The notes beneath the pieces were generated by a model. The model saw only the letters and a list, made by a program, of their open reading frames with translations, was not told where the DNA came from and did no database searches. A stretch of 64,000 bases of DNA from Tepidiforma sp. (GTDB taxonomy: Bacteria > Chloroflexota > Dehalococcoidia > Tepidiformales > Tepidiformaceae), in contig NZ_BPIG01000002.1 of assembly GCF_026003995.1 (NCBI RefSeq), forward strand, positions 248,001 through 312,000, given 5' to 3'. Positions within the stretch are counted from its first letter, which is position 1, and each line of letters begins with the position of its first letter. Shown here piece by piece: positions 1 to 64,000 of this stretch. The translations under genes were made by a program, and so were the position numbers.

Positions 1-2
1 GC

Positions 3-431
3 GGCAGCGGCCGCGCCGAATCCGCCGCACTCTACTGGACGGGCGCGTTCGCCGGCCTCGCCCTCGCCGCCGCCGTCGGCACCGCGATCTACCGCGGCGC
101 GAAGAGCCTCCCGCTCCGCGCCTTCTTCGATGTCTCCGCGGTCGCGCTCGTCGTCCTCGCCGCCGGCATGATCCCCAACGCCCTCAAAGAGCTCCACGAA
201 GCCGGGTTCATCGCCGCCCTCGGCCCCCGCATCTGGGACACCTACACCCTCCTCCCCGACAACTACGGCCCCGGCCGCTTCCTCGGCACCCTGCTCGGCT
301 ACGACGCCAGCCCGTTCGCCGGCCAGGTCATCGCCTACGCCGCCTACCTGCTCATCGCGGTCGTCGTCTTCATCCGCGCCGGCCGCCCCGCGCCCCGCAC
401 CCCATCCACCGCCGGAGTCACCGCCGCATGA
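3..431 (+). CDS. FTR1-family iron permease, C-terminal part (truncated by window start)
   Basis: The frame is open from the first complete codon at base 3, so the gene starts outside the window; 142 residues are visible. They form several hydrophobic helices. The stretch KSLPLRAFF, followed by a helix ending in ALKELHEAG, is typical of the last third of FTR1/EfeU high-affinity iron permeases of the cytoplasmic membrane. The iron-binding RExxE motifs of the family would lie upstream and cannot be checked. The stop overlaps the ATG of the cupredoxin lipoprotein (ATGA), so the two are probably co-translated, as expected when a periplasmic metallo-oxidase feeds the permease. The family call rests on a C-terminal fragment only. 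Confidence 0.75.
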   Translation, partial: GSGRAESAALYWTGAFAGLALAAAVGTAIYRGAKSLPLRAFFDVSAVALVVLAAGMIPNALKELHEAGFIAALGPRIWDTYTLLPDNYGPGRFLGTLLGYDASPFAGQVIAYAAYLLIAVVVFIRAGRPAPRTPSTAGVTAA

Positions 432-814
432 TCGCCCGCCCGCTCGCCAGGTTCGCCCCCCTCGCCGCCGCCGTCCTCCTCGCCGCCCTCTCCCTCGCCT
501 GCTCCGGCAGCGAAGGCCGCCGCATCGACGTCGCCGCGGGCGACCGTCCCGATGGCTCCATGTACTTCGAGCCGAAGACCATCACCGTCCAGCCCGGCGA
601 AAAGGTCACCTTCTACGTCCGGAACGACGGCTCGGGCGACCACGAGTTCGAATCCGACGAAGCCGCCATCGAAGAGGTCGTCATCCCGAAGGGCCGCCTC
701 CGCAAAGTCGCCTGGACCGCCCCGAAGAGCGGCGACTACCCCATTTACTGCGACATCACCGGCCACCGCCAGGCCGGCATGGAGCTCACCGTCCGCGTCC
801 AGCCCGCGCAGTAA
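428..814 (+). CDS. Cupredoxin-domain lipoprotein
   Basis: A 128-residue exported protein. A short hydrophobic signal ends in the lipobox LSLAC, so it should be lipid-anchored outside the membrane. The rest is one cupredoxin domain with all likely type-1 copper ligands: His in GDHEFES, then Cys, His and Met in YCDITGHRQAGM. It overlaps the FTR1 permease by 4 bases and is probably its partner in iron uptake, for example as a copper electron acceptor or ferroxidase helper. EfeO proteins carry a comparable N-terminal cupredoxin domain, but the EfeO peptidase-like part is missing here. The copper site is read from the sequence; the iron role comes from context. Confidence 0.8.
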   Translation: MIARPLARFAPLAAAVLLAALSLACSGSEGRRIDVAAGDRPDGSMYFEPKTITVQPGEKVTFYVRNDGSGDHEFESDEAAIEEVVIPKGRLRKVAWTAPKSGDYPIYCDITGHRQAGMELTVRVQPAQ

Positions 815-890
815 CGGCCCGGCCCCAGCCCGTTACAACCCCATATCAACCCCGGTCAAGATCGATCCGCAGCCGCCCGGCTGTGGTACG

Positions 891-1020
891 TTGACTGCGC
901 CGAATCCCGGCGCCCGCCGGGAACGGGGGACCCACCCACTGGGGTGCATCCTTCCGGGCTGGAAGGACGGCGACTTCCGACGCCGAACCCGTCAGCTAAC
1001 CCCGTAGGCGTTCGGAGGAG
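891..1020 (+). ncRNA. c-di-AMP riboswitch (ydaO-yuaA type leader)
   Basis: The leader carries the conserved blocks of the ydaO/yuaA class in order: closing stem strand CGCC (898-901) followed by GAATCC, AACGGGGGACCCA at 922-934, GGGGTGCATC at 941-950, and CGAACCCGTCAGCTAACCCC (984-1003), ending in the stem strand GGCG at 1007-1010. A short hairpin, AGGAG/CTCCT, follows at about 1016-1031 and could belong to the expression platform. Known members sense cyclic di-AMP and mostly turn off genes for wall hydrolases and potassium or osmolyte transport. Here the first gene downstream (1098) has no recognised function, followed by a lipoprotein and a cytidylate-kinase-like gene. Confidence 0.85.
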
Positions 1021-1097
1021 CGTTGCCTCCTCTCATCCTTCCGCACCGGCCGCGGCTGCCCCGCAGCCTGGCCCCACCGCGCACAGGAGGAACGCGC

Positions 1098-1580
1098 ATG
1101 CAGTACGCCATCTCCCCGTCCACCATCCTGCCCCGCCGCACCGTCTACCGGGAGGCCGAGTTCAGCCTCCCCCGCGTCGTCGAAGCGGCCACCCGCCTCC
1201 GCTCCTGGGCCCTCATCTCCGGCGAGCGGATCGTCGGCCTCCCCTTCGTCCGCGTCCGGGGCGACCTCACCTGCGAGGTCCACCTCCCCGTCGACGGCAT
1301 CGTTCAGCCCCATCCGCAGACCGGCGTCGCCGCGCACGCCGCATCCGAGTCGCCGGCCGTCTCCCTCCGCGTCGTCCGCTTCGACGAAGTCCGCGCCGTC
1401 ATCCGCGAGCTGAGCAGCGAAATCGCCGTCGATTGCGGGCTCGCCGGGCCCGTCGAGTTCCACCCCTCGACGGCCGAGTTCACCCACGGCACCCTCCTCT
1501 GGCCCGTCCACCGCCTCTCGCCGGCCCTCGCGCCGTCCGTCGCCATCCCCGGCAGCCGCGTCCTGGAGGTGGCGTCCTGA
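1098..1580 (+). CDS. Hypothetical protein downstream of c-di-AMP riboswitch
   Basis: 160 residues with no signal peptide or membrane segment, so probably cytoplasmic. I do not recognise the family. The ATG at 1098 was chosen because AGGAGG lies 8 bases upstream and because the reading frame further upstream runs through the riboswitch. The protein is a mix of predicted strands and helices, for example RVVRFDEVRAVIRELSS in the middle. Its stop TGA overlaps the start of the next lipoprotein gene (TGATG), indicating a translationally coupled operon. Its place as first gene after the riboswitch suggests a role in envelope or osmotic homeostasis; this is inference only. Confidence 0.7.
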   Translation: MQYAISPSTILPRRTVYREAEFSLPRVVEAATRLRSWALISGERIVGLPFVRVRGDLTCEVHLPVDGIVQPHPQTGVAAHAASESPAVSLRVVRFDEVRAVIRELSSEIAVDCGLAGPVEFHPSTAEFTHGTLLWPVHRLSPALAPSVAIPGSRVLEVAS

Positions 1581-2101
1581 TGCCCCGGCGCCGCTGGCGG
1601 GCGCTCCTCGCCGCAGGCCTCGCCGCCGGCGCTCTCGCGCTGGCCGCCTGCGGCGGGGGCGACGATGACGGGCCCACGCCCACACCCGCCAGCGGCGAAA
1701 CCCCCGCCGAGACCCCCGCCGCCACCGCGACGCCCGCCGCCGCCAGTCCCACCCCCGCCGGCAGCCCCACGCCCGTCGTCTTCGAACCCACCTTCACCTG
1801 CGCGAATCCGATCGCCCCGCTCGAGGCCCGCCTCCACCGCGGCGAAGCGGTCGAACTCCAGGGCCGCGTCTTCGGCACCGCCGACCGGAACGGCGACGCC
1901 GTCCTCGCCGTCGGCGCCTCGCTCGATGCCCTCCTCCGCGTCGAAGTCATCATCCCCGCCGCCAGCCGGGCAAGCTTCCCCGGCGACCCGGCCATCGGCT
2001 TCGCCGCCCGCGACGTCTGCGTCCGCGGCACGGTTGAAGATCGCAGCGGAATCCTTACCATCACCGCCACCTCGCCCGACGACATCACCGTCGTCGAATG
2101 A
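1580..2101 (+). CDS. Hypothetical lipoprotein, c-di-AMP riboswitch operon
   Basis: 173 residues. An Arg-rich start and hydrophobic helix end in the lipobox LALAAC followed by GGGDDD, the lipoprotein signature seen again and again in this window. A Thr/Pro/Ala-rich linker (about residues 35-65) leads to a compact domain of about 105 residues containing two cysteines (FTCANP and RDVCVRG), which could form a disulfide outside the cell. The domain resembles small OB-like or beta-rich binding modules, but I cannot name it. The start overlaps the previous stop, and its own stop overlaps an upstream candidate ATG of the kinase-like gene, so the three genes look like one operon. Confidence 0.7.
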   Translation: MPRRRWRALLAAGLAAGALALAACGGGDDDGPTPTPASGETPAETPAATATPAAASPTPAGSPTPVVFEPTFTCANPIAPLEARLHRGEAVELQGRVFGTADRNGDAVLAVGASLDALLRVEVIIPAASRASFPGDPAIGFAARDVCVRGTVEDRSGILTITATSPDDITVVE

Positions 2102-2115
2102 CCCTGGAGGTTCCC

Positions 2116-2766
2116 ATGCCCATCTCCGTCATCACCATCGCCCGCCAGGTCGGCACCGGCGGCGAAGAAGTCGCGCGCATCGTCGCGGAGAAGCTCGGCT
2201 ACCGCCTGCTCGACTACCGCATCGTGCAGGAGGCCGCCATCGAGGCCGGCGTCTCCCCCGAGACCATCGCCGAGGCCCAGCGCCGGCCCTCCTTCTTCGC
2301 CCGCATCATCGAAGCCCTCGCGCGCAACCCCGGCGCCGGCGCCGTCCAGTGGGGCGAACCCGTCAACATCGGCGCGACCCCCATCCTCACCTCCGCCGAC
2401 TACCGCCAGCTCGTCCAGCAGGTCGTCGAAGACTTCGCCGCCGACGGCCGCGTCGTCTTCCTCGGCCACGGCGCCCAGTTCATGCTCCACGAGCGGTCCG
2501 ACGTTTTCCGCGTCCTCGTCGCCGGCAGCGAAGGCCCGCGCGTCCGCCGTCTCATGCAGCAGATGGCCTGTGACGAAGCCACGGCCCGCGACGTCGCCCA
2601 GCGCACCGACCGCGAGCGCGTCGCCTACTTCCGCGAATACTACGGCGCCGAATGGCTCAGCCCCGCCAGCTACGACCTCGTCGTCAACACCGACCGGCTC
2701 GAGCCGGAGGCCGCCGCCCGCGTCGTCCTCGGCGCCGTCGAACTGCTCCAGCCCGCCGCCGTCTGA
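2116..2766 (+). CDS. Cytidylate kinase-like family protein
   Basis: 216 residues, cytoplasmic. It begins ISVITIARQVGTGGEEVAR, the degenerate P-loop (GTGG instead of GKS/T) typical of the cytidylate-kinase-like family, followed by LGYRLLDYRIVQEAA as in CMP kinases. Such proteins have the nucleoside-monophosphate-kinase fold, but their substrate is generally unknown. The ATG at 2116 is preferred because CTGGAGG sits just before it; an in-frame ATG at 2098 overlaps the lipoprotein stop and would add six residues. It is the last gene of the riboswitch operon. The family is fairly certain, the reaction is not. Confidence 0.75.
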   Translation: MPISVITIARQVGTGGEEVARIVAEKLGYRLLDYRIVQEAAIEAGVSPETIAEAQRRPSFFARIIEALARNPGAGAVQWGEPVNIGATPILTSADYRQLVQQVVEDFAADGRVVFLGHGAQFMLHERSDVFRVLVAGSEGPRVRRLMQQMACDEATARDVAQRTDRERVAYFREYYGAEWLSPASYDLVVNTDRLEPEAAARVVLGAVELLQPAAV

Positions 2767-2849
2767 GACTCGACCGAGCCGCCGCCGCTGCCTAGTCTGG
2801 GGTGCGAAGCCAATCCGCTTCGCACCCCTCGCACGTCCGGAGGCCCCCG

Positions 2850-3317
2850 TTGGACTGGTGGCGCATCGTCCACGTCCTCTCCCTCATCTGGCTCGGCGCC
2901 GGCCTCGGCGCCACCTACCCCCTCATCCTCCGCGCCTGGGCCACGAAGGACCTCCGCTACCGCGCCACCCTCCTCATCGAGGCCGCCAACAACGAGACCC
3001 GGGTCCTCCTCCCCGGCGCCATGGCGAGCGGCATCACCGGCTTCTTCTGGGCCGTCGCCGCCGAGTACAACTTCCTCAAAGACGCCTGGCTCGGCGTCCT
3101 CACCCTGCTCTACATCTTCTTCTACTTCGTCTGCCTGCCCCTGCTCGGCTTCGGCCTCCGCCGGGCCCGCCTCGCCGCCCTCGTCGCCCAGAAAAAAGGC
3201 GAAGAAACCGAAGAACTCCGCACCGTCCTCGAAGACCGCGTGCCCATCGTCTTCGGCACCATCCTCGTCCTCAGCGTCCCCCTCCTCGCCTGGCTCGCCG
3301 TCTTCAAACCCTTCTGA
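2850..3317 (+). CDS. Integral membrane protein, DUF2269-like
   Basis: 155 residues with about four membrane helices: residues 5-22, 55-70, 75-100 and a last one near the C-terminus ending VFKPF. The N-terminal WWRIVHVLSLIWLGAG resembles the first helix of DUF2269-type membrane proteins, which have a conserved His early in helix 1. Function unknown. The TTG start at 2850 is chosen because CGGAGG lies 8 bases upstream and the first membrane helix starts right after it; the frame extends to a GTG near 2802 without a good ribosome site. The gene stands alone and converges on the repeat-bearing gene that follows. Confidence 0.6.
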   Translation: MDWWRIVHVLSLIWLGAGLGATYPLILRAWATKDLRYRATLLIEAANNETRVLLPGAMASGITGFFWAVAAEYNFLKDAWLGVLTLLYIFFYFVCLPLLGFGLRRARLAALVAQKKGEETEELRTVLEDRVPIVFGTILVLSVPLLAWLAVFKPF

Positions 3318-3334
3318 GGGCGCTCCGCCCCCGC

Positions 3335-3829
3335 TCAAAACACCAGCGGCCCCCCTCGGCTCCCGTCTCCCGTCTCCCGGTTCCCGCTTCCCGTTTCCCG
3401 CTTCCCGCCTCCCTCCTCCACCCACCGCAGCAGGTCCACCGGGTCGAACGGCCCGATGGCGTCCGCCTCGCCCGGCGCGTACCGCACCGGCCGCCGGTGG
3501 GCGTCGCCCGCCGGGAGCGCCGTCAGCTCTGCCCGGTAGACGAGCGCCAGCTCCCAGCCGTCCGCATCGAACGGGAACGAGAGCGCGTCCGCGATCTCTA
3601 GCGCCGCCACCGCGCCGTCGCACCAGTCGTCCGCCAGCGCCGCGGCCGTCTCGTACGGGTTCTCGCCGTAGCCCATCACCGTCCACGGCAGCCAGCGGCC
3701 CCGCAGCCCCGGGGCTTCGACCTCGAACACCGTCAGCCGCCCTTCGAACACCGGCACGAGGTAGACCGCCACGTGCGCCCCGCCCGGCGTGAACGTCGCC
3801 TGCGGCTTGCCGAAGAACGCCTGGCTCAC
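3335..3829 (-). CDS. Nudix-like hypothetical protein with repeat-derived C-terminus
   Basis: 164 residues. The core (TFTPGGAHVAVYLVPVFEG, then WLPWTVMGYGENPYETAAALADDWC) has the layout of a Nudix-fold domain, but no Nudix box (GX5EX7REUXEEXGU) is visible, so hydrolase activity is doubtful. The last ~20 residues (GKRETGSGNRETGDGSRGG) are encoded by a heptamer DNA array on the other strand and form a 7-residue repeat. The GTG at 3829 is chosen (GGAAG 11 bases upstream); a TTG at 3874 would overlap the M16 peptidase stop. It follows the peptidase on the same strand and probably shares its mRNA. Function unknown. Confidence 0.6.
   Translation of the reverse strand: MSQAFFGKPQATFTPGGAHVAVYLVPVFEGRLTVFEVEAPGLRGRWLPWTVMGYGENPYETAAALADDWCDGAVAALEIADALSFPFDADGWELALVYRAELTALPAGDAHRRPVRYAPGEADAIGPFDPVDLLRWVEEGGGKRETGSGNRETGDGSRGGPLVF
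3361..3416. repeat. Heptamer array TCCCGYY, copy A (8 units)
   Basis: Eight consecutive 7-base units beginning TCCCG or TCCCT (for example TCCCGTC, TCCCGGT, TCCCGCT) with an unbroken 7-base period. The same units recur near 28.5 kb (13 units) and 42.3 kb (9 units). This copy lies inside the 3' end of the Nudix-like gene and is translated there. The GC-rich palindromic module that precedes the other two arrays is not present here. Confidence 0.85.
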
Positions 3830-3870
3830 CCGGCTATCTTCCCGCCCCGGCCGGCCCGCGTCGACACGCC

Positions 3871-5127
3871 TCAATCGAGGATGCCGGCGAACGTCCCCTC
3901 ATCGAGCGGCCCCACGGCCGCCAGCACCGCCTGCGCCGGGTCCAGCACCCGCCGGCCCGCCTCGAGCAGCTCGTCCGCCGTCACCGCGTCGAACCGGGCC
4001 ACCGCCTCGTCCACCGTCAGGATGCGCCCCCGCAGCAGCTCCTGCGAGCCGAGCCAGCCCGCCACCGCCCGCGTATCCTCCATCCGCAGCTGGATGCGCC
4101 CCTTCGCCATCTCCTTCGCTTTCTGCAGCTCCTCCGGCGAAATCCCGGCGAGCAGCTTCTGCGCCTCCTCCAGCGTCGCCTCCGCCGTCACCCGCGCGTT
4201 CTCCGGGTCGCACCCCGCGTAAATCGTCAGCGAACCGGCGTCCCGGTACTCGCTCGTGTAGCTGTGGATGTCGTAGACGAGCGCCCGCTCCTCCCGCAGC
4301 TCGAGGAAGAGCCGGCTCGACATCCCTTCGCCCAGCAGCATGTTCAGCAGGCTGACCGCGAACCGCTCCTCGCTGTCGAGCGGCACGCCCGGGAAGCCGA
4401 AACAGAGGTGCGCCTGCTCCGTCTGCTTCTCCCGCACCCGGAGGCGCGGCGTCTCGCCCCGCGGCACCGCCGGGAACCAGCTGCCCGGCTCTGCCGGGGG
4501 CACGGCGCCCAGCCACCGCTCCGCCGCCGCCGCGACCTCCGCATGGCGGATGTTCCCCGCCACGGCCAGCACCATGTTCCCCGGCACGTACTGCTTCCGG
4601 AAGTACTGCACCACCGCCTCGAGCGGCAGCGCCTGCACGCTCTGCGGCGTCCCGCCGATCTCCCGGCCCAGCGGCTGCCCCGGCCAGAGCGTCTCGTCCG
4701 CGAGGATCGCGCTCATCTCCGCCGGGCTGTCCTCGATGCCCGCCAGCTCCTCGAGGATCACCGCCCGCTCCTTCTCCAGCTCCGCCGGGTCCATCACCGG
4801 GGCCGTCACCATATCCGCGAGGATGTCGATGACCGTCATCGCCGCCGTGTGCGGCACCTTCGCGTAATACAGCGTCGCCTCCCGGTCCGTCGCCGCATTG
4901 TGCACGCCGCCGACCGATTCGATCGCCTCCGAAATCTCCCGCGCCGTCGGCCGCCGCGAGGCCCCCTTGAAGAGCATGTGCTCGAGGAAGTGCGACAGCC
5001 CCGCCTCCTCGTCCCGCTCGTAGCGGCTCCCCGCCCCCACGTAGATGCTCACCGTCGCCGAGCGCGTGTGCGGCAGCTCCGCCGTCACCACCCGCAGCCC
5101 GTTCTCGAGAACCGTGCGCTGATACAT
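3871..5127 (-). CDS. M16 family zinc metallopeptidase (processing-peptidase type)
   Basis: 418 residues, no signal peptide. It starts MYQRTVLENGLRVVT as usual for the family. The inverted zinc motif HXXEH is present as HFLEH near residue 49, followed by MLFKGASRR and the conserved NAATDREATLYYAK segment; the third zinc ligand (Glu) would lie about 75 residues after the motif. The glycine-rich GEGMSSRLF region in the second half fits the substrate-closing domain. Length matches single-chain bacterial PqqL/YmxG-like peptidases that degrade or process peptides. The ATG at 5127 has AGGGGAG 8 bases before it. The Nudix-like gene follows closely on the same strand. Confidence 0.9.
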   Translation of the reverse strand: MYQRTVLENGLRVVTAELPHTRSATVSIYVGAGSRYERDEEAGLSHFLEHMLFKGASRRPTAREISEAIESVGGVHNAATDREATLYYAKVPHTAAMTVIDILADMVTAPVMDPAELEKERAVILEELAGIEDSPAEMSAILADETLWPGQPLGREIGGTPQSVQALPLEAVVQYFRKQYVPGNMVLAVAGNIRHAEVAAAAERWLGAVPPAEPGSWFPAVPRGETPRLRVREKQTEQAHLCFGFPGVPLDSEERFAVSLLNMLLGEGMSSRLFLELREERALVYDIHSYTSEYRDAGSLTIYAGCDPENARVTAEATLEEAQKLLAGISPEELQKAKEMAKGRIQLRMEDTRAVAGWLGSQELLRGRILTVDEAVARFDAVTADELLEAGRRVLDPAQAVLAAVGPLDEGTFAGILD

Positions 5128-5392
5128 CGATACTCCCCTGCCCGCCCGGGCACCACGCCGGATCCTACGCGCGCGCCCGCCTTGCCGCGAATCGCGCCGC
5201 GAAACCTGTTCGTAACACCGGTGCAATTCCCCCGAAACTCCCTCCCCCTACCCTGACGGCAGCACGCAGGACTTCCCGGCTGCGCCCCGCGAAACACGAA
5301 CTTCATCGTTTCGGCCTGCCCCGGCCCGTGGCCGTAGCTGCCCGCCGGGCGACAATCGGGAGACCCGCCCACTACACCGCCAGAGGAGTTCG
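5128..5392. other. Divergent intergenic region between M16 peptidase and glnA
   Basis: 265 bases separating two divergent genes. A clear ribosome site (GAGGAG) precedes glnA. I saw no convincing -35/-10 pair and no GlnR- or NtcA-like operator, although promoters for both directions must lie here. Confidence 0.5.
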
Positions 5393-6838
<1,446 letters not shown>

Positions 6839-6865
6839 GCCCCGGCGCTCCGTTCGCCACCCGGC

Positions 6866-6903
6866 GGCGGCTCCCCCGACAGGGGAGCCGCCGTTCCGTT
6901 TCC
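6866..6903 (+). terminator. Rho-independent terminator of glnA
   Basis: Perfect 11-bp stem GGCGGCTCCCC / GGGGAGCCGCC (6866-6876 with 6882-6892), 5-base loop, followed by a T-rich tail (GTTCCGTTT). It lies 28 bases after the glnA stop. Confidence 0.85.
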
Positions 6904-6952
6904 CCGCCGGGCCTGCTACCGTAGCCCGCTACCCGCGCCGGAGGCCCGCCCC

Positions 6953-7588
6953 ATGCCCCGCACCATCGCCTTCCTCCTCTTCGACGGCGCCGAAGAGCTC
7001 GATCTCGCCGGCCCCTGGGAGATCTTCACCATGGTCGAAGAGCTCCAGCCCGGCGCCGTCCGCTGCTACACCGCCAGCGAAACCGGCGGCCCCGTCACCT
7101 GCGCCAAGGGCCTCCGCGTCCTGCCGGATTGCGCCTTCGCCGATGCCCCGCCGGCCGGCGTCGTCATCATCCCCGGCGGCATCGGCACCCGCCGCGAGCG
7201 CCGCAACCCCGCCTTCCTCGCCGCCCTCGAACGGCTCCGTGCCGGCGCCGAGGTCACCGCCTCCGTCTGCACCGGCGCCCTCGTCCTCGACGCGGCCGGG
7301 CTCCTCGATGGCCGTCGCGCCATCACCCACCGCGTCGGCATCCCCATCCTCCGCCGAAACCCTCGCATCACCGTCGTCGAAGGCGCCCGCTACCTCGACG
7401 AAGGCGACATCGTCACCGCCGCCGGCGTCTCCGCCGGCATCGATATGGCGCTGCACCTCGTCCGCCGCTTCTGGGGCGCGGAGATGGCCGACCGCGTCCG
7501 CGAGGCCGCCGAATACTACCCCGAACCGTACGGCCCGCCCGCTCAGCCGCCGAGCAGCGATTCCGCCGCCCGCCGCTCCTCCGCGTAG
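6953..7588 (+). CDS. DJ-1/PfpI family protein (isonitrile-hydratase-like)
   Basis: 211 residues. The class-I amidotransferase-like fold is indicated by AFLLFDGAEELDLAGPWE at the start, VVIIPGGIG, and the nucleophile elbow SVCTGALVL (Cys near residue 106) followed by LLDGRRAITHR. This arrangement matches the branch containing isonitrile hydratase and the ligand domains of AraC-type regulators, but no HTH is attached, so an enzyme or chaperone role is more likely. CGGAGG precedes the ATG. The 3' end overlaps the convergent carboxylesterase by 46 bases, and its last ~20 residues are low-complexity. Substrate unknown. Confidence 0.85.
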   Translation: MPRTIAFLLFDGAEELDLAGPWEIFTMVEELQPGAVRCYTASETGGPVTCAKGLRVLPDCAFADAPPAGVVIIPGGIGTRRERRNPAFLAALERLRAGAEVTASVCTGALVLDAAGLLDGRRAITHRVGIPILRRNPRITVVEGARYLDEGDIVTAAGVSAGIDMALHLVRRFWGAEMADRVREAAEYYPEPYGPPAQPPSSDSAARRSSA

Positions 7589-9048
7589 GGGTCGCGCTCC
7601 AGCCTGCTCTCCCGGTCGAACACCATCGTCGGCCGCTGCTCCGCGTCGTACGCCTCCCACCGCCCGATTCCCTCGTGCGATGGGTCGCCGCTCCGCGCGA
7701 AGGCGATCCACGCGTCCATCATGTTCGCCGAAAGCCGCTCCACGTCCGGCCCCGTCCCCGCGAAGCGGTCCTGCCCCGGCGTGTCCAGCGTCCCGAAGAC
7801 GAACGGCATCTCCAGCGCGTGGCAGGCGCCCAGCGCGCCCCGCCGCGCCGGCGACGCGTAGGTGAAGAAGTACACGTACGTCCGCGGCTCGTGCTGCCGC
7901 TGCGCCAGCGCCAGGCGCAGCGCGTTCTGCCGGAAGATGCCCTCCGACCAGAGCGTATCGAGCACGTCGAGGTTCTCCGCCGGCAGCCCGCGCGCCCGCC
8001 GCGCCTCGCGCACCGCCGCAATCGCCGCCCGCAGCCGCTCCGCCGAAGCCCCCGGGAAGAGCGCGCCCGCCGCCCGCTCGAGCGCCGCGTCGTCCATCGG
8101 CTCCCGCTGCTGCATCGCGAAGAACAGCTTCGCCTCGTCCCGGTTCGTCCCGATCATCACCGGGATCCCGGCCGCCGCGCCGGCCGCCACCGCCTCCAGC
8201 GGCTGCTGCGGCAGCGTCTCCCCGTCGGCCATCGGCGCGAAGAGCATCGTCCCGAAGCCCCGCGTGGCGGCCACCTTCGCCTGCGCCTCCAGCAGCCGGT
8301 CCGCGTCCAGCGTGAGCAGCCCCCCAGGCGAAGGGAGCCCGGCCGCCTCCGTCACGCGGTCGACCACCTGCCCCGCCTCCTCCGGGCTCGCCGCGCGGCC
8401 CGTCCCGCTCTGCAGGATCGCCTTGTGGAAGAGCCCCCGCGCCGCCGGCATCGCCAGCAGCGTGCCGACCGATGCCGCGCCCGCCGATTCGCCGAAGATC
8501 GTCACGTTCCGCGGGTCGCCCCCGAACGCCGCGATGTGGTCGTGCACCCAGCGCAGCGCCGCGATCGCGTCGAGCTGGCCGCAGTTGTTCGCCAGCCCCC
8601 GGCCCGGCAGCCGGGTCGCCGGGTGCAGGTAGCCGAACGCCCCCAGCCGGTAGTTGATCGTCACCACCACCACGTCGCCCCGCCGCGCCAGCGGCCCGCC
8701 GTCGTACAGCGCCTCCGCGCCGCTCCCGTGCGTGAAGCCGCCCCCGTGGATCCAGAACAGCACCGGCCGCCGCCGGCTGTCGCACGCCGGCGTGAAGATG
8801 TTCAGCGAAAGGCAGTCCTCGCTCTGCGGCCCGCTCGCCGCGAATCCCGGGATCGGGTGGCCCGTCTGGCGCGCCGCCGGCCCCGGCTTCGAAGCCGGCC
8901 GTGTCCCCGGCCACGCCACCGGCGGCAGCGGCGCCTTCCAGCGCAGCGGCCCCACCGGCGCGGCGGCATACGGCACCCCGAGGAAGGCCGCATGGCCCGC
9001 CCGCGAAACGCCTTCCAGCCGCCCGAAACTCGTCTCGACGATCGGCAT
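7543..9048 (-). CDS. Type-B carboxylesterase / lipase family
   Basis: 501 residues, alpha/beta hydrolase of the cholinesterase-like class. The oxyanion-hole motif HGGGF is at residues 101-105, the nucleophile is Ser188 in FGESAGAAS, and SEDCLSLNIF (residues 76-85) is the second family signature. The protein has no signal peptide, so it acts in the cytoplasm on unknown carboxylic esters. AGGGAG lies before the ATG, and a short-spaced promoter is seen at 9079-9105. The gene is a single transcription unit convergent with the DJ-1 gene, and its 3' end overlaps that gene. Confidence 0.93.
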   Translation of the reverse strand: MPIVETSFGRLEGVSRAGHAAFLGVPYAAAPVGPLRWKAPLPPVAWPGTRPASKPGPAARQTGHPIPGFAASGPQSEDCLSLNIFTPACDSRRRPVLFWIHGGGFTHGSGAEALYDGGPLARRGDVVVVTINYRLGAFGYLHPATRLPGRGLANNCGQLDAIAALRWVHDHIAAFGGDPRNVTIFGESAGAASVGTLLAMPAARGLFHKAILQSGTGRAASPEEAGQVVDRVTEAAGLPSPGGLLTLDADRLLEAQAKVAATRGFGTMLFAPMADGETLPQQPLEAVAAGAAAGIPVMIGTNRDEAKLFFAMQQREPMDDAALERAAGALFPGASAERLRAAIAAVREARRARGLPAENLDVLDTLWSEGIFRQNALRLALAQRQHEPRTYVYFFTYASPARRGALGACHALEMPFVFGTLDTPGQDRFAGTGPDVERLSANMMDAWIAFARSGDPSHEGIGRWEAYDAEQRPTMVFDRESRLERDPYAEERRAAESLLGG

Positions 9049-9078
9049 CCCGTTGCTCCCTGCCCGGCGTTGGCCGGC

Positions 9079-9105
9079 ATTCTACCCGCGCCAGCTCCCC
9101 GTCAA
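9079..9105 (-). promoter_or_regulatory. Putative promoter of the carboxylesterase
   Basis: On the minus strand, -35 TTGACG (9105-9100) and -10 TAGAAT (9084-9079) are separated by 15 bases, a shorter spacer than usual. They lie 31 bases upstream of the esterase ATG. Confidence 0.4.
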
Positions 9106-9172
9106 GTTGCGTCGTCAAGAATTCGACGAACTTGTGTGAAAACTTTACCTTCGTGAAAAACCGCGCAAAGCC

Positions 9173-9204
9173 CAAAAAACGGGGGCGGCCTGCGCCGCCC
9201 CCGC
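9173..9204 (-). terminator. Rho-independent terminator of the 99-residue gene
   Basis: Minus-strand hairpin GGGGGCGGC / GCCGCCCCC followed by GTTTTTTG. It lies just after the stop of the gene at 9222-9521. Confidence 0.85.
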
Positions 9205-9221
9205 CTCGCTGCCGCCGGCGT

Positions 9222-9521
9222 TTACGCCCGGGTGCCCTTCCAGGTCCCCGAGCCGAACGCCCCGAACTGCACCGTCCCGCCGATGGTGTCCCCATCGACC
9301 GCGCCGGTGAACGTCAGCTCCATCGGGCCCATCGCCCCGCTGAAGCTCGTCTTCCAGCTCACGTTGTTCCCGTCCACCGTCCCGCCGGTGAACTCCTGCG
9401 AGCCCCGCTCGCTGCCGAACGTCCCGCTCAGCGCGCTGCCGTCCGTCTTCAGCGTCAGCTGCGCCGGCCGGTCGCCCATCGGCGTCGAAAGGGTGATGTT
9501 CCAGGTGCCGTCAACGGCCAT
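9222..9521 (-). CDS. Hypothetical small beta-rich protein
   Basis: 99 residues, no signal or membrane segment. The chain alternates short strands and Gly/Asp turns with two internal echoes: G-x-V-D-G-N-N-V-S-W and G-A-V-D-G-D-T-I-G-G, both followed by a strand, as in small lipocalin-like or beta-barrel proteins. I recognise it as a recurring uncharacterised family but cannot name a function. It has its own promoter (9594-9623), a good ribosome site (GAGGAG) and a strong terminator, so it is a well-defined single-gene unit and a real protein. Confidence 0.8.
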   Translation of the reverse strand: MAVDGTWNITLSTPMGDRPAQLTLKTDGSALSGTFGSERGSQEFTGGTVDGNNVSWKTSFSGAMGPMELTFTGAVDGDTIGGTVQFGAFGSGTWKGTRA

Positions 9522-9593
9522 CGTCAGGTCTCCTCGTTGCGACTGCAGAATCCGAGCAGCATTCGAAAATGAAAGCCGCTGCGGTCACGCTGC

Positions 9594-9623
9594 ACCGTAG
9601 CCGCTCCCGCGCGAACGCGTCAA
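9594..9623 (-). promoter_or_regulatory. Promoter of the 99-residue beta-rich protein gene
   Basis: Minus strand: -35 TTGACG (9623-9618), 18-base spacer, -10 TACGGT (9599-9594), giving a leader of about 65 bases. The -35 lies just upstream of the last codons of the neighbouring oxidoreductase gene. Confidence 0.5.
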
Positions 9624-9629
9624 CCGCCT

Positions 9630-10616
9630 TCACCCCGAAACCAGCACGATCTTGCCGAAATTCGCGTTCGTCGCCATGTAGGCGTGTGCCTCCGCCGCGT
9701 CCCGCAGCGCGTAGACGCGGTCGATCACCACCTTCACCCGCCCGCGCGCGATGTGCGGCAGCACGCTCTTCTCGAACGCCCGCGTCGCCAGCGCCTTCTC
9801 CTCCAGCGGCCGCGCCCGCAGCGTCGTCCCCCGCACCTGCAGCCGCTTCTGCAGCAGCACGCCGAGGTTCGCCTGCGCCGACGTGCCGCCCATCAGCCCC
9901 ACGATCACCATCCGCCCCTTCGGCGCCAGTGCCCGCAGGTTCCGCTCCCAGTAGTCCGCCCCGATGACGTCGAGGATGACGTCGACGCCCTTCCCGTCCG
10001 TCGCCTGCAGCACCGCCTCGGCGAAATCCTGCTCCCGGTAGTTGATGCCGAGGTCGAGGCCCAGCTCGGCTGCCCGCACCAGCTTCTCCGCGCTCCCCGC
10101 CGTCCCCGCAACGAACGAGGCGCCCATCACCTTCGCGATCTGCACCGCCGCGACGCCGACGCCGCTCCCAACCGCGTGGATGAGCACCCGCTCGCCCGCC
10201 GCGAGCCCGCACTGCAGCAGCGCATCGTGCGCCGTGATGTACACCTCCGGCGTCGCGCCGGCCTCCTCCCACGAGAGCGCCTCCGGCACCTTCACCGCCA
10301 GCCGGTGGTGCGTGGCCACCAGCTCGGCGTAGCCGCCGCCCGCCAGCAGCCCCATCACGCGGTCGCCCACGGCGAACCCTTCGACCCGCTCGCCCGCGGC
10401 CACCACCTCGCCCGCGTACTCCAGCCCCGGGATTTCGAACGCCGGCTTCGGCCCCGGCTGCGGGTAGCCGCCCATCCGCTGCAGCAGGTCGGCCCGGTTC
10501 AGCGCCGTCGCCCGCACCCGGATGAGCAGGTCCTCCGGCCCGGCGACGGGGTCCGGCACCTCGCGGTATTCGAGCACCTCCGGCCCCCCGGGCCGGGTGA
10601 TGACGACAGCTTTCAT
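9630..10616 (-). CDS. NAD(P)H quinone oxidoreductase, PIG3 family (zinc-independent MDR)
   Basis: 328 residues. The start MKAVVITRPGGPEVLEYREVP and the segment ATALNRADLLQRMGGYPQPG are characteristic of the PIG3/TP53I3 branch of medium-chain dehydrogenases, which reduce quinones with NADPH and lack the catalytic zinc. The Rossmann nucleotide site reads HAVGSGVGVAAVQIAK. The length is normal. The ATG at 10616 is set by homology; the ribosome site is weak. The next gene on the strand, an FAD oxidoreductase, ends 52 bases upstream, so the two may be co-transcribed. The exact quinone substrate is unknown. Confidence 0.9.
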   Translation of the reverse strand: MKAVVITRPGGPEVLEYREVPDPVAGPEDLLIRVRATALNRADLLQRMGGYPQPGPKPAFEIPGLEYAGEVVAAGERVEGFAVGDRVMGLLAGGGYAELVATHHRLAVKVPEALSWEEAGATPEVYITAHDALLQCGLAAGERVLIHAVGSGVGVAAVQIAKVMGASFVAGTAGSAEKLVRAAELGLDLGINYREQDFAEAVLQATDGKGVDVILDVIGADYWERNLRALAPKGRMVIVGLMGGTSAQANLGVLLQKRLQVRGTTLRARPLEEKALATRAFEKSVLPHIARGRVKVVIDRVYALRDAAEAHAYMATNANFGKIVLVSG

Positions 10617-10668
10617 GGCGAACGCCCCCGCGCGGAACTTCGCCGCCGATCCTACGCCACCCGCCCCG

Positions 10669-11952
10669 CTACGGCCCCGGCAGCCACGCCCCCGCCGCCC
10701 GCAGCCGGGCTTGCAGGCTCGCCACCTCCACATCCGCCAGCCCGCAGCCGCGCTCCAGCGCGAGCGCCGCGCCCGTCCCCGCCGCCTCGCCCGTCGCGAA
10801 GCACGCCGGGATCTCCTTCGTCGCATGGTGCACCCGATGGTCGACCGAGATGCACCGCCCCGCGGCCGCGAGGTTCGCCGTCCCCCGCGCGGCCAGCGAC
10901 CGCCACGGGATTTCGTACACCGCGCCGTACTTCGTCCAGTGCCCCGTCACCGCCACGGCGTCCTCGAAATGCCGGTCCATCTCCTCGCGCGAAAGCTGGT
11001 GCCGGCCGACGAGCCGGCGCGATTCGGTGATGCCCAGCGTCGCCGCGAACCCGGCCAGCCACGCCCGTTCGAACCCGGCCGCCTTTCCCCGCAGCCGGTC
11101 GAGCTCCGCCCGCGCCAGCCGCCGGCACTCCACCTCGGCGTACGTCAGGTCGTCCGGGTTCACCGGGTCGATCGCCCGCCCGATCCGCTCCGCCGCCCCC
11201 CACGGGTGGAGGTAGCCGCCCGGGTGGACCGTGCGGTAGTACCCCGGCCGCTGCGGCGAGGCCTCGGCCGCCGCCTCGTCCACGTTCGCCGTCCGGAACC
11301 AGAGCCACGGGTGCACCAGCTCGCGCTCCACCGGCTCGCCCGCCAGCACCGCGATGTCGGCGTCGCCCGTGGCATCGATCACCGCCCCGCAGGCGACCGC
11401 CTCCCGGCCCGCCTTCGATTCGAAGATGACGTGCGTCACCCGGTCGCCGTCCTTCCGCACGCCGACCGCCCACCGGTGGAAGCGCAGGTCGACGCCTGCC
11501 TCCAGCACCAGCCGGTCCGCCTCCACCTTGAACTCCTCCGGGTCGTACGCCACCGAATATCGCACCACGTGCGGCCCGCTCCCCCACACCAGCCCGAGCC
11601 GGCGGTACTTCTCCACCAGCGCCGGGTCCGGCGAGCCCCACTCCTCCCGCGGCGGGTACAGGCAGGCCCCCCGCGCGGCGAGCCGGTCCACCAGCTCCTG
11701 GCAGAGCCCGGCCACCACCTGCCGCCCGCGGCCGTCGTCCAGCGTCAGCAGCAGGATGATCAGCCCGTTCGTCGCCAGCCCGCCGAGCGAGCCGTACCGC
11801 TCCACCAGCATCGCCCGCGCGCCCTGCCGCGCCGCCGCCACGGCCGCAGCGATGCCCGCCGCGCCCCCGCCCACCACCAGCACGTCCGTCTCTGCGATGA
11901 CGGGCACCCGGCGCTCCGGCTCCACGATGAACGTCCCGGCCATGGCCCGCAT
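10669..11952 (-). CDS. FAD-dependent oxidoreductase (FAD_oxidored/thi4-like)
   Basis: 427 residues. The dinucleotide-binding motif VLVVGGGAAGIAAAVAAARQG at the N-terminus, continuing to VERYGSLGGLATNG, and the later VIDATGDAD are the signature of the FAD-dependent oxidoreductase family related to fumarate reductase/HcnB-like proteins. The C-terminal block ACFATGEAAGTGAALALERG binds the FAD again. No cofactor-coupled partner is nearby. A second ATG nine bases in (11943) is an equally good start. It is divergent from the cyclase gene. Family certain, substrate unknown. Confidence 0.85.
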   Translation of the reverse strand: MRAMAGTFIVEPERRVPVIAETDVLVVGGGAAGIAAAVAAARQGARAMLVERYGSLGGLATNGLIILLLTLDDGRGRQVVAGLCQELVDRLAARGACLYPPREEWGSPDPALVEKYRRLGLVWGSGPHVVRYSVAYDPEEFKVEADRLVLEAGVDLRFHRWAVGVRKDGDRVTHVIFESKAGREAVACGAVIDATGDADIAVLAGEPVERELVHPWLWFRTANVDEAAAEASPQRPGYYRTVHPGGYLHPWGAAERIGRAIDPVNPDDLTYAEVECRRLARAELDRLRGKAAGFERAWLAGFAATLGITESRRLVGRHQLSREEMDRHFEDAVAVTGHWTKYGAVYEIPWRSLAARGTANLAAAGRCISVDHRVHHATKEIPACFATGEAAGTGAALALERGCGLADVEVASLQARLRAAGAWLPGP

Positions 11953-12028
11953 TCTGCCCCGCGCGCGTGCGCCTGTCGCGCCCCCGCCGCGCTACACTCC
12001 CCGCCGAAGCCGCGCCGGAGGTGTTCCC

Positions 12029-12952
12029 ATGCCCGACCATCCGCTGCCCGCGCCCGAAGAGGTCGCCGGCTACTTCGACCGCTGCTCGAACTGGGGCCGC
12101 TGGGGGCCGGACGACTCCGCCGGCACCATCAACCTCATCACCCCCGAGAAGCGCCGCCGGGCCGCCGGGCTCGTGCGCAGCGGCCGCGCCGTCTCCATCG
12201 CCCACCCCCTCAACACCGTCGGCGGCCCCGGCAACTGGAACCCCGCCCAGCACTGGCTCCGCGTCGGCCCCACCGCCTCTGTCGACTACGTCGGCCTCCT
12301 CTTCCACGGCTACGCCACCACCCACGTCGACGCCCTCTGCCACATCTTCTGGCAGGGCCAGATGTACAACGGCCGCCCGGCCAGCGAGGTCACCTCCCTC
12401 GGCGCCCGCGCCGGCGCCGTCGATGCCTGGAAGGACGGCATCGTCACCCGCGGTGTCCTCATCGATATCCCCCGCTTCCGCGGCACCGGGTTCGTCACGC
12501 TCGATGCGCCCGTCCGCGGCTGGGAGCTCGAGGCCGCCGCCGAGGCCCAGGGCAGCCCGCTCGAGCCCGGCGACGCCGTCCTCGTCTACAGCGGCCGCTC
12601 CGCCTTCTACGCCGCGAACCCGGGCAGCACCCCAGGCGTCCCTCCGACGCCCGGCCTCCATGCCGATACCGTGCCCGCCCTGAAGAGGCACGATGCCGCA
12701 CTCCTCGGCTGGGACATGATGGACGCCCGCCCGAGCGGCTACGAACTGTTCGATAACGCGGCGACGGCCGGCGGGCCGGTGCACGTCCTCGCCATCGTCT
12801 TCGCCGGCATGCCGCTGATCGACAACGCCAACCTGGACCCCCTCGCGCAGGCCTGCCGCGAAGAAGGCCGCTGGGAGTTTCTCCTCACCATCGCCCCGCT
12901 CCACATCCGCGGCGGCACCGGCTCCCCCGTGAACCCCATCGCGGTGTTCTGA
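12029..12952 (+). CDS. Cyclase family protein (kynurenine formamidase-like metal hydrolase)
   Basis: 307 residues. The central HGYATTHVDALCH corresponds to the HXGTHXDXPXH metal-binding motif of the cyclase/kynurenine formamidase family (with A and T changes and L for P), and the upstream WGPDDSAGTINLIT is typical of the longer bacterial subgroup. These are metal-dependent amidases or lactonases. CCGGAGG precedes the ATG, and a TACACT box lies 30 bases upstream (11993-11998). It is followed 31 bases later by a hydrolase with its own promoter. The substrate cannot be inferred. Confidence 0.88.
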   Translation: MPDHPLPAPEEVAGYFDRCSNWGRWGPDDSAGTINLITPEKRRRAAGLVRSGRAVSIAHPLNTVGGPGNWNPAQHWLRVGPTASVDYVGLLFHGYATTHVDALCHIFWQGQMYNGRPASEVTSLGARAGAVDAWKDGIVTRGVLIDIPRFRGTGFVTLDAPVRGWELEAAAEAQGSPLEPGDAVLVYSGRSAFYAANPGSTPGVPPTPGLHADTVPALKRHDAALLGWDMMDARPSGYELFDNAATAGGPVHVLAIVFAGMPLIDNANLDPLAQACREEGRWEFLLTIAPLHIRGGTGSPVNPIAVF

Positions 12953-12983
12953 CCTCGCCCCGCCGGTCCGCTACCATCGAACC

Positions 12984-14111
12984 ATGCGCAGCCGCACCCT
13001 CGCCGCCGGCGCGGCCGCCGCGGCCGGGCTGGCGCTCGCCCCCGGCCTCGGCCTCGCCCGCCTCCTCCACCACCAGGCGTTCGACCCCGCCAGCGACCGC
13101 CTCCCCGGCCCGTTCACCGTCACCCTCACGGCCCTCGCCCCCGGCCGCGCGACCCTCCGCCCTGCCCCCGGCGCCCCGCCCGATGCCCACCTCGCGCCCG
13201 GCCGCTACCTCCTCGAAGCCGCCCGCGGCCGGGCCGCGCTCGGCCCCGTCGTGGCATCCAACGGCGTCGCCGCCATCCGCGAGCTCAGGCCCCTCGAAGG
13301 CAGCCTGCGCCCCGGCGACTTCGCCCGGCTCGATGCCTTCGCCTTCCCCGGAGACCCGCAGGCCGCCCACGGCATCCCCTTCGAAGACGTGACCGTCCAC
13401 GCCCCGCTCGGCGAATTCCCCGCATGGTACGTCCCCGGCCAGCGCGATACCTGGGCCGTCATGGTCCACGGCAAAGGCGCGAACCGCCGCGAGACCCTCC
13501 GCCTCCTCCCGCTCCTCGCCGAAGCCGGCTTCCCCGCCCTCGCCATCACCTACCGCAACGACGAGGGCTGCCCGCCGGCCCCCGCCGGCCGCTACACCTA
13601 CGGCCGCGACGAATGGGAGGAGCTCGATGCCGCCGCCCGCTTCGCCCTCGGCCTCGGCGCGCGCCGGCTCCTCCTCGTCGGCTACTCCATGGGCGGCGCC
13701 ATCTGCCTCAGCTTCATGGAGCGCTCCGACCTCGCCCCGCGGGCTGCCGGCTTCATCCTCGAAGCCCCCATGCTCGACCTTCGCACCACCGTCGCCCACG
13801 GCGCCCGCCAGCGCCGCATCCCCCTTGCCTACCTCGCCGTTTCGAACCGCATCGCCGCCCGCCGCTACGGCTTCGACTGGGACGATTTCGACTACCGCCG
13901 CACGGCCATCGACCTCCAGCGCCCCGTCCTCCTCTTCCACGGCGCCGCCGACCCGACCGTGCCCGTCGAACTGAGCGACAGCCTCGCCGCCGCCCGGCCC
14001 GATATCGTCCGCTACGTCCGCGTCCCCGGCGCCGGCCATGTCCGCGCGTGGAACGTCGACCCGGAAGGCTACGCCGACGCCGTCCGCGCCTTCCTCGCCG
14101 CGCTCGAATGA
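12984..14111 (+). CDS. Alpha/beta hydrolase, exported or membrane-anchored
   Basis: 375 residues. An N-terminal hydrophobic segment (residues 5-28) is likely a signal or anchor. A domain of about 110 residues precedes the hydrolase domain. The catalytic triad is visible: Ser in GYSMGG, Asp in GAADPTVP and His in GAGHVRAW. The opening HGKGANRRE is the oxyanion region. The start codon lies only 6 bases after a TACCAT box (12972-12977) with no ribosome site, so the mRNA is probably leaderless. It ends 8 bases from the convergent cydB. Substrate unknown. Confidence 0.85.
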   Translation: MRSRTLAAGAAAAAGLALAPGLGLARLLHHQAFDPASDRLPGPFTVTLTALAPGRATLRPAPGAPPDAHLAPGRYLLEAARGRAALGPVVASNGVAAIRELRPLEGSLRPGDFARLDAFAFPGDPQAAHGIPFEDVTVHAPLGEFPAWYVPGQRDTWAVMVHGKGANRRETLRLLPLLAEAGFPALAITYRNDEGCPPAPAGRYTYGRDEWEELDAAARFALGLGARRLLLVGYSMGGAICLSFMERSDLAPRAAGFILEAPMLDLRTTVAHGARQRRIPLAYLAVSNRIAARRYGFDWDDFDYRRTAIDLQRPVLLFHGAADPTVPVELSDSLAAARPDIVRYVRVPGAGHVRAWNVDPEGYADAVRAFLAALE

Positions 14112-14118
14112 CCACGCC

Positions 14119-15132
14119 TCAGTGCGCGATCTCTTCGCCCCGCAGCGTATCCCGCGAGAACGTCCAGTAGAGCAGCCAGAGCGACGGCACGAGGATGAGC
14201 GCCCCGATCGGCAGCGCCACGAGGAACGATACGACGGTGATCCGCTCCGCCGCGGCGGCCTCGTAGGTCAGCGCGTTCGCCAGCAGGTACGGCTCCTGCG
14301 CCAGTCCCCACGCGCCCACCACCCCCGCCACCGTCGCCGCGGCCAGCGGCGGCGCCAGCCGGTAGCGCCGCGTCCAGAGCGCCCACAGCCCGGCGAGCCC
14401 GAGCAGCGCCGTCGCCCCCATCGCCGCCACGACCCGCGCATCGTTCAGGTGCGAAGCGAACGCGTCCGCGTCCCACGCCGCCACCGGGATCGCCACCGTC
14501 GTCGCCGCGCCCAGCGCCAGCGACGCCGCGATCGCCCGCTTCCGGAAGTCCTCCCGCAGCTCACCTTCCGTCCGCGCCACCATGTACGCCGCCGCGAGGA
14601 ACGCGCAGATCAGCAGCCCGATCACCCCGCACACCAGCGCGAACGGCCGCAGCCAGCCCGCGAACGCCCCGGAGAGCACCCGCGTCCCCTCCACCTCGAT
14701 GTGCCCCGTCGTGACCGCGCCGATGACCAGCCCGAAGGTGAACGGCGTCAGCACGCTCGCCCACGAAAACCACTGCAGCGACTGCCGCGCCAGCCGGCTC
14801 TCCCGGTCCCCGTAATGCCGGAAGGCGAAGGCCGCCCCCCGCGCCACGATGCCCAGCAGCGCGATGAACAGCGGCACGTACAGCGCTTCGAAAATCACCG
14901 CGTACGCCGCCGGGAAGACCACGAACAGCGTCACCACCAGCAGGATGAGCCACACGTGGTTCGTCTCCCACACCGGGCCGATCGCCTTCTCCAGCGCCAG
15001 CCGCTGCTCCTCCTTCCGTGGCCCCGACGCCAGCAGCGACCAGATGCCGCCGCCGAAATCGGCGCCCCCGAACATCGCGTACATCATCACCGCGACGAGC
15101 GCGATGCCCGCCGCCGCCAGCTCAGGCGACAC
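14119..15132 (-). CDS. cydB: Cytochrome bd ubiquinol oxidase subunit II
   Basis: 337 residues with about nine membrane helices, matching CydB, the smaller subunit of the quinol-oxidising bd oxidase. The start PELAAAGIALVAVMMYAMFGGADFGGGIW is the classic first helix, and GPVWETNHVWLI follows as the second family signature. It is a GTG start that overlaps the end of cydA by 11 bases, indicating translational coupling. The complex reduces oxygen without proton pumping and gives high-affinity or cyanide-resistant respiration. Confidence 0.95.
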   Translation of the reverse strand: MSPELAAAGIALVAVMMYAMFGGADFGGGIWSLLASGPRKEEQRLALEKAIGPVWETNHVWLILLVVTLFVVFPAAYAVIFEALYVPLFIALLGIVARGAAFAFRHYGDRESRLARQSLQWFSWASVLTPFTFGLVIGAVTTGHIEVEGTRVLSGAFAGWLRPFALVCGVIGLLICAFLAAAYMVARTEGELREDFRKRAIAASLALGAATTVAIPVAAWDADAFASHLNDARVVAAMGATALLGLAGLWALWTRRYRLAPPLAAATVAGVVGAWGLAQEPYLLANALTYEAAAAERITVVSFLVALPIGALILVPSLWLLYWTFSRDTLRGEEIAH

Positions 15133-16477
15133 CTTCGGCCTCCTTCCCCGCCGCGCCGGGCAGCCGCTCCGGGTGCCGCGGCCCGTGCGGCCACTTCAAC
15201 AGCGCCACGATGAGCGCGATCGAAATCACCACGTACAGCAGCGTGAACAGGATGAAGAAGACGAGAATCCCGTCCCGCTCCGTCACCCCTTCCGAGGTGC
15301 GCAGGTAGCCGTACACCACCCACGGCTGCCGCCCGAATTCGGTCACGAACCAGCCCGCCTGCAGCGCCGCGAACGAGAGGAACCCGCTCGCGATGAGCGC
15401 GAGGCTCAGCGCCCGCCCCGGCAGCCAGCTCCCCGCCTCCCGCCGGCGCCGCCACCACGCAACCCAGTACCAGCCGGCGATGAACAGCAGCGCGAAGCCC
15501 GCGCCCACCATCACCTGAAACGAGAGGTGCACCAGCAGTTCGTTCGGCCGGTCCTCCGGCGGCACATCGTTCAGCCCCTTCACCTCCGCGTTCAGGTCGC
15601 CGTAGCCCAGCCAGCTCAGCATCTTCGGGATCTCGATGGCGTACTTCGTCTCCCCGTTCATCGGGATGCCGCCGATGCGCAGCGGCGCGCCCCGCTGCGT
15701 CTCGTACTGCCCCTCCATCGCCGCGAACTTCACCGGCTGCAGCTCCGCCACCCGCTTCGCCGCGAAGTCCCCCGCGATGATCTGCAGCGGAATCGAGACC
15801 GCCGCCACCGCCATCGCCAGCTGCAGCCCCAGCTTCGCGTTCACCGCCGGCTTCTTCCGCCAGAGCAGCCACGCATACACCGCCGCCACCGAAAACCCCG
15901 TCACCACGTACGAGGCCAGCGTCCCGTGGATCGCCTCGTGCAGCCACGCCGCGTTGAACATCGCATCCCACGGGTCCACGTCGACGACCTGCCCGTCCAC
16001 CACCCGGAACCCCTCCGGCGTGTTCATCCACGCGTTCGCCGAGATGACGAACACCGCCGAAATCGCCGAGCTGACCGCGATCGGGATCGTCACCAGCCAG
16101 TGCGCGAACGCCGACATCCGGTTCCAGCCGTAGATGTAAATCGCGAGGAAGATCGCCTCCGTGAAAAACGCGAACCCCTCCAGCGAGAACGGCATCCCGA
16201 TGATGCCGCCCGCGTACTCCATGAACCGCGGCCACAACAGCCCCAGCTCGAACGACAGCACCGTCCCCGAGACGGCCCCCACCGCGAACAGCAGCCCCAC
16301 CACCGGCGTCCACGCCCGGGCCAGCTGACGGTAGCGGTCGTCCTTCTTCCAGAGCGCCATCCCCTCCGCCACGAACAGCAGGAGCGGCAGGCCGATGCCG
16401 AGCGGCGTGAAAAACGTGTGGAAGACGAGTGAGAGGCCCATCAGGGCCCGCGCCGAAAGCAGCGTGTCGAACTCCAC
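15122..16477 (-). CDS. cydA: Cytochrome bd ubiquinol oxidase subunit I
   Basis: 451 residues. ARALMGLSLVFHTFFTPLG carries the His ligand (His20 here) of the high-spin haem; GFAFFTEAIFLAIYIYGWNRM carries the essential Glu of the haem d site. The Q-loop between the later helices is short (GDLNAEVKGLNDVPPEDRPNE), as in the CioA/short-loop class. The GTG at 16477 is chosen because GGAGGGG lies 8 bases upstream; the open frame runs much further without sense. cydB overlaps at the 3' end. No cydX-like or cydDC genes are adjacent. Confidence 0.95.
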   Translation of the reverse strand: MEFDTLLSARALMGLSLVFHTFFTPLGIGLPLLLFVAEGMALWKKDDRYRQLARAWTPVVGLLFAVGAVSGTVLSFELGLLWPRFMEYAGGIIGMPFSLEGFAFFTEAIFLAIYIYGWNRMSAFAHWLVTIPIAVSSAISAVFVISANAWMNTPEGFRVVDGQVVDVDPWDAMFNAAWLHEAIHGTLASYVVTGFSVAAVYAWLLWRKKPAVNAKLGLQLAMAVAAVSIPLQIIAGDFAAKRVAELQPVKFAAMEGQYETQRGAPLRIGGIPMNGETKYAIEIPKMLSWLGYGDLNAEVKGLNDVPPEDRPNELLVHLSFQVMVGAGFALLFIAGWYWVAWWRRRREAGSWLPGRALSLALIASGFLSFAALQAGWFVTEFGRQPWVVYGYLRTSEGVTERDGILVFFILFTLLYVVISIALIVALLKWPHGPRHPERLPGAAGKEAEGVA

Positions 16478-16624
16478 GCGCGTTCCCCTCCGCGCCAAAC
16501 CGGGCGCCGGCCACAGTATGGCGAATCCGCATGCCCCGTGCGCGAAATCCCCTCGATGCCCGCATTGGTCCCGTCGATGGCCCCTTTCTCCCCGCCTAAC
16601 CATCCCGTGTGCCACCATGCCCCG

Positions 16625-17860
16625 GTGCGAGCCCTCTCCATCGGCATCCTCCCCTTCGTGATCTGGGTCGTCGGCGTAGCCTGTGACGGCACGGGCGATT
16701 CCCCCGCCCCCTCCCCCACGCCGCCGCCCGCCGCCACGCCCACCCCGCCCCCGGCGCCCGGGAGCGAGCTCCCCGCCCTCCCGTCCATCGCCTTCGAGCG
16801 CGTCGCCGGCGGCTTCGAGCGCCCCACCTTCGTCACTGGCGCCGGCGACGGCAGCGGCCGTCTCTTCGTCGTCGAAAAGCGCGGCACCATCCGCATCGTC
16901 CGCAACGGGCAGGTCGCCGCCCAGCCGTTCCTCGATATCCGCTCCCGCGTCACCTCGAGCGGCAACGAGCAGGGCCTCCTCGGCCTCGCCTTCCACCCCG
17001 ACTACGCCGCCAACGGCCGCTTCTTCGTCTACTACACCGCCGCCAACGGCGGCGCGAACACCCTCGCCGAGTTCCGTGTCGCGCCCGGCGACCCCGACCG
17101 CGCCGACCCCGCCACCGGCCGCGTCCTCTTCGCCATCGATGACCAGTACAGCAACCACAACGGCGGCATGCTCGCCTTCGGCCCCGATGGCTACCTCTAC
17201 ATCGCCCTCGGCGACGGCGGCGGCGCCGGCGACCCTCTCCGCGCCGGGCAGGACCTCGGCAACCCCCTCGGCTCCATCCTCCGCATCGACGTCGATGCCC
17301 CGCCCGCAGCCGGCCGCGCCTACGCCATCCCCGCCGACAACCCCTTCGCCGCCCGCGAAGGCGCCCGCCCCGAAATCTGGGCCTACGGCCTCCGCAACCC
17401 GTGGCGCTTCAGCTTCGACCGCGCAACCGGCGACCTCTGGATCGCTGACGTCGGCCAGAACGCCCGCGAAGAGGTGAACTTCCAGCCCGCCGGCGCCCCC
17501 GGCGGCCAGAACTACGGCTGGAGCATCATGGAAGGCACCATCTGCTACCGGCCCGCCCAGGGCTGCGACCGCACCGGCCTCACCCTCCCCGTTTTCGACT
17601 ACACCCACGACGACGGCTGCTCTGTCACCGGCGGCTACGTCTACCGCGGCCAGGCCTTCCCCGCCCTCCGCGGCGCCTACCTCGTGGCCGACTACTGCAC
17701 CGGCAGCGCCTGGGCCCTCCGCTGGCAGGGCAGCCAGCTCCAGGTCACCCGCCTCGCCGATTTCCCCACCGGCATCTCCTCCTTCGGCGAAGACGACGCC
17801 GGCGAGCTCTACATCGTCCGCGACCAGGCCGGCACCCTCGAGCGCATCACCGCCCGCTGA
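16625..17860 (+). CDS. PQQ-dependent sugar dehydrogenase-like lipoprotein
   Basis: 411 residues. The GTG at 16625 gives a signal ending in the lipobox VGVAC, followed by a Pro/Thr/Ala linker and a six-bladed propeller of the soluble glucose dehydrogenase/sorbosone dehydrogenase (GSDH) family. Family marks: VARSNGQ-like strand exchange is replaced by LFVVEKRGTIRIV, then NEQGLLGLAFHPDY, NHNGGMLAFGPDGYLY, GDGGGAGDP and IWAYGLRNPWRFSFD. It should oxidise aldose sugars outside the membrane using PQQ. Several in-frame ATGs lie upstream (for example 16556), but they give no clean signal peptide. Divergent from cydA. Confidence 0.88.
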   Translation: MRALSIGILPFVIWVVGVACDGTGDSPAPSPTPPPAATPTPPPAPGSELPALPSIAFERVAGGFERPTFVTGAGDGSGRLFVVEKRGTIRIVRNGQVAAQPFLDIRSRVTSSGNEQGLLGLAFHPDYAANGRFFVYYTAANGGANTLAEFRVAPGDPDRADPATGRVLFAIDDQYSNHNGGMLAFGPDGYLYIALGDGGGAGDPLRAGQDLGNPLGSILRIDVDAPPAAGRAYAIPADNPFAAREGARPEIWAYGLRNPWRFSFDRATGDLWIADVGQNAREEVNFQPAGAPGGQNYGWSIMEGTICYRPAQGCDRTGLTLPVFDYTHDDGCSVTGGYVYRGQAFPALRGAYLVADYCTGSAWALRWQGSQLQVTRLADFPTGISSFGEDDAGELYIVRDQAGTLERITAR

Positions 17861-17935
17861 GCCGCACGCCGCTCCTCCACAGGCTCGCCCCGGGACGCTA
17901 CGCTATCCCCCGACCCCTGCACCTGGAGCACGACC

Positions 17936-18979
17936 ATGAAGCTCGGCCTCTACCTCGGCTACTCCGGCGCCCGCATGGAGCTGCCCGTCGAATCCGTCCT
18001 CGAAGCTGAACGCCTCGGTTGGGATTCCGTCTGGACCGCGGAAGCCTACGGCTCCGACGCCGTCACCCCGCTCGCCTACCTCGCCGCCCTCACGAAGCGA
18101 ATCAAGCTCGGCACCGCCATCATGCAAATCCCGGCGCGCACCCCGGCCATGACCGCGATGACGAGCATGACGCTCGACGCCCTCTCCGGCGGCCGCATGC
18201 TCGTCGGCCTCGGCCTCTCCGGCCCCCAGGTCGTCGAAGGCTGGCACGGCCAGCCCTACGGCAACCCCGCGGCGCGCCTCCGCGAGTACGTCGCCATCCT
18301 CCGCAAAATCTGGGCCCGCGATGAGCCCGTCGAATTCCACGGCAAGGAGTACAACCTCCCCTACACCGGCCCCGGCGCCACCGGCCTCGGCAAGCCCCTG
18401 AAGAGCATCCTCCACGGGCGCAACATGCCCATCTACCTCGCCACCCTCGGCCCCAACAACATCCGCCTCACCGCCGAGATCGCCGACGGCTGGATCCCCG
18501 CCTTCTTCACCCCCTACCGCATGGACGTCTTCAAGCCCGACCTCGAAGCCGGCTTCGCCCGCGCCGGCAACGGCAAGTCGTGGAAGGACTTCGACATCGT
18601 CGCCACCTGCAGCGTCATCATCACCGAGGACGTGAAGGCCGGCCTCGCCGCCACCAAGCCCGGCATCGCCCTCTACGTCGGCGGCATGGGCGCCCGCCAG
18701 AAGAACTTCTACAACGAACTCATGCACCGCTACGGCTACGGCGAGGCCGCGGCCCGCATCCAGGAGCTCTACCTCGCCGGCCGCAAAGCCGAGGCCGAGG
18801 CTGCGGTCCCCGATGAGCTCGCCGACGAGATGGCCCTCGTCGGCCCCGTCGAGCGCATCCGCGAGCGCTACAAAGCCTGGGAAGACGCCGGCGTCGGCAC
18901 CCTCCTCATCGGCAACCGCGACCCGCGCGTCCTCCAGCTCATGGCCGAGCTCACCGGCGCCCTCTCCAGCGCCCGCTGA
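17936..18979 (+). CDS. LLM-class F420-dependent oxidoreductase
   Basis: 347 residues, a luciferase-like TIM barrel. [11 protein letters not shown] at the start, [35 protein letters not shown] and [18 protein letters not shown] are typical of the F420-dependent branch (close to putative F420 methylene-tetrahydromethanopterin reductase-like enzymes of actinobacteria and Chloroflexota). It should transfer hydride between coenzyme F420 and an unknown substrate. CTGGAG precedes the ATG, and a TACGCT box is found further upstream. A small gene of unknown function follows after 23 bases on the same strand. A DUF385-type protein at 53.6 kb also points to F420 use in this organism. Confidence 0.9.
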
Positions 18980-19002
18980 GGTTCCCACCGGAGGTTCGTC
19001 CC

Positions 19003-19455
19003 GTGGCCGAGGAGTTCGTCATCATCCTGCCGCCCCACCTCTCCGCCGAGGCCCGCCGCCGGCTCCACGCCGAGCGCGTCTTCGAGCGCGAAGTCCTCGG
19101 GCTGCTCGGCGAACTCCTCGGCTGCGAACCGCCGCCCGTCCACGCCTGCGCCGAAGAGCACCGCGCCGCCGACACCTGGGACTGGCACATCGTCCGCGCC
19201 TGGGAGGCCGGCAGCGTCACCCTCCGCGCCGTCGCCCGCCCCATCGGCGCCGCCGGGGCCGTCCACGGCGAAGAGATCGAATTCGACGTCCTCGGCCTCG
19301 AAGGCCCGCTCCGCATCGCCGCCATCGCCAGCCTCGACGTCCGCGTCGGCGGCTCCGTCCGCGTCACCATCGGCGGCTGCCCGCCGGACCGCCTCGAAGC
19401 CGCCCGGCGCGCCTTCGGCCGTCAGCTCGAAGCGCTCCTCGGCGCGCTCGCCTGA
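19003..19455 (+). CDS. Hypothetical protein
   Basis: 150 residues, no membrane segment. GTG start preceded by CCGGAGG. It begins EEFVIILPPHLSAEARRRLHAERVFEREV with a helix-rich first half, and a strand-rich second half. It contains two cysteines (near residues 43 and 49) and an HACAEEH stretch. I do not recognise it. It follows the LLM oxidoreductase by 23 bases and is likely in its operon. The last 34 bases overlap the convergent zinc-ribbon gene. Confidence 0.6.
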   Translation: MAEEFVIILPPHLSAEARRRLHAERVFEREVLGLLGELLGCEPPPVHACAEEHRAADTWDWHIVRAWEAGSVTLRAVARPIGAAGAVHGEEIEFDVLGLEGPLRIAAIASLDVRVGGSVRVTIGGCPPDRLEAARRAFGRQLEALLGALA

Positions 19456-20036
19456 CTGGCGCCGTCCCGCGCCGCCAGGTACGCCGCCCAGAGCTCGTCC
19501 CGCTTCCGCGCCCCCTTCCGGTAGCCGATCTGCGCCCCGATGAGCGTGCCGAACAGCTGCGCCAGCACGTAGCCGCCGAGCAGCAGCACCGCGAACGCCA
19601 GCGCCGGGTGCCCCAGCAGCCCCGGCCCCCAGATCACCATCCACAGGAACAGCGCGGAGGCGAGGATGAGCCCGAAGAACGCGCCCCCGTGCACCCACCG
19701 CGTCTCCGTCTTCTGCTTGACCAGGTAGAGCCGCAGCACCTCCTGCGGGATCTCCGTCACCGTCGGCCGCTCGGCCGTCGCCGTCCCGCAGAACGGACAG
19801 ACCGTATCCTCCGCCCGCAGCCGCGCGTAGCAGTAGCCGCAGAACCGGCCCGTCGCCGGCACGCGCCGCGCCAGCCGCTCCTCCATCTTCTCCTGCAGCC
19901 GGTCGAGGTACGGGTACGGCGATTCGTACCCGGCGACCCCGCGCACCTCCGGCGCTGCGCCCGCGTTCGCATCTTCGGCAGCCACGCCGTTAGCGAACCA
20001 CCCCGCGCCCTCGCCCGCAACCCGCCCGCTCACCAC
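19422..20036 (-). CDS. Zinc-ribbon membrane protein
   Basis: About 204 residues. Near residue 65 a zinc ribbon RFCGYCYARLR..VCPFCG (CxxC pairs about 15 residues apart) is followed by a short linker, two membrane helices (about residues 115-165) and a basic C-terminal segment. Such small zinc-ribbon/membrane proteins are widespread and uncharacterised. The start is uncertain: a GTG at 20036 has GGAGGG about 11 bases upstream; a GTG at 20063 would reach into the divergent promoter region. The 3' end overlaps the convergent gene at 19003-19455 by 34 bases. Confidence 0.65.
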   Translation of the reverse strand: MVSGRVAGEGAGWFANGVAAEDANAGAAPEVRGVAGYESPYPYLDRLQEKMEERLARRVPATGRFCGYCYARLRAEDTVCPFCGTATAERPTVTEIPQEVLRLYLVKQKTETRWVHGGAFFGLILASALFLWMVIWGPGLLGHPALAFAVLLLGGYVLAQLFGTLIGAQIGYRKGARKRDELWAAYLAARDGASQASAPRSASS

Positions 20037-20054
20037 CGAAAGCCGCCCCCTCCG

Positions 20055-20060
20055 TATACT
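20055..20060 (+). promoter_or_regulatory. -10 box of a probable leaderless transcript
   Basis: TATACT ends 8 bases before the GTG start at 20069. No -35 box or ribosome site is seen. Transcription would start about at the start codon. Confidence 0.5.
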
Positions 20061-20068
20061 CACTCCTC

Positions 20069-20923
20069 GTGACCACCCAACCGGCCCTCCACGGCGAAGA
20101 CGGCTACCTCACCATCCACGGCCTCCGGCACCACTACATCCGCTGGGGCAGCGTCGAAAACGAACCCCTCGTGCTCCTCCACGGCCTCATGAACAACGCC
20201 CGCTACTGGGAGCACATCGCCGAACGCTTCGTCGACCGCTGGTGCGTCTACGCGCCGGACCTCCGCGGCCACGGCGAAAGCGAGCACGCCCCCGGCGGCT
20301 ACCTCGTCTGGGCCTTCGCCATGGACCTCCGCGGCTTCGCCGAAGAGATGGACCTCGAAGCCTTCGACCTCGTCGCCCACTCCATCGGCAGCCGCATCGC
20401 GATGTCGTACGCCCGCGACCACTCCCACCGGCTGAAGCACCTCGTCCTCGCCGATATGGGGCCCCAGATGGCCGACCAGGGCGCCCGCGGCATCCGCCGC
20501 TCCACCGGCGAAGCCCAGAAAGCTCCCGGCTTCGCCACCGAGGCCGAGGCCATCGAACACTTCGCGCAGCTCTACCCCGGCCGCGACCGCGACTTCCTCC
20601 TCCGCCAGGTCTACGCCTCGCTCCAGCTCGACGAGGCCACCGGCAACCTCGTCTTCCGCTTCGACCCCGCCATCCACCAGGCCACCGGCCGCGGCGCCAT
20701 CGCCGAGATCCCCTACCTCTGGGAGAGCCTCGAGCACATCACCTGCCCGACCCTCGTCATCCGGGCCGAGAAGAGCAAGATCCTCTCCCGCGAAATCGCC
20801 GAGGAGATGGTTCGCCGGCTGCCCAACGGCCGCCTCGTCGAAATCCCCGACGCCGGCCACCAGGTGCCGCTCCACCAGCCGGAGGCCTTCGCCCGCGCCG
20901 TCCGCGAATTCCTCGAATCCTGA
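20069..20923 (+). CDS. Alpha/beta hydrolase
   Basis: 284 residues, cytoplasmic. The classical fold reads LLHGLMNNARYWE (oxyanion), YAPDLRGHGES, nucleophile elbow AHSIGS (Ser near residue 108, first glycine replaced by His-Ser), and the His in DAGHQVPLHQPE near the end. LVIRAEKSKIL in the acid position has Glu instead of the usual Asp. Close in style to esterases/haloperoxidase-like hydrolases. GTG start without ribosome site but with TATACT 8 bases before it, so probably leaderless. Convergent with the M23 lipoprotein gene. Confidence 0.88.
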   Translation: MTTQPALHGEDGYLTIHGLRHHYIRWGSVENEPLVLLHGLMNNARYWEHIAERFVDRWCVYAPDLRGHGESEHAPGGYLVWAFAMDLRGFAEEMDLEAFDLVAHSIGSRIAMSYARDHSHRLKHLVLADMGPQMADQGARGIRRSTGEAQKAPGFATEAEAIEHFAQLYPGRDRDFLLRQVYASLQLDEATGNLVFRFDPAIHQATGRGAIAEIPYLWESLEHITCPTLVIRAEKSKILSREIAEEMVRRLPNGRLVEIPDAGHQVPLHQPEAFARAVREFLES

Positions 20924-20938
20924 GCCCGGCCCGCCGCC

Positions 20939-21919
20939 TCAGAACCCGTTCGTCCCGTCCGTGAACCGGAGCGCATCGAGCAGGATGCCGTGCGCCGCCA
21001 TCTCCCAGTGCAGGTGGGCGCCCGTCGAAAGCCCCGTATTCCCTACCGCCCCGATGAGCTGTCCCGCCTCCACGTGGTCGCCCTCTGCCACCGCGATCGA
21101 GCTCAGGTGTGCGTAGCCCGAGTACAGCCCGCCCCCGTGGTCGATGATCACCATGTTCCCGCGCACCTTCAGCTCCCGCGCCAGCACCACCGTGCCGGAG
21201 TTCGTCGCCACCACCGGCGTCCCTTCTTCCGCGCCGATGTCCGTGCCGCCGTGGTGGCCGCTCGGCGGCGCCCCGTTGATAGACCGCTGCTCGCCGAACC
21301 GGGCCGTCAGCGCCCCCTGCGTCGGGATGAGCCACGGCCCGTTCCAGAGCTTCACCGGCGTCACCTTCACGTAGATGCTCTTCAAGAGCGCCAGTTCGTC
21401 CGCCACGACCTGCGGGTCGAGCAGTGTCGCCGTCTGCTCGTCCGTGAACTCCAGGTAGTCGACCGTCCACGGGGTCGCCAGCACCGTCACCGTCGCTTCC
21501 AGCGTCCCCCGCGTCCCGTTCGGCATCCGCACGTCGACCGTCAGCCGGTGCGGCCCCGGCGGGTCCTCCGAATCCACGGGCACGAACGTGTACTGGCTCT
21601 GGCTCCCCTTCGTCAGCGGATACTTCCGCCCGAGGAACTCCACCTGCCCGCCGATGACGTCCCCCGTCACCGAAACGAGCACCGCGCCCGCCTGGTACAC
21701 CTCGAGCGTCGAGACGATCAGCTCCGGCGGCACGAGCGGCGTCGGCGATACCCCCGGCGGCAGCGTCGGCGTCGGCGACGGCCCCGCCGGCGTCACCATC
21801 CGCGTCGTGATCTCCGCCGTCCCGTCGGCACCCGCCGAACACCCGGCGGCCGTCAGCAGCCCGAGCGCCGCCAGCGCGGCGAGCGCTCCCCGTCGCCAGT
21901 GCGCACCTCGGCCGGGCAT
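20939..21919 (-). CDS. M23 family peptidase lipoprotein (LytM-type)
   Basis: 326 residues. Signal ending in the lipobox LTAAGC, a Thr/Pro linker, a region of about 150 residues of beta-rich character, then the M23 domain. Zinc motifs are complete: HXXXD in GHHGGTDIGA and HXH in GAHLHWEM, with GNTGLSTG between them. The enzyme should cut peptidoglycan cross-links or act as a murein-hydrolase activator outside the membrane. The ATG at 21919 (GGAAG upstream) gives the best signal; a longer frame begins at 21973. Divergent from the large surface protein gene. Confidence 0.9.
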   Translation of the reverse strand: MPGRGAHWRRGALAALAALGLLTAAGCSAGADGTAEITTRMVTPAGPSPTPTLPPGVSPTPLVPPELIVSTLEVYQAGAVLVSVTGDVIGGQVEFLGRKYPLTKGSQSQYTFVPVDSEDPPGPHRLTVDVRMPNGTRGTLEATVTVLATPWTVDYLEFTDEQTATLLDPQVVADELALLKSIYVKVTPVKLWNGPWLIPTQGALTARFGEQRSINGAPPSGHHGGTDIGAEEGTPVVATNSGTVVLARELKVRGNMVIIDHGGGLYSGYAHLSSIAVAEGDHVEAGQLIGAVGNTGLSTGAHLHWEMAAHGILLDALRFTDGTNGF

Positions 21920-22147
21920 CTTCCGCAGGTTCGCCCATCCCGGCCCGGCCCGCAACCCGCGGCCGCACCCCATCCTTTGCGGACGGCGCCGTCACGAACT
22001 GTCATCGCCCGGCGCCAGTCGCGCGCCCTGCCCTTCTCTCCGCCGCCGGACCTCCGAATTTTCCCTTGGGCGTTACCGGATTGCCCATCAAGCGCGCGCC
22101 CGCGCTGACCTCCGGTGCGCCACACCCGCTTCGGAGCCGCCCCTTCC

Positions 22148-24151
22148 ATGTCGCCCCCGTCGCTCCTTCCAGCCCTCCCGCGCCGCCTCGCCGCCGCAGC
22201 GGTCCTTGCCCTCTTCGCCGTCCTCTCCGCCTGGCTCCTGTTCAGCCAGCCCGGCCGCGCCGAGGGCACGCCCACCGTGGCCGTCTCCGCCGCGCCGTCG
22301 TCCTCCTCCGTCGGCGTCGGCGACACCTTCCAGTGGGTCGTGACCATCGACATCCAGGGGCCGGACCCCATGGAAACGGGCGGCGCACTGCTCGTCCAGG
22401 CCGACCTCTACCTCCCGGATGCGCTCACCCACGACCCGCCCGACTTCTCCGGCTGGGACCGCTCCTGCGGCCTCAGCTCGCCGGCCGATTACGACTGCGA
22501 GGTCTGGGCCCTCCTCGACCCCGATGTGCCAGGTGCCGTCTACGAAATCCCCATCACGGCGCTGGTCCCGCGAAACCCCGATGTCTGCGGCTCCCACGAA
22601 CTGTTCGTCAAATACGCCTGGATCTACTGGGAAGGCGAGACCGAGGAGCCTACCGCGGGCGGCGGCGGCACCGCCACCGCGACCGTGACCGTCCAGTGCA
22701 AGACCGTCGCGAACGAAGGCCGCGTCCTCGTCGGAAAGGTCATCCCCGGCTTCCCCGGCGATACCGCCACCTTCGCCGCCGTCCTCACACCTTGCTCCGA
22801 ACAGGAAGGCCCCGCCGGGCCGGCCATCGGCGTGCCCTTCAGCCAGCCCGCGCCCGGGAGCGTCCGCCTCCCCGCCGGCTGCTGGGAGATCTCCGAACAC
22901 ATCACGCTGCCGGGCTACAGCCTCCTCGGCTGGGCCTGGGCGAAGCACGACCCGCAGGGCAACGTCTACTGCCCCACCCGCGAACAATCCGACGAGCAGC
23001 CGGTCCGCTTCACCCTCGAAGCCGACCAGGTCGTCGCCATCTGCTTCTTCAACAACCGGAAGGACACCACGCCCATCGACCCGCCAGACCGCGGCGCCAT
23101 CACCGTCGCCAAGGTCGTCGTCGGCGACCCCTCGGACGACACCGAATTCACCGCCGAGGTCTGGGGTGCCGCCAGCGAGCCCGAGCTCCTCGGCTTCACC
23201 CAGCAGCGGCCCGGCCAGTCCTCCAGCCTCTCCGCCGGCAGCTACAAGGTCGTCGAACAGGCCCGGCCCGGCTACCGCATCCTCGGCTGGGCCTACGGCA
23301 AGCCGTCGCGTCTCGGCGACACCTGCCCCGGAGAGCCGGCCTTCGAGGGCAACACCGCCCCCGTGACGCTCGCAGCCGTCGACGTCACCGCCGAGGCCCA
23401 GCCCGGCACCGGCGAGCACGTCGCCGTCTGCTTCTACAACGAACGCCTCGATGACCGCGACGACCCCGTCGACATCGACCCCGAAGACCCGCTCGACCCG
23501 GAAGAACCCGAAATTCCCGACGTCATCGTCGTCGAGAAGACCGAGAGCGTGCTCGGCATCGAACGGCCCGGCGTCGGCTGGCAGTTCACCGTCAGCGGCT
23601 GCGGCATCGAGCCCCGCACCGCCGCCACCGGCGCCGGCGGCAGCGTGAAGTTCGCCGTGCCCCACGTGCCCGGCTGCAGCTACACCGTGACCGAAACGCT
23701 CCAGTCCGGCTGGGTCGCCGTCACGCCGTCCCAGCCCGCCAGCCCCCGCAAGGCCGGCGACGTCGTGACGCTCACGTTCGTCAACATCCGGGAGTGGAAC
23801 CCGCCCTGCATGGTCGGCTGCTACGAACTCCCCATCGAACCGCCGCCGGCTCCGCCAGCCAGCCCGCAGCCGCCCGCGCAGCAGGCCAACCCGCCCGCGG
23901 CTCCGCCGGCGCCGTCCCCGGCCCCGCAGACGCCCGCCCCGGCACCGGCCGAGCCCGCACCGCCCGGCGCCTCCTCCGCCACCGGCGCGCCGCCGGCTCC
24001 CGCCGCCTCGCTCGGCGTGCCGCTGCCGCCGAACACCGGCACCGGCGCCGGCCGCGAAAGCGCGTTCGCCGGCCTCCTCAGCGCCGCCGCGATCGCCGTC
24101 CTCAGCCTCTCCGCGGGTCTGACCCTCATCGCCGTCGCCCGCCGCCGCTGA
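22148..24151 (+). CDS. Large cell-surface protein with LPxTG-like anchor
   Basis: 667 residues. Signal peptide (RRLAAAAVLALFAVLSAWLLF), then a cohesin/DUF11-like beta domain (about residues 30-190), then two related modules with the pattern GKVIPGFPGDTATF... and AKVVVGDPSDDTEF..., each ending in ..VAICFFNNR or ..VAVCFYNER, a third SpaA-like module (VVEKTESVLGIERPGVGWQF), a long Pro/Ala linker and a C-terminal sorting region: LPPNTGTGAG, hydrophobic helix, RRR tail. This layout matches sortase substrates. Paired cysteines in the modules suggest disulfides. An in-frame GTG at 22115 is an alternative start. No sortase lies in the window. Confidence 0.8.
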   Translation: MSPPSLLPALPRRLAAAAVLALFAVLSAWLLFSQPGRAEGTPTVAVSAAPSSSSVGVGDTFQWVVTIDIQGPDPMETGGALLVQADLYLPDALTHDPPDFSGWDRSCGLSSPADYDCEVWALLDPDVPGAVYEIPITALVPRNPDVCGSHELFVKYAWIYWEGETEEPTAGGGGTATATVTVQCKTVANEGRVLVGKVIPGFPGDTATFAAVLTPCSEQEGPAGPAIGVPFSQPAPGSVRLPAGCWEISEHITLPGYSLLGWAWAKHDPQGNVYCPTREQSDEQPVRFTLEADQVVAICFFNNRKDTTPIDPPDRGAITVAKVVVGDPSDDTEFTAEVWGAASEPELLGFTQQRPGQSSSLSAGSYKVVEQARPGYRILGWAYGKPSRLGDTCPGEPAFEGNTAPVTLAAVDVTAEAQPGTGEHVAVCFYNERLDDRDDPVDIDPEDPLDPEEPEIPDVIVVEKTESVLGIERPGVGWQFTVSGCGIEPRTAATGAGGSVKFAVPHVPGCSYTVTETLQSGWVAVTPSQPASPRKAGDVVTLTFVNIREWNPPCMVGCYELPIEPPPAPPASPQPPAQQANPPAAPPAPSPAPQTPAPAPAEPAPPGASSATGAPPAPAASLGVPLPPNTGTGAGRESAFAGLLSAAAIAVLSLSAGLTLIAVARRR

Positions 24152-24177
24152 CGGCAGGCGGCCCGTCCCTGTCCCGC

Positions 24178-24202
24178 GCCCGGCGGCCCCGCGCCGCCGG
24201 GC
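24178..24202. terminator. Hairpin between convergent genes
   Basis: Perfect 10-bp stem GCCCGGCGGC / GCCGCCGGGC with a 5-base loop, placed between the stops of the surface protein gene and the AarF-like gene. No T-tract follows on either side, so it would be a weak or factor-aided terminator. Confidence 0.5.
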
Positions 24203-24232
24203 GTCCGTTCGCCCGGAGGATGGGGAGGATCG

Positions 24233-25507
24233 TCAGCGGCTCAGCGCCTGCTCCGCGTACGGCCGCAGCATCTGCATCGGCGAGAGCGGCGCGCCGAGGC
24301 TCGCGCACACGCCCCGCAGCAGCCCGATCACCCGCCCCAGCAGCACGAGGTCGCCCGGGATCTGCTCCACCGGGTTCGCCCGCATCGCCCGGTTCCGCTC
24401 CCGCAGCTCCCGCGGCCCCGCATCGATCGGCCGCGGTTCGAACAGGATCGCCAGCGTCGCGAGGATCGCCTCCGGGTCTTCGTTCCGCACCCGCACCCCC
24501 AGCTCCCGGAACGCCGCGATGATTGTCTCCCCGTCCCGGTTCGCCGTCCCCAGCACCAGCCGCGCGAACCCGCGCCGCGCCGCCTCCGGCAGCTCCTTCG
24601 TCAGCCCGAAATCGAGCAGCGCCACCCGCCCGCCCGGCAGCACGAGGATGTTCCCCGGGTGCGGGTCCGCCTGGAACAGCCCGTCCACCATGATCTGGTG
24701 GCCGTATGCGCTCGTGATCGCCTGCGCCAGCGCCGCCCGGTCCGGCGCGTGCGCATCCCGCCGCGCCGCATCGAGCAGCCGCGCCCCGTCCACGTACTCC
24801 GTCACCAGCACCTTCGGCCGCACGTAGCCGTCGACCACCGCCGGCACGACCACGCCCGGCAGGTGGGCCAGGTTCTGCCGCACCCGCCGCGTCATCTCCG
24901 CCTCCCGCTCGAAGTCCAGCTCGAGCGGCACCTGGCTCGCGATTTCGTTCACCACCGTCCGGAAGTCGAAGTTCCGCTCCAGCCGCGCCACGATGCCGAC
25001 CAGCGTCCGCATGTTCCGCACGTCCAGCCGCACCAGCCCCGCCACTTCCGGGTACTGCACCTTCACCACCACCTCCCGCCCGTCCGGCAGCTGCGCCCGG
25101 TGCACCTGCGCCAGCGATGCCGAGGCGAGCGGCTCCTCATCGAATCGCGCGAACAGGTCCTCGAGCGCCGCCCCGAACTGATCCTCGATCGTCGCCCGCA
25201 CCACGCCGAACGGGTGCGGCGGCACCGCATCCTGCAGCCGCGAGAGCGACCGCGTGTACGCCTCCGGCAGCAGGTCCGTCCGCGTCCCGATGAACTGCCC
25301 CGACTTGATGTAGAGGCCGCGCAGGTCCGTCGCCAGCCGGTAGAGCGTCTCCGCGAACTCCTCGTGCCGCGCCTCCCACGCCGCGGCCGCCGCGTCGGGC
25401 GGCAGCTTCCGGGCGCGGCGCTGGGTCCGCTTGTAGCCGAAGTAGATGCGGGCGGCGGTGCGGCCCACGCGGGCCGAGCGGCGAAGTCGTCGGACAGTTT
25501 CGAACAT
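24233..25507 (-). CDS. ABC1/AarF/UbiB family atypical kinase
   Basis: 424 residues. The family motifs are clear: KSGQFIGTR (KxGQ motif, residues about 65-75), LASASLAQVHRA (AxAS nucleotide loop), VVVKVQYPEV with the ATP-binding Lys, QADPHPGNILV with the metal Asn, and LLDFGLTKEL (DFG). These ATPases support quinone biosynthesis or other membrane lipid handling. The ATG at 25507 lies 9 bases after a TATACT box (25522-25517, minus strand) and lacks a ribosome site: probably leaderless. Divergent from a beta-propeller lipoprotein. Confidence 0.92.
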   Translation of the reverse strand: MFETVRRLRRSARVGRTAARIYFGYKRTQRRARKLPPDAAAAAWEARHEEFAETLYRLATDLRGLYIKSGQFIGTRTDLLPEAYTRSLSRLQDAVPPHPFGVVRATIEDQFGAALEDLFARFDEEPLASASLAQVHRAQLPDGREVVVKVQYPEVAGLVRLDVRNMRTLVGIVARLERNFDFRTVVNEIASQVPLELDFEREAEMTRRVRQNLAHLPGVVVPAVVDGYVRPKVLVTEYVDGARLLDAARRDAHAPDRAALAQAITSAYGHQIMVDGLFQADPHPGNILVLPGGRVALLDFGLTKELPEAARRGFARLVLGTANRDGETIIAAFRELGVRVRNEDPEAILATLAILFEPRPIDAGPRELRERNRAMRANPVEQIPGDLVLLGRVIGLLRGVCASLGAPLSPMQMLRPYAEQALSR

Positions 25508-25561
25508 GGTTCGGGAAGTATATCGGGTCGCCGATGCCCCCTTCGACACCCGTGGCCGGGC

Positions 25562-25590
25562 TTGGCATCCCGCCGGTTCGCCGCTACCCT
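25562..25590 (+). promoter_or_regulatory. Promoter of the beta-propeller lipoprotein gene
   Basis: -35 TTGGCA (25562-25567), 17-base spacer, -10 TACCCT (25585-25590); leader about 35 bases to the ATG at 25632. Confidence 0.5.
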
Positions 25591-25631
25591 TCAGCAAAAC
25601 TCGAACCCTGTTCGAATTTCAGGCTCCCGCG

Positions 25632-26990
25632 ATGCCGCTGACTCCCGCGCTCCGTCCAGTGGCTGCCGCCGCGCTGCTCGCCGTGGTCGCTGCCGGCTGC
25701 TCTGCCTCGCCGTCGGCCACGCCGTCCCCGTCTGCCGCTCCCGGCGAAACCGCCGTGCCCGCTCCGGTTCTGCGCCCCCCGTACGCGCCAGGCTGGTCCG
25801 CCGTTCACGCCGACGCGCGCAACAGCGATTACGCTGCCGCGCCCGTCGCCGCCGACCTCGCCCTCGCCTGGAGCACCCGCCTCGAGGCCGGCCAGCAGCT
25901 CGGCCCGCTCCCGTGGTCCATCAACCTCGGCCCGACCCTCGGCCCGGGCGGCGGCCTCTACGTCACCTCCACCGCGCCGGGCTGCCATCTCCGCGCCCTC
26001 GATGCCGCCACCGGCGAACTCCGCTGGTGCGCTCCCTTCATCGATGCCCTCGCCGTCGTTTCGTCTCCCACTGTCGACCTCGACGGCGCTCTCTATCTCG
26101 CCGATGGTGCAGGCCTCCACGCCATCTCGCCGGACGGCAGCGAGCGCTGGAGGGTGCCCCTCGAGGGTGTTCCCCTCTCCCTCCAGTTCACCCCGGATGG
26201 CCGCCTCGTGTTCGTCACCAACATCGGCGTCGTCTACCTCGTGGACCGCCTCAGCGGGTCCGTCCTCGGCGAGCCGCTCCGCCTCGCCCCCGGCCTCAGC
26301 TGGCGCCCTGCGGATGGCCTCTGGGCCTGCGCCCGCGGCGTCGAGGGCTGCCCCAGCGCCAACACCCTCGCCGTCGATCCCGCGTCCGGCACCATCTACT
26401 TCACCTTTTGGGCCCCCGGCGCGCCCGCTGCCGGCCTCCGCGCCATGCGCTACCGCCCCGGGCAGTCGCCAGCGTTCGAACCGCTCTGGGAGAACGACAG
26501 CCTGCCCGGCGGCACCGCCTCCAGCCCGGCGCTTTCCTTCGACGGCCGCCGCCTCTACGTCACCGACAACCAGGGTTCCCTCCACGCCATCGACGCCGCG
26601 ACCGGCCGGGCAGCCTGGAGCCTGCCCATCGGCTACCCCGCCGACGGCAGCGCGAGCGTCTCACCCGAGGGCCTCATCATCCCCGCCGGCGGCCGGGGCG
26701 GCTGGGTCCTCGCCGTTCGCGACGAAGGCGACCGCGGCGTGCTCGCCTGGGAGCGCCGCGACCTCCCGAACCGCGGCGTCGTCATGCAGGCCGCGGGCGG
26801 CCGCGCCTATGCCGCGATTGCAGCCGGCGATTACCGTCTCGAGCTCGTCGTGCTCGATGCCCGGGACGGCGCCGAACTCGACCGCGAAGTCTTGCCCGGC
26901 CAAGGCGTCTTCAGCGTCGGCACCACCGCCGCCCTCGATGGCACGGTGTTCGTGGCAACCATAACCGGCTGGCTCGCCGCCCTCCGCTGA
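25632..26990 (+). CDS. PQQ-like beta-propeller lipoprotein
   Basis: 452 residues. Signal with lipobox VVAAGC, Ser/Pro/Ala linker, then repeated blades with the motif LRALDAATGELRW, LHAISPDGSERWRV, LHAIDAATGRAAW and VLAVRDEGDRGVLAWER, typical of the PQQ-like (BamB/quinoprotein) propeller. Two cysteine pairs (APGCH, RWCAP, WACARG, GCPS) may brace the structure outside the cell. Whether it binds PQQ or is only structural is open; no catalytic Glu/Asn pair is recognisable. It ends 14 bases before the convergent SDR gene. Confidence 0.82.
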   Translation: MPLTPALRPVAAAALLAVVAAGCSASPSATPSPSAAPGETAVPAPVLRPPYAPGWSAVHADARNSDYAAAPVAADLALAWSTRLEAGQQLGPLPWSINLGPTLGPGGGLYVTSTAPGCHLRALDAATGELRWCAPFIDALAVVSSPTVDLDGALYLADGAGLHAISPDGSERWRVPLEGVPLSLQFTPDGRLVFVTNIGVVYLVDRLSGSVLGEPLRLAPGLSWRPADGLWACARGVEGCPSANTLAVDPASGTIYFTFWAPGAPAAGLRAMRYRPGQSPAFEPLWENDSLPGGTASSPALSFDGRRLYVTDNQGSLHAIDAATGRAAWSLPIGYPADGSASVSPEGLIIPAGGRGGWVLAVRDEGDRGVLAWERRDLPNRGVVMQAAGGRAYAAIAAGDYRLELVVLDARDGAELDREVLPGQGVFSVGTTAALDGTVFVATITGWLAALR

Positions 26991-27004
26991 CCGCCTCTCG
27001 CGCC

Positions 27005-27853
27005 CTAGATCTGGCTGTAGCCCGACCCCTTCCGGTCGATGCCGATGCCCTTCCCTTCGCGGATCCAGCCGAACTCCAGCAGGATCTCCTGGCTGTAGGT
27101 CACCCGGCCCGCCACCCTCTCCTTCGGCTCCGTCGCCAGCAGCAGCGCCGCCTGCGCCATCAGCAGCGGCGGCTCGCCCCGCGGGTCATCCATCCCCGTC
27201 ACGAGGTGGTGGAACACCGTCCCCGGCGTCGGCACCACCTGCGACGGCGAAACGCACGTCACGCTCACCCCGTCGTGGTACACCTCGCTCGCCAGCCCCT
27301 GCGTGAACCGCTCCAGCGCCGCCTTCTCCGCGCCGTAGAGCGTCCCCCCGCCCCGGCCGATGTTCTCCGGGTAGGGCCCCCGCCCGGGCCCGATCGCCGC
27401 CCCGCTCGAGATGTTCACGATCGCGCCCGACTTCCGCGGCAGCATGTCCTGCAGCACGAGCTGGCTCAGGTAGAACGGCGCGTGGAAGTTCACCGCAATC
27501 GAGCGGTGCCACTTGTTGACCGGGTAGTCCTTGATCGGGATGAAGTACGTCAGCGCCGCATTGTTCACCAGCACGTCGATCGGCCCGTAGGCCGCGCGCG
27601 CCGCTTCCACCGCCGCCGCGCACTGCTCGTACTCCGAAATATCCGCCGCGATCGCCGTCGCCTCGCCGCCCGCCTCCCGGATCATCGCGACCGTGTGCTC
27701 CAGCGACCCCTCCAGCGGGTGGTCGCCCTCCCGCATCGTCCGCGCGACGCAGGCGACCCTGCCGCCCTCCGCCGCGAACAGCCGCGCAATCTCCGCGCCG
27801 ATCCCCCGGCTCGCGCCGGTCACGATCACCGTCTTGCCATCCAGCCTGCCCAT
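27005..27853 (-). CDS. Short-chain dehydrogenase/reductase
   Basis: 282 residues. The Rossmann motif TGASRGIGAEIARLF at the N-terminus, NNAAL (NNAG position), Ser in NISSGAAIG and the active-site YGAEK (YxxxK) are all present, so it should be an NAD(P)-dependent oxidoreductase. The C-terminal ~30 residues (GWIREGKGIGIDRKGSGYSQI) extend beyond the typical 250-residue core. GGGAGGAG precedes the ATG. Substrate unknown. rpsT, on the same strand, is separated from it by its own terminator. Confidence 0.9.
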   Translation of the reverse strand: MGRLDGKTVIVTGASRGIGAEIARLFAAEGGRVACVARTMREGDHPLEGSLEHTVAMIREAGGEATAIAADISEYEQCAAAVEAARAAYGPIDVLVNNAALTYFIPIKDYPVNKWHRSIAVNFHAPFYLSQLVLQDMLPRKSGAIVNISSGAAIGPGRGPYPENIGRGGGTLYGAEKAALERFTQGLASEVYHDGVSVTCVSPSQVVPTPGTVFHHLVTGMDDPRGEPPLLMAQAALLLATEPKERVAGRVTYSQEILLEFGWIREGKGIGIDRKGSGYSQI

Positions 27854-27922
27854 GGGCTCCTCCCTGACGTGTACGTAAGCGTTCGCGGATTCTAGCCCAT
27901 CTGCGGCCCGCGCGCCGGGCGC

Positions 27923-27952
27923 GAAAAAACGCCCGCCGGTGCCGGCGGGCGT
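27923..27952 (-). terminator. Rho-independent terminator of rpsT
   Basis: On the minus strand, ACGCCCGCCGG pairs with CCGGCGGGCGT, followed by TTTTTTCGC. It lies 39 bases after the rpsT stop and separates it from the SDR gene. Confidence 0.9.
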
Positions 27953-27990
27953 CTCCTGGTTCGAACCTCAGCCCCGGGGAAGGGGACGTG

Positions 27991-28272
27991 TCAGGCCGCG
28001 TCCTGCGGCGCCTGCGCCTTCTGCACGAGGTGGGCCATCCGCCGCTTCAGCCGGTTGGCCTTCCCGACATGGATGGCGCCCTTCTTCGCCGCCCGGTCCA
28101 CCGCCGAATACGCGCGGCTCAGGGCCTCCTTCACCGCCTCGCCGTCACCTGCCGCCACCGCCTCGCGCAGCTTGCGGATCGCGTTCTTCGCGCGCGTCCG
28201 GCGCGAGCGGTTCCGCTCCCGCTCGCGGAGCGACTGGTGCCACCGCTTGATAGCCGATTTGTGATGCGCCAT
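27991..28272 (-). CDS. rpsT: 30S ribosomal protein S20
   Basis: 93 residues, very basic and helical. MAHHKSAIKRWHQSLRER at the start, RNRSRRTRAKNAIRKLREA and GAIHVGKANRLKRRMA are diagnostic of S20, which binds 16S rRNA in the small subunit. The ATG at 28272 is set by this conserved start. Upstream lie a well-formed promoter (28317-28345) and a leader of about 38 bases with a poor ribosome site; a strong terminator follows. It is a single-gene unit, as is common for rpsT. Confidence 0.97.
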   Translation of the reverse strand: MAHHKSAIKRWHQSLRERERNRSRRTRAKNAIRKLREAVAAGDGEAVKEALSRAYSAVDRAAKKGAIHVGKANRLKRRMAHLVQKAQAPQDAA

Positions 28273-28316
28273 AACAGTTCGAACCCGGGGCAAAATCTCG
28301 TTGGTGCCGAACCTCG

Positions 28317-28345
28317 AGCGTACCAAGCAGCCCCATACCGGGCAA
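28317..28345 (-). promoter_or_regulatory. Promoter of rpsT
   Basis: Minus strand: -35 TTGCCC (28345-28340), 17-base spacer, -10 TACGCT (28322-28317), predicting a start about 38 bases before the rpsT ATG. Confidence 0.55.
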
Positions 28346-28380
28346 TCCGGCCAGTAGCCTTCCACCCAGCCCCGCCCCCG

Positions 28381-28593
28381 CTTGGAGGTTGAAGGTTGGA
28401 GGTTGGAGTTATCCCTGCTCCCTGCTCCGTAGCCGCGGGGCTCCGTCCCCGCGGAGGGCCGGCGAGGCCCACCCGGACGCTCGAATCCGCCCGCCTCCCC
28501 GTTCCCGCCTCCCGCCTCCCGCTTCCCGTTTCCCGCCTCCCGCTTCCCGCTTCCCGCTTCCCGCTTCCCGCTTCCCGCCTCCCGGTTCCCTCT
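28381..28593. repeat. Modular dispersed repeat, copy B
   Basis: Three modules in a row: GGAGGTTGAAGGTTGGAGGT-type G-rich block (from 28384), a GC-rich palindrome GCGGGG-CTCCGT-CCCCGC continuing into GGAGGGCCGGCGAGG (about 28434-28475), and a heptamer array TCCCGYY of 13 units with exact 7-base period (28503-28593). The same modules occur in the same order at 42.12-42.33 kb, and the array alone at 3.36 kb. No ORF of its own. It sits between rpsT and the promoter of the peptide-binding protein. Confidence 0.85.
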
Positions 28594-28676
28594 ACTGGCC
28601 GGTCAACCTTTTCAAATCTGCCGATGACAATACGTCGAAAGGTGTTCGGTTTCGAGCGCTTTCACCAGATCATCCA

Positions 28677-28705
28677 TTGACGTTCCCCCGCACTGCCACG
28701 TACAT
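28677..28705 (+). promoter_or_regulatory. Possible promoter of the peptide-binding protein gene
   Basis: TTGACG at 28677-28682 and GTACAT at 28700-28705 with a 17-base spacer; the leader would be about 95 bases. The -10 is a poor match. Confidence 0.35.
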
Positions 28706-28805
28706 ATCGCAGGACGCTATGGGTGCGTATAGGCCAGATAGGCCAATCCTATCGGCCGCCGCCGACGTACCGTCGGTGTACCAAGCTTCAGCAGGGGGAT
28801 TCTCA

Positions 28806-30584
28806 ATGTCTGGTTCATACTGGGACCGCTTCTGGAAGGAGCGCCGCACCCGGCGCCGCTTCCTCGGCGGTGCCACCGCCCTCTCCGCCGGTGCCGCAGG
28901 CCTCGCCCTCGTCGGCTGCGGCGGGGGAGACGATGACGACGGCGGCCTCTCCGGCCTCGCCACGCCCACCCCTGGCCCCCAGGCCACCCCGACCCCGTCC
29001 GACCCCTTCGCCAACGCCAAGCGCGGCGGCACCTACCGCATCGTCTTCACCGGCGACCCGCCCACCATCGACCCCTACGGCAACCTCTCCTTCCTCACGA
29101 AGGGCTACGCCGCCTACGTCTACGGCCGCCTCTTCAAGTACAACGCCGGCCCCGGCGTCCGTCAGGCCGACCTCCGGCCCGTTCCCGACATCGCCGAGAG
29201 CGCCGAGGCCAGCCCCGACGGCCTCACCTGGACCATCAAGCTCAAGCCCAACATCAAGTTCCACAACATCGCGCCCGTCAACGGCCGCACCGTCGATACC
29301 GACGACGTCAAGTACTCCTGGGGCCGCGCGACCGCCGAGACCAACACCAACCGCTCCCAGGTCGCCTTCGTCGATTCCGTCCAGTACCCCGACAAGCAGA
29401 CCGTCGTCTTCAAGCTCAAAGAGCCCAACGCCGCCTTCCTCGACGTCCTCGCCGATGCCAACCTCGTCTGGATCATGCCGAAGGAAGCTGAGGGCGGCTT
29501 CGACCCGACCAAGACCTCCATCGGCTCCGGCCCCTGGATGCTCGAGAGCTACACCCCCTCCGTCGGGTTCAAGCTCAAGAAGAACCCCGAGTGGTACATG
29601 AGCGGCTTCCCGCTCATGGACGGCGTCGAAATCTCCATCATCCCCGAATACGCCAACCGCCTCGCCCAGTTCCAGGCCGGCAACACCGACGCCGAAGGCC
29701 TCAACGCCGAAGACCTCGTCAACGTCAAGAGCGCCCTCCCCAACGTCCAGCTCTACGGCGAAGTCTCCCAGCTCCTCGGCTTCGTCTACATGGACTCCAA
29801 GCCCGATTCGCCCTGGAACAAAGACCCGCGCGTCCGCCAGGCCATCTCCATGTCCTTCGACCGCGACGGGCTCCTCGACCTCCAGTACAACATCAAGAAG
29901 CTCAAGGAAGCCGGCCTCGCCGTCTCCGAGCGCTGGAACAACCTCATCCCCGCCGGCCTCGTCCGCTTCTGGCTCGACCCGAAGAGCGCCGAGCAGGGCG
30001 AATCCGCCAAGTACTTCAAGTACGACCCCGCCGAGGCCAAGAAGCTCCTCGCCGCCGCCGGCTACCCCGACGGCTTCAGCACCGTCTACCAGTACACCGC
30101 CAACCGCTACGGCTCCGGCTTCAACGCCGCCGCCGAAGCCAAGATCCAGATGCTGAACGCCATCGGCATCAAGACCAGCACCGACGTCCAGGATTACTCC
30201 TCCAAGTACATCACCCAGACCTTCACCGGGAACTTCACCGGCATCGCCTTCGGCTACCAGACGCCCTTCCCCGAAGCCGGCGGCTACCCGATCCGCTTCT
30301 TCACCAACAACCAGCTCAACCACTCCCGCATCAACGACCCCGAGCTCGAACAGCTCGCCCGGGCCCAGCAGCGCGAACTCGACCCCGAGAAGCGCAAGCA
30401 GCTCTTCTTTGACATCCAGCGCAAGAACGCCGAAAAGATGTACTACATCCCCGTCTCCGCCGGCGCCGGCACCGCCTGGACCGGCTACCGCGAGTGGGTG
30501 AAAAACATCGACATCCAGACCGTCCCGGGTGCCTACTCCGCCGGCACCGAGGAAGTCCCCTTCATCTGGCTCGACAGGGCCTGA
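28806..30584 (+). CDS. Peptide/nickel ABC transporter substrate-binding lipoprotein (SBP family 5)
   Basis: 592 residues. The start (YWDRFWKERRTRRRFLGG) carries a twin-arginine signal that ends in the lipobox ALVGC followed by GGGDDDD, so the folded protein is exported by Tat and lipid-anchored. The mature part is SBP_bac_5: GGTYRIVFTGDPPTIDPYGN, then LTWTIKLKPNIKFHN, IGSGPWMLESYTPS and DPRVRQAISMSFDRDG. It captures peptides or similar ligands for the two permeases downstream. AGGGGG precedes the ATG. A second copy, highly similar along the whole length, is encoded at 54.1-55.9 kb without permeases. Confidence 0.93.
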   Translation: MSGSYWDRFWKERRTRRRFLGGATALSAGAAGLALVGCGGGDDDDGGLSGLATPTPGPQATPTPSDPFANAKRGGTYRIVFTGDPPTIDPYGNLSFLTKGYAAYVYGRLFKYNAGPGVRQADLRPVPDIAESAEASPDGLTWTIKLKPNIKFHNIAPVNGRTVDTDDVKYSWGRATAETNTNRSQVAFVDSVQYPDKQTVVFKLKEPNAAFLDVLADANLVWIMPKEAEGGFDPTKTSIGSGPWMLESYTPSVGFKLKKNPEWYMSGFPLMDGVEISIIPEYANRLAQFQAGNTDAEGLNAEDLVNVKSALPNVQLYGEVSQLLGFVYMDSKPDSPWNKDPRVRQAISMSFDRDGLLDLQYNIKKLKEAGLAVSERWNNLIPAGLVRFWLDPKSAEQGESAKYFKYDPAEAKKLLAAAGYPDGFSTVYQYTANRYGSGFNAAAEAKIQMLNAIGIKTSTDVQDYSSKYITQTFTGNFTGIAFGYQTPFPEAGGYPIRFFTNNQLNHSRINDPELEQLARAQQRELDPEKRKQLFFDIQRKNAEKMYYIPVSAGAGTAWTGYREWVKNIDIQTVPGAYSAGTEEVPFIWLDRA

Positions 30585-30637
30585 CGCAGGAGACCCCTCC
30601 CCACAACGGAACGGAATTCCACTACACTACGCGCCCC

Positions 30638-30666
30638 GGGGTGGGCCGGCCCCACCGGCCCACCCC
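30638..30666 (+). terminator. Intercistronic hairpin between binding protein and permease genes
   Basis: Perfect 12-bp stem GGGGTGGGCCGG / CCGGCCCACCCC with a 5-base loop, then only TCAT. It is more likely a leaky terminator or a 3'-end stabiliser that gives more binding protein than permease mRNA than a full stop. Confidence 0.6.
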
Positions 30667-30693
30667 TCATAACGCCCGCCGGGTCCGCACCAT

Positions 30694-31647
30694 ATGCAGC
30701 GCTACATCCTCCGTCGCCTCCTCCTCATGGTCCCCACCCTCCTCGGCGTCACCTTCGTCGTCTTCGTCATCGTCCGGGCCGTCCCCGGCGATGTCGTCGA
30801 CCTCGTCCTCGGCGAATTCGGCGCCGGCGACCAGGCCACCAAGGAGGCGATCCGGAAGGAATTCGGCCTCGAAGGCAACATCGTCGCCCAGTACGTCCGC
30901 TGGCTCGGCGATATCGTCCAGTTCGACCTCGGCCGCTCCCTCATCTCCAACCGCGAAGTTACCTCCGAGCTGCGCAACCGCCTCCCCGTCACCTTCCAGC
31001 TCGGCGCGATGGCCATCTTCTTCTCCCTCCTCATCGCCATCCCCGTCGGCGTCATCTCCGCCATCCGCCAGGACACCTGGGCCGACTACGCCGGCCGCAG
31101 CTTCGCCATCGGCCTCCTCGCCGCCCCCAACTTCTGGATCGCCATCCTCCTCATCTCCCTCGCCGCCCGCTACTTCCAGTGGGGCGTGCCCCCCGCCAAG
31201 TACATCCCCTTCACCGATGACCCGATCGGCAACCTGAAGCTCATGTTCATGCCCGCCCTCATCCTCGGCGGCGGCCTGAGCGGCTCCGTCATGCGCTTCA
31301 CCCGCTCCTCCATGCTCGAAGTCCTCCGCCAGGATTACATCCGCACCGCCTGGGCCAAGGGCCTCCGCGAACGCGTCATCATCATCCGCCACGCCATGCG
31401 GAACGCCCTCATCCCCGTCATCACCGTCGTCGGCCTCCAGCTCCCCGTCCTCGTCGGCGGCACGGTCATCATCGAGACCGTCTACTCCATCCCCGGCATG
31501 GGCCGCTACTACGTCTCCTCCATCGACCAGAAGGACTACCCGGTCATCCAGGCCGTCAACATCGTCGTCGCCCTCGTCGTCGTCTTCGCCAACCTGACCG
31601 TGGATGTCCTCTACTCCGTCATCGACCCCAGGATCCGGTATTCCTAA
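30694..31647 (+). CDS. ABC transporter permease (DppB/OppB type)
   Basis: 317 residues, six membrane helices. MQRYILRRLLLMVPTLLGVT and VRAVPGDVVDLVLGE are the usual start of DppB-type permeases, and the ATPase-contact EAA loop appears as LRQDYIRTAWAKGLRERVIIIRHAMRNA. It forms the membrane channel together with the next gene. The ATPase subunits are not in this window, so a shared or distant ATPase must serve it. The stop is 1 base before the next ATG. Confidence 0.95.
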   Translation: MQRYILRRLLLMVPTLLGVTFVVFVIVRAVPGDVVDLVLGEFGAGDQATKEAIRKEFGLEGNIVAQYVRWLGDIVQFDLGRSLISNREVTSELRNRLPVTFQLGAMAIFFSLLIAIPVGVISAIRQDTWADYAGRSFAIGLLAAPNFWIAILLISLAARYFQWGVPPAKYIPFTDDPIGNLKLMFMPALILGGGLSGSVMRFTRSSMLEVLRQDYIRTAWAKGLRERVIIIRHAMRNALIPVITVVGLQLPVLVGGTVIIETVYSIPGMGRYYVSSIDQKDYPVIQAVNIVVALVVVFANLTVDVLYSVIDPRIRYS

Positions 31648-31648
31648 C

Positions 31649-32563
31649 ATGGCCACCGACGCAAAAGTCCTCGAAGCCTACGCCCTCCGCCGCGAACTCA
31701 CCCGCGCCGAACGCTGGCGCCGCTCGGTGACCACCTTCATCCGCACCAAGCCCCTCGGCACCTTCGGCGCCGCCGTCGTCATCCTCCTCATCCTCATGGC
31801 TGCCTTCCCCCAGGCCTTCACCTTCGGCAAAGACCCGAACGTCGGCGTCCTCTCCGAACGGTTCCAGGGCCCCTCCCTCAGCCACTGGTTCGGCACCGAC
31901 CAGCAGGGCCGCGACCTCTACACCCGCATCGTCTACGGCGCCCGCAACTCCATCCTCATCGGCTTCGGCGTCGTCGCCATCTCCTCCTCTGCCGCCCTCG
32001 TCCTCGGCGTCGTCTCCGGCTACTTCGGCGGCAAGTTCGACATCCTCCTCCAGCGGCTCGTCGATATCGGCATCGCCCTCCCCGGCCTCATCTTCATCAT
32101 CCTCTTCGTCACCTCCATCCAGCAGATTCCCGTCAACCTCCGCATCGTCCTCGCCGTCGGCACCCTCGTCGCGCTCAGCCAGTCGCGCGTCATCCGCGGC
32201 GCCGCCATCGCCGCCAAGCAGAACCAGTACGTCGAAGCCGCCCGCGTCCTCGGCGCCTCCGATTTCCGCATCATCTTCCGCCACGTCACCCCCAACGTCT
32301 TCCCCGTCCTCATCGTCGGCGCGTCTATCCAGGTCGGCGGCGCCGTCCTCGTCGAATCCTCCCTCGCCTTCCTCGGCTACGGCGTCCAGCCCCCCACCGC
32401 TTCCTGGGGCCGCATGCTCAACGAAGCCCGCGAACGCCTCACCCAGTACCCCCACGTCGCCATCTTCCCCGGCCTCGTCATCTTCCTCACCGTCTACGCC
32501 TTCAACATGTTCGGCGATGCCCTCCGCGACGTCCTCGACCCGCGCCTCCGCGGCTCCCGCTGA
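31649..32563 (+). CDS. ABC transporter permease (DppC/OppC type)
   Basis: 304 residues. An N-terminal cytoplasmic segment, then FIRTKPLGTFGAAVVILL, HWFGTDQQGRDLYTRIVYGARNSI (DppC signature), and the EAA loop QNQYVEAARVLGASDFRIIFRHVTPN. Partner of the DppB-type subunit just upstream. The start at 31649 follows the previous stop by 1 base; no independent promoter. After it comes the purA promoter rather than ATPase genes, so the operon is binding protein plus two permeases only. Confidence 0.95.
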   Translation: MATDAKVLEAYALRRELTRAERWRRSVTTFIRTKPLGTFGAAVVILLILMAAFPQAFTFGKDPNVGVLSERFQGPSLSHWFGTDQQGRDLYTRIVYGARNSILIGFGVVAISSSAALVLGVVSGYFGGKFDILLQRLVDIGIALPGLIFIILFVTSIQQIPVNLRIVLAVGTLVALSQSRVIRGAAIAAKQNQYVEAARVLGASDFRIIFRHVTPNVFPVLIVGASIQVGGAVLVESSLAFLGYGVQPPTASWGRMLNEARERLTQYPHVAIFPGLVIFLTVYAFNMFGDALRDVLDPRLRGSR

Positions 32564-32604
32564 GGTCCGCTCATCCCCCGCTCGCGGGTAGCCCAATCTC
32601 CCCG

Positions 32605-32641
32605 TACAATACCTCGACGGGCCCCCGGAAAACGGGGGCCC
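32605..32641 (+). promoter_or_regulatory. purA promoter -10 and 5'-terminal hairpin
   Basis: TACAAT (32605-32610) is a good -10; the start would fall near 32617-32619. The transcript would then begin almost at once with a 9-bp hairpin, GGGCCCCCG / CGGGGGCCC (32619-32627 and 32633-32641, loop GAAAA). No T-tract follows, so it does not look like a terminator. Confidence 0.5.
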
Positions 32642-32654
32642 GGAGTCTGTTCAG

Positions 32655-33959
32655 ATGCCCATCATCGTCGTCGTCGGCGGCCAGTGGGGCGACGAAGGCA
32701 AAGGCCGCATCGTCGACCTCCTTGCCCGCAAAGCCCGCGTCGTCGCCCGCTATTCCGCCGGCAACAACGCCGGCCACACCATCGTCAACGAGCTCGGCGA
32801 GTTCAAGCTGCACCTCGTCCCCGCCGGCATCTTCTATCCCGAAAAAACCTGCGTCATCGGCAACGGCGTCGCCATCGATCCCGAAGTCCTCCTCGGCGAA
32901 ATCGACGGCCTCGAGCAGAAGAACATCGATACCTCCCGCCTCGTCGTCTCCGACCGCGCCCACGTCATCATGCCCTGGCACCGCCGCCTCGATCAGCTCG
33001 ATGAGCAGGCCCGCGGCGCTCACGCCATCGGCACCACCGGCAAAGGCGTCGGCCCCTGCTTCGCCGACAAGGTCGCCCGCCGCGGCATCCGCATCTGCGA
33101 CCTCCTCCGCCGCGAAGACCTCGTCCCCCGCATCGAAGCCGCCCTCGCCTACCAGAACCGCGTCATCACCGGCGTCTACGGCGCCGAACCGATCGACTTC
33201 CGCGAGTGCCTCGAGCGCTACATCGAATACGGCCAGCGCCTCCGTCCCTACGTCGGCGACGTCCAGGAGATCGTCCTCGAAGCCCACCGCCGCGGCGATT
33301 ACGTCCTCCTCGAAGGCGCGCAGGGCTCCCTCCTCGACCTCGACCACGGCACCTACCCCTACGTCACCTCCAGCGTCCCCTCCTCCTCCAGCTCCGGCGC
33401 CGCCCTCGGTGTCGGCATCGGCCCCACCGATATCTCCCGCGTCGTCGGCGTCTTCAAGAGCTACTGCACCCGCGTCGGCAACGGACCCTTCCCCACCGAA
33501 CTGTTCGACGACACCGCCGACCAGCTCCGCGACCACGGCAAAGAGTTCGGCCGCGGCGAATACGGCACCACCACCGGCCGGCCCCGCCGCATCGGCTGGC
33601 TCGATGCCGTCGCCGCCCGCTACAGCGTCCGCTTCAACGGCCTCGCCGCCGTCGCCCTCACCCGCCTCGACGTCCTCGATTCCCTCCCCTCCATCAAAAT
33701 CTGCACCGCCTACGAACTCGACGGCCGGATCATCGATCACTTCCCCGCCCGCGAATCCGAACTCGAGCGCGTCCGCCCCGTCTACGAAGAGCTCCCCGGC
33801 TGGCAGACGCCCACCACCCACGTCCGCTCCTTCGACGACCTGCCGCCGCAGGCCCAGGCCTTCATCAAGCGCGTCGAAGACCTGCTCGAATGCCCCGTCG
33901 ACCTCATCTCCGTCGGCCCCTCCCGCGAGCAGGCGATCATCGTCAACCCCATCTTCTGA
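32655..33959 (+). CDS. purA: Adenylosuccinate synthetase
   Basis: 434 residues, cytoplasmic. First step from IMP to AMP: IMP + aspartate + GTP to adenylosuccinate. The GTP loop VVGGQWGDEGKGRIVD is at the N-terminus, the catalytic His is in GNNAGHTI (residue about 41), GTTGKGVGPC and EGAQGSLLDLDHGTYPYVTSS follow, and TTTGRPRRIGWLD is the Asp-binding loop. Full normal length. It is followed 18 bases later by gpmA; the two genes probably share the mRNA. Confidence 0.98.
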   Translation: MPIIVVVGGQWGDEGKGRIVDLLARKARVVARYSAGNNAGHTIVNELGEFKLHLVPAGIFYPEKTCVIGNGVAIDPEVLLGEIDGLEQKNIDTSRLVVSDRAHVIMPWHRRLDQLDEQARGAHAIGTTGKGVGPCFADKVARRGIRICDLLRREDLVPRIEAALAYQNRVITGVYGAEPIDFRECLERYIEYGQRLRPYVGDVQEIVLEAHRRGDYVLLEGAQGSLLDLDHGTYPYVTSSVPSSSSSGAALGVGIGPTDISRVVGVFKSYCTRVGNGPFPTELFDDTADQLRDHGKEFGRGEYGTTTGRPRRIGWLDAVAARYSVRFNGLAAVALTRLDVLDSLPSIKICTAYELDGRIIDHFPARESELERVRPVYEELPGWQTPTTHVRSFDDLPPQAQAFIKRVEDLLECPVDLISVGPSREQAIIVNPIF

Positions 33960-33977
33960 CCCCGGAGCGCAGGCGCC

Positions 33978-34718
33978 ATGTACACCCTCGTCCTCCTCCG
34001 CCACGGCGAATCCGCCTGGAACCGCGAAAACCGCTTCACCGGCTGGCAGGATGTCCCCCTCACCGATACCGGCCGGGAAGAAGCCCGCCGCGCCGGCCAG
34101 CTCATGCGCGACGAAGGCCTCACCTTCGACGTCGCCCACACCTCCCTCCTCCGCCGCGCCATCGAAACCGTCAACATCGCGCTCGACCTCATGGACCAGC
34201 ACTGGATCCCGGTCAAGCGCCACTGGCGCCTGAACGAACGCCACTACGGCGCCCTCCAGGGCCTCGATAAAAAGCAGACCAGCGAGCGCTACGGCCCCGA
34301 CCAGGTCTTCGCGTGGCGCCGCAGCTACGACGTCCCGCCGCCGCCCCTCGACCCCGACGACGAGCGCCACCCCCGCTTCGACCCCCGCTACGCCGGCCTC
34401 GCCCCGGACGTCCTCCCCGCCGCCGAGTGCCTCAAGGACGTCGTCGCCCGCATGCTCCCCTACTGGCACGACGCGATCGTGCCCGACCTGCGAGCCGGCA
34501 AGCGCGTCCTCGTCGGCGCCCACGGCAACAGTATCCGCGCCCTCGTGAAGCACCTCGATGGCATCAGCGACGACGCCATCGCCGAGCTGAACATCCCGAC
34601 CGGCATCCCGCTCCTCTACCAGCTCGACGAGCAGCTCCGGCCCATCAGCTCCCGCTACCTCGGCGACCCCGAGGCCGCCCGCGCTGCCGCCGAGGCCGTC
34701 GCCCGGCAGGCCGGCTGA
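33978..34718 (+). CDS. gpmA: 2,3-bisphosphoglycerate-dependent phosphoglycerate mutase
   Basis: 246 residues. Interconverts 3- and 2-phosphoglycerate in glycolysis. [20 protein letters not shown] contains the phosphohistidine (His9), [13 protein letters not shown] the acid/base Glu, and [14 protein letters not shown] the second His. This full set with the long insert ([19 protein letters not shown]) separates true dPGM from simple histidine phosphatases. CCCGGAGCG precedes the ATG. Second gene after purA. Confidence 0.96.
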
Positions 34719-34757
34719 CGCCGCCCGCGCCAGCCGCCCCGTCCCGCGCGCCCGGGC

Positions 34758-35624
34758 CTAGCGCGAAGCCGCCGCTTCCCGCTCCGCCGCCCGCTGCTCC
34801 TCCCGGCGCGCATCCGCCAGCTTCCCGAACGTCTTCTGCACCCCGAAGACCGGGTAGATCTTTTCGAACGTCCCCGGCATCAGCTCCGCCAGGGCCGCCG
34901 TCGGGCGCGCCGGCACCCAGAACTGCAGCATCTCCGGCCGGTCCTTCCGGATCGCCTTCACCACATCCCGCGCCACCCGCTCCGGCTTCACCGTCCCCGC
35001 CAGGAACGTCGCCTTCGCCCCCGTCTGCCGCTCCCAGTCCGCGTACATCCCCGCCTCCGCCACGAAGCCCGGGCAGATCGCGCTCGCCGAGACGCCCCGC
35101 TTCCGGAACTCCATCCGGATCCCTTCCGTGAACGCGATCAGCCCCGCCTTCGACGCCGAATACGGCGACGAGTACGGCACCGGCACCTTCCCCGCCAGCG
35201 ACGCGATGTTCACGATGTGCCCCCGCTTCCGCTCCAGCATCCCCGGCAGCACCAGCCGCGTCAGCTGCATCGCCGCGATCAGGTTCACCCGGATGATCCG
35301 GTCCAGCTCCTCATCGTCCTGGTCCTCGAAGTGCGCCGTCACCTCGATGCCCGCGTTGTTCACGAGGATGTCGATCCGCCCGAACTCCGCCTGCGCCGCC
35401 GAGACCAGCGACCGCCGGCTGTCCGCATCCGCCACGTCGCACGCCACCGCCAGCGCCCGCCGGCCCATCCCGCGGATCTCCTCCGCCAGCGATTCCAGCG
35501 CCGGCGCCGTGCGCGCCGCCAGCACCACGTGACAGCCCGCGCCCGCCAGCTCCTTCGCGATGTACGTCCCCAGCCCCCGCGACGCCCCCGTCACGACCGC
35601 GACCCGGTCCTGCAGATTCTTCAT
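34758..35624 (-). CDS. Short-chain dehydrogenase/reductase
   Basis: 288 residues. VVTGASRGLGTYIAKEL, NNAGI, Ser in NIASLAGKV and YSASKAG (YxxxK) give a complete classical SDR. The C-terminal ~60 residues (EMLQFWVPARPTAALAELMPGTFEKI) are unlike the short core and resemble SDRs acting on lipids or long-chain substrates. The start at 35624 (second ATG of a pair) has the CGGAGGG ribosome site at proper distance; the first ATG at 35630 is too close. Single gene. Substrate unknown. Confidence 0.9.
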   Translation of the reverse strand: MKNLQDRVAVVTGASRGLGTYIAKELAGAGCHVVLAARTAPALESLAEEIRGMGRRALAVACDVADADSRRSLVSAAQAEFGRIDILVNNAGIEVTAHFEDQDDEELDRIIRVNLIAAMQLTRLVLPGMLERKRGHIVNIASLAGKVPVPYSSPYSASKAGLIAFTEGIRMEFRKRGVSASAICPGFVAEAGMYADWERQTGAKATFLAGTVKPERVARDVVKAIRKDRPEMLQFWVPARPTAALAELMPGTFEKIYPVFGVQKTFGKLADARREEQRAAEREAAASR

Positions 35625-35746
35625 CGTCATTCCCTCCGGTTCGTTCCCTGATGACAGGGTGCCGGGGAGTGTACGACAAAACCCGCACCCGCGGGAATGC
35701 GCCGCCGCCGCTGGCACTCCGGCCGAACCTTTGCGATCCTGACCTC

Positions 35747-36136
35747 GTGCAGAACCCGCCTCGCAGCGGCGCCGGCAGTCCGCGGACCGCGGTCCTCCTC
35801 CTCGCGGCCCTCCTGCCGATGCTCACCTACTTCGGCCACTGGCCCGCGGTGAGCCTTCCCATCCCCGGCACCGGGGTCGCCATCGCGATCCCCTTCGCCG
35901 CCGAAGAACCCCCGGGCGACCACCACCAGCACTGCCACGGCGAATCGGCCGGCTGCGCGAGCAGCCCCGGCTCCGCCGGTCTCGCCGTCACGCTCCTGGC
36001 CGCCGCGGTCGCCATCGCCATCCCCGGCGGCCGGCTCATCCCCGTGCCCGTCACGCCGGCCGGCCTCCGCCTCCAGCACCTCCCCATCCCCGAGCCCGCG
36101 CCGCCGCGCCCCGCTCCCATCGCCGTCCGTTCCTGA
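35747..36136 (+). CDS. His-rich membrane protein of the copper cluster
   Basis: 129 residues. Two hydrophobic helices (about residues 13-30 and 78-97) enclose an outer loop with a metal-ligand cluster: DHHQHCHGESAGC. A Pro-rich tail follows. The layout recalls small metal-binding membrane proteins such as DUF2946, but I cannot name it. The GTG at 35747 is chosen as the start; the open frame extends upstream but without a ribosome site. It opens a same-strand series (lipoprotein, SCO1, PCuAC), so copper is the likely metal. Confidence 0.55.
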   Translation: MQNPPRSGAGSPRTAVLLLAALLPMLTYFGHWPAVSLPIPGTGVAIAIPFAAEEPPGDHHQHCHGESAGCASSPGSAGLAVTLLAAAVAIAIPGGRLIPVPVTPAGLRLQHLPIPEPAPPRPAPIAVRS

Positions 36137-36193
36137 CCGGGCGCCCGCCCAGCGGGCATCCCCGGGCCACACCACACGATGGGAGAACGAACC

Positions 36194-36664
36194 ATGCACC
36201 GGACCCGTTTCACCTGGCCCGCCCTCCTCGGCGCGGCCATCCTCCTCCTCGCCATCCCCCTCGCCGCAGCCTGCGGCGACGACGACGGCGAAGCCCACGC
36301 CGACGACACCAGCGTCACCAGCGTCGTCTCGGCCGTCACCTACCTCGACGGCCTCGGCCTCCACGGCATCGACGACAGCATCAACAAGGACCAGAAGATC
36401 CCGGCCGACGCCCGCGCCAAGGCCCTCAAGGCCCAGGCCGTGGCGAAGACCGCGCCCTGGCCCGCCGAGCTGAAGCCCAAAGCCGATGCCCTCGCCGCCA
36501 TCTTCGGCGAGATGGCCGCTGCCCTCGAAGGCGACAGCCCGGACCTCGCGAAGGCCGGCGCCGCGGCGAAGAAAGCCCACGACGCCGAGCACGAATTCTC
36601 CGATGCCGCCTGGGCCTGGATCTTCGAACAGGCCGGCATCGAAGGCCCGGGCCACGGCCACTAG
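36194..36664 (+). CDS. Hypothetical lipoprotein of the copper cluster
   Basis: 156 residues. Signal with lipobox PLAAAC followed by GDDDGEAHADD; the rest is helical (several amphipathic helices: ARAKALKAQAVAK, AKAGAAAKKAHDAEHEF) and ends GPGHGH, a possible metal-binding tail. GGGAGA precedes the ATG at 36194; another ATG lies 15 bases upstream. It is not a recognised family. Position between the His-rich membrane protein and SCO1 suggests a part in copper delivery or oxidase assembly. Confidence 0.65.
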   Translation: MHRTRFTWPALLGAAILLLAIPLAAACGDDDGEAHADDTSVTSVVSAVTYLDGLGLHGIDDSINKDQKIPADARAKALKAQAVAKTAPWPAELKPKADALAAIFGEMAAALEGDSPDLAKAGAAAKKAHDAEHEFSDAAWAWIFEQAGIEGPGHGH

Positions 36665-36764
36665 CCCGGTCCGGGCGGCCCCCGCGCCGGCGGCCTCGCG
36701 GGCCATCCTGCACCGCCGGCCGTGGGCTACACTCGGATCGAGCCCATCTTCGAAGGAACTCTCC

Positions 36765-37409
36765 ATGCCACCTCTCCGCTGGCGCACGACCGCCCTCCTC
36801 CTCGCGGCCCTCGCCGTCCTCCCGCTCGCCATCGCCTGCGGCGGCGACAAGAAGGACGACGACACCGCCGGAGCCCAGTACATGGGCGCCATCGTGACGC
36901 CGCCCATCGAAAAACCCGACGCCGTCCTCATGGACGAAAACGGCCAGCCGTTCGACCTCCGCAAGGAGACCGAAGGCTACGTCACGCTGCTCTACGTCGG
37001 CTACACCCACTGCCCCGACATCTGCCCCACGCACCTCTACGAAATCAGCGAGGCGCTCAAGAAGGTCGACCCCGACGTGCGCAAGCAGGTCAAGGTCGTC
37101 TTCGCCACGGCAGACCCGGAGCGCGACACGCCGCAGCAGCTCAAGCAGTACCTCGATACCTTCGACCCCGATTTCATCGGGCTGACCGGCACGCGCGACC
37201 TCATGGACCAGTTCCAAATCGCCCTCGGCCTCCAGCCCGCCACCCGCACCGACCTCGGCGGCGGCAACTACGCCGTCAACCACGCGGCCTACGTCATGGC
37301 CTTCACCAAAGACAACTACGCCTACACCGTCTACCCCTCCGGCATGGGGCAGAAGGAATGGCTCAACGACCTCCCGCTCCTCGTGAAGAAAGGATTCCGC
37401 ACCGAATGA
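36765..37409 (+). CDS. SCO1/SenC family copper chaperone lipoprotein
   Basis: 214 residues. Lipobox PLAIAC, then a thioredoxin-fold domain with the CxxxC copper motif in HCPDICPTHL (near residue 85) and the third ligand His in NYAVNHAAYVMAF. Both sites are intact, so it should bind copper and help load or reduce the CuA site of cytochrome c oxidase. AAGGAA precedes the ATG, and a TACACT box lies upstream (36728-36733). Its stop overlaps the PCuAC gene start (ATGA). The terminal oxidase genes are not in this window. Confidence 0.93.
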   Translation: MPPLRWRTTALLLAALAVLPLAIACGGDKKDDDTAGAQYMGAIVTPPIEKPDAVLMDENGQPFDLRKETEGYVTLLYVGYTHCPDICPTHLYEISEALKKVDPDVRKQVKVVFATADPERDTPQQLKQYLDTFDPDFIGLTGTRDLMDQFQIALGLQPATRTDLGGGNYAVNHAAYVMAFTKDNYAYTVYPSGMGQKEWLNDLPLLVKKGFRTE

Positions 37410-38044
37410 CCACGCTCCTGCGCAGCCGCGCATTCCTTCCCATCATCCTCCTCGGCGCCTTCGCCGCCGCCCTCCTCGCCGCAGCCTGCGGCGGCGACGA
37501 CGATGACGCCAGCGCCACCCCCACCGCCACCCAGGGTGCCGGCTCCGGCACCGCCTTCCAGCCCGTGAAGGCCGGCGACCTCACCATCTCGGGCGCCTGG
37601 GTCCGCGCCTCGACCGGCACGAACGTCACCGCTGCCTACATGACCATCAAGAGCAGCGGCGCGGCCGATACGCTCGTCAGCGCCTCCTCGCCGATCGCCG
37701 GCATGGTCCAGCTCCACGAAGTCGTCACCGAAGGCTCGACCTCGAAGATGCAGGAGAAGCCCGGCGGCTTCCCCGTCCCGGCGAACGGCACCGCCGAGCT
37801 CAAGCCCGGCGGCTGGCACATCATGCTCATGGACCTCAAGCAGCAGCCGAAGGCCGGCGAAACCGTCGAGCTCACCCTCAAGTTCGAAAAGGCCGGCGAG
37901 GTCAAAATCGTGGCGCCCGTCCAGGCTGCCTCTGGCTCGACGCCCGACATGAGCCACGACAGCCACGGCGGCAGCAGCATGACCCCATCTGGCGGCATGA
38001 GCAGCGGCATGGGCGGCACCGCCACCCCCGCCATGGGCCGCTAG
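37406..38044 (+). CDS. PCuAC-family copper chaperone with Met/His-rich tail
   Basis: 212 residues. Lipobox LLAAAC and a Thr-rich linker lead to a PCuAC domain with the copper motif H(M)X10MX21HXM: MVQLHEV..SKMQE and GGWHIMLMD. It should hand copper(I) to CuA sites with SCO1. Beyond the domain there is a ~30-residue tail with many Met and His (MSHDSHGG, GGMSSGMGG), an additional copper-binding element found only in some family members. It overlaps the SCO1 gene by 4 bases and is followed by a strong terminator. Confidence 0.92.
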   Translation: MTTLLRSRAFLPIILLGAFAAALLAAACGGDDDDASATPTATQGAGSGTAFQPVKAGDLTISGAWVRASTGTNVTAAYMTIKSSGAADTLVSASSPIAGMVQLHEVVTEGSTSKMQEKPGGFPVPANGTAELKPGGWHIMLMDLKQQPKAGETVELTLKFEKAGEVKIVAPVQAASGSTPDMSHDSHGGSSMTPSGGMSSGMGGTATPAMGR

Positions 38045-38091
38045 GCGCTCCTCCGCTGCGCCACAGCCATCAGCTTCGCAGCACACGATGA

Positions 38092-38127
38092 GGGCCGGGA
38101 GCGCCAGCTCCCGGCCCGTTCCATTTC
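38092..38127 (+). terminator. Rho-independent terminator of the copper cluster
   Basis: Perfect 11-bp stem GGGCCGGGAGC / GCTCCCGGCCC (38092-38102 and 38107-38117) with a GCCA loop, followed by GTTCCATTTC. Confidence 0.85.
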
Positions 38128-38146
38128 GTCCGCGAAAACCCGGCCC

Positions 38147-38677
38147 TCAGTCGGACGCCAGGTTCGGACCCACCGCGCAGCCGACCCACTTGCAGGCCGG
38201 CGGCCGCGCCGGCGTCGGCGGTGCGATGGGCGTCGCCGTCGGGGTCGGCGTCGGTGTCGGCGTCGGCGCCTCCTTCGCGCACGACACCTGCCACGTGTTC
38301 GAGCGCGGCGGCGTCAGCACCTCCACGAAGTGCCCCGCATCGCTGAAGTACCGGTCGGTCGTCCCCGCCGTATAGCTGATGACTGTCGAAAGCTGGTTCG
38401 GCTCGAGCGTCCAGTCCGGGTCCGGCGGCAGCCCGCCGATCTGCGGCTTGAAGACCCGGATCGGCGTCTTCCCCACGTTCTTGAACTGGATCTCGTCGCC
38501 GCGGTTGATCCGGCAGGTGCGGGGGTTGAACCCCTGCTCGTTCACTTCGATCAGGTAGCGGTCGTAGGCCGAGGCCGATTCCGTCCGCGCTCCGAAAAAG
38601 GCCATGCTCAGCCCGCCGGCGAGCGCCGCCGCCAGCGCCAGGGCCGCCATCAGCGGCCGGTAGCGGTGTTCGCGCAT
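38147..38677 (-). CDS. Secreted protein, tandem paralogue A (cupredoxin-like fold possible)
   Basis: 176 residues. Signal peptide (AALALAAALAGGLSMAFF), then one domain with the segment VNEQGFNPRTCRINRGDEIQFKNVG and NTWQVSCAKE, i.e. two cysteines positioned to pair, followed by a Thr/Pro linker (about 12 TP pairs) and a short C-terminal CxxxxC end (CKWVGC). The strand pattern (F-x-P-x-x-C-x-I-x-x-G-D..F-x-N-V-G-K-T) looks like the first half of a cupredoxin, but no copper His is in place. The next gene upstream encodes a relative. Function unknown. Confidence 0.7.
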   Translation of the reverse strand: MREHRYRPLMAALALAAALAGGLSMAFFGARTESASAYDRYLIEVNEQGFNPRTCRINRGDEIQFKNVGKTPIRVFKPQIGGLPPDPDWTLEPNQLSTVISYTAGTTDRYFSDAGHFVEVLTPPRSNTWQVSCAKEAPTPTPTPTPTATPIAPPTPARPPACKWVGCAVGPNLASD

Positions 38678-38772
38678 CGAACCTCCACGGTCCCCCACCC
38701 CGCCACGGGGCATCCCCGAGGGTACCCCAGCCTTCGCGATCCTGTCACCGCGCGGTCAAGAACCGTCGCTCC

Positions 38773-39231
38773 TCAATCCGCCGCCAGCCCCGGCACCCGC
38801 AGGCAGTAGGCTGCCCCGGTGCACGGCGGCGCCGGCGGCCGCTTCGCCGGGTCCGGGCTGCACTCCACCGGCCACGTCGCCGAGAACACCGGCGTTTTCA
38901 CGATGACGTAGTTCGCCGGGTTCTCGAAATCCTCGAACCGGAACGTCCCCGGGAAGCCCATGTACTCCTCGCGCGAGGTCTCGCCCGGCTGCAGCCAGCC
39001 CGAATCGAACGACAGCCCGCCGCCCGGCGTCGGCGAATACCGCACCACCCGCCGCGGCGTGCTCCCCACGTTCTTGAAGCGCAGGTACTCCCGGTTCATC
39101 TGGCAGACCGCCGGGTTGAAGCCGCCCTCCGAGACCTCGATGGTCTGCACCGTGTAGGCCCCGGCGTCGGGCGCCGCGAGGAGCCCCGCCAGCACGGCCA
39201 GCGCCGCGATCGCACCGCCGAATCGTCGCAC
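38773..39231 (-). CDS. Secreted protein, tandem paralogue B
   Basis: 152 residues. Signal peptide (AAIAALAVLAGLLAAPDAGA), then the same domain as the gene downstream: VSEGGFNPAVCQMNREYLRFKNVG, STPRRVVRY, and ATWPVECSPD, with the same cysteine pair and a short Cys-containing C-terminus (CTGAAYC). It lacks the long TP linker of its relative. About 95 bases separate the two genes. No family name can be given. The start at 39231 is a good ATG but has only a weak ribosome site. Probably an old tandem duplication. Confidence 0.7.
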   Translation of the reverse strand: MRRFGGAIAALAVLAGLLAAPDAGAYTVQTIEVSEGGFNPAVCQMNREYLRFKNVGSTPRRVVRYSPTPGGGLSFDSGWLQPGETSREEYMGFPGTFRFEDFENPANYVIVKTPVFSATWPVECSPDPAKRPPAPPCTGAAYCLRVPGLAAD

Positions 39232-39282
39232 GCGCCAAGCCTACCCGTTCCCGGCCGAACGCGCCCGGCCCCGGACACGCAA

Positions 39283-39653
39283 ACAGGCCCCGCACGAAGC
39301 GGGGCCTGCTGGTCGTTCACTCGCCTCCTCAGCCGGCCGCCGGGCGCTGCACCGGCTGGAGGTCGCCGCCGTCTTTCCGGGACTTCCGTATCCGTTGCCG
39401 CTCCTTCACGGAGCGATCCGGGGCGCCTGCATCGCACAGGACTTAAATTCAGCTCCCGGGCACCTGGGGCAACACCGTGGATACGGGCCCGCGGCGGCTG
39501 GCGAACGGCCTGCTCACTGCAGGCCAGCTCTCTGCACGATGAAGACTCCATAGAGGGCGTGCAGCTTGTTCCGCATGTCCGCACCTCCTTTCGAGCCTCT
39601 GCGAGTCGGCGGGGGCCGGGCCTCTTCAGCGCCGGGCGCCTATCGCAAACTCA
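39283..39653 (-). ncRNA. Unrecognised structured small transcript with embedded small ORF
   Basis: A complete unit on the minus strand. Promoter: TTGACA (39687-39682), 16-base spacer, TAGTGT (39665-39660). Then about 75 bases of leader, a 20-codon ORF (39576-39514), and about 230 further bases ending in a terminator hairpin, GGCCCCGC / GCGGGGCC plus TGTTTGCG (39307-39283). Pairing: CCGTATCC and GTTGCC (39486-39468) match GGCAACGGATACGG (39399-39386), closing an inner domain with short hairpins such as CGCTCC/GGAGCG (39415-39399). It does not match tmRNA, SRP RNA, 6S RNA or RNase P signatures that I can recall. A second possible ORF (GTG at 39409 to stop 39329) lies inside. Confidence 0.6.
39514..39576 (-). 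CDS. 20-codon small ORF with strong ribosome site
   Basis: The ATG at 39576 follows AAAGGAGGTG at a spacing of 5 bases, the best ribosome site seen in the window. The 20-residue product begins MRNKLHALYG and ends in QRAGLQ; hydrophobic in the middle (VFIV). The stop codon lies inside a perfect 7-bp hairpin, GGCCTGC / GCAGGCC, so ribosome position could affect folding, as in leader-peptide attenuators. It may equally be a true small protein. No repeated or rare codon that would suggest amino-acid sensing is visible. Confidence 0.55.
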   Translation of the reverse strand: MRNKLHALYGVFIVQRAGLQ

Positions 39654-39659
39654 CCATTA

Positions 39660-39687
39660 ACACTACTCCCGCCGCGAGGCCTGTCAA
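39660..39687 (-). promoter_or_regulatory. Promoter of the small structured transcript
   Basis: Minus strand: perfect -35 TTGACA (39687-39682), 16-base spacer, -10 TAGTGT (39665-39660). It is the only consensus TTGACA paired with a TANNNT box found in the window. Confidence 0.65.
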
Positions 39688-39743
39688 GAGGTTTTCTGCC
39701 CCGCCGAACGTGAAAAAGCGGGAACAGCGATCGATACCCCCGA

Positions 39744-40157
39744 TCAATACCCCCGGTGCTCCTTGCCCAGCTCTTTCGCATCCGGCATCGGGTGCGCCTC
39801 CCGCGGTTTCGGCGGCTTGCCGCCCGGCCCGCCCTCGGCCATCTCCGAGACCGTGTCCGGTTCCGGCACCACCACGCGCGGGTCCGATTCCGCCGGGTCG
39901 AGCAGCTCCGCGGCCTTCTCCATCGCCTCCTTCACCGCCTTGAGCGGGTGGAGATGCTCGATGAACTCCTTCGCCCCTTTCAGGTCTTCCCGCGGGTCGA
40001 GCTCGTTCTCAGCCATGATCGGTGCCTCCTCGGCGGCCCGGTCCGCGGGCCCGCCATCCCCAGTATGCGCCCCGCGGGGCGCCCGGCGCACCACCCGTCC
40101 GGTCGCCGTTTCCACGTACCAGCCCGTCCCGGGCTCCTGCCCCGCGAGCGCGGCCAT
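39744..40157 (-). CDS. Hypothetical protein co-transcribed with hsp20
   Basis: 137 residues from the ATG at 40157 (AGGGAGG 8 bases upstream); an internal ATG at 40016 with its own GAGGAGG would give 90 residues. The N-terminal part (EPGTGWYVETATGRVVRR) looks like a small YjzC/zinc-ribbon-like beta unit; the C-terminal part is charged and helical (DLKGAKEFIEHLHPLKAVKEAMEKAAELL) and ends in a Pro/Glu-rich tail. Downstream of hsp20 by 29 bases, so it may be heat-induced. No family is recognised. The two ribosome sites could mean that two forms are made. Confidence 0.55.
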   Translation of the reverse strand: MAALAGQEPGTGWYVETATGRVVRRAPRGAHTGDGGPADRAAEEAPIMAENELDPREDLKGAKEFIEHLHPLKAVKEAMEKAAELLDPAESDPRVVVPEPDTVSEMAEGGPGGKPPKPREAHPMPDAKELGKEHRGY

Positions 40158-40186
40158 CTCCCTGCCCTCCCTGGTCCCGGCGCCCC

Positions 40187-40618
40187 TCAGCCGGCCTTGA
40201 TCTCGATCTTCCGCGCCGGCGCTTTCGGCTCCGGCTCCCGCTTCGGCAGCACCACTTCGAGTACGCCGTCCTTCATCGAGGCCGAAATCCGCTCCGCGTC
40301 CACCGTCTCCGGGATCGCGATCCGCCGCTCGAACGAGCCGAAGAACCGCTCGCTGTAGGTGCGGCCCTTCTCTTCCTCCTTCCGCTCCGAGCGCTTCTCG
40401 CCCCGCAGCGTCAGCATCCCGTCCTCGACGGTCACCTCCATGTCCGCCGGCGCGACGCCCGGGAGCTCCGCCTGCACGACGATCGCGTCATCCCGCTCCG
40501 TCACATCGCAGCGGGGGCTCCATTCCGTCTCCCCGGGCAGCCCCAGCCGCGCCAGCCAGTCGCGCGGCACGAGGCTCCACATCTCCTCGAACGGGTTCCA
40601 GCGTACGACGTTTGCCAT
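40187..40618 (-). CDS. Small heat-shock protein Hsp20 (alpha-crystallin family)
   Basis: 143 residues. The alpha-crystallin domain (about residues 36-125) reads CDVTERDDAIVVQAELPGVAPADMEVTVEDGMLTLRGEKRSE, ending with the conserved GVLEVVLPK, preceded by MANVVRWNPFEEMW. ATP-independent holdase that forms oligomers. A promoter (TTGTCG / TAGACT) lies upstream; no CIRCE site is present, so it is probably outside the HrcA regulon. Followed by a small gene of unknown function. Confidence 0.95.
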   Translation of the reverse strand: MANVVRWNPFEEMWSLVPRDWLARLGLPGETEWSPRCDVTERDDAIVVQAELPGVAPADMEVTVEDGMLTLRGEKRSERKEEEKGRTYSERFFGSFERRIAIPETVDAERISASMKDGVLEVVLPKREPEPKAPARKIEIKAG

Positions 40619-40651
40619 GGGTCCAGCCTCCGGTCGAATGGAATCGCCCGG

Positions 40652-40681
40652 AGTCTACCCGCCCGCCCGTTATCGCGACAA
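40652..40681 (-). promoter_or_regulatory. Promoter of hsp20
   Basis: Minus strand: -35 TTGTCG (40681-40676), 18-base spacer, -10 TAGACT (40657-40652), 33 bases before the ATG. Confidence 0.5.
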
Positions 40682-40729
40682 TTACCGATCGGTGCAAAAC
40701 GGGAGGTGCGAACGGCCCTCCCGGCCGCG

Positions 40730-41098
40730 CTACCGCCCCGCGCCCAGCGTCGTCTCCACCAGCGCGAGGAACTGCTCCGCCGCGAACGGCTTCTGCACGA
40801 ACACCGTGTGCGGCGTCCGCGCGGCGAACTCCGCCGGCCCTTCCGCGCTGTACCCGCTGATCAGGATGAACGGCAGCTCGGGGAACTGCTCCAGCATCGC
40901 GCGCCGCAGCTCGATGCCCGATTCGCCCGGCATCACGATGTCCGAGACGACGAGGTCCACCGGCTGCTCCGCGAGGATCGCCCGCGCCTCGTTTGCGTGC
41001 GCAGCCTGCAACACGGTGTAGCCGTGCGTGCGCAGGAGCCGCGCGAGCATCACCCGCACCGGGTCGTCGTCATCAACTACGAGGATCGTCGCCGCCAA
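40730..41098 (-). CDS. Orphan response-regulator receiver protein (CheY-like)
   Basis: 122 residues, a single receiver domain without output domain. ILVVDDDDPVR holds the acidic pocket, VVSDIVMPGESG the phospho-acceptor Asp, ILISGYSAE the Thr/Ser position (Ser), and VFVQKPFAAEQF the conserved Lys. The TTG at 41098 with GGAGGAG 9 bases upstream is the best start; the frame extends upstream to 41233 without family support. No histidine kinase is encoded nearby, so the partner is elsewhere. Similar stand-alone receivers occur in hybrid kinase tails. Confidence 0.85.
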   Translation of the reverse strand: MAATILVVDDDDPVRVMLARLLRTHGYTVLQAAHANEARAILAEQPVDLVVSDIVMPGESGIELRRAMLEQFPELPFILISGYSAEGPAEFAARTPHTVFVQKPFAAEQFLALVETTLGAGR

Positions 41099-41335
41099 TG
41101 GCCCCTGCTCCTCCGGCCGCTCGCCGACCCTCCCGGGCCAGGCCACTGCGGTTGCTTCGAAATTCCGGTGCACGCGTCCCCATGTCGCGCCGTACCGCGC
41201 GTCCTTTCCACCGGATTCTCCGCCAGCGGACACCGGTTCGGCATTCGGGATTCCCCTGATAGGGAGCGCCGTTCATACATAACCCGTCGTGAATTCACCA
41301 GATTCTCACCTACGGTTCACCGGGAGGGAAGCGCT

Positions 41336-41364
41336 TTGCTCAGGCCGCAGTTCGCACCTATCAT
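41336..41364 (+). promoter_or_regulatory. Promoter of the small membrane protein operon
   Basis: -35 TTGCTC (41336-41341), 17-base spacer, -10 TATCAT (41359-41364), 26 bases before the ATG at 41391. Confidence 0.55.
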
Positions 41365-41390
41365 CGGCCCTACGCTCGGAGGTGCCCGGC

Positions 41391-41861
41391 ATGCGTTTCA
41401 TCGTGACCGTCGTATTCGCCGCGATCCTCCTGTTCCTCGTTTACCTCGTCGTCGGCGCCATCGCCGATGGCTACTTCGGCGCGAACATCATCCCCGACCG
41501 CGCCGTCCCCGATGCCTGGGCCGCGCCCGACTCCTGGAGCGAATGGCGCGATATCGTCATCGTTCTCCTCGGCCTCTTCTGGGTCCTCGCCGGCATCCTC
41601 GCCGTCGTCTTCATGGCGGCCCTCATCGCCCTCGTCTTCGCCGTCCGCAAAGTCGTCCGCGAAAACGCCGCCCCGGCGCTCGATTCCCTCCGCCAGTCGC
41701 TCGACAACATCCGCGGGACGGCCGAGTTCGCCGGCGAAACCGTCGCCAGCCCCATCATCCGCGTCTACGCCGTCGCCCGCGGCGTCCGCAGCGGCCTGGC
41801 CGCCGTCACCAGCCTCCCCGACCGCATCCGCGGCCGGCGCCACGGCAAGAAGAAGAAATGA
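41391..41861 (+). CDS. Small membrane protein of unknown function
   Basis: 156 residues. Two long membrane helices (about residues 4-24 and 50-78) flank an outer loop with a short WSEW motif; a cytoplasmic amphipathic region (LDSLRQSLDNIRGTAEFAGET) and a basic RGRRHGKKKK tail follow. The helix-plus-amphipathic layout resembles DUF948-type or YtxH-like stress proteins, but the match is loose. CGGAGG precedes the ATG. Its stop overlaps the next start (ATGA). Confidence 0.65.
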   Translation: MRFIVTVVFAAILLFLVYLVVGAIADGYFGANIIPDRAVPDAWAAPDSWSEWRDIVIVLLGLFWVLAGILAVVFMAALIALVFAVRKVVRENAAPALDSLRQSLDNIRGTAEFAGETVASPIIRVYAVARGVRSGLAAVTSLPDRIRGRRHGKKKK

Positions 41862-42085
41862 GCCCCGACGACGCGCCCCCCGGCACCGGCCCCGCGCCCG
41901 AACCGCTCGCCCCCGAACCCCCGGAGCGCGAGGAGCACCCGCTCATTGCCTGGGCCCGGGCCATCGTCCTCGGCATCGGCGATACCGCCCGCGACATGCT
42001 CGAAGCCGGCCGCCAGGCCGCCCGCGAGGCCATGGACGAAGGCTGGCAGCGCTTCGACGAAAAGACGAAACACCGCCGCCGCTAA
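41858..42085 (+). CDS. Small hypothetical protein
   Basis: 75 residues. A Pro/Glu-rich start (PEPLAPEPPEREEH) is followed by one amphipathic helix (LIAWARAIVLGIGDTARDMLEAGRQAAREA) and a basic end (KTKHRRR). It overlaps the preceding small membrane protein gene by 4 bases and is probably translated with it. No family is recognised; the charged helix could lie on the membrane surface. Confidence 0.6.
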   Translation: MSPDDAPPGTGPAPEPLAPEPPEREEHPLIAWARAIVLGIGDTARDMLEAGRQAAREAMDEGWQRFDEKTKHRRR

Positions 42086-42118
42086 AGCCCCGGCCCCTCC
42101 CCCCCCGCCCCGCCCCCG

Positions 42119-42371
42119 GTTGAAGGTTGGAGGTTGAAGGTAGACGGGTTCAGGATCCGCCGTACGCACCCTCCCACCTGCCAACGCCCACCTCGCACCC
42201 CCGTAGTCGCGGGGCTCCGTCCCCGCGGAGGGCCGGTGAGGCCCACCCTGCCCTCCGAATCCACCCGTCTCCCGCCTCCCGGTTCCCGCCTCCCGCTTCC
42301 CGCTTCCCGTCTCCCGGTTCCCGCCACACCCGTTGGGCGCATGGCGCCCCGCGGGGACGGAGCCCCGCGAC
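42119..42371. repeat. Modular dispersed repeat, copy C, with inverted ends
   Basis: The same modules as copy B in the same order: a GGTTGAAGGTTGGAGGTTGA block (from 42119), the GC-rich palindrome at 42206-42228 continuing into GGAGGGCCGGTGAGGCCC, then nine TCCCGYY-type heptamers (42263-42325). An inverted 23-base copy of the palindrome module follows at 42349-42371, so the island is bounded by inverted repeats spanning 166 bases. No coding capacity. Confidence 0.85.
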
Positions 42372-42409
42372 GACGTCGGCCCTCCCCTTCCGCTTCCCCG
42401 TTCACACTC

Positions 42410-42487
42410 TCCCCCTCTCTCCCCTTCTCCCTTCCTCCCTCTCTCCCCTTCTCCCTTCCTCCCTCCTCCCTCCTCCCTCCTCCCCCG
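42410..42487. repeat. Polypyrimidine tract with 24-base tandem duplication
   Basis: Nearly 80 bases with only C and T on the plus strand. It contains two perfect 24-base units (42417-42440 and 42441-42464), each beginning CTCTCCCC, followed by CCTCCCT steps. It ends just before the -10 box of hrcA. Confidence 0.85.
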
Positions 42488-42490
42488 TGG

Positions 42491-42496
42491 TACACT
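42491..42496 (+). promoter_or_regulatory. -10 box of hrcA operon promoter
   Basis: TACACT, 13 bases before the CIRCE element, so the start of transcription falls right at the operator. Confidence 0.5.
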
Positions 42497-42509
42497 TTCT
42501 CCACGGCTG

Positions 42510-42536
42510 TTAGCACTCCATCCGAAAGAGTGCTAA
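42510..42536 (+). promoter_or_regulatory. CIRCE operator (HrcA binding site)
   Basis: Perfect consensus TTAGCACTC-N9-GAGTGCTAA. HrcA bound here represses the hrcA-grpE-dnaK operon until heat stress occupies the chaperones. Confidence 0.97.
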
Positions 42537-42557
42537 CATGGCAGCGAGAGGTTGATA

Positions 42558-43592
42558 ATGCCATTGTCAGAGCGCCGGGCCCGCATCCTCGCCCTCATCG
42601 TCGACGACTTCGTCGGCTCGGCGCAGCCTGTCGGCTCCCAGGCGCTCGTCGAACGCCACCGCCTCCCCCTCTCCCCCGCCACCGTCCGCAACGAAATGGC
42701 CGCCCTCGAAGACGAGGGCATGATCACCCACCCCCACACCTCCGCCGGCCGCATCCCCTCCCACCGCGGCTACCGCTACTACGTCTCCGCCCTCATGCCC
42801 GAACGCTCCCTCACCCCGCAGGAGCAGTTCACCATCCTCCACCAGTTCCACCAGGCCTCGCGCGACCTCGAGGAATGGGTCGGCCTCGCCGCCTCCGTCC
42901 TCGCCAACAGCCTCCACAACATGGCCCTCGTCACCCAGCCCCGCGTCGCCGAGGTCCGCCTCAAGCAGCTCCAGCTCGTCGAGCTCACGGAAACCCGCGC
43001 CCTCCTCGTCGTCGTCACCTCCGATGGCGGCGTCCACCAGCGCATCCTCGATTTCCCCGTCGCCGCCTCGCAGGAGTACCTCTCCCGCCTGGCCCTTCGC
43101 CTCAACGCCGAACTCGGCGGTAAGAGCGTCGCCGAATTCCCCAAAGCCGAGTCCATCGAGCCCCTCGGCGCCGTCGAAGCCGCCGTCCTCGCCGCCCTCG
43201 GCGACCTCCTCCTCCGCGAACAGGCCGCCCGCGTCGAGGAACCCGTCGTCGAAGGCGTCCGCGACCTCCTTCGCCAGCCTGAATTCGAAAAAGCCGACCG
43301 GCTCCTCGATGCCCTCGAAGCCGTCGACGAGCGCCGCCTCCGCGACGCCATCCCCGCCGAGGCCGTTGCCGATGCCTCCGTCGCCATCGTCATCGGCGAC
43401 GAAAACCGCGAAGGCCCCTACCAGGAGATGTCCTTCGTCCTCGCACGCTACGGGCCGCCCGGCGGCGCCGCCGGCATCGTCGGCCTGCTCGGCCCCACCC
43501 GCATGCACTACAGCGACGCCGTCGCCCACGTCCGCTACGTGAGCGACGTCCTCACCGAACTCATCCGCGAATTCTATGGCGGGGGCGATTGA
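42558..43592 (+). CDS. hrcA: Heat-inducible transcription repressor HrcA
   Basis: 344 residues. N-terminal winged helix with AQPVGSQALVERHRLPLSPATVRNEMAALEDEGMITHPHTSAGRIPSHRGYRYYV, the hallmark of HrcA, then a GAF-like region and a C-terminal IGDENREGPYQEMSFVLARYG segment. It represses through the CIRCE element 22 bases upstream. The ATG at 42558 (GAGAGG upstream) is chosen; a TTG two codons earlier is possible. First gene of the heat-shock operon. Confidence 0.97.
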   Translation: MPLSERRARILALIVDDFVGSAQPVGSQALVERHRLPLSPATVRNEMAALEDEGMITHPHTSAGRIPSHRGYRYYVSALMPERSLTPQEQFTILHQFHQASRDLEEWVGLAASVLANSLHNMALVTQPRVAEVRLKQLQLVELTETRALLVVVTSDGGVHQRILDFPVAASQEYLSRLALRLNAELGGKSVAEFPKAESIEPLGAVEAAVLAALGDLLLREQAARVEEPVVEGVRDLLRQPEFEKADRLLDALEAVDERRLRDAIPAEAVADASVAIVIGDENREGPYQEMSFVLARYGPPGGAAGIVGLLGPTRMHYSDAVAHVRYVSDVLTELIREFYGGGD

Positions 43593-46152
<2,560 letters not shown>

Positions 46153-46181
46153 CCGCCCCGCGCCCGTCGAAGCTCCGCGAG

Positions 46182-46207
46182 GGGGCCGGCATCGCCCGGC
46201 CCCTTCG
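46182..46207 (+). terminator. Likely terminator after dnaK
   Basis: 8-bp stem GGGGCCGG / CCGGCCCC (46182-46189 and 46196-46203), then TTCGTC. It sits between convergent dnaK and the IMPase gene and overlaps none of dnaK. The tail is T-poor. Confidence 0.55.
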
Positions 46208-47014
46208 TCACGTCCCGGCAGTCTCCCGGTACGCCCGGTCCACGAGCTCCGCCAGCGCGCCGAAGAGCCCCGGCCCCGCCGCCACCACGTAGCCGTCTTC
46301 GAACCCGTAGCCGCCGAAGCCGCCCGTCAGCGCCCCCGCTTCGCGCGCGATGAGCCCGCCTGCCGCGATGTCCCACGGGTTCAGGCGGTATTCGTAGTAG
46401 CCGTCCAGCATCCCGCAGGCGACGTGCGCGAGGTCGAGCGCCGCCGAGCCCATCCGCCGGATGTCGCGCACCCGCGGCAGGATGCGCGCCGTCATCGCTG
46501 CCTGCGCCGCCCGCCGCGCCGGGTCGTAGGCGAACCCCGTCGCCAGCAGCGCGGTCGCGAGCGCCGCCCCGTCCCGCGCCCGGATTGGCCGCCCGTTGCA
46601 GGCCGCCCCGCCGCCCAGCGCCGCGCCGTACGTCAGCCCGTGCGCGACGTCGTGCACCACCCCCGCCACCACCACGCCCTCCCGCTCCGCCGCGATCGAG
46701 ACCGCGTACGCGGGGATGCCGTAGATGAAGTTCGTCGTCCCGTCCAGCGGGTCCACCACCCACCGCACGCCCGACCTTCCGGCCTCCCGCGCGCCCTCCT
46801 CGCCGACGAAGCCGTCGCCCGGCCGCGCTCCCAGCAGCCACTCGATGAGCAGCGCCTCCGCCGCCCGGTCGGCCTCCGTCACCATGTCCGTGACCGTCGA
46901 CTTCGTCCCGATGGCGAACCCTTCCGCCGCGTACCGCGCGATGAGCGCGCCGGCCTCACGGGCCGCCGTCTCGGCCAGCGCCAGCAGCTCGAGCGCCAGC
47001 GGGTCCGCGCTCAC
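46208..47014 (-). CDS. Inositol monophosphatase family protein
   Basis: 268 residues. The two metal-binding motifs are WVVDPLDGTTNF (Asp-x-Asp-Gly) and WDIAAGGLIAREAG near the C-terminus, with GEEGARE upstream supplying the first Glu. Lithium-sensitive, magnesium-dependent phosphatase fold; possible substrates are inositol-1-phosphate, fructose-1,6-bisphosphate or histidinol phosphate. The GTG start overlaps the stop of the SDR gene upstream (GTGA), showing translational coupling. Confidence 0.93.
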   Translation of the reverse strand: MSADPLALELLALAETAAREAGALIARYAAEGFAIGTKSTVTDMVTEADRAAEALLIEWLLGARPGDGFVGEEGAREAGRSGVRWVVDPLDGTTNFIYGIPAYAVSIAAEREGVVVAGVVHDVAHGLTYGAALGGGAACNGRPIRARDGAALATALLATGFAYDPARRAAQAAMTARILPRVRDIRRMGSAALDLAHVACGMLDGYYEYRLNPWDIAAGGLIAREAGALTGGFGGYGFEDGYVVAAGPGLFGALAELVDRAYRETAGT

Positions 47015-47760
47015 CGCAGCTGCCGCCCGCCGTCGATGACCACGATGCTGCCCGTCACGTAGCTCGCCGCTTCGCTCGCCAGCCAGACCGCAGCGCCCGC
47101 CACGTCGTCCGGCGTCGCCAGCCGCCCCATCGGGATGTCCGCCCGCAGCCGCTCGCCGTGGCGGCTCGCGAACAGCTCGTCCACGAGGTCCGTCTCCACC
47201 CAGCCCGGCGCGATCGCGTTCACCCGCACGCCGCGGTCCGCCCACTCGAGCGCCATCACTTTCGTCAGCTGGTGGAGCCCCGCTTTCGCCGCCGCGTACA
47301 CCCCCTGCCGCTCCAGCGGCACGATGCCCGCTACCGAACTCACGTTGATGATGCTCCCGCCCCGCCCGGCAGCGAACATCCGCTTCGCAGCCTCCACGCT
47401 GGCGAAGTACGCGCCCCGCAGGTTCACCTGCAGCACCTGGTCGAACTCCGCCACGCTCACCGCTTCGACCCGCTTGTAGTACGGGCTGATGCCCGCGTTG
47501 TTCACCAGCACGTCCAGCGGCCCGAGCGCCCACGCCCGCTCGATGAGCGCCGCCACGTCCTCCGGGTCGCCGACGTCGCAGCGGAGGCCGATGCAGTTCA
47601 CGCCCAGCGACGCCGCGGCCTCCTGCAGCGGTCCCTCGCTCCGCGCCGCGATGATGACCCGCGCCCCCGCCTCGATGAACGCGCGCGCGATGCCGTAGCC
47701 GATGCCCCGCGAGCCGCCCGTGATGAGCGCCGTCTTCCCTTCCAGCGAAAACCGTTCCAT
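47011..47760 (-). CDS. Short-chain dehydrogenase/reductase (FabG-like)
   Basis: 249 residues. Complete classical SDR: TGGSRGIGYGIARAF, NNAGI, Ser in NVSSVAGIV, YAAAKAG (YxxxK), and the typical end YVTGSIVVIDGGRQLR. Very close in layout to 3-ketoacyl reductases and glucose dehydrogenase-like SDRs. An ATG nine bases upstream (47769) is an alternative start. It overlaps the IMPase gene by 4 bases, so both may act on the same polyol or sugar phosphate pathway; that is inference. Confidence 0.92.
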   Translation of the reverse strand: MERFSLEGKTALITGGSRGIGYGIARAFIEAGARVIIAARSEGPLQEAAASLGVNCIGLRCDVGDPEDVAALIERAWALGPLDVLVNNAGISPYYKRVEAVSVAEFDQVLQVNLRGAYFASVEAAKRMFAAGRGGSIINVSSVAGIVPLERQGVYAAAKAGLHQLTKVMALEWADRGVRVNAIAPGWVETDLVDELFASRHGERLRADIPMGRLATPDDVAGAAVWLASEAASYVTGSIVVIDGGRQLR

Positions 47761-47835
47761 GCGCCCCATTCTCCGCGCCTGCCGCGAACCGATCACCCGC
47801 GGCGCGCCCGCGCGGCCTCGCGTACCATCGGCAGC

Positions 47836-48462
47836 ATGGCGCTCGACCTCGCCCGCGCGGCCGCCCACCTCGCCGCCGCCGACCCCGTCATGGCCGCCCT
47901 CGTCGAAGCCGTCGGCCCGCTCGACGTCCGCCCGCCCCGGCCGGGCCACTTCGAGGCCCTCTGCCGGTCGATCGTCTACCAGCAGCTCTCCGGCCGCGCC
48001 GCCGGCACCATTTTCGAACGGTTCCGCGCCCTCTACGGCCGCGATGGCTTCCCCGCGCCGGCGGAGGTGCTCGCGACGCCGCCCGAAACCCTCCGCGCCG
48101 CCGGCCTCTCCCGCCAGAAAATCGCCTCCATCCTCAGCCTCGCCAGCCACTTCGCCAGCGGCGAGCTCGACGACGCCAACCTCCACCGCTGGCCCGATGA
48201 GGAGGTCATCGCCCACCTCCAGCGCGTCCGCGGCATCGGCCGCTGGACCGCCGAGATGTTCCTCATCTTCCAGCTCCAGCGCCCCGACGTCCTCCCCGTC
48301 AACGACCTCGGCATCAACCGCGCCATCATGCGCCGCTACGGCCTCCCGGCGATGCCGAAGCCCGCTGAGGTGCACGCCATCGGCGCACCGTGGCGGCCCT
48401 TCGCCAGCGCCGCCTGCCTCTACCTCTGGCGCGGCGAAGACACCGCCCTCCCCGCGGGCTGA
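47836..48462 (+). CDS. DNA-3-methyladenine glycosylase II (AlkA-type, HhH-GPD)
   Basis: 208 residues, the compact AlkA form without the N-terminal TBP-like domain. HhH motif VRGIGRWTAEMF, followed by the catalytic Asp in LPVNDLGINRAIMRRYGL, and FEALCRSIVYQQLSGRAAGTIF at the front. Removes alkylated bases from DNA. A TACCAT box ends 7 bases before the ATG, with no ribosome site: probably leaderless. Convergent with the SPFH gene. Confidence 0.92.
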   Translation: MALDLARAAAHLAAADPVMAALVEAVGPLDVRPPRPGHFEALCRSIVYQQLSGRAAGTIFERFRALYGRDGFPAPAEVLATPPETLRAAGLSRQKIASILSLASHFASGELDDANLHRWPDEEVIAHLQRVRGIGRWTAEMFLIFQLQRPDVLPVNDLGINRAIMRRYGLPAMPKPAEVHAIGAPWRPFASAACLYLWRGEDTALPAG

Positions 48463-48480
48463 CCGGCGGTCGAGCCGCCG

Positions 48481-49419
48481 CTACATCCCGCCCCGGTCCG
48501 GCCGGTCGACGTCCGCCTGCGTCGTCGCCGCGTTCGCCGCGATGAGCGCGTCGCGAATCTGCGAGTAGAAATCCGACATCCCCGCCGGCGAATACGGCAC
48601 GAAGATCGTGTTCGCCCGCGAGGCCGCACCGATCTCCTTCACCGTGTCATAGTGCTGCGTCATCAGCACCAGCTGCATGATCGCCTCCGGCGTCACCCCC
48701 GCGATGCTCTGCTGGAACTGGTCCACCGAATCCCGCAGCCCGTCGATGATCGCGCGCCGCTGGTTCGCGATGCCCTGCCCCTGCAGCGCCTTGCTCTCCG
48801 CCTCGGCCTCCGCCGCCTTCACCTTCAGAATCTTGTCAGCCTCGCCCCGCTCCTGCGCCGCCTCCCGCAGCCGCTTGGCCGCGTTGATTTCGTTCATCGA
48901 CTCCTTCACCTTCTTGTCCGGGTCGATGTCCGTCACCAGCGCCTGCACGATCTGGAAGCCGAACTCGTTCATCTCACCCGAGAGCTCGTTCTTCACCGCG
49001 ATCGCGATCTCGTCCTTCCGCTCGAAGACGTCATCCAGCTCCATCTTCGGCACCCGCGCCCGCACCGTATCGAACACGTACGCGGTGATCTGCACCGTCG
49101 GCTGGTCCAGCTTGTAGAACGCGTCGTACACCCGGTCCGGGATGACCATGTACTGCACCGCGACGATCGTGTGGACGAACACGTTGTCGAGCGTCTTCGT
49201 CTCCACGCTCACGTCCAGCTGCTGGACGCGCAGGTTCACCCGGCCCGCCACCCGCTCGATGAGCGGGATCTTCACGTTCAGGCCGGGCCGCGCCACCCGC
49301 CGGAACTTCCCGAACCGCTCCACGATCGCCGCCGTCTGCTGCTCCACCGTGAACAGCGACCCCAACAGCAGCACCAGCACGATGGCGCCCGCGACACCCA
49401 GCACGATCAGTCCAGCCAT
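48481..49419 (-). CDS. SPFH/Band-7 (stomatin-like) membrane protein
   Basis: 312 residues. One N-terminal membrane helix (VLGVAGAIVLVLLLGSLF), then the Band-7 domain with ERFGKFRRVARPGLNVKIPLIERV, MVIPDRVYDAFYKLDQP and RKDEIAIAVKNELSGEMNEFGFQIVQALVTDID, and a helical coiled-coil (AAKRLREAAQERGEADKILKVKAAEAEAES). Forms oligomers in membrane microdomains and scaffolds proteases. GAGGAGG precedes the ATG, and a TATACT box lies at 49475-49470. Confidence 0.94.
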   Translation of the reverse strand: MAGLIVLGVAGAIVLVLLLGSLFTVEQQTAAIVERFGKFRRVARPGLNVKIPLIERVAGRVNLRVQQLDVSVETKTLDNVFVHTIVAVQYMVIPDRVYDAFYKLDQPTVQITAYVFDTVRARVPKMELDDVFERKDEIAIAVKNELSGEMNEFGFQIVQALVTDIDPDKKVKESMNEINAAKRLREAAQERGEADKILKVKAAEAEAESKALQGQGIANQRRAIIDGLRDSVDQFQQSIAGVTPEAIMQLVLMTQHYDTVKEIGAASRANTIFVPYSPAGMSDFYSQIRDALIAANAATTQADVDRPDRGGM

Positions 49420-49766
49420 GGCCTGCCTCCTCGCTCGAACGGGTCACGCAAGACCCTTGATTGCGGCCCAGTATACGCGCCGGGCATGCCCCCGGCGGCG
49501 GCCGCCCTTCCCGGCCCGCCCCGCACGTTTTGCGAAGCGTTTACGAAGAATCGGGAAATTCCCGGTCGTTTCTCCGGCGCCGCCGGGCTAGGGTGAATCC
49601 GGTGGCGCCCTGAGGAGGAGACGAACCCTCGCCCCCGGCCCCGGCCGAAAGGCGGCGAGCCCCGGAACGACGCACCGGCACCCTGACCACCCTTATCGCC
49701 TTCACTGCGCCCGCCACGCGCCCCCGACCGACGCGCTTTTGCGAACCACTGGCCGGAGGAACCCCC
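49420..49766. other. Intergenic region with strong hairpin leader upstream of the CAP-domain gene
   Basis: 347 bases between divergent genes. On the minus side, TATACT (49475-49470) is a likely -10 of the SPFH gene. On the plus side, an imperfect 11-bp hairpin GGCGCCGCCGG / CCGGTGGCGCC (about 49577-49608, 12-base loop) is followed by GGAGGAGACGAACCC and further GC-rich stems. It might be a structured leader of the CAP-domain gene. It does not match the c-di-AMP or cobalamin riboswitch patterns well. Nothing else was recognised. Confidence 0.4.
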
Positions 49767-50657
49767 ATGCCGCTCCGCGCACTCACCCTCGCCGCCGTCA
49801 TCACGGCCGCCGCGGCCTTCCCGTTCGCCGCTTCGAACCGCACCACTGCCGCGCTCGCGAACTGCGACGTCCCCGAAGCCGCCGCCGCGCTCGATGCCGA
49901 CGAACAGGCGTTCATCCAGCTCCTCAATGACTACCGCGCCGCGAACGGCCTCCCGCCCGTTGCCGTCGATGCCGCGCTCACCCGCGCAGCCGCGTGGATG
50001 AGCATCGACCTCGCCGGCCGCGCCGGCCTCGACCACACCGATTCGCTCGGCCGCTCGCCGTGGAAACGCATGCCCGATTGCGGCGCCGCGAACCCCGGCG
50101 GCGAAAACCTCGCGGCGGGCACCCCGCTCGCCAGCCCGTCCGCCGTCCTGCAGGCCTGGAAAGGCTCGCCCGGGCACAACGCCATCATGCTCGGGAAGGA
50201 CTTCACCGTCGTCGGCGTCGCCCGGCATACCGCTCCCGGCAGCCAGTACGGCGTCTACTGGACCCTCACGTTCGGCTACGGCCGCCCTGCCGTCGCCGCG
50301 AGCCCCGCGCCCTCCCCAACCCCCACGCCGGCCCCGCAGCCGCTCCCGCCGACGCCGACCCCGGCGCCCGCCGCGCCGCCGCCTCCGCCCGCTCCTCCCC
50401 GGCCGGCGGCGAGTGCTGCCACCTTTGCCGCCGGCATCTCGACGTTCACCTGGAGCGGCGAGCCGGTGCCCGTCGACCAGGTCTTCGGCCCCGCCGGCAG
50501 CTCCCTCCGCGGCGTCTACGCCTACGATGCCGCCGCCGGCCGCTGGCTCCGCTGGAGCCCTCGCCTCCACCCGGCGCTCAACACCCTCGGCGTCCTCCAG
50601 CCCGGCGTCCGCTACTGGCTCGTCACCTCCGGGCCCGTCACCGTTTCGTTCCCCTGA
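49767..50657 (+). CDS. CAP/SCP-domain secreted protein
   Basis: 296 residues. Signal peptide to about residue 31, then a CAP domain (about residues 45-170) with DEQAFIQLLNDYRAANGLPPV, the His in GLDHTDSLG and GENLAAG, and HTAPGSQYGVYWTLTFG near its end. A Pro-rich linker leads to a C-terminal beta domain (TFTWSGEPVPVDQVFG..) often found on such proteins. Bacterial CAP proteins are secreted and of uncertain function, some bind lipids or the cell wall. CCGGAGG precedes the ATG. Confidence 0.87.
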   Translation: MPLRALTLAAVITAAAAFPFAASNRTTAALANCDVPEAAAALDADEQAFIQLLNDYRAANGLPPVAVDAALTRAAAWMSIDLAGRAGLDHTDSLGRSPWKRMPDCGAANPGGENLAAGTPLASPSAVLQAWKGSPGHNAIMLGKDFTVVGVARHTAPGSQYGVYWTLTFGYGRPAVAASPAPSPTPTPAPQPLPPTPTPAPAAPPPPPAPPRPAASAATFAAGISTFTWSGEPVPVDQVFGPAGSSLRGVYAYDAAAGRWLRWSPRLHPALNTLGVLQPGVRYWLVTSGPVTVSFP

Positions 50658-50753
50658 CCGTCACGAATTTCGCGAACCTGTCGCGACATCCCGACACGAC
50701 CTGACGCGGGCCCCGCCGAGAATCGCCCCTGATTCCACCGGCGGGGTTCATCT

Positions 50754-51467
50754 ATGGCCAAATCGCAAACCGAACAGCTCCTCAAAGAACTCGACCAGCT
50801 CCGCGCCCGCGGCCTCGTCACCGACGAGGAGTACGCCGCCCGGCGCCAGGCCATCATCTCCGGCCAGGTCCAGCTCCCGGCCCAGAAGTCCGGCGGCGGC
50901 TTCTTCAAGAAGGTCGGCATCGGCTGCGGCGCCCTCGTTGGCATCTTCATCGTCATCATGATCATCGCCGCGGCCGCTGGCGGCGGGAGCGAAGACGGCT
51001 CGAACGGCTCCGGCGGTTCGTCCTCTTCTTCGAAGAGCGCCGACGTCCGCGTCACGCTCGCCGAAGGCGCCGTCGGCGAAATCGCCCCCGAAGGCAACGA
51101 CGCCCGCAAGTCCCGCGTCACCATCGTCCGCATCATGGACCCGGTCGTCTCCAGCAACCAGTTCAGCCAGCCGAAGGCCGGCATGCGCTGGATCGGCTTC
51201 GAAGTCATCCACGAGAACGTCGGCACCCGCGAAATCAGCTCCCTCACCTGGAAGCTCCGGGATACGAACGACAACGAGCACGACCAGGACGTCGTCGGGC
51301 CCGTCGTCGATATGCCCGACCTCGACCCCTTCTACGCCGACCTCACCCCGGGCGGCAAGAAGCAGGGCTGGATCTACTTCCAGGTCCCGGAGGGCGTCGG
51401 CGTCAAATGGCTCCGCGCCGACCCCAACACCTTCATGAAGGGCGACCTCTACTTCGAAGCGCCCTGA
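50754..51467 (+). CDS. SHOCT-domain membrane protein with DUF4352-like outer domain
   Basis: 237 residues. The N-terminus (LLKELDQLRARGLVTDEEYAARRQAI) is a SHOCT-type short helical domain; a membrane helix (VGIGCGALVGIFIVIMIIAAAA) follows; after a Gly/Ser-rich linker the outer part has the immunoglobulin-like layout of DUF4352 (GEIAPEGNDARKSRVTIVRIMDPV, WIGFEVIHENVGTREIS). Function unknown. Its last 19 bases overlap the convergent WYL regulator gene. Confidence 0.75.
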   Translation: MAKSQTEQLLKELDQLRARGLVTDEEYAARRQAIISGQVQLPAQKSGGGFFKKVGIGCGALVGIFIVIMIIAAAAGGGSEDGSNGSGGSSSSSKSADVRVTLAEGAVGEIAPEGNDARKSRVTIVRIMDPVVSSNQFSQPKAGMRWIGFEVIHENVGTREISSLTWKLRDTNDNEHDQDVVGPVVDMPDLDPFYADLTPGGKKQGWIYFQVPEGVGVKWLRADPNTFMKGDLYFEAP

Positions 51468-52186
51468 GCCGCGCCGCCGCCCGGCGCCCGCTCCATCCCG
51501 ACGTCCTCCGCGGGGAACACCCTGCGGAGGAAGTCGTGGATCTCACGCCCTCGCTCCCGCGGGAACCGCTCGGCCTCCACCTCGGCCGCCGCGATGCGGT
51601 CCAGCCGGAACTCGCGGAAATCGTTCCGCAGTTCGCACCACGCCAGCAGCGTCCACGACCACCCCCAGAAGAACAGCCCGAGCGGCCGCACCCGGCGCGC
51701 CGTCGCCGCTCCCGCGCTGTCGGTGTACCGCAACGTGAGGTAGCGGCGCCCGTCGATCGCCTCGCGCAGTTCGCTCAGCCGCGCCGCGAACCGCTCGCCG
51801 GGCCCGCGGACCGGCGTGTAGACCGGCGTCTCCACCAGCCGCTCCCGCAGCTCCGGCGGCAGCGCTGCTTCGATCCGCTGGAGCGCCGCTGCTGCGGCCT
51901 TCGCGGCCGGCGCGTCGGCCCACGCCTGCACCAGCCGGCTCCCAAGCACGAGCGCCGCCACCTCCTCACCCGTGAACGTCAACGGCGGCAGTTCGAGCCC
52001 CCGCCGCAGCGTGTACCCCACCCCCGCTTCGCCCGCGACCGGCACGCCGCTCCGCGCCAGCTGCTGGATGTCCCGGTACACCGTCCGTTCCGAAACGCCG
52101 AGCGCCTTGCCGAGCTCGGCCGCCGTCAGCACCGGGTGTTGCCGCAGCAGCTGGATCACCTGGAAGAGCCGCTCCGTCCGCTGCAT
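51449..52186 (-). CDS. HTH/WYL-domain transcriptional regulator (YafY-like)
   Basis: 245 residues. N-terminal winged helix ERLFQVIQLLRQHPVLTAAELGKALGVSERTVYRDIQQLARSGVPV of the DeoR-like type, then a WYL domain with RYLTLRYTDS, RVRPLGLFFWGWSWTLLAWCELRNDFREFRLDRI and a short C-terminal helix. WYL proteins sense ligands (often nucleotides or nucleic acid) and regulate nearby genes. The ATG at 52186 follows the HTH start; the frame extends 30 residues upstream into the neighbour. Same strand as the serine hydrolase upstream (gap 53 bases), a possible target. Confidence 0.9.
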   Translation of the reverse strand: MQRTERLFQVIQLLRQHPVLTAAELGKALGVSERTVYRDIQQLARSGVPVAGEAGVGYTLRRGLELPPLTFTGEEVAALVLGSRLVQAWADAPAAKAAAAALQRIEAALPPELRERLVETPVYTPVRGPGERFAARLSELREAIDGRRYLTLRYTDSAGAATARRVRPLGLFFWGWSWTLLAWCELRNDFREFRLDRIAAAEVEAERFPRERGREIHDFLRRVFPAEDVGMERAPGGGAAQGASK

Positions 52187-52239
52187 CCCCGTATCCTGCC
52201 CCGTTCCTCCCGACGCGAACAGATCCAGTTCGCCCGGGT

Positions 52240-53607
52240 TCAGTGGCCGGAGCGGCGCGCCAGCCGCCCGTCCCACCGGAGCCAGGCCGGCCGCCCGGCC
52301 TCGTCGCGCAGGAACTCAACCCGCTCGCCGCGCCGCGGCCCATCCGCCACCACCCACCGGTCGAGCGCCACCCGCGCGAGCGCGGCTGGCGGCGCGGGCA
52401 CCGGCCGGTGCTCCCGCTCCGCCAGCATTCGCTCCGGCGCGCGGTCGCGGATGGTCAGCCTGCCGCCCGGCGCCGCCTCCACCTCGAGCACCGCCAGCGT
52501 CGCCTCGTACCTTCCCGCCAGCTCCGCCGCCTCCGCCGGGTCGCCCGCGTCGGGGGCCGGCACCCCCGGCTTCCCGAAGCCGAGGAAGTACTCCTGGCAC
52601 CGGTCCGCGATCGTTTGCCGCGCCTCCCTCCCGGTGTCGGCGTTCGTCAGCACCGTCACCGCAAACCGGCGCCCCGGCACCAGCTCGAACGCCGAGAGCT
52701 GCCCGTTCGTCGCGCCGCCGTGCTTCACGAGCCGCTCGCCGCCGCCCGCGTCGTCGAGCATCCAGCTGATGCCGATCTCCGCGCACATGCTGCCCGCCGG
52801 CCGCTGCGGCTGCCGCATGAACGCCGCCGTCCCCGGCGAAAGCACCTCCCGCGCCTCGACCTCCCCGAGGTGGAACGCCGCCCACCGCAGCTGGTCGACC
52901 ACCGTCGAAATCAGTCCGCCCCCGGGCGCGATGCTCCGCGCCGTCGCCCACGGCCGCGCCGGCCGCGGCCCCTCCGCCGTCACCACGTGCCCCGCCGCAA
53001 ACCGGTGCACCATGCACTCCTCCGGGAAGAAGAAGCTCATCCCCATCCCCAGCGGCTCCAGCAGCCGCTCCCGCACCGCCTGCTCGTACGGCCGTTCGCT
53101 CAATTCCGCCACGATCAGCCCCAGCACGTAGAACCCCGAATTGCAGTACGAAAAGTGGCTGCCCGCCGGCACCAGCTGCGGACTCCGCGCCATCTTCCGC
53201 ACGATGCGCTCCAGCGCATCATCGCCCCGGCCGGTGTCCTTGAAGTAGTCCCCTGCGAAGCCCCCGTGGTGCGTCAGCAGGTCCCGCACGGTCACCCGCG
53301 CCGCATCCGCCTGCGAGGCGAGCGCGAACCACGGCAGGTAGCGGCGGACCGGCGCCTCGAGCTCCACCAGCCCCATCTCGACCAGCTGCATCACCGCCGC
53401 CGCCGTGAACGTCTTCGTCGTCGAACCCACCTGGAAAAGCGTCTCCGCCGTCACCGGCAGCGGGTGGTCGACGTTCGTCACGCCCACGCCGCCCGCGTAG
53501 ACCGTCCCTTCGAACAGCACACCGATAGCCGCGCCCGGCACCTCCAGCCGCCGGCACTCCGCCTCCGCGGCGGCGAGCAGCTCGGCCGGCAGCGGCCGGG
53601 TCTCCAC
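52240..53607 (-). CDS. Serine hydrolase, beta-lactamase class C / EstB-type
   Basis: 455 residues. SxxK in VGSTTKTFTAAA (Ser near residue 62), YxN in FSYCNSGFYV, and HGGATNGQLSAF for the KTG position (His-Gly-Gly). The C-terminal part adds a lipocalin-like domain (RYEATLAVLEVEAAPGGRLTIRDR), as in esterases and D-aminopeptidases of this family rather than true beta-lactamases. No signal peptide. GTG start; the preceding DUF385 gene ends 2 bases upstream, so they share an mRNA. Substrate unknown. Confidence 0.9.
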   Translation of the reverse strand: METRPLPAELLAAAEAECRRLEVPGAAIGVLFEGTVYAGGVGVTNVDHPLPVTAETLFQVGSTTKTFTAAAVMQLVEMGLVELEAPVRRYLPWFALASQADAARVTVRDLLTHHGGFAGDYFKDTGRGDDALERIVRKMARSPQLVPAGSHFSYCNSGFYVLGLIVAELSERPYEQAVRERLLEPLGMGMSFFFPEECMVHRFAAGHVVTAEGPRPARPWATARSIAPGGGLISTVVDQLRWAAFHLGEVEAREVLSPGTAAFMRQPQRPAGSMCAEIGISWMLDDAGGGERLVKHGGATNGQLSAFELVPGRRFAVTVLTNADTGREARQTIADRCQEYFLGFGKPGVPAPDAGDPAEAAELAGRYEATLAVLEVEAAPGGRLTIRDRAPERMLAEREHRPVPAPPAALARVALDRWVVADGPRRGERVEFLRDEAGRPAWLRWDGRLARRSGH

Positions 53608-53609
53608 CG

Positions 53610-54050
53610 TCAGCCGTCCGCCGGCGTGAGTTCGAACACCGGGTGGCGGTCCGCCTCCGCGATGAACCGCTCCGCCGGGTCGGTGTGCTTCGCATCGAAG
53701 TACGGCCGCGTGAACGGCACCCGCTCGGCATACCGCTTCAGCACCGGGCCGGCCTTCTCCGCGCTCACTTCCCGCGCCCGCACCCGCTCCGAGCGCCGGC
53801 CCCGCCGCAGCTCACACACCCCGGCGGCGCGCAGATTCTTCACCCAGGCGCGCTCCCCGTACGGCGACACCAGCCAGCGCCGCTCCCCCTCGACGATGAG
53901 CGTCACCGGCGTCGACATCGGCCTGCCGCTCTTCCGCCCGGCCACCACCAGCAGCCGGGTGTTCCGCTCGCCGAGGCCGAGCGCGAGCCCGGCCCGCACG
54001 AACGCATTCGCTGCGCGGCGTCCCGCGCCCATCCGAAACATCCGCGCCAT
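53610..54050 (-). CDS. Deazaflavin-dependent nitroreductase family (DUF385)
   Basis: 146 residues. RNTRLLVVAGRKSGRPMSTPVTLIVEGERRWLVSPYGERAWVKNLRAAG is the F420-binding split-barrel signature of the DUF385/Ddn family, which includes mycobacterial nitroreductases activated by F420. With the LLM enzyme at 17.9 kb it implies F420 in the cell. The ATG at 54050 lies 8 bases after a TACGAT box (54064-54059) and lacks a ribosome site: probably leaderless. The serine hydrolase follows immediately. Confidence 0.88.
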   Translation of the reverse strand: MARMFRMGAGRRAANAFVRAGLALGLGERNTRLLVVAGRKSGRPMSTPVTLIVEGERRWLVSPYGERAWVKNLRAAGVCELRRGRRSERVRAREVSAEKAGPVLKRYAERVPFTRPYFDAKHTDPAERFIAEADRHPVFELTPADG

Positions 54051-54080
54051 GGCTCACCATCGTACCGGATGGTGCGAGGC

Positions 54081-54112
54081 CCCCGCTCCGCTCCCTCGAT
54101 AGCGGAACGGGG
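54081..54112 (-). terminator. Hairpin after the second peptide-binding protein gene
   Basis: 12-bp stem (one GU) CCCCGCTCCGCT / AGCGGAACGGGG with an 8-base loop. It has no T-tail, so termination would be weak or factor-aided. It lies before the leaderless DUF385 gene. Confidence 0.4.
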
Positions 54113-54148
54113 GCCCCAGCAGGGGGGTTCTCAATAAGGTCTGAAGCG

Positions 54149-55939
54149 TCAGGCCTTATCGAGCCAAAAGTAGGGGAGCTCCTCGGTCGGCGCGCCGTAG
54201 GAGCCCGGCACCGTCTGAACGCCGATGTTCTTCACCCACTCCTGGTAGCCGGTCCAGCCGGTCCCGGCACCCTGGTTTTGCGGGATGTACCACATCTTCG
54301 CGGCGTTCTTCCGCTGAATCTCGAAGAACAGCTCCTTCCGCTTGGCCGGGTCGAGCTCGCGCTGCTGCTGCTTCGCCAGCTGCTCCAGCTCCGGGTCCTT
54401 GATCTTGCTGTGGTTGAGCGGGTTGTCCGTGAAGAACCGGATCGGGTAGCTCCCCGCCTCCGGGAACGGCGTCTCGTAGCCGAACGCAATCCCCGTGAAG
54501 TTCCCCGTGAACGTCTGCGTGATGTACTTCGACGAGTAGTCCTGCACGTCCGTCGTCGTCTTGATGCCGATGGCGTTCAGGTACTGGATGTTCGCCTCCG
54601 CCACGGCGTTGAAGGCCGAGCCGTACCGGTTCGCCGTGTACTGGTACACCGTGCTGAAGCCGTCCGGGTAGCCTGCAGCTGCGAGCAGCTTCTTCGCCTC
54701 CGCCGGGTCGTACTTGAAATACTTCGAGGTCTCCCCCTGCGCGCTCGAGAGCGGGTCCAGCCAGAACCGCTCCAGCCCCGCCGGGATCAGGTTGTTCCAC
54801 CGCTCCGAGACCGCCAGCCCCGCGTCCTTCAGCTTCTTCACGTTGTACGCCAGGTCCAGCAGCGCCGCGCGGTCCGTGCTCATCGAGATCGCCTGCCGCA
54901 CCCGCGGGTCCTTGTTCCACGGCGAATCCGGGTTCGAATCCATGTAGAAGAACGAGAGCAGCTGCGAGACCTCGCCGTACAGCTGCACCTTCGGCAGCGC
55001 ATTCTTCACGTTCACCAGGTCTTCAGCATTCAGCCCGGAGATATCCGTGTTCCCCGCCTGGAACTGCGCCAGCCGGTTCGCGTACTCCGGGATGATCGCG
55101 ATCTCCACGCCGTCCATCAGCGGGAAGCCGCTGAAGTGCCAGTTCGGGTTCTTCGCGAACTTGAAGCCGACCGACGGCGTGTAGCTCTGCAGCACCCACG
55201 GGCCGGAGCCGATCGCCACCTTCGTCGGGTCGAACCCGCCGCTCCCGCCGGCCGCCTCCTTCGGCATCACCCAGAACAGGTTCGCATCGGCGAACACGTC
55301 GAGGAACGCCGCGTTCGGCTCCTTCAGCTTGAAGACCACCGTCGAAGCGTCCGGCGTCTCCATCCTGTCGACGAACGCCACCTGCGAGCGGTTCGCCGAC
55401 GTCTCGGCCGTCATCTTCCCCCACGAGAAGGTGATGTCCTCCGTGGTAATCGCCCGGCCGTTCACCGGCGCCACGTTGTGGAACTTCAGATTCGGCTTCA
55501 GCTTCACCGTCCACGTCAGCCCGTCCGGGCTCGCCTCCGCCGATTGCGCGAGGTCGCCCACCGGCCGCAGGTCGGCCTGCTTCACCCCGATGCCCGTGTT
55601 GTACCGGAAGAGCCGGCTGTAGACGTAGGCCGCGAACCCCTTCGTCAGGAACGAAAGGTTGCCGTACGGGTCGATCGAGGGCGGGTCGCCCGTCGAGTCC
55701 ACCTTCAGAATGCCGCCGCGCTTCGCGTTCGCGTACGGGTCGCTGGGCGTCGGCGTCGCCGCCGGCGCTGTCGTCGCCGTCCCTCCGGCCGCCGTCGGCG
55801 TCCGGCCTTCGTCGTCGTCACCGCCGCCGCAGCCGACGAGCGCGAGCCCCGCGGCACCGGCAGCCGCACCCGTCGCTGCCCCGAGGAACCGCCGCCGGCT
55901 GCGCCGATCCCTCCAGAACCTGTCCCAGTACTCCGACAA
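54149..55939 (-). CDS. Peptide/nickel ABC transporter substrate-binding lipoprotein, orphan paralogue
   Basis: 596 residues, family-5 substrate-binding protein exported by Tat (RRSRRRFLGAA) and lipid-anchored (ALVGC followed by GGGDDDE). It is nearly colinear with the protein at 28.8 kb; long identical blocks include RLAQFQAGNTD and DVQDYSSKYITQTFTGNFTGIAFGY. The TTG at 55939 is chosen because AAGGGGG sits 7 bases upstream and the start then matches the paralogue (SEYWDRFW). No permease or ATPase gene is adjacent, so it may share those at 30.7 kb or elsewhere. A possible promoter (TTGACA/CAGGAT) lies at 56048-56020. Confidence 0.93.
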   Translation of the reverse strand: MSEYWDRFWRDRRSRRRFLGAATGAAAGAAGLALVGCGGGDDDEGRTPTAAGGTATTAPAATPTPSDPYANAKRGGILKVDSTGDPPSIDPYGNLSFLTKGFAAYVYSRLFRYNTGIGVKQADLRPVGDLAQSAEASPDGLTWTVKLKPNLKFHNVAPVNGRAITTEDITFSWGKMTAETSANRSQVAFVDRMETPDASTVVFKLKEPNAAFLDVFADANLFWVMPKEAAGGSGGFDPTKVAIGSGPWVLQSYTPSVGFKFAKNPNWHFSGFPLMDGVEIAIIPEYANRLAQFQAGNTDISGLNAEDLVNVKNALPKVQLYGEVSQLLSFFYMDSNPDSPWNKDPRVRQAISMSTDRAALLDLAYNVKKLKDAGLAVSERWNNLIPAGLERFWLDPLSSAQGETSKYFKYDPAEAKKLLAAAGYPDGFSTVYQYTANRYGSAFNAVAEANIQYLNAIGIKTTTDVQDYSSKYITQTFTGNFTGIAFGYETPFPEAGSYPIRFFTDNPLNHSKIKDPELEQLAKQQQRELDPAKRKELFFEIQRKNAAKMWYIPQNQGAGTGWTGYQEWVKNIGVQTVPGSYGAPTEELPYFWLDKA

Positions 55940-56019
55940 TGCAAAACCCCCTTGCAACGCGCCTGTTTAGCCATCGACGTCGTTGATGCGTCGTATAGGC
56001 CATGCGCAAAGATGCCGGG

Positions 56020-56048
56020 ATCCTGAGGCCGCGCTTAGCCCCTGTCAA
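56020..56048 (-). promoter_or_regulatory. Possible promoter of the orphan binding-protein gene
   Basis: Minus strand: -35 TTGACA (56048-56043), 17-base spacer, -10 CAGGAT (56025-56020), leader about 75 bases. An inverted repeat CCCTGTC / GACAGGG (56040-56046 and 56059-56065) overlaps the -35 and could be an operator. Confidence 0.4.
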
Positions 56049-56127
56049 TGCATCATTCGACAGGGTCGAATACTTCGCCAGCGCACCTTCCCCCGGCTGC
56101 TGCCCCCGCACCTGCTACCATCCCCCC

Positions 56128-56979
56128 GTGCCCGGCTTCGTCGATGCCCACACCCACCTCTTCCCCCCGGCGCAGGCCGCCCGGCGGGCCGACCTCGCCG
56201 CCTCCGACCCCACCTTCGCGGAGATGTACGCCGACCCTGCGGCGAAGCTCGCCGATGCCCCCGCCCTCCGCGCCGCGCTCGCCCGCGCCGGCATCGACCG
56301 CGCCGTCGCCGCCGGCTTCGCCTTCCAGTCGCCGGCCCGCCTCGCCGAGCAGGCCGAGTACCTGCTCGCCGCCGCTGCCGAGGCCCCCGGGGTCATCGCC
56401 CCCCTCCCATGCCTCAACCCCGCCGCGCCCGGCTGGGAGCGTGACGCAGCCCGCTGGCTCGCCGCCGGCGCCCGCGGCTTCGGCGAGCTCCGCCCCGGCA
56501 ACCAGGGCTGGGACCCGCTCGGCCCCGAGAGCCTCCGCCTCGCGCACCTCGCCGCCGAGACGGGCGCCGTCCTCCTCTGGCACGTCTCCGAACCCGTCGG
56601 CCACGCCTACCCCGGCAAGCGCGGCGGCATCGCCCCTGCCGAGCTCATCGAACTCGCCGCCCGCGTCCCCGCCGCGCGCATGGTGGCCGCCCACCTTGGC
56701 GGCGGCATCTCCTTCTATCTGCAAATGCCTGAAGTTCGGCGGGCTATCGGAAATATCTATTTCGATACCGCGGCCGTGTCATTGCTGTATGATGAAGGAA
56801 GCGTCGCGCGCCTCGTCGCCCTCGCCGGCGCGGAGCGCGTGCTCTTCGGCTCCGATTTCCCGTTGCTCGCCCCGGGGCGCCAGCTCCAGCGCATCGCGGC
56901 GGAACTCCCGCCCGATGCCGTCGCCCGGGTGTGCGGCGGGAATGCGCAATCTCTCTTCTTTGGAACCGCCGCACCATGA
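56128..56979 (+). CDS. Amidohydrolase family 2 protein (TIM-barrel)
   Basis: 283 residues. It opens with FVDAHTHLFPP (HxH metal motif), has WHVSEPVGHAYPG in the middle (metal His), AAHLGGG after it and GSDFPLLAPG near the end (metal Asp), the arrangement of amidohydrolase_2 decarboxylase/hydrolases. GTG start 6 bases after TACCAT (56116-56121) and without a ribosome site: probably leaderless. The thpR gene overlaps its stop by 4 bases. The substrate is not known. Confidence 0.9.
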   Translation: MPGFVDAHTHLFPPAQAARRADLAASDPTFAEMYADPAAKLADAPALRAALARAGIDRAVAAGFAFQSPARLAEQAEYLLAAAAEAPGVIAPLPCLNPAAPGWERDAARWLAAGARGFGELRPGNQGWDPLGPESLRLAHLAAETGAVLLWHVSEPVGHAYPGKRGGIAPAELIELAARVPAARMVAAHLGGGISFYLQMPEVRRAIGNIYFDTAAVSLLYDEGSVARLVALAGAERVLFGSDFPLLAPGRQLQRIAAELPPDAVARVCGGNAQSLFFGTAAP

Positions 56980-57587
56980 GCGAAGCCTCCCAACAGGAAC
57001 ACGTCCGGCTCTTCGTCGCCTGCGAAGTCCCGGACGACGTCAAGGACGCCATCCGCACCGTCATCGATGACCTCCGCTCCCGCTCCGGCAACGCCGTCCG
57101 CTGGGTCCGCCCCGAAGGCGTCCACATCACCCTCAAATTCCTCGGCGAAGTCCCCACCCGCAAGCTCCCCCACGTCAAACTCGCCATCCAGGAAGCGGTC
57201 GTCGGCCACTCGCCCTTCGAGCTCGAATTCTCCACGATCGGCACCTTCGGCGGCCGCGAAGGCCTGCGCCTCATGTGGATCGGCGTTGCCGGCGATGTCC
57301 TCCGCCTCGAAGCCCTCGTCCGCTCCGTGAACGCCGCGCTCGGCGTCGTCGGCTTCGAACCGGAGCGCCGCCCCTTCCGCCCGCACCTCACCCTCGGCCG
57401 CGTCCGCGACGACGTCTCCACCCGGCAGCGCGCCGAGATCGAAGTCGCCGTCGGCAAGACCGAGATCCCGCAGGTCAGCTGGCGCACCGCCCAGGTCTCG
57501 CTGATGCGCAGCCGCCTCTCACCCGCCGGCGCCAGCTACGAAACCGTCGCGAGTTTCCCGCTCCGCGTCGTTCAGCAGCCCGTCTGA
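56976..57587 (+). CDS. thpR: RNA 2',3'-cyclic phosphodiesterase (ThpR/LigT)
   Basis: 203 residues, 2H phosphoesterase. The two HxT motifs are HITLKFLGEV (His50) and PHLTLGRV (His137). Opens 2',3'-cyclic phosphates in RNA; length and RLFVACEVPDDV start fit the family. ATG overlaps the amidohydrolase stop (ATGA). Confidence 0.93.
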   Translation: MSEASQQEHVRLFVACEVPDDVKDAIRTVIDDLRSRSGNAVRWVRPEGVHITLKFLGEVPTRKLPHVKLAIQEAVVGHSPFELEFSTIGTFGGREGLRLMWIGVAGDVLRLEALVRSVNAALGVVGFEPERRPFRPHLTLGRVRDDVSTRQRAEIEVAVGKTEIPQVSWRTAQVSLMRSRLSPAGASYETVASFPLRVVQQPV

Positions 57588-57594
57588 GCCGTCC

Positions 57595-58218
57595 TTACCC
57601 CACGAGCCGCGGCTCGAGCACCACCACCGTCAGGTCCGCGGGCAGCCCGCTCCGCGTCACCTGCAGCTTCGGCTGCGGCTCCGGCTTCGTCCCGGTCTCC
57701 TTCAGGAACTTCTCCAGCGGGTCCAGCTCGAGCGTCTCCGGCCCCACCCGGTAGTGCATCGGGATCGCCACCCGCGGCTCGATGCGCGTCATCACGTCCG
57801 CCGCCGCGACCGCCGAGAGCGAGCCGTCGCCGCCCACCGGCAGCAGCAGCACGTCGACGTCCTTCAGCTCCGCGAGGTTCGCCGTCGCCGGCAGCCCGAG
57901 GTGCCCCACCCGGATGCCGTCCAGCTCCACCACGAAGCTTACCGTCCGGCTGCCGTCCGCCCGTTTCATGGCCGTCGCCGTCACCAGCACGCCGCCGATT
58001 TCGTACTCACCGGGGGCGTCCAGCACCATCGGTTCGCCGCTCACCAGCTCCCGCGCGCCGTAGCGCGGGTCGCCCGGGCAGCTCAGGGTCACGATCTCCG
58101 CCTGCTGCTTCCCGAGGACGAACCCCGAATCCGGCGGCACCGGGTCCATCAGCACCGTGCCGTCGCGCCCTTTCAGACGGAAGCAGGTCCGGCCGAGGAA
58201 CAAGATTTCGAGCGCCAC
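57595..58218 (-). CDS. MBL-fold protein, degenerate metal site
   Basis: 207 residues, UlaG-like metallo-beta-lactamase fold: LGRTCFRLKGRDGTVLMDPVPP at the start, VLDAPGEYEIGGVLVTA, VVELDGIRVGHLGLPATA and VAIPMHYRVGPET at the end (His in the fourth motif kept). The HxHxDH motif is replaced by LSCPGDPRYG, so the usual zinc site is broken and hydrolase activity is doubtful. GCGTGGG precedes the start. Convergent with thpR. Members of this degenerate group are uncharacterised. Confidence 0.85.
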   Translation of the reverse strand: MALEILFLGRTCFRLKGRDGTVLMDPVPPDSGFVLGKQQAEIVTLSCPGDPRYGARELVSGEPMVLDAPGEYEIGGVLVTATAMKRADGSRTVSFVVELDGIRVGHLGLPATANLAELKDVDVLLLPVGGDGSLSAVAAADVMTRIEPRVAIPMHYRVGPETLELDPLEKFLKETGTKPEPQPKLQVTRSGLPADLTVVVLEPRLVG

Positions 58219-58273
58219 GCCCCCATCCTACCCCGGCCGCCCACCACGAGGAAGATTCGGCGAACCCGGCTGA

Positions 58274-59407
58274 TCAGTTCCCGTCGCGCGTCAGCAGCAC
58301 CCCGGCCGCCAGCCCGCCCGTGCCCAGCGCGGTCACCAGCGCGCAATCGACCTTCGCCTGCTTCGCCGCCTTCACGAACGCCAGCTCCAGCCCCTCGACC
58401 GGCGTCGCGAGCCCGGCCACCGGCCACACCTCGCCCCGCGCCATCGCCTCCAGCGCCAGCGCCGCCGCCGCCGGGCCGCCCGCCGCCAGCAGCTGCCCCA
58501 GCGTCCCCGCGGGCGCCGTCACGTCCGCGAAGTACGCATGCCGCCCGAACGTCCGCAGCGCCCCGAAGCCGTCCGCTACGTCCGCCTCCGGCCGTCCGTC
58601 GGCGCACGAAACGAACAGGTCGACCTGGTTCTGCAGGTACCCCGCGTCCGCCAGCACCGCCTGCATCAGCCGCCCGGCTTCGTTCGCGCCGGGGAGCGCC
58701 GTCGGCTCGGCTGCCGGGTCGAACACCTCCGCCGCGCCCGCCACCCGCGCGAGCACGCGCGCGCCGCGCCCCCGCGCATGCGCCTCCGACTCGATGACGA
58801 GGAACGCCGCGCCCTCAGCCGGCACCATCCCCGCGTGCTCCCGGTCGAACGGCAGCGCCCGCGCCGCGCTCATGCCCCGCAAGTGCTCCAACAGCGGCCG
58901 CTGCAGCGCCTGCGCCGCCCCCGCGATGACGACGTCCGCTTCGCCGCGGGCCACGAGCCGCGCCGCCTGCACCACTGCCGACAGCCCGCTCGCCTCGCCG
59001 CCTGCCACGCAGACGACCGGCCCCCGGACGCCGAGCACCCGCGCGATGAGCTGGCCGTACGGCGCGAAGATCCCCGGCTGACCCGGCGCCCGCAGCGGCA
59101 GCCCCTCGGCGACGCCGAACCGCCGCGCATCGCCCGCGCCCGCGCCCAGCCCCGCCGCGTCGAGCGCGCGCAGCGCCGCGTCGAGCGCCAGCAGCGAGCC
59201 GCGGTCGAGGAAATGCACGACGTTCCGCGGGATGCCGGGGTGCGGCCGGAACTCGTCGCCGAACCCGATGCCGGGCAGCGCCTCGCCCTCGTCGCCGGGC
59301 GCGAACTCTCCCGCCGCCGGCTCGGCCGCCAGCAGCCGCTCCCACACGCCGCCGCCGCCCGCTGCCGCGGCCGTCAGCCCGAACCCGGTGACGACCGGGC
59401 GGTTCAC
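58274..59407 (-). CDS. Beta-ketoacyl synthase-like protein (chain-length-factor-like)
   Basis: 377 residues, thiolase-fold ketosynthase: VVTGFGLTAA at the start, nucleophile region VVCVAGGEASGLSAVVQAA (Cys appears kept), GAANEAGRLMQAVLAD, and GTLGQLLAAGG near the end. The two catalytic His positions look changed: SCADGRPEAD for the NxHGT segment and TAPAGTLGQ for the K..GH segment. This is like inactive partner subunits (chain-length factors) or a decarboxylase-like KS. GTG start. A 36-residue membrane peptide gene is 25 bases upstream. No acyl carrier protein gene is nearby. Confidence 0.8.
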   Translation of the reverse strand: MNRPVVTGFGLTAAAAGGGGVWERLLAAEPAAGEFAPGDEGEALPGIGFGDEFRPHPGIPRNVVHFLDRGSLLALDAALRALDAAGLGAGAGDARRFGVAEGLPLRAPGQPGIFAPYGQLIARVLGVRGPVVCVAGGEASGLSAVVQAARLVARGEADVVIAGAAQALQRPLLEHLRGMSAARALPFDREHAGMVPAEGAAFLVIESEAHARGRGARVLARVAGAAEVFDPAAEPTALPGANEAGRLMQAVLADAGYLQNQVDLFVSCADGRPEADVADGFGALRTFGRHAYFADVTAPAGTLGQLLAAGGPAAAALALEAMARGEVWPVAGLATPVEGLELAFVKAAKQAKVDCALVTALGTGGLAAGVLLTRDGN

Positions 59408-59431
59408 CGCTGGGTCGGCCCCGTCAGCCAG

Positions 59432-59542
59432 CTAGTCCAGCTCCTCATCGAGGAATTCGTCGTCTTCCTGCCGGCGGCGCCAGAACATGATCGCCCCGGC
59501 CAGGGCGCCCAGCAGCGCAAGAATCCCGAGCACCTTCTTCAT
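59432..59542 (-). CDS. 36-residue membrane microprotein
   Basis: Reading from the ATG at 59542: one hydrophobic helix (VLGILALLGALAGAIMF) preceded by two Lys and followed by WRRRQEDDEF and an acidic end (LDEELD). A near-perfect AAGGAGGT lies 8 bases before the ATG, and a TATACT box at 59614-59609. It is on the strand of the ketosynthase-like gene and 24 bases upstream of it. Small bitopic proteins of this kind often regulate a membrane enzyme. Too short for routine gene finding but well supported. Confidence 0.75.
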   Translation of the reverse strand: MKKVLGILALLGALAGAIMFWRRRQEDDEFLDEELD

Positions 59543-59608
59543 GGCGGAGTACCTCCTTGGCCTGCTCACGCCGCTCCCCGGGGGAGACGCGCCCACCGGC
59601 CCGCGTCA

Positions 59609-59614
59609 AGTATA
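59609..59614 (-). promoter_or_regulatory. -10 box upstream of the membrane microprotein
   Basis: TATACT on the minus strand, 66 bases before the microprotein ATG; no clear -35. Confidence 0.4.
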
Positions 59615-59756
59615 GGCGGCCCCCGCCGGTTGGGACTATCCGGCCCCCGCCCGGAGCGATTCCAGCTCGAGAACCAGTTCGAACCCGGACCCCGCATCGC
59701 CCTGTCCCGCCCGTCAGCTTGAATCGCGTCTCACCCGGCGCGAAACTGAGAAGCGG

Positions 59757-60203
59757 ATGAAGTCCTCCCGCCCCACGAGCGAACTCCTCGAGCTCCTCGC
59801 GAGCCGCGGCCTCGCCGCCACCACCCAGCGGCTGGCCCTCCTCGCCGCTGTCCTCGATTCGCACGACCGCCACCTCTCGGCCGAAGACCTCTACCGCGAA
59901 CTCTCCGAAGAGCTCCCCACCCTCAGCCGCGCCACCGTCTACAACAACCTCGCCGCCCTTGGCGCCGCCGGTCTCATCGAAAAGCTCGAAACCCCCGACG
60001 GCTCCCGCTACGGTCCCGTCGCCCGGCCCCACGTCAACCTCGTCTGCACCGCTTGCGGCAGCATCTCCGACGTCCTCGTCGGCGACCCCGACCTCGAAGC
60101 GCTCATCGACCGCGCCGCCGCCAGCGGTCAATTCCAGCCCCGCTCCGTCTCCCTCAGCGTCAACGGCCTCTGCAGCCCCTGCGCCGCCGCGGCCGCCGGC
60201 TGA
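59757..60203 (+). CDS. Fur-family transcriptional regulator (PerR/Zur-like)
   Basis: 148 residues. Winged helix with SRGLAATTQRLALLAAVLDSHDRHLSAEDLYRELSEELPTLSRATVYNNLAALGAAGLI, then a dimerisation domain. Structural zinc: CTACG and CSPC. Regulatory-site ligands are partly seen (RPHVNLVC). Regulates metal or peroxide response genes. ATG at 59757. Divergent from the microprotein gene, with a 214-base intergenic region between them; no clear Fur-type palindrome was found there. Confidence 0.92.
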   Translation: MKSSRPTSELLELLASRGLAATTQRLALLAAVLDSHDRHLSAEDLYRELSEELPTLSRATVYNNLAALGAAGLIEKLETPDGSRYGPVARPHVNLVCTACGSISDVLVGDPDLEALIDRAAASGQFQPRSVSLSVNGLCSPCAAAAAG

Positions 60204-60256
60204 GCCGCCCCGCCATCCTGTACCTTCGCCGCGCCCGCGGCTACGCTGGAGCCGCC

Positions 60257-61432
60257 ATGCCTGCCGCCTTCATCTACGACGCGACCCGCACCCCGTGGGG
60301 CAAGTTCGGCGGCGCCCTCAAAGACCACGCGGCCAGCGACCTCGCCGCCCTCCTCATCCGCACCCTCGTCCAGCGCAACCGGCTCGACCCGGCCGCCATC
60401 GATAACGTCATCCTTGGCCAGGTCCTCCAGGCCGGCGCCGGCCAGCTCCCCTCGCGCCAGGCCCTCATCGCCGCCGGCCTCCCCGAATCGACGCCCTCCA
60501 CCCTCGTCAACAAGGTCTGCGGCTCCGGCATGCGCGCCGTCACCCTCGCCGCCTCCCTCATCCAGCTCGGCGAGGCCGACCTCGTCCTCGCCGGCGGCAT
60601 GGAATCCATGTCCAACGTCCCCTACTACGACGTCCACACCCGCTGGGGCGCCCGCATGGGCAACAAGACGCTCATCGACGGCATGGTCTACGACGGCCTC
60701 TGGTGCGCGTTCGACGATGTCCACATGGCGAACCAGGCCGACGACATGGCTGCCCGCCGCGAAGTCTCCCGCGAAGAGATGGACGAATGGTCCGTCCGCA
60801 GCCAGAAGCGCTGGGGCGCCGCCTTCGAAGCCGGCCACTTCGACCGCGAAATCACCCCCGTGCCGAACCGGCGCGACCCCAACCACATCGCCCTCGCCCG
60901 CGACGAAAGCCCGCGCCCGAACTCCACCGTCGAACGACTCGGCCGCATCCCCACCGTCTACGGCACCCGCGCCATCACTGCCGGCAACGCCCCCGGCACG
61001 AACGACGGCGCCGCCGTCCTCCTCCTCGGCTCCGAAGAAGCCGGCCGCCGCCACGGGCTCACCCCGCTCGCGCGCATCGCTGGCTGGGCCGAATCGGCTA
61101 CCCGGCCCGCCGAGTACCCCGTCGCCTCGGCGCTCGCCCTCCGCCGCCTCGCCGAGAAAACCCGCCTCGCCGTCGACGATTTCGACATCATCGAAGTCAA
61201 CGAAGCCTTCGCCTGCGTCCCGCTCATCTGCGGCCGCGAACTCCACTGGGACGCCGACCGCGTCAACCGCTGGGGCGGCTCCGTCGCCATGGGCCACCCG
61301 ATCGGCGCGACCGGCGCCCGTCTCGTGCTCACCAGCGCCTACCAGCTGCAGGAAGCCGGCGCGCGCTACGCCGCCGCCGCCATCTGCTCCGGCACCGGGC
61401 AGGGCGACGCCATCCTGCTCGAACGCCCCTGA
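60257..61432 (+). CDS. Acetyl-CoA acyltransferase (thiolase)
   Basis: 391 residues. Nucleophile Cys88 in LVNKVCGSGMRAV, followed by GGMESMSNVPYY; the second half has NEAFACVPL, HPIGATGARLV (His) and CSGTGQGDA (second Cys). Complete degradative/biosynthetic thiolase that joins or splits acyl-CoA units. A TACGCT box ends 9 bases before the ATG with no ribosome site: probably leaderless. Convergent with the TetR gene. Confidence 0.95.
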   Translation: MPAAFIYDATRTPWGKFGGALKDHAASDLAALLIRTLVQRNRLDPAAIDNVILGQVLQAGAGQLPSRQALIAAGLPESTPSTLVNKVCGSGMRAVTLAASLIQLGEADLVLAGGMESMSNVPYYDVHTRWGARMGNKTLIDGMVYDGLWCAFDDVHMANQADDMAARREVSREEMDEWSVRSQKRWGAAFEAGHFDREITPVPNRRDPNHIALARDESPRPNSTVERLGRIPTVYGTRAITAGNAPGTNDGAAVLLLGSEEAGRRHGLTPLARIAGWAESATRPAEYPVASALALRRLAEKTRLAVDDFDIIEVNEAFACVPLICGRELHWDADRVNRWGGSVAMGHPIGATGARLVLTSAYQLQEAGARYAAAAICSGTGQGDAILLERP

Positions 61433-61463
61433 AAGCAGCCGCCGTCCCGCGCCGGCCGGGCGC

Positions 61464-62081
61464 TCAGCCGGCGCCCGTCTCCCTCCGCTCGCCGAACGCC
61501 GCCTCCATCAGCCGCTGGAGCGCCTCCAGCTGCCGCACCGGGCCGGGCGCGCCGGGCGCCATCAGCTGCACGAACCGCGCGCCCCAGTAGAACGAATAAA
61601 GCGCCTGCGCCAGCGCCTCGATGTCCCAGCCCTCGAGCCGGTCGCCGAAATCCCGCTTCAGGAGGAAGGCCACCGCCCGCAGGATCCGTCCCAGCTCCTC
61701 GCCGAATTCGTTCAGCAGCGCCGCATCCTCGTCCCGCACCGCCACCAGCGCCCGCTCGAACAGCAGCCGCGTATCGAGATCCGCCCCCGGCAGCTCGAGC
61801 GCCGCGAACGTCGCCCGCGAAAGCTCCGCGAAGCCCGTCTCCACCTGCTCCGGGTGCTCCCACGCGGCTTTCACCGCCTCCGCCGGCCCCGCCATCCCTT
61901 CGCGCGCCAGCTCTTCCTTGCTCGCGAAATACCGGTAAATCGCGCCCGGCGAAATGCCCGCCTCCTGCGCGATCTCCGCCATCGTCGCCGCCGCGATGCC
62001 CTTCTGCGAAAACACCCGCGCGGCGGCTTCGAGGATGCTCCGCCGCCGCGCCTCCAGGTGTGCCTGCGAAACTTTCGCCAT
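61464..62081 (-). CDS. TetR family transcriptional regulator
   Basis: 205 residues. HTH: RRRSILEAAARVFSQKGIAAATMAEIAQEAGISPGAIYRYFASKEELAREGM. The C-terminal ligand domain is not assignable (PaaR/FadR-like, QsdR-like). The gene is on the minus strand, downstream of a short coiled-coil gene; palindromic operators lie upstream of that gene. The convergent thiolase suggests fatty-acid or CoA-ester control, by analogy. Confidence 0.92.
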   Translation of the reverse strand: MAKVSQAHLEARRRSILEAAARVFSQKGIAAATMAEIAQEAGISPGAIYRYFASKEELAREGMAGPAEAVKAAWEHPEQVETGFAELSRATFAALELPGADLDTRLLFERALVAVRDEDAALLNEFGEELGRILRAVAFLLKRDFGDRLEGWDIEALAQALYSFYWGARFVQLMAPGAPGPVRQLEALQRLMEAAFGERRETGAG

Positions 62082-62103
62082 CCGTGTCCCTGCCCCCGCC
62101 GGC

Positions 62104-62274
62104 TCAGTTCGCCTTCGCCAGGTCCGGGAGCACCTGCAGTTTAGCGCGGGCGCGCTTCAGCGCACGCTCCAGCTTCTCCACGCGCAGCAGCCGCTCCAGC
62201 GTCATCCGCTGCGCAATCTCCCGCTCGAACGCTTCCAGCTCGCGCTGCCGCGCCACCATCAGTTCGTACAGCAT
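62104..62274 (-). CDS. Small coiled-coil protein upstream of the TetR gene
   Basis: 56 residues from the ATG at 62274 (GGAGGG 8 bases upstream): almost entirely one charged helix (ELEAFEREIAQRMTLERLLRVEKLERALKRARAKL). A longer frame starts at 62313, inside the operator. It is 22 bases upstream of the TetR gene and almost certainly cotranscribed. Function unknown; a small helical partner is possible. Confidence 0.6.
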   Translation of the reverse strand: MLYELMVARQRELEAFEREIAQRMTLERLLRVEKLERALKRARAKLQVLPDLAKAN

Positions 62275-62298
62275 CGTCCTGCCCTCCACGAAAGTCTG

Positions 62299-62333
62299 TG
62301 AACGACCGTTCACTGAATGAATAGTCGTTCATT
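62299..62333. promoter_or_regulatory. Double palindromic operator of the TetR operon
   Basis: Two palindromes 3 bases apart: TGAACG-AC-CGTTCA (62299-62312) and AATGAA-TAGTCG-TTCATT (62316-62333). Both contain the half-site TGAACGAC. The second one covers the -10 (GACTAT, 62326-62321) of a minus-strand promoter with -35 TTGACG at 62349-62344 (17-base spacer). This is a typical autoregulatory TetR site. Confidence 0.75.
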
Positions 62334-62349
62334 TATGCCGGGACGTCAA
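62321..62349 (-). promoter_or_regulatory. Promoter of the coiled-coil/TetR operon
   Basis: Minus strand: TTGACG (62349-62344), 17-base spacer, GACTAT (62326-62321), overlapping the operator. Confidence 0.5.
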
Positions 62350-62422
62350 GGCCCTCCCCGGCCCCAATCGTGAAATTTCCGCACCGCTTCCCCGCCCCGC
62401 CCTGTGCGATACTCCCCATCCC

Positions 62423-63331
62423 ATGCGCTTCGCGCTCCCGGCAGCCGCGCTCCTCCTCGTCGCCGCTTCTCTCGCCGGCGGCCAGCCCGCGCCTGCCCCC
62501 GCGCGCGCCGGCCCCGGCGAACCGCCGTCCCCGGCTGCGTCGCCGGCCTTCACCGAAACCCGCCTCGCCTTCCTCCTCCCCGGACCGGCCGGCCCGCTCG
62601 TCCTCGAAATCGCCGCCATCGCGCCCGCCGGCGCCGCCGCCGACCCGGCCGCGCTCGCCGCCAGCCTCCTCGCCGCGAACCCCGGCGCCGTGCCCCTCGC
62701 TCCGCGCGAAGCCTCCGCCGCCTACGTCCTCGGGGATGAGCGGGGCGGCGTCCGCTGGCGCGTCCCCGTCGTCCCGTGGCGGTACAACCCTGCTGGCGCG
62801 ACCCCCTTCCTCGACCCCAAGGCCGCTCTCGAAGCCGTCAGCCTCGGCGCCGACGGCTGGCGCTTCGCCGGCGGGACTCCCGTCCAGTTCGTCTACGACG
62901 GCGAAACCGCCACCCCGACCGGCTGCCGCGGCGACCCCGGCGCGACCGGCTACGCGCCCGACGGCGAGAACGTCGTCGGCTGGGGGCCGATCCCGGGCGG
63001 CTACCTCGGCTACGCCTGCTGGGTCTCCTCCCCCTTCCTGGTCCAGGGCACTCCGTTCTTCGAACTCGTCGAGTTCGACATCGTCCTCCGCCCCGATTTC
63101 CAGTACACCCCGGAGCTCCTCCGCGCCCTCGCCCTGCACGAATTCGGCCACGCCCTCGGCCTCGGCCACAGCGACCGCTGCCCCGGCGCCGCGATGTGCG
63201 GCGGCCCCGCCTCGCTCGACAACATCGAGCCCCAGGCCGACGACATCGCCGGCCTCATCGCCCTCTATGGCCGGGCCGGGCCGGCGCCCCTCCCGCCCCG
63301 CGCCCTCCTCCCCCTCGTGGCCCGCGATTGA
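62423..63331 (+). CDS. Secreted metzincin-type zinc protease (matrixin-like)
   Basis: 302 residues. Signal peptide at the start (ALPAAALLLVAASLAGG), a Pro/Ala linker, a domain with cysteines, and the catalytic motif HEFGHALGLGHSDRC (HEXXHXXGXXH, first His at residue 239) followed by AMCGG as Met-turn. Reprolysin/matrixin-like proteases cut extracellular proteins. The ATG follows GATACT (62408-62413) by 9 bases with no ribosome site. The C-terminus lies just beyond the zinc site, so no C-terminal domain is present. Confidence 0.9.
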   Translation: MRFALPAAALLLVAASLAGGQPAPAPARAGPGEPPSPAASPAFTETRLAFLLPGPAGPLVLEIAAIAPAGAAADPAALAASLLAANPGAVPLAPREASAAYVLGDERGGVRWRVPVVPWRYNPAGATPFLDPKAALEAVSLGADGWRFAGGTPVQFVYDGETATPTGCRGDPGATGYAPDGENVVGWGPIPGGYLGYACWVSSPFLVQGTPFFELVEFDIVLRPDFQYTPELLRALALHEFGHALGLGHSDRCPGAAMCGGPASLDNIEPQADDIAGLIALYGRAGPAPLPPRALLPLVARD

Positions 63332-63359
63332 GCGCTGCCCCGGCGCTACACTCCCCCGC

Positions 63360-64000
63360 ATGACCATCGTCCAGGTCGATCACTGGCTGCGGCTGGCCGC
63401 CCTCGCCCCCTCCCCGCTCAACACCCAGCCGTGGCGCTTCCGCGTCACGCCCGCCGCCATCGAGCTGTTCGGCGACCCGGCCCGCGCCCTGCCCGTCGCC
63501 GACCCGGACGGCCGCGAACGCACCATCGCCTGCGGCTGCGCTCTCCTCAACCTCCGCGCCGCCGGGGCCGCCGCCGGCTGCGAAGAGCAGGTCGCGCTCC
63601 TGCCCGACCCCTCGCGCGAGGGGCTCCTCGCCCGCGCCGTCCTCGCCGAAGGCCCGCCCGATGCCGCGCTCGCCGCCCTCGCGCCCGCGATCGAGCGCCG
63701 CTGGACCACCCGCCGCGCCCTTCGCGCCGAACCCCTCCCACCCGGCCTCCTCCCCGCCCTCGCCGCTGAAGCTGCAGCGGAAGGCGCCGAACTCCTGCCG
63801 CTCGAAGGCCGCGCCGCCCGCCAGCTGTTCGCCGACCTCTGCGCCGAGGCCGACCGCCTCCAGCACCACGACCCCGCCTGGCGGCACGAGGTCGCCCGCT
63901 GGATCCACCCCGGCCGCGCGAACGACGGCCTCCCCGCATCCCGGCTCGGCGGCCGCGCCCTCCGCTTCCTCGTCGACCGCTTCGATTTCGGCGGCACCTC
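63360..64000 (+). CDS. Acg-type nitroreductase family protein, N-terminal part (truncated by window end)
   Basis: 213 residues visible, the end lies outside the window. The start (LAALAPSPLNTQPWRFRVTPAAIELF) has the SPxNTQPWRF flavin-site motif of the Acg/nitroreductase family; RRWTTRRALRAEPLP and RWIHPGRANDGLP follow. Expected to bind FMN or reduced flavin, role unknown. The ATG is 7 bases after TACACT (63347-63352) without ribosome site: probably leaderless. Confidence 0.8.
   Translation, partial: MTIVQVDHWLRLAALAPSPLNTQPWRFRVTPAAIELFGDPARALPVADPDGRERTIACGCALLNLRAAGAAAGCEEQVALLPDPSREGLLARAVLAEGPPDAALAALAPAIERRWTTRRALRAEPLPPGLLPALAAEAAAEGAELLPLEGRAARQLFADLCAEADRLQHHDPAWRHEVARWIHPGRANDGLPASRLGGRALRFLVDRFDFGGT

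Follow-up and report, generated by a model that had tools for sequence, protein, structure and literature searches.

Positions 39283-39687 of a 64,000-nt stretch of Tepidiforma DNA (the whole of which was analysed and is called the window below) hold no conventional gene, but they carry a full set of transcription signals on the minus strand. What does such a locus encode? The initial annotation, made from this single sequence, offered three answers: a leader-peptide/attenuator RNA, a dual-function small RNA, or a small-protein gene. We compared the locus with its counterparts in related genomes, and used the comparison to weigh these answers and others.

Layout of the element

In the source genome (G000, a hot-spring bacterium), the element occupies 39687-39281 of the window on the minus strand. 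In transcriptional order it consists of a promoter, a 5′ leader, a Shine-Dalgarno (SD) site, a micro-ORF, hairpin P1, helix P2 enclosing P3 and P4, and a terminator. Its parts are as follows; here and below, peptides are written up to the stop codon.

39682..39687, minus strand: -35 box TTGACA, read from the sequence; TTGAC(A) stands at the equivalent position in most relatives
39660..39665, minus strand: -10 box TAGTGT, with a 16-nt spacer to the -35 box; TAnnnT stands unchanged across 23 family members
39582..39591, minus strand: SD site AAAGGAGGTG, read from the sequence; nearly every member read has an SD ahead of the ORF
39514..39576, minus strand: micro-ORF of 20 codons with an ATG start, MRNKLHALYGVFIVQRAGLQ, core LHALYGVFIVQ; conserved, with synonymous changes
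39546..39549, minus strand: SD-like GGAG within the ORF, formed by the Gly codon GGA and the G that opens the codon after it, 8 nt ahead of the GTG in VQ
39507..39525, minus strand: hairpin P1, 7 bp, loop AGTGA containing the stop codon TGA, 6 nt past the VQ codons
39525-39519/39513-39507, minus strand: arms of P1, perfectly paired
39479..39486, minus strand: P2 5′ strand CCGUAUCC, partner 39393-39386; compensatory changes (GCAUCC/GGAUGC) in relatives
39469..39473, minus strand: 5′ strand of the P2 continuation, GUUGC, partner 39398-39394
39426..39440, minus strand: hairpin P3 (CCUGU/GCAGG), paired in 77% of family cells
39399..39415, minus strand: hairpin P4 (CGCUCC/GGAGCG), paired in 97% of cells; U-A to C-G changes in 9 members
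39386..39398, minus strand: P2 3′ strands GCAAC and GGAUACGG, paired with the P2 5′ strands
39278..39308, minus strand: terminator hairpin CAGGCCCCGC-loop-GCGGGGCCUG with tail UUUGCG, paired in 99.6% of cells (23 members)
39308-39299/39293-39284, minus strand: arms of the terminator stem

Checked against the sequence, the coordinates first assigned to these signals were correct to a base or two. The TTGACA/TAGTGT promoter, the SD and ATG of the 20-codon ORF (39576-39514), the perfect 7-bp hairpin with its embedded stop codon and the long-range pairing had all been proposed from the one sequence. All of them are present, and the -10 box and the long-range helix are further borne out by the invariance and the compensatory changes listed above. 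The proposed terminator held up as a conserved hairpin, but its supposedly T-rich tail contains no T-run. A pattern scan of the locus detected neither promoter nor terminator, yet both are conserved in relatives; the terminator was missed because a tail of UUUGCG does not count as a run of T. The comparison supports a promoter and a terminator of the element's own. The element's strand folds with a z-score of -4.1, a value that none of 100 shuffles equalled, and the element is kept in nearly all family genomes (see below), more than chance would give; a small, structured transcript whose short ORF is genuine is supported.

Codon-level selection on the micro-ORF

Coding potential was assessed in 78 members (73 distinct). 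Mean entropies across the core were 0.75, 0.57 and 1.45 at codon positions 1, 2 and 3, so that third positions are the most variable (eleven random columns reach 1.45 with P=6e-5), and frame 0 alone kept its residues beyond what random placement of the observed differences would give (mean z 2.77, versus -0.07 and -0.47); because the members are related, these statistics serve as a guide and not as exact probabilities. Synonymous substitution in the 20-codon frame, which the initial annotation had named as a check on its proposal, is found in relatives. The start codon, the SD and the stop are retained, and in two- and three-copy loci each copy is open. The occurrence of two or three tandem micro-ORFs at some loci suggests that translation of the ORF itself is selected. 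Codon-level selection on the micro-ORF is strongly supported by this comparison, and we strongly infer that the ORF is translated.

The product is 13-21 amino acids long across the family, and the single-ORF variants have 16 or 20 codons. Its constant part is a C-terminal core, GV[WLF][QI]V[DQ], and the N-terminus is variable in both length and sequence. The core Gly is encoded by GGA or GGG (GGR) in 72 of 73 cases, with GGA making up only 4% of the Gly codons in genes of the window; the preference for GGR places a GGRG sequence eight nt before the conserved Val codon. Searches of Pfam with the micro-peptides returned no match.

Two further candidate products were rejected. The second ORF reported at 39409-39329, starting from a GTG(A) overlap with another short frame, exists as letters but is not conserved: its GTG is the P4 loop, the same-genus genome G004 has a 1-nt deletion, and other genera do not have it. 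A frameshift product was rejected because the -1 frame, though open here, closes early in relatives and contains no recognisable slippery site.

A hairpin at a fixed distance from the core

P1 is paired in 97% of cells, with compensatory changes. A stem was found in 67 members, and in 55 of these it begins 6-7 nt past the core. The stop codon, meanwhile, lies one codon past the core in 48 members and five codons past it, in the P1 loop, in 22. Since the spacing is fixed while the stop moves, it is the distance from core to hairpin that is conserved, and not the position of the stop. Most first ORFs of two-ORF and three-ORF loci have no P1 behind them. An additional hairpin inside the ORF (CUGCAC/GUGCAG) was considered and found to be unsupported, with just 68% of cells paired.

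Covariation in the downstream RNA

Covarying pairs in relatives, also named at the outset as a check, were readily apparent. In a class-level model comprising P1-P2-P3-P4-terminator (21 members), 33 pairs are changed on both sides, with 109 such cells, and none of 500 shuffles, nor any slid version, was as good. At the level of the family, pairing reaches 97-100% of cells in P1, P4 and the terminator but just 56-59% in P2 and its continuation, a low figure that is partly due to poor alignment in that region. P2-P4 are absent from some members, including G017, a minimal member made up of ORF, P1 and terminator only, and f21 genus g38, and are therefore not essential everywhere. Across the phylum, P2-P4 are less well conserved than the ORF core and P1.

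Distribution across the Chloroflexota

A DNA match over most of the element's length was obtained in 4 of 5 other genomes of the genus, the fifth being 72% complete; Tepidiforma flava is among the same-genus genomes with the same element. Matches in other genera are partial, and the ORF is their best-preserved part. With model R1, a covariance model of the SD, ORF and P1, the element was found in 36 of 38 family genomes at E<1e-3; E-values here and below are rough, as they came from short calibrations. This count, like those that follow, is a lower bound, since genomes were sampled and many are incomplete. The two family genomes with no R1 match are small (1.4 and 1.9 Mb).

At E<=0.01, model R2 matched 103 of the 393 genomes of the class. 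We read 36 class loci outside the family: about 30 carry a micro-ORF of the same kind, five are chance matches and one is doubtful. The class micro-ORFs are mostly close to MRLHxxYGVWQVDS, with a strong SD before them and usually a hairpin directly after, for example GCCCTGC/GCAGGGC. R2 matches without a micro-ORF (L220, L224, L227, L228, L236) were excluded from the count. Model R3, a sequence model of all types, matched 54 of 400 phylum genomes. Outside the class, a micro-ORF was recognised in 28 of the 35 loci read (e.g. MVRIFFGVWQVDR, MRLHAKKPRAFLGVWQVD and MYPMKKPHKVYGVWQVDF), a few of them by eye and not by script, so that member counts are made partly by reading; the other seven loci, which have no micro-ORF, were left uncounted.

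As a control, 198 Actinomycetota genomes yielded six weak matches, the best at 4.9e-4 and none with such a micro-ORF, and seven other genomes gave nothing convincing. When a wide IUPAC pattern was applied to one genome per GTDB species, the short ORF was found in Chloroflexota only. Pattern matches elsewhere lay within long coding frames, and a 28-codon frame in Psychromonas was judged to be chance. These searches give good support to a phylum-wide Chloroflexota RNA family that includes nearly all Tepidiformaceae.

Genomic context

The genes beside the element differ between genera. In about 10 of 18 family loci, and in about half of loci overall, the downstream gene is read from the other strand, often in convergent orientation. 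Because the neighbours are unrelated and often convergent, the element appears to be a transcription unit of its own and not the leader of a fixed gene. A leader peptide would be expected to control a downstream gene on the same transcript, and here the downstream genes are unrelated. In genus g13, a short form lies close upstream of rpiB on the same strand, and in f21 genus g38 (L202, L206, L208) the short form (ORF, P1, terminator) lies closely upstream of a same-strand Sir2-like gene. With a same-strand gene close behind, the element may have a cis role at the g13 and g38 loci.

Comparison with known RNAs

Rfam models of riboswitches, leaders and sRNAs gave no match at or above the gathering score at the element or its relatives, in support of the earlier claim that the locus belongs to no known RNA class. 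Matches to BjrC68, sraL, RsmY and others all fell under the gathering score and were treated as chance. tmRNA (RF00023) did not match at the locus, and the genome's own tmRNA is at G000:C1:520139-520498; 6S RNA (RF00013) was found neither in the genome at E<=1 nor at the locus. Titles and abstracts on Tepidiforma, on Chloroflexi structured RNAs with short ORFs and on Chloroflexi arrest peptides, an incomplete cover of the literature, contained no description of the element.

Several known systems share parts of its design. SgrS/SgrT, AzuCR and RNAIII are dual-function small RNAs with the same general layout. Another is VcdRP of Vibrio (PMC8672173); like the element, it combines a structured RNA with a short translated ORF in a stand-alone transcript that has its promoter and terminator. 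Relative to all four, the peptide of the element is shorter and its constant part is C-terminal, its hairpin stands at a fixed spacing from the ORF end, and the family is phylum-wide. The downstream-peptide motif of cyanobacteria (RF01704) likewise combines a structured RNA and a short conserved ORF with synonymous changes in one transcript (PMC2864571); there the RNA is 5′ of the ORF, whereas in the element it is 3′, and the element has no Rfam match. tmRNA also has a short ORF inside a structured RNA, but the element has an SD, a start codon and a terminator in place of the tRNA-like end.

Residues of the nascent chain near the end of the ORF are conserved in the element, as is expected of arrest peptides. 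TnaC (PMC8429421, PMC3902921), SecM and CliM (PMC13183943) are alike in this respect, for each is short, as an ORF or as a segment of one, and conserves residues of the nascent chain near its end; in leader peptides an RNA hairpin also adjoins the ORF. In contrast to these three, the element has no regulated gene behind it in most loci; it has no sequence match to them, and its pause is a predicted one. The letters KWFN, common to TnaC and one second-ORF peptide (L031), were set aside as a single case. The element resembles a dual-function RNA and, should it prove to pause the ribosome, an arrest peptide as well; it does not have the controlled downstream gene that defines a leader peptide.

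A model for the element, and its alternatives

On the evidence above, the element is one copy of a hitherto undescribed and well-supported family of stand-alone small RNAs of the dual-function kind, each with a micro-ORF of about 13-21 codons that is very probably translated. A programmed pause of the ribosome at the end of the micro-ORF seems its likeliest purpose, although we give this view somewhat less than an even chance, and a released active peptide ranks next. The pause would occur when the ribosomal P site contains the conserved Val that precedes D/Q. In this position, the conserved nascent chain would adjoin the peptidyl-transferase centre, the SD-like GGRG would lie 8 nt upstream, and the base of P1 would lie 12-13 nt downstream, at the mRNA entry. 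In other organisms, conserved nascent chains (as in arrest peptides such as TnaC, PMC8429421), SD-like sites and hairpins located where the mRNA enters are all known to slow the ribosome; as a counterpoint, the GGR codon preference has other possible causes. The proposal is further weakened by the first ORFs of two-ORF and three-ORF loci that mostly stand without P1, by the W(F/H)xPI ending of second ORFs in two-ORF loci, by the members that do without P2-P4, by the limited pairing of P2 and by the possible cis role in g13 and g38. A ribosome paused here would cover the 5′ arm of P1, and our guess is that the state of translation would then decide how the P2-P4 RNA folds, how stable it is or whether it is released, and that this RNA acts in trans. 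Rather doubtful, in our estimate, is the idea of a stand-alone, phylum-wide RNA module that holds its ribosome, in which the micro-peptide parks its own ribosome at the hairpin with no gene behind, and the parked complex, or the RNA fold that it allows, is active in trans.

If a small-protein gene were present instead, a released peptide of 13-21 residues would be active and bind a partner via its C-terminal GVWQVD, and the RNA would merely stabilise the message. The strong SD and promoter, the codon-level selection, the two and three tandem ORF copies and the minimal G017 type of member, reduced to ORF, P1 and terminator, are all in keeping with such a gene. However, a free peptide leaves unexplained the 6-7 nt spacing between core and P1, the preference for GGR codons and the strong covariation in the long 3′ part, and the peptides have no Pfam match; we regard it as a real but lesser possibility. 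The 33 covarying pairs of the class-level alignment would be at home in an RNA that is mainly regulatory, works through base pairing or bound proteins, and has a micro-ORF that tunes its stability or folding only, and a promoter, a terminator and changing neighbours are typical of trans-acting RNAs. Such a role is unlikely, given that the ORF core and P1 outlast P2-P4 across the phylum and that some members do without P2-P4.

The order of micro-ORF, hairpin and terminator is leader-like, and in g13 (rpiB) and f21 genus g38 (Sir2-like) the next gene is on the same strand, as for a leader-peptide attenuator acting in cis on the gene downstream. Nonetheless, downstream genes are unrelated among loci and about half are on the opposite strand, and P1 varies where the terminator stem hardly does, which argues against mutually exclusive pairing. 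We consider attenuation quite improbable. Among the three answers first offered, the leader/attenuator is not supported in general, and the translated or dual-function small RNA, or small-protein gene, is. A type I toxin system, in which a short peptide is the toxin, would share the small peptide, the structured message and the tandem copies. From their sequences only, however, the peptides are judged to be partly hydrophobic (about nine hydrophobic residues), with a mostly basic start and no membrane-length helix, and near-universal presence in the family is more like that of a core gene; in our view a toxin is the least probable of these readings, and very improbable.

The element is invisible to standard annotation, its ORF being too short and Rfam having no model for it. 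Its clean sequence definition (peptide core, spacing and hairpin) makes the proposed ribosome pausing directly testable. It may represent an arrest-peptide-like module with no fixed target gene behind it; the arrest-peptide modules known to us all sit before a fixed target gene.

Multi-ORF loci and neighbouring features

A paralogous locus in the source genome (G000:C1:722339-722542; L002, L063) has two ORFs, MKRNTHRLHALYGVWVVQR and MKHRIHAWLRRWHRPM, and is flanked on one side by the end of an htpX-like gene and on the other by a gene starting MGLRTPQQYIDSLKD; in genus g8, too, that gene is preceded by a two-ORF locus. The second ORFs of two-ORF loci end in W(F/H)xPI and not in GV[WLF][QI]V[DQ]. 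At L232 (G021:C27, 526-790), three micro-ORFs are arranged in tandem in units of about 107 nt, encoding MYQPLHVLYRVWEVDR, MYRRLHVIYRVWEVDS and MFRRLHVIYRVWEVDS.

In two genomes, G011 (L111) and G018 (L114), a second transcript lies about 300-900 nt downstream of the element. It has TTGACA, very strong SD sites (AAAGGAGGTGRTG), a hairpin and a terminator, and carries short Arg-rich ORFs (MTRIQRPFRRLRSWSRRFTRRFRTPKQG, MRTLHRPDRPAAGVPGTSPVQRPTAR). In the window, tandem secreted paralogues are found downstream of the element (38773-39231 and 38147-38713, minus strand), as they are in genus g8; the first has a weak match to Cupredoxin_1 (E 0.0025), below the cut-off. Elsewhere in the window, a c-di-AMP riboswitch (ydaO/yuaA leader, RF00379) at 888-1025 on the plus strand scores 86.4 bits, well over its gathering score. 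The grpE-dnaK region (43626-46152, plus strand) contains overlapping frames at 43626-44498, 44473-44805, 44609-45349, 45279-45803 and 45787-46152, which look like frameshifts in dnaK and are likely to be assembly errors.
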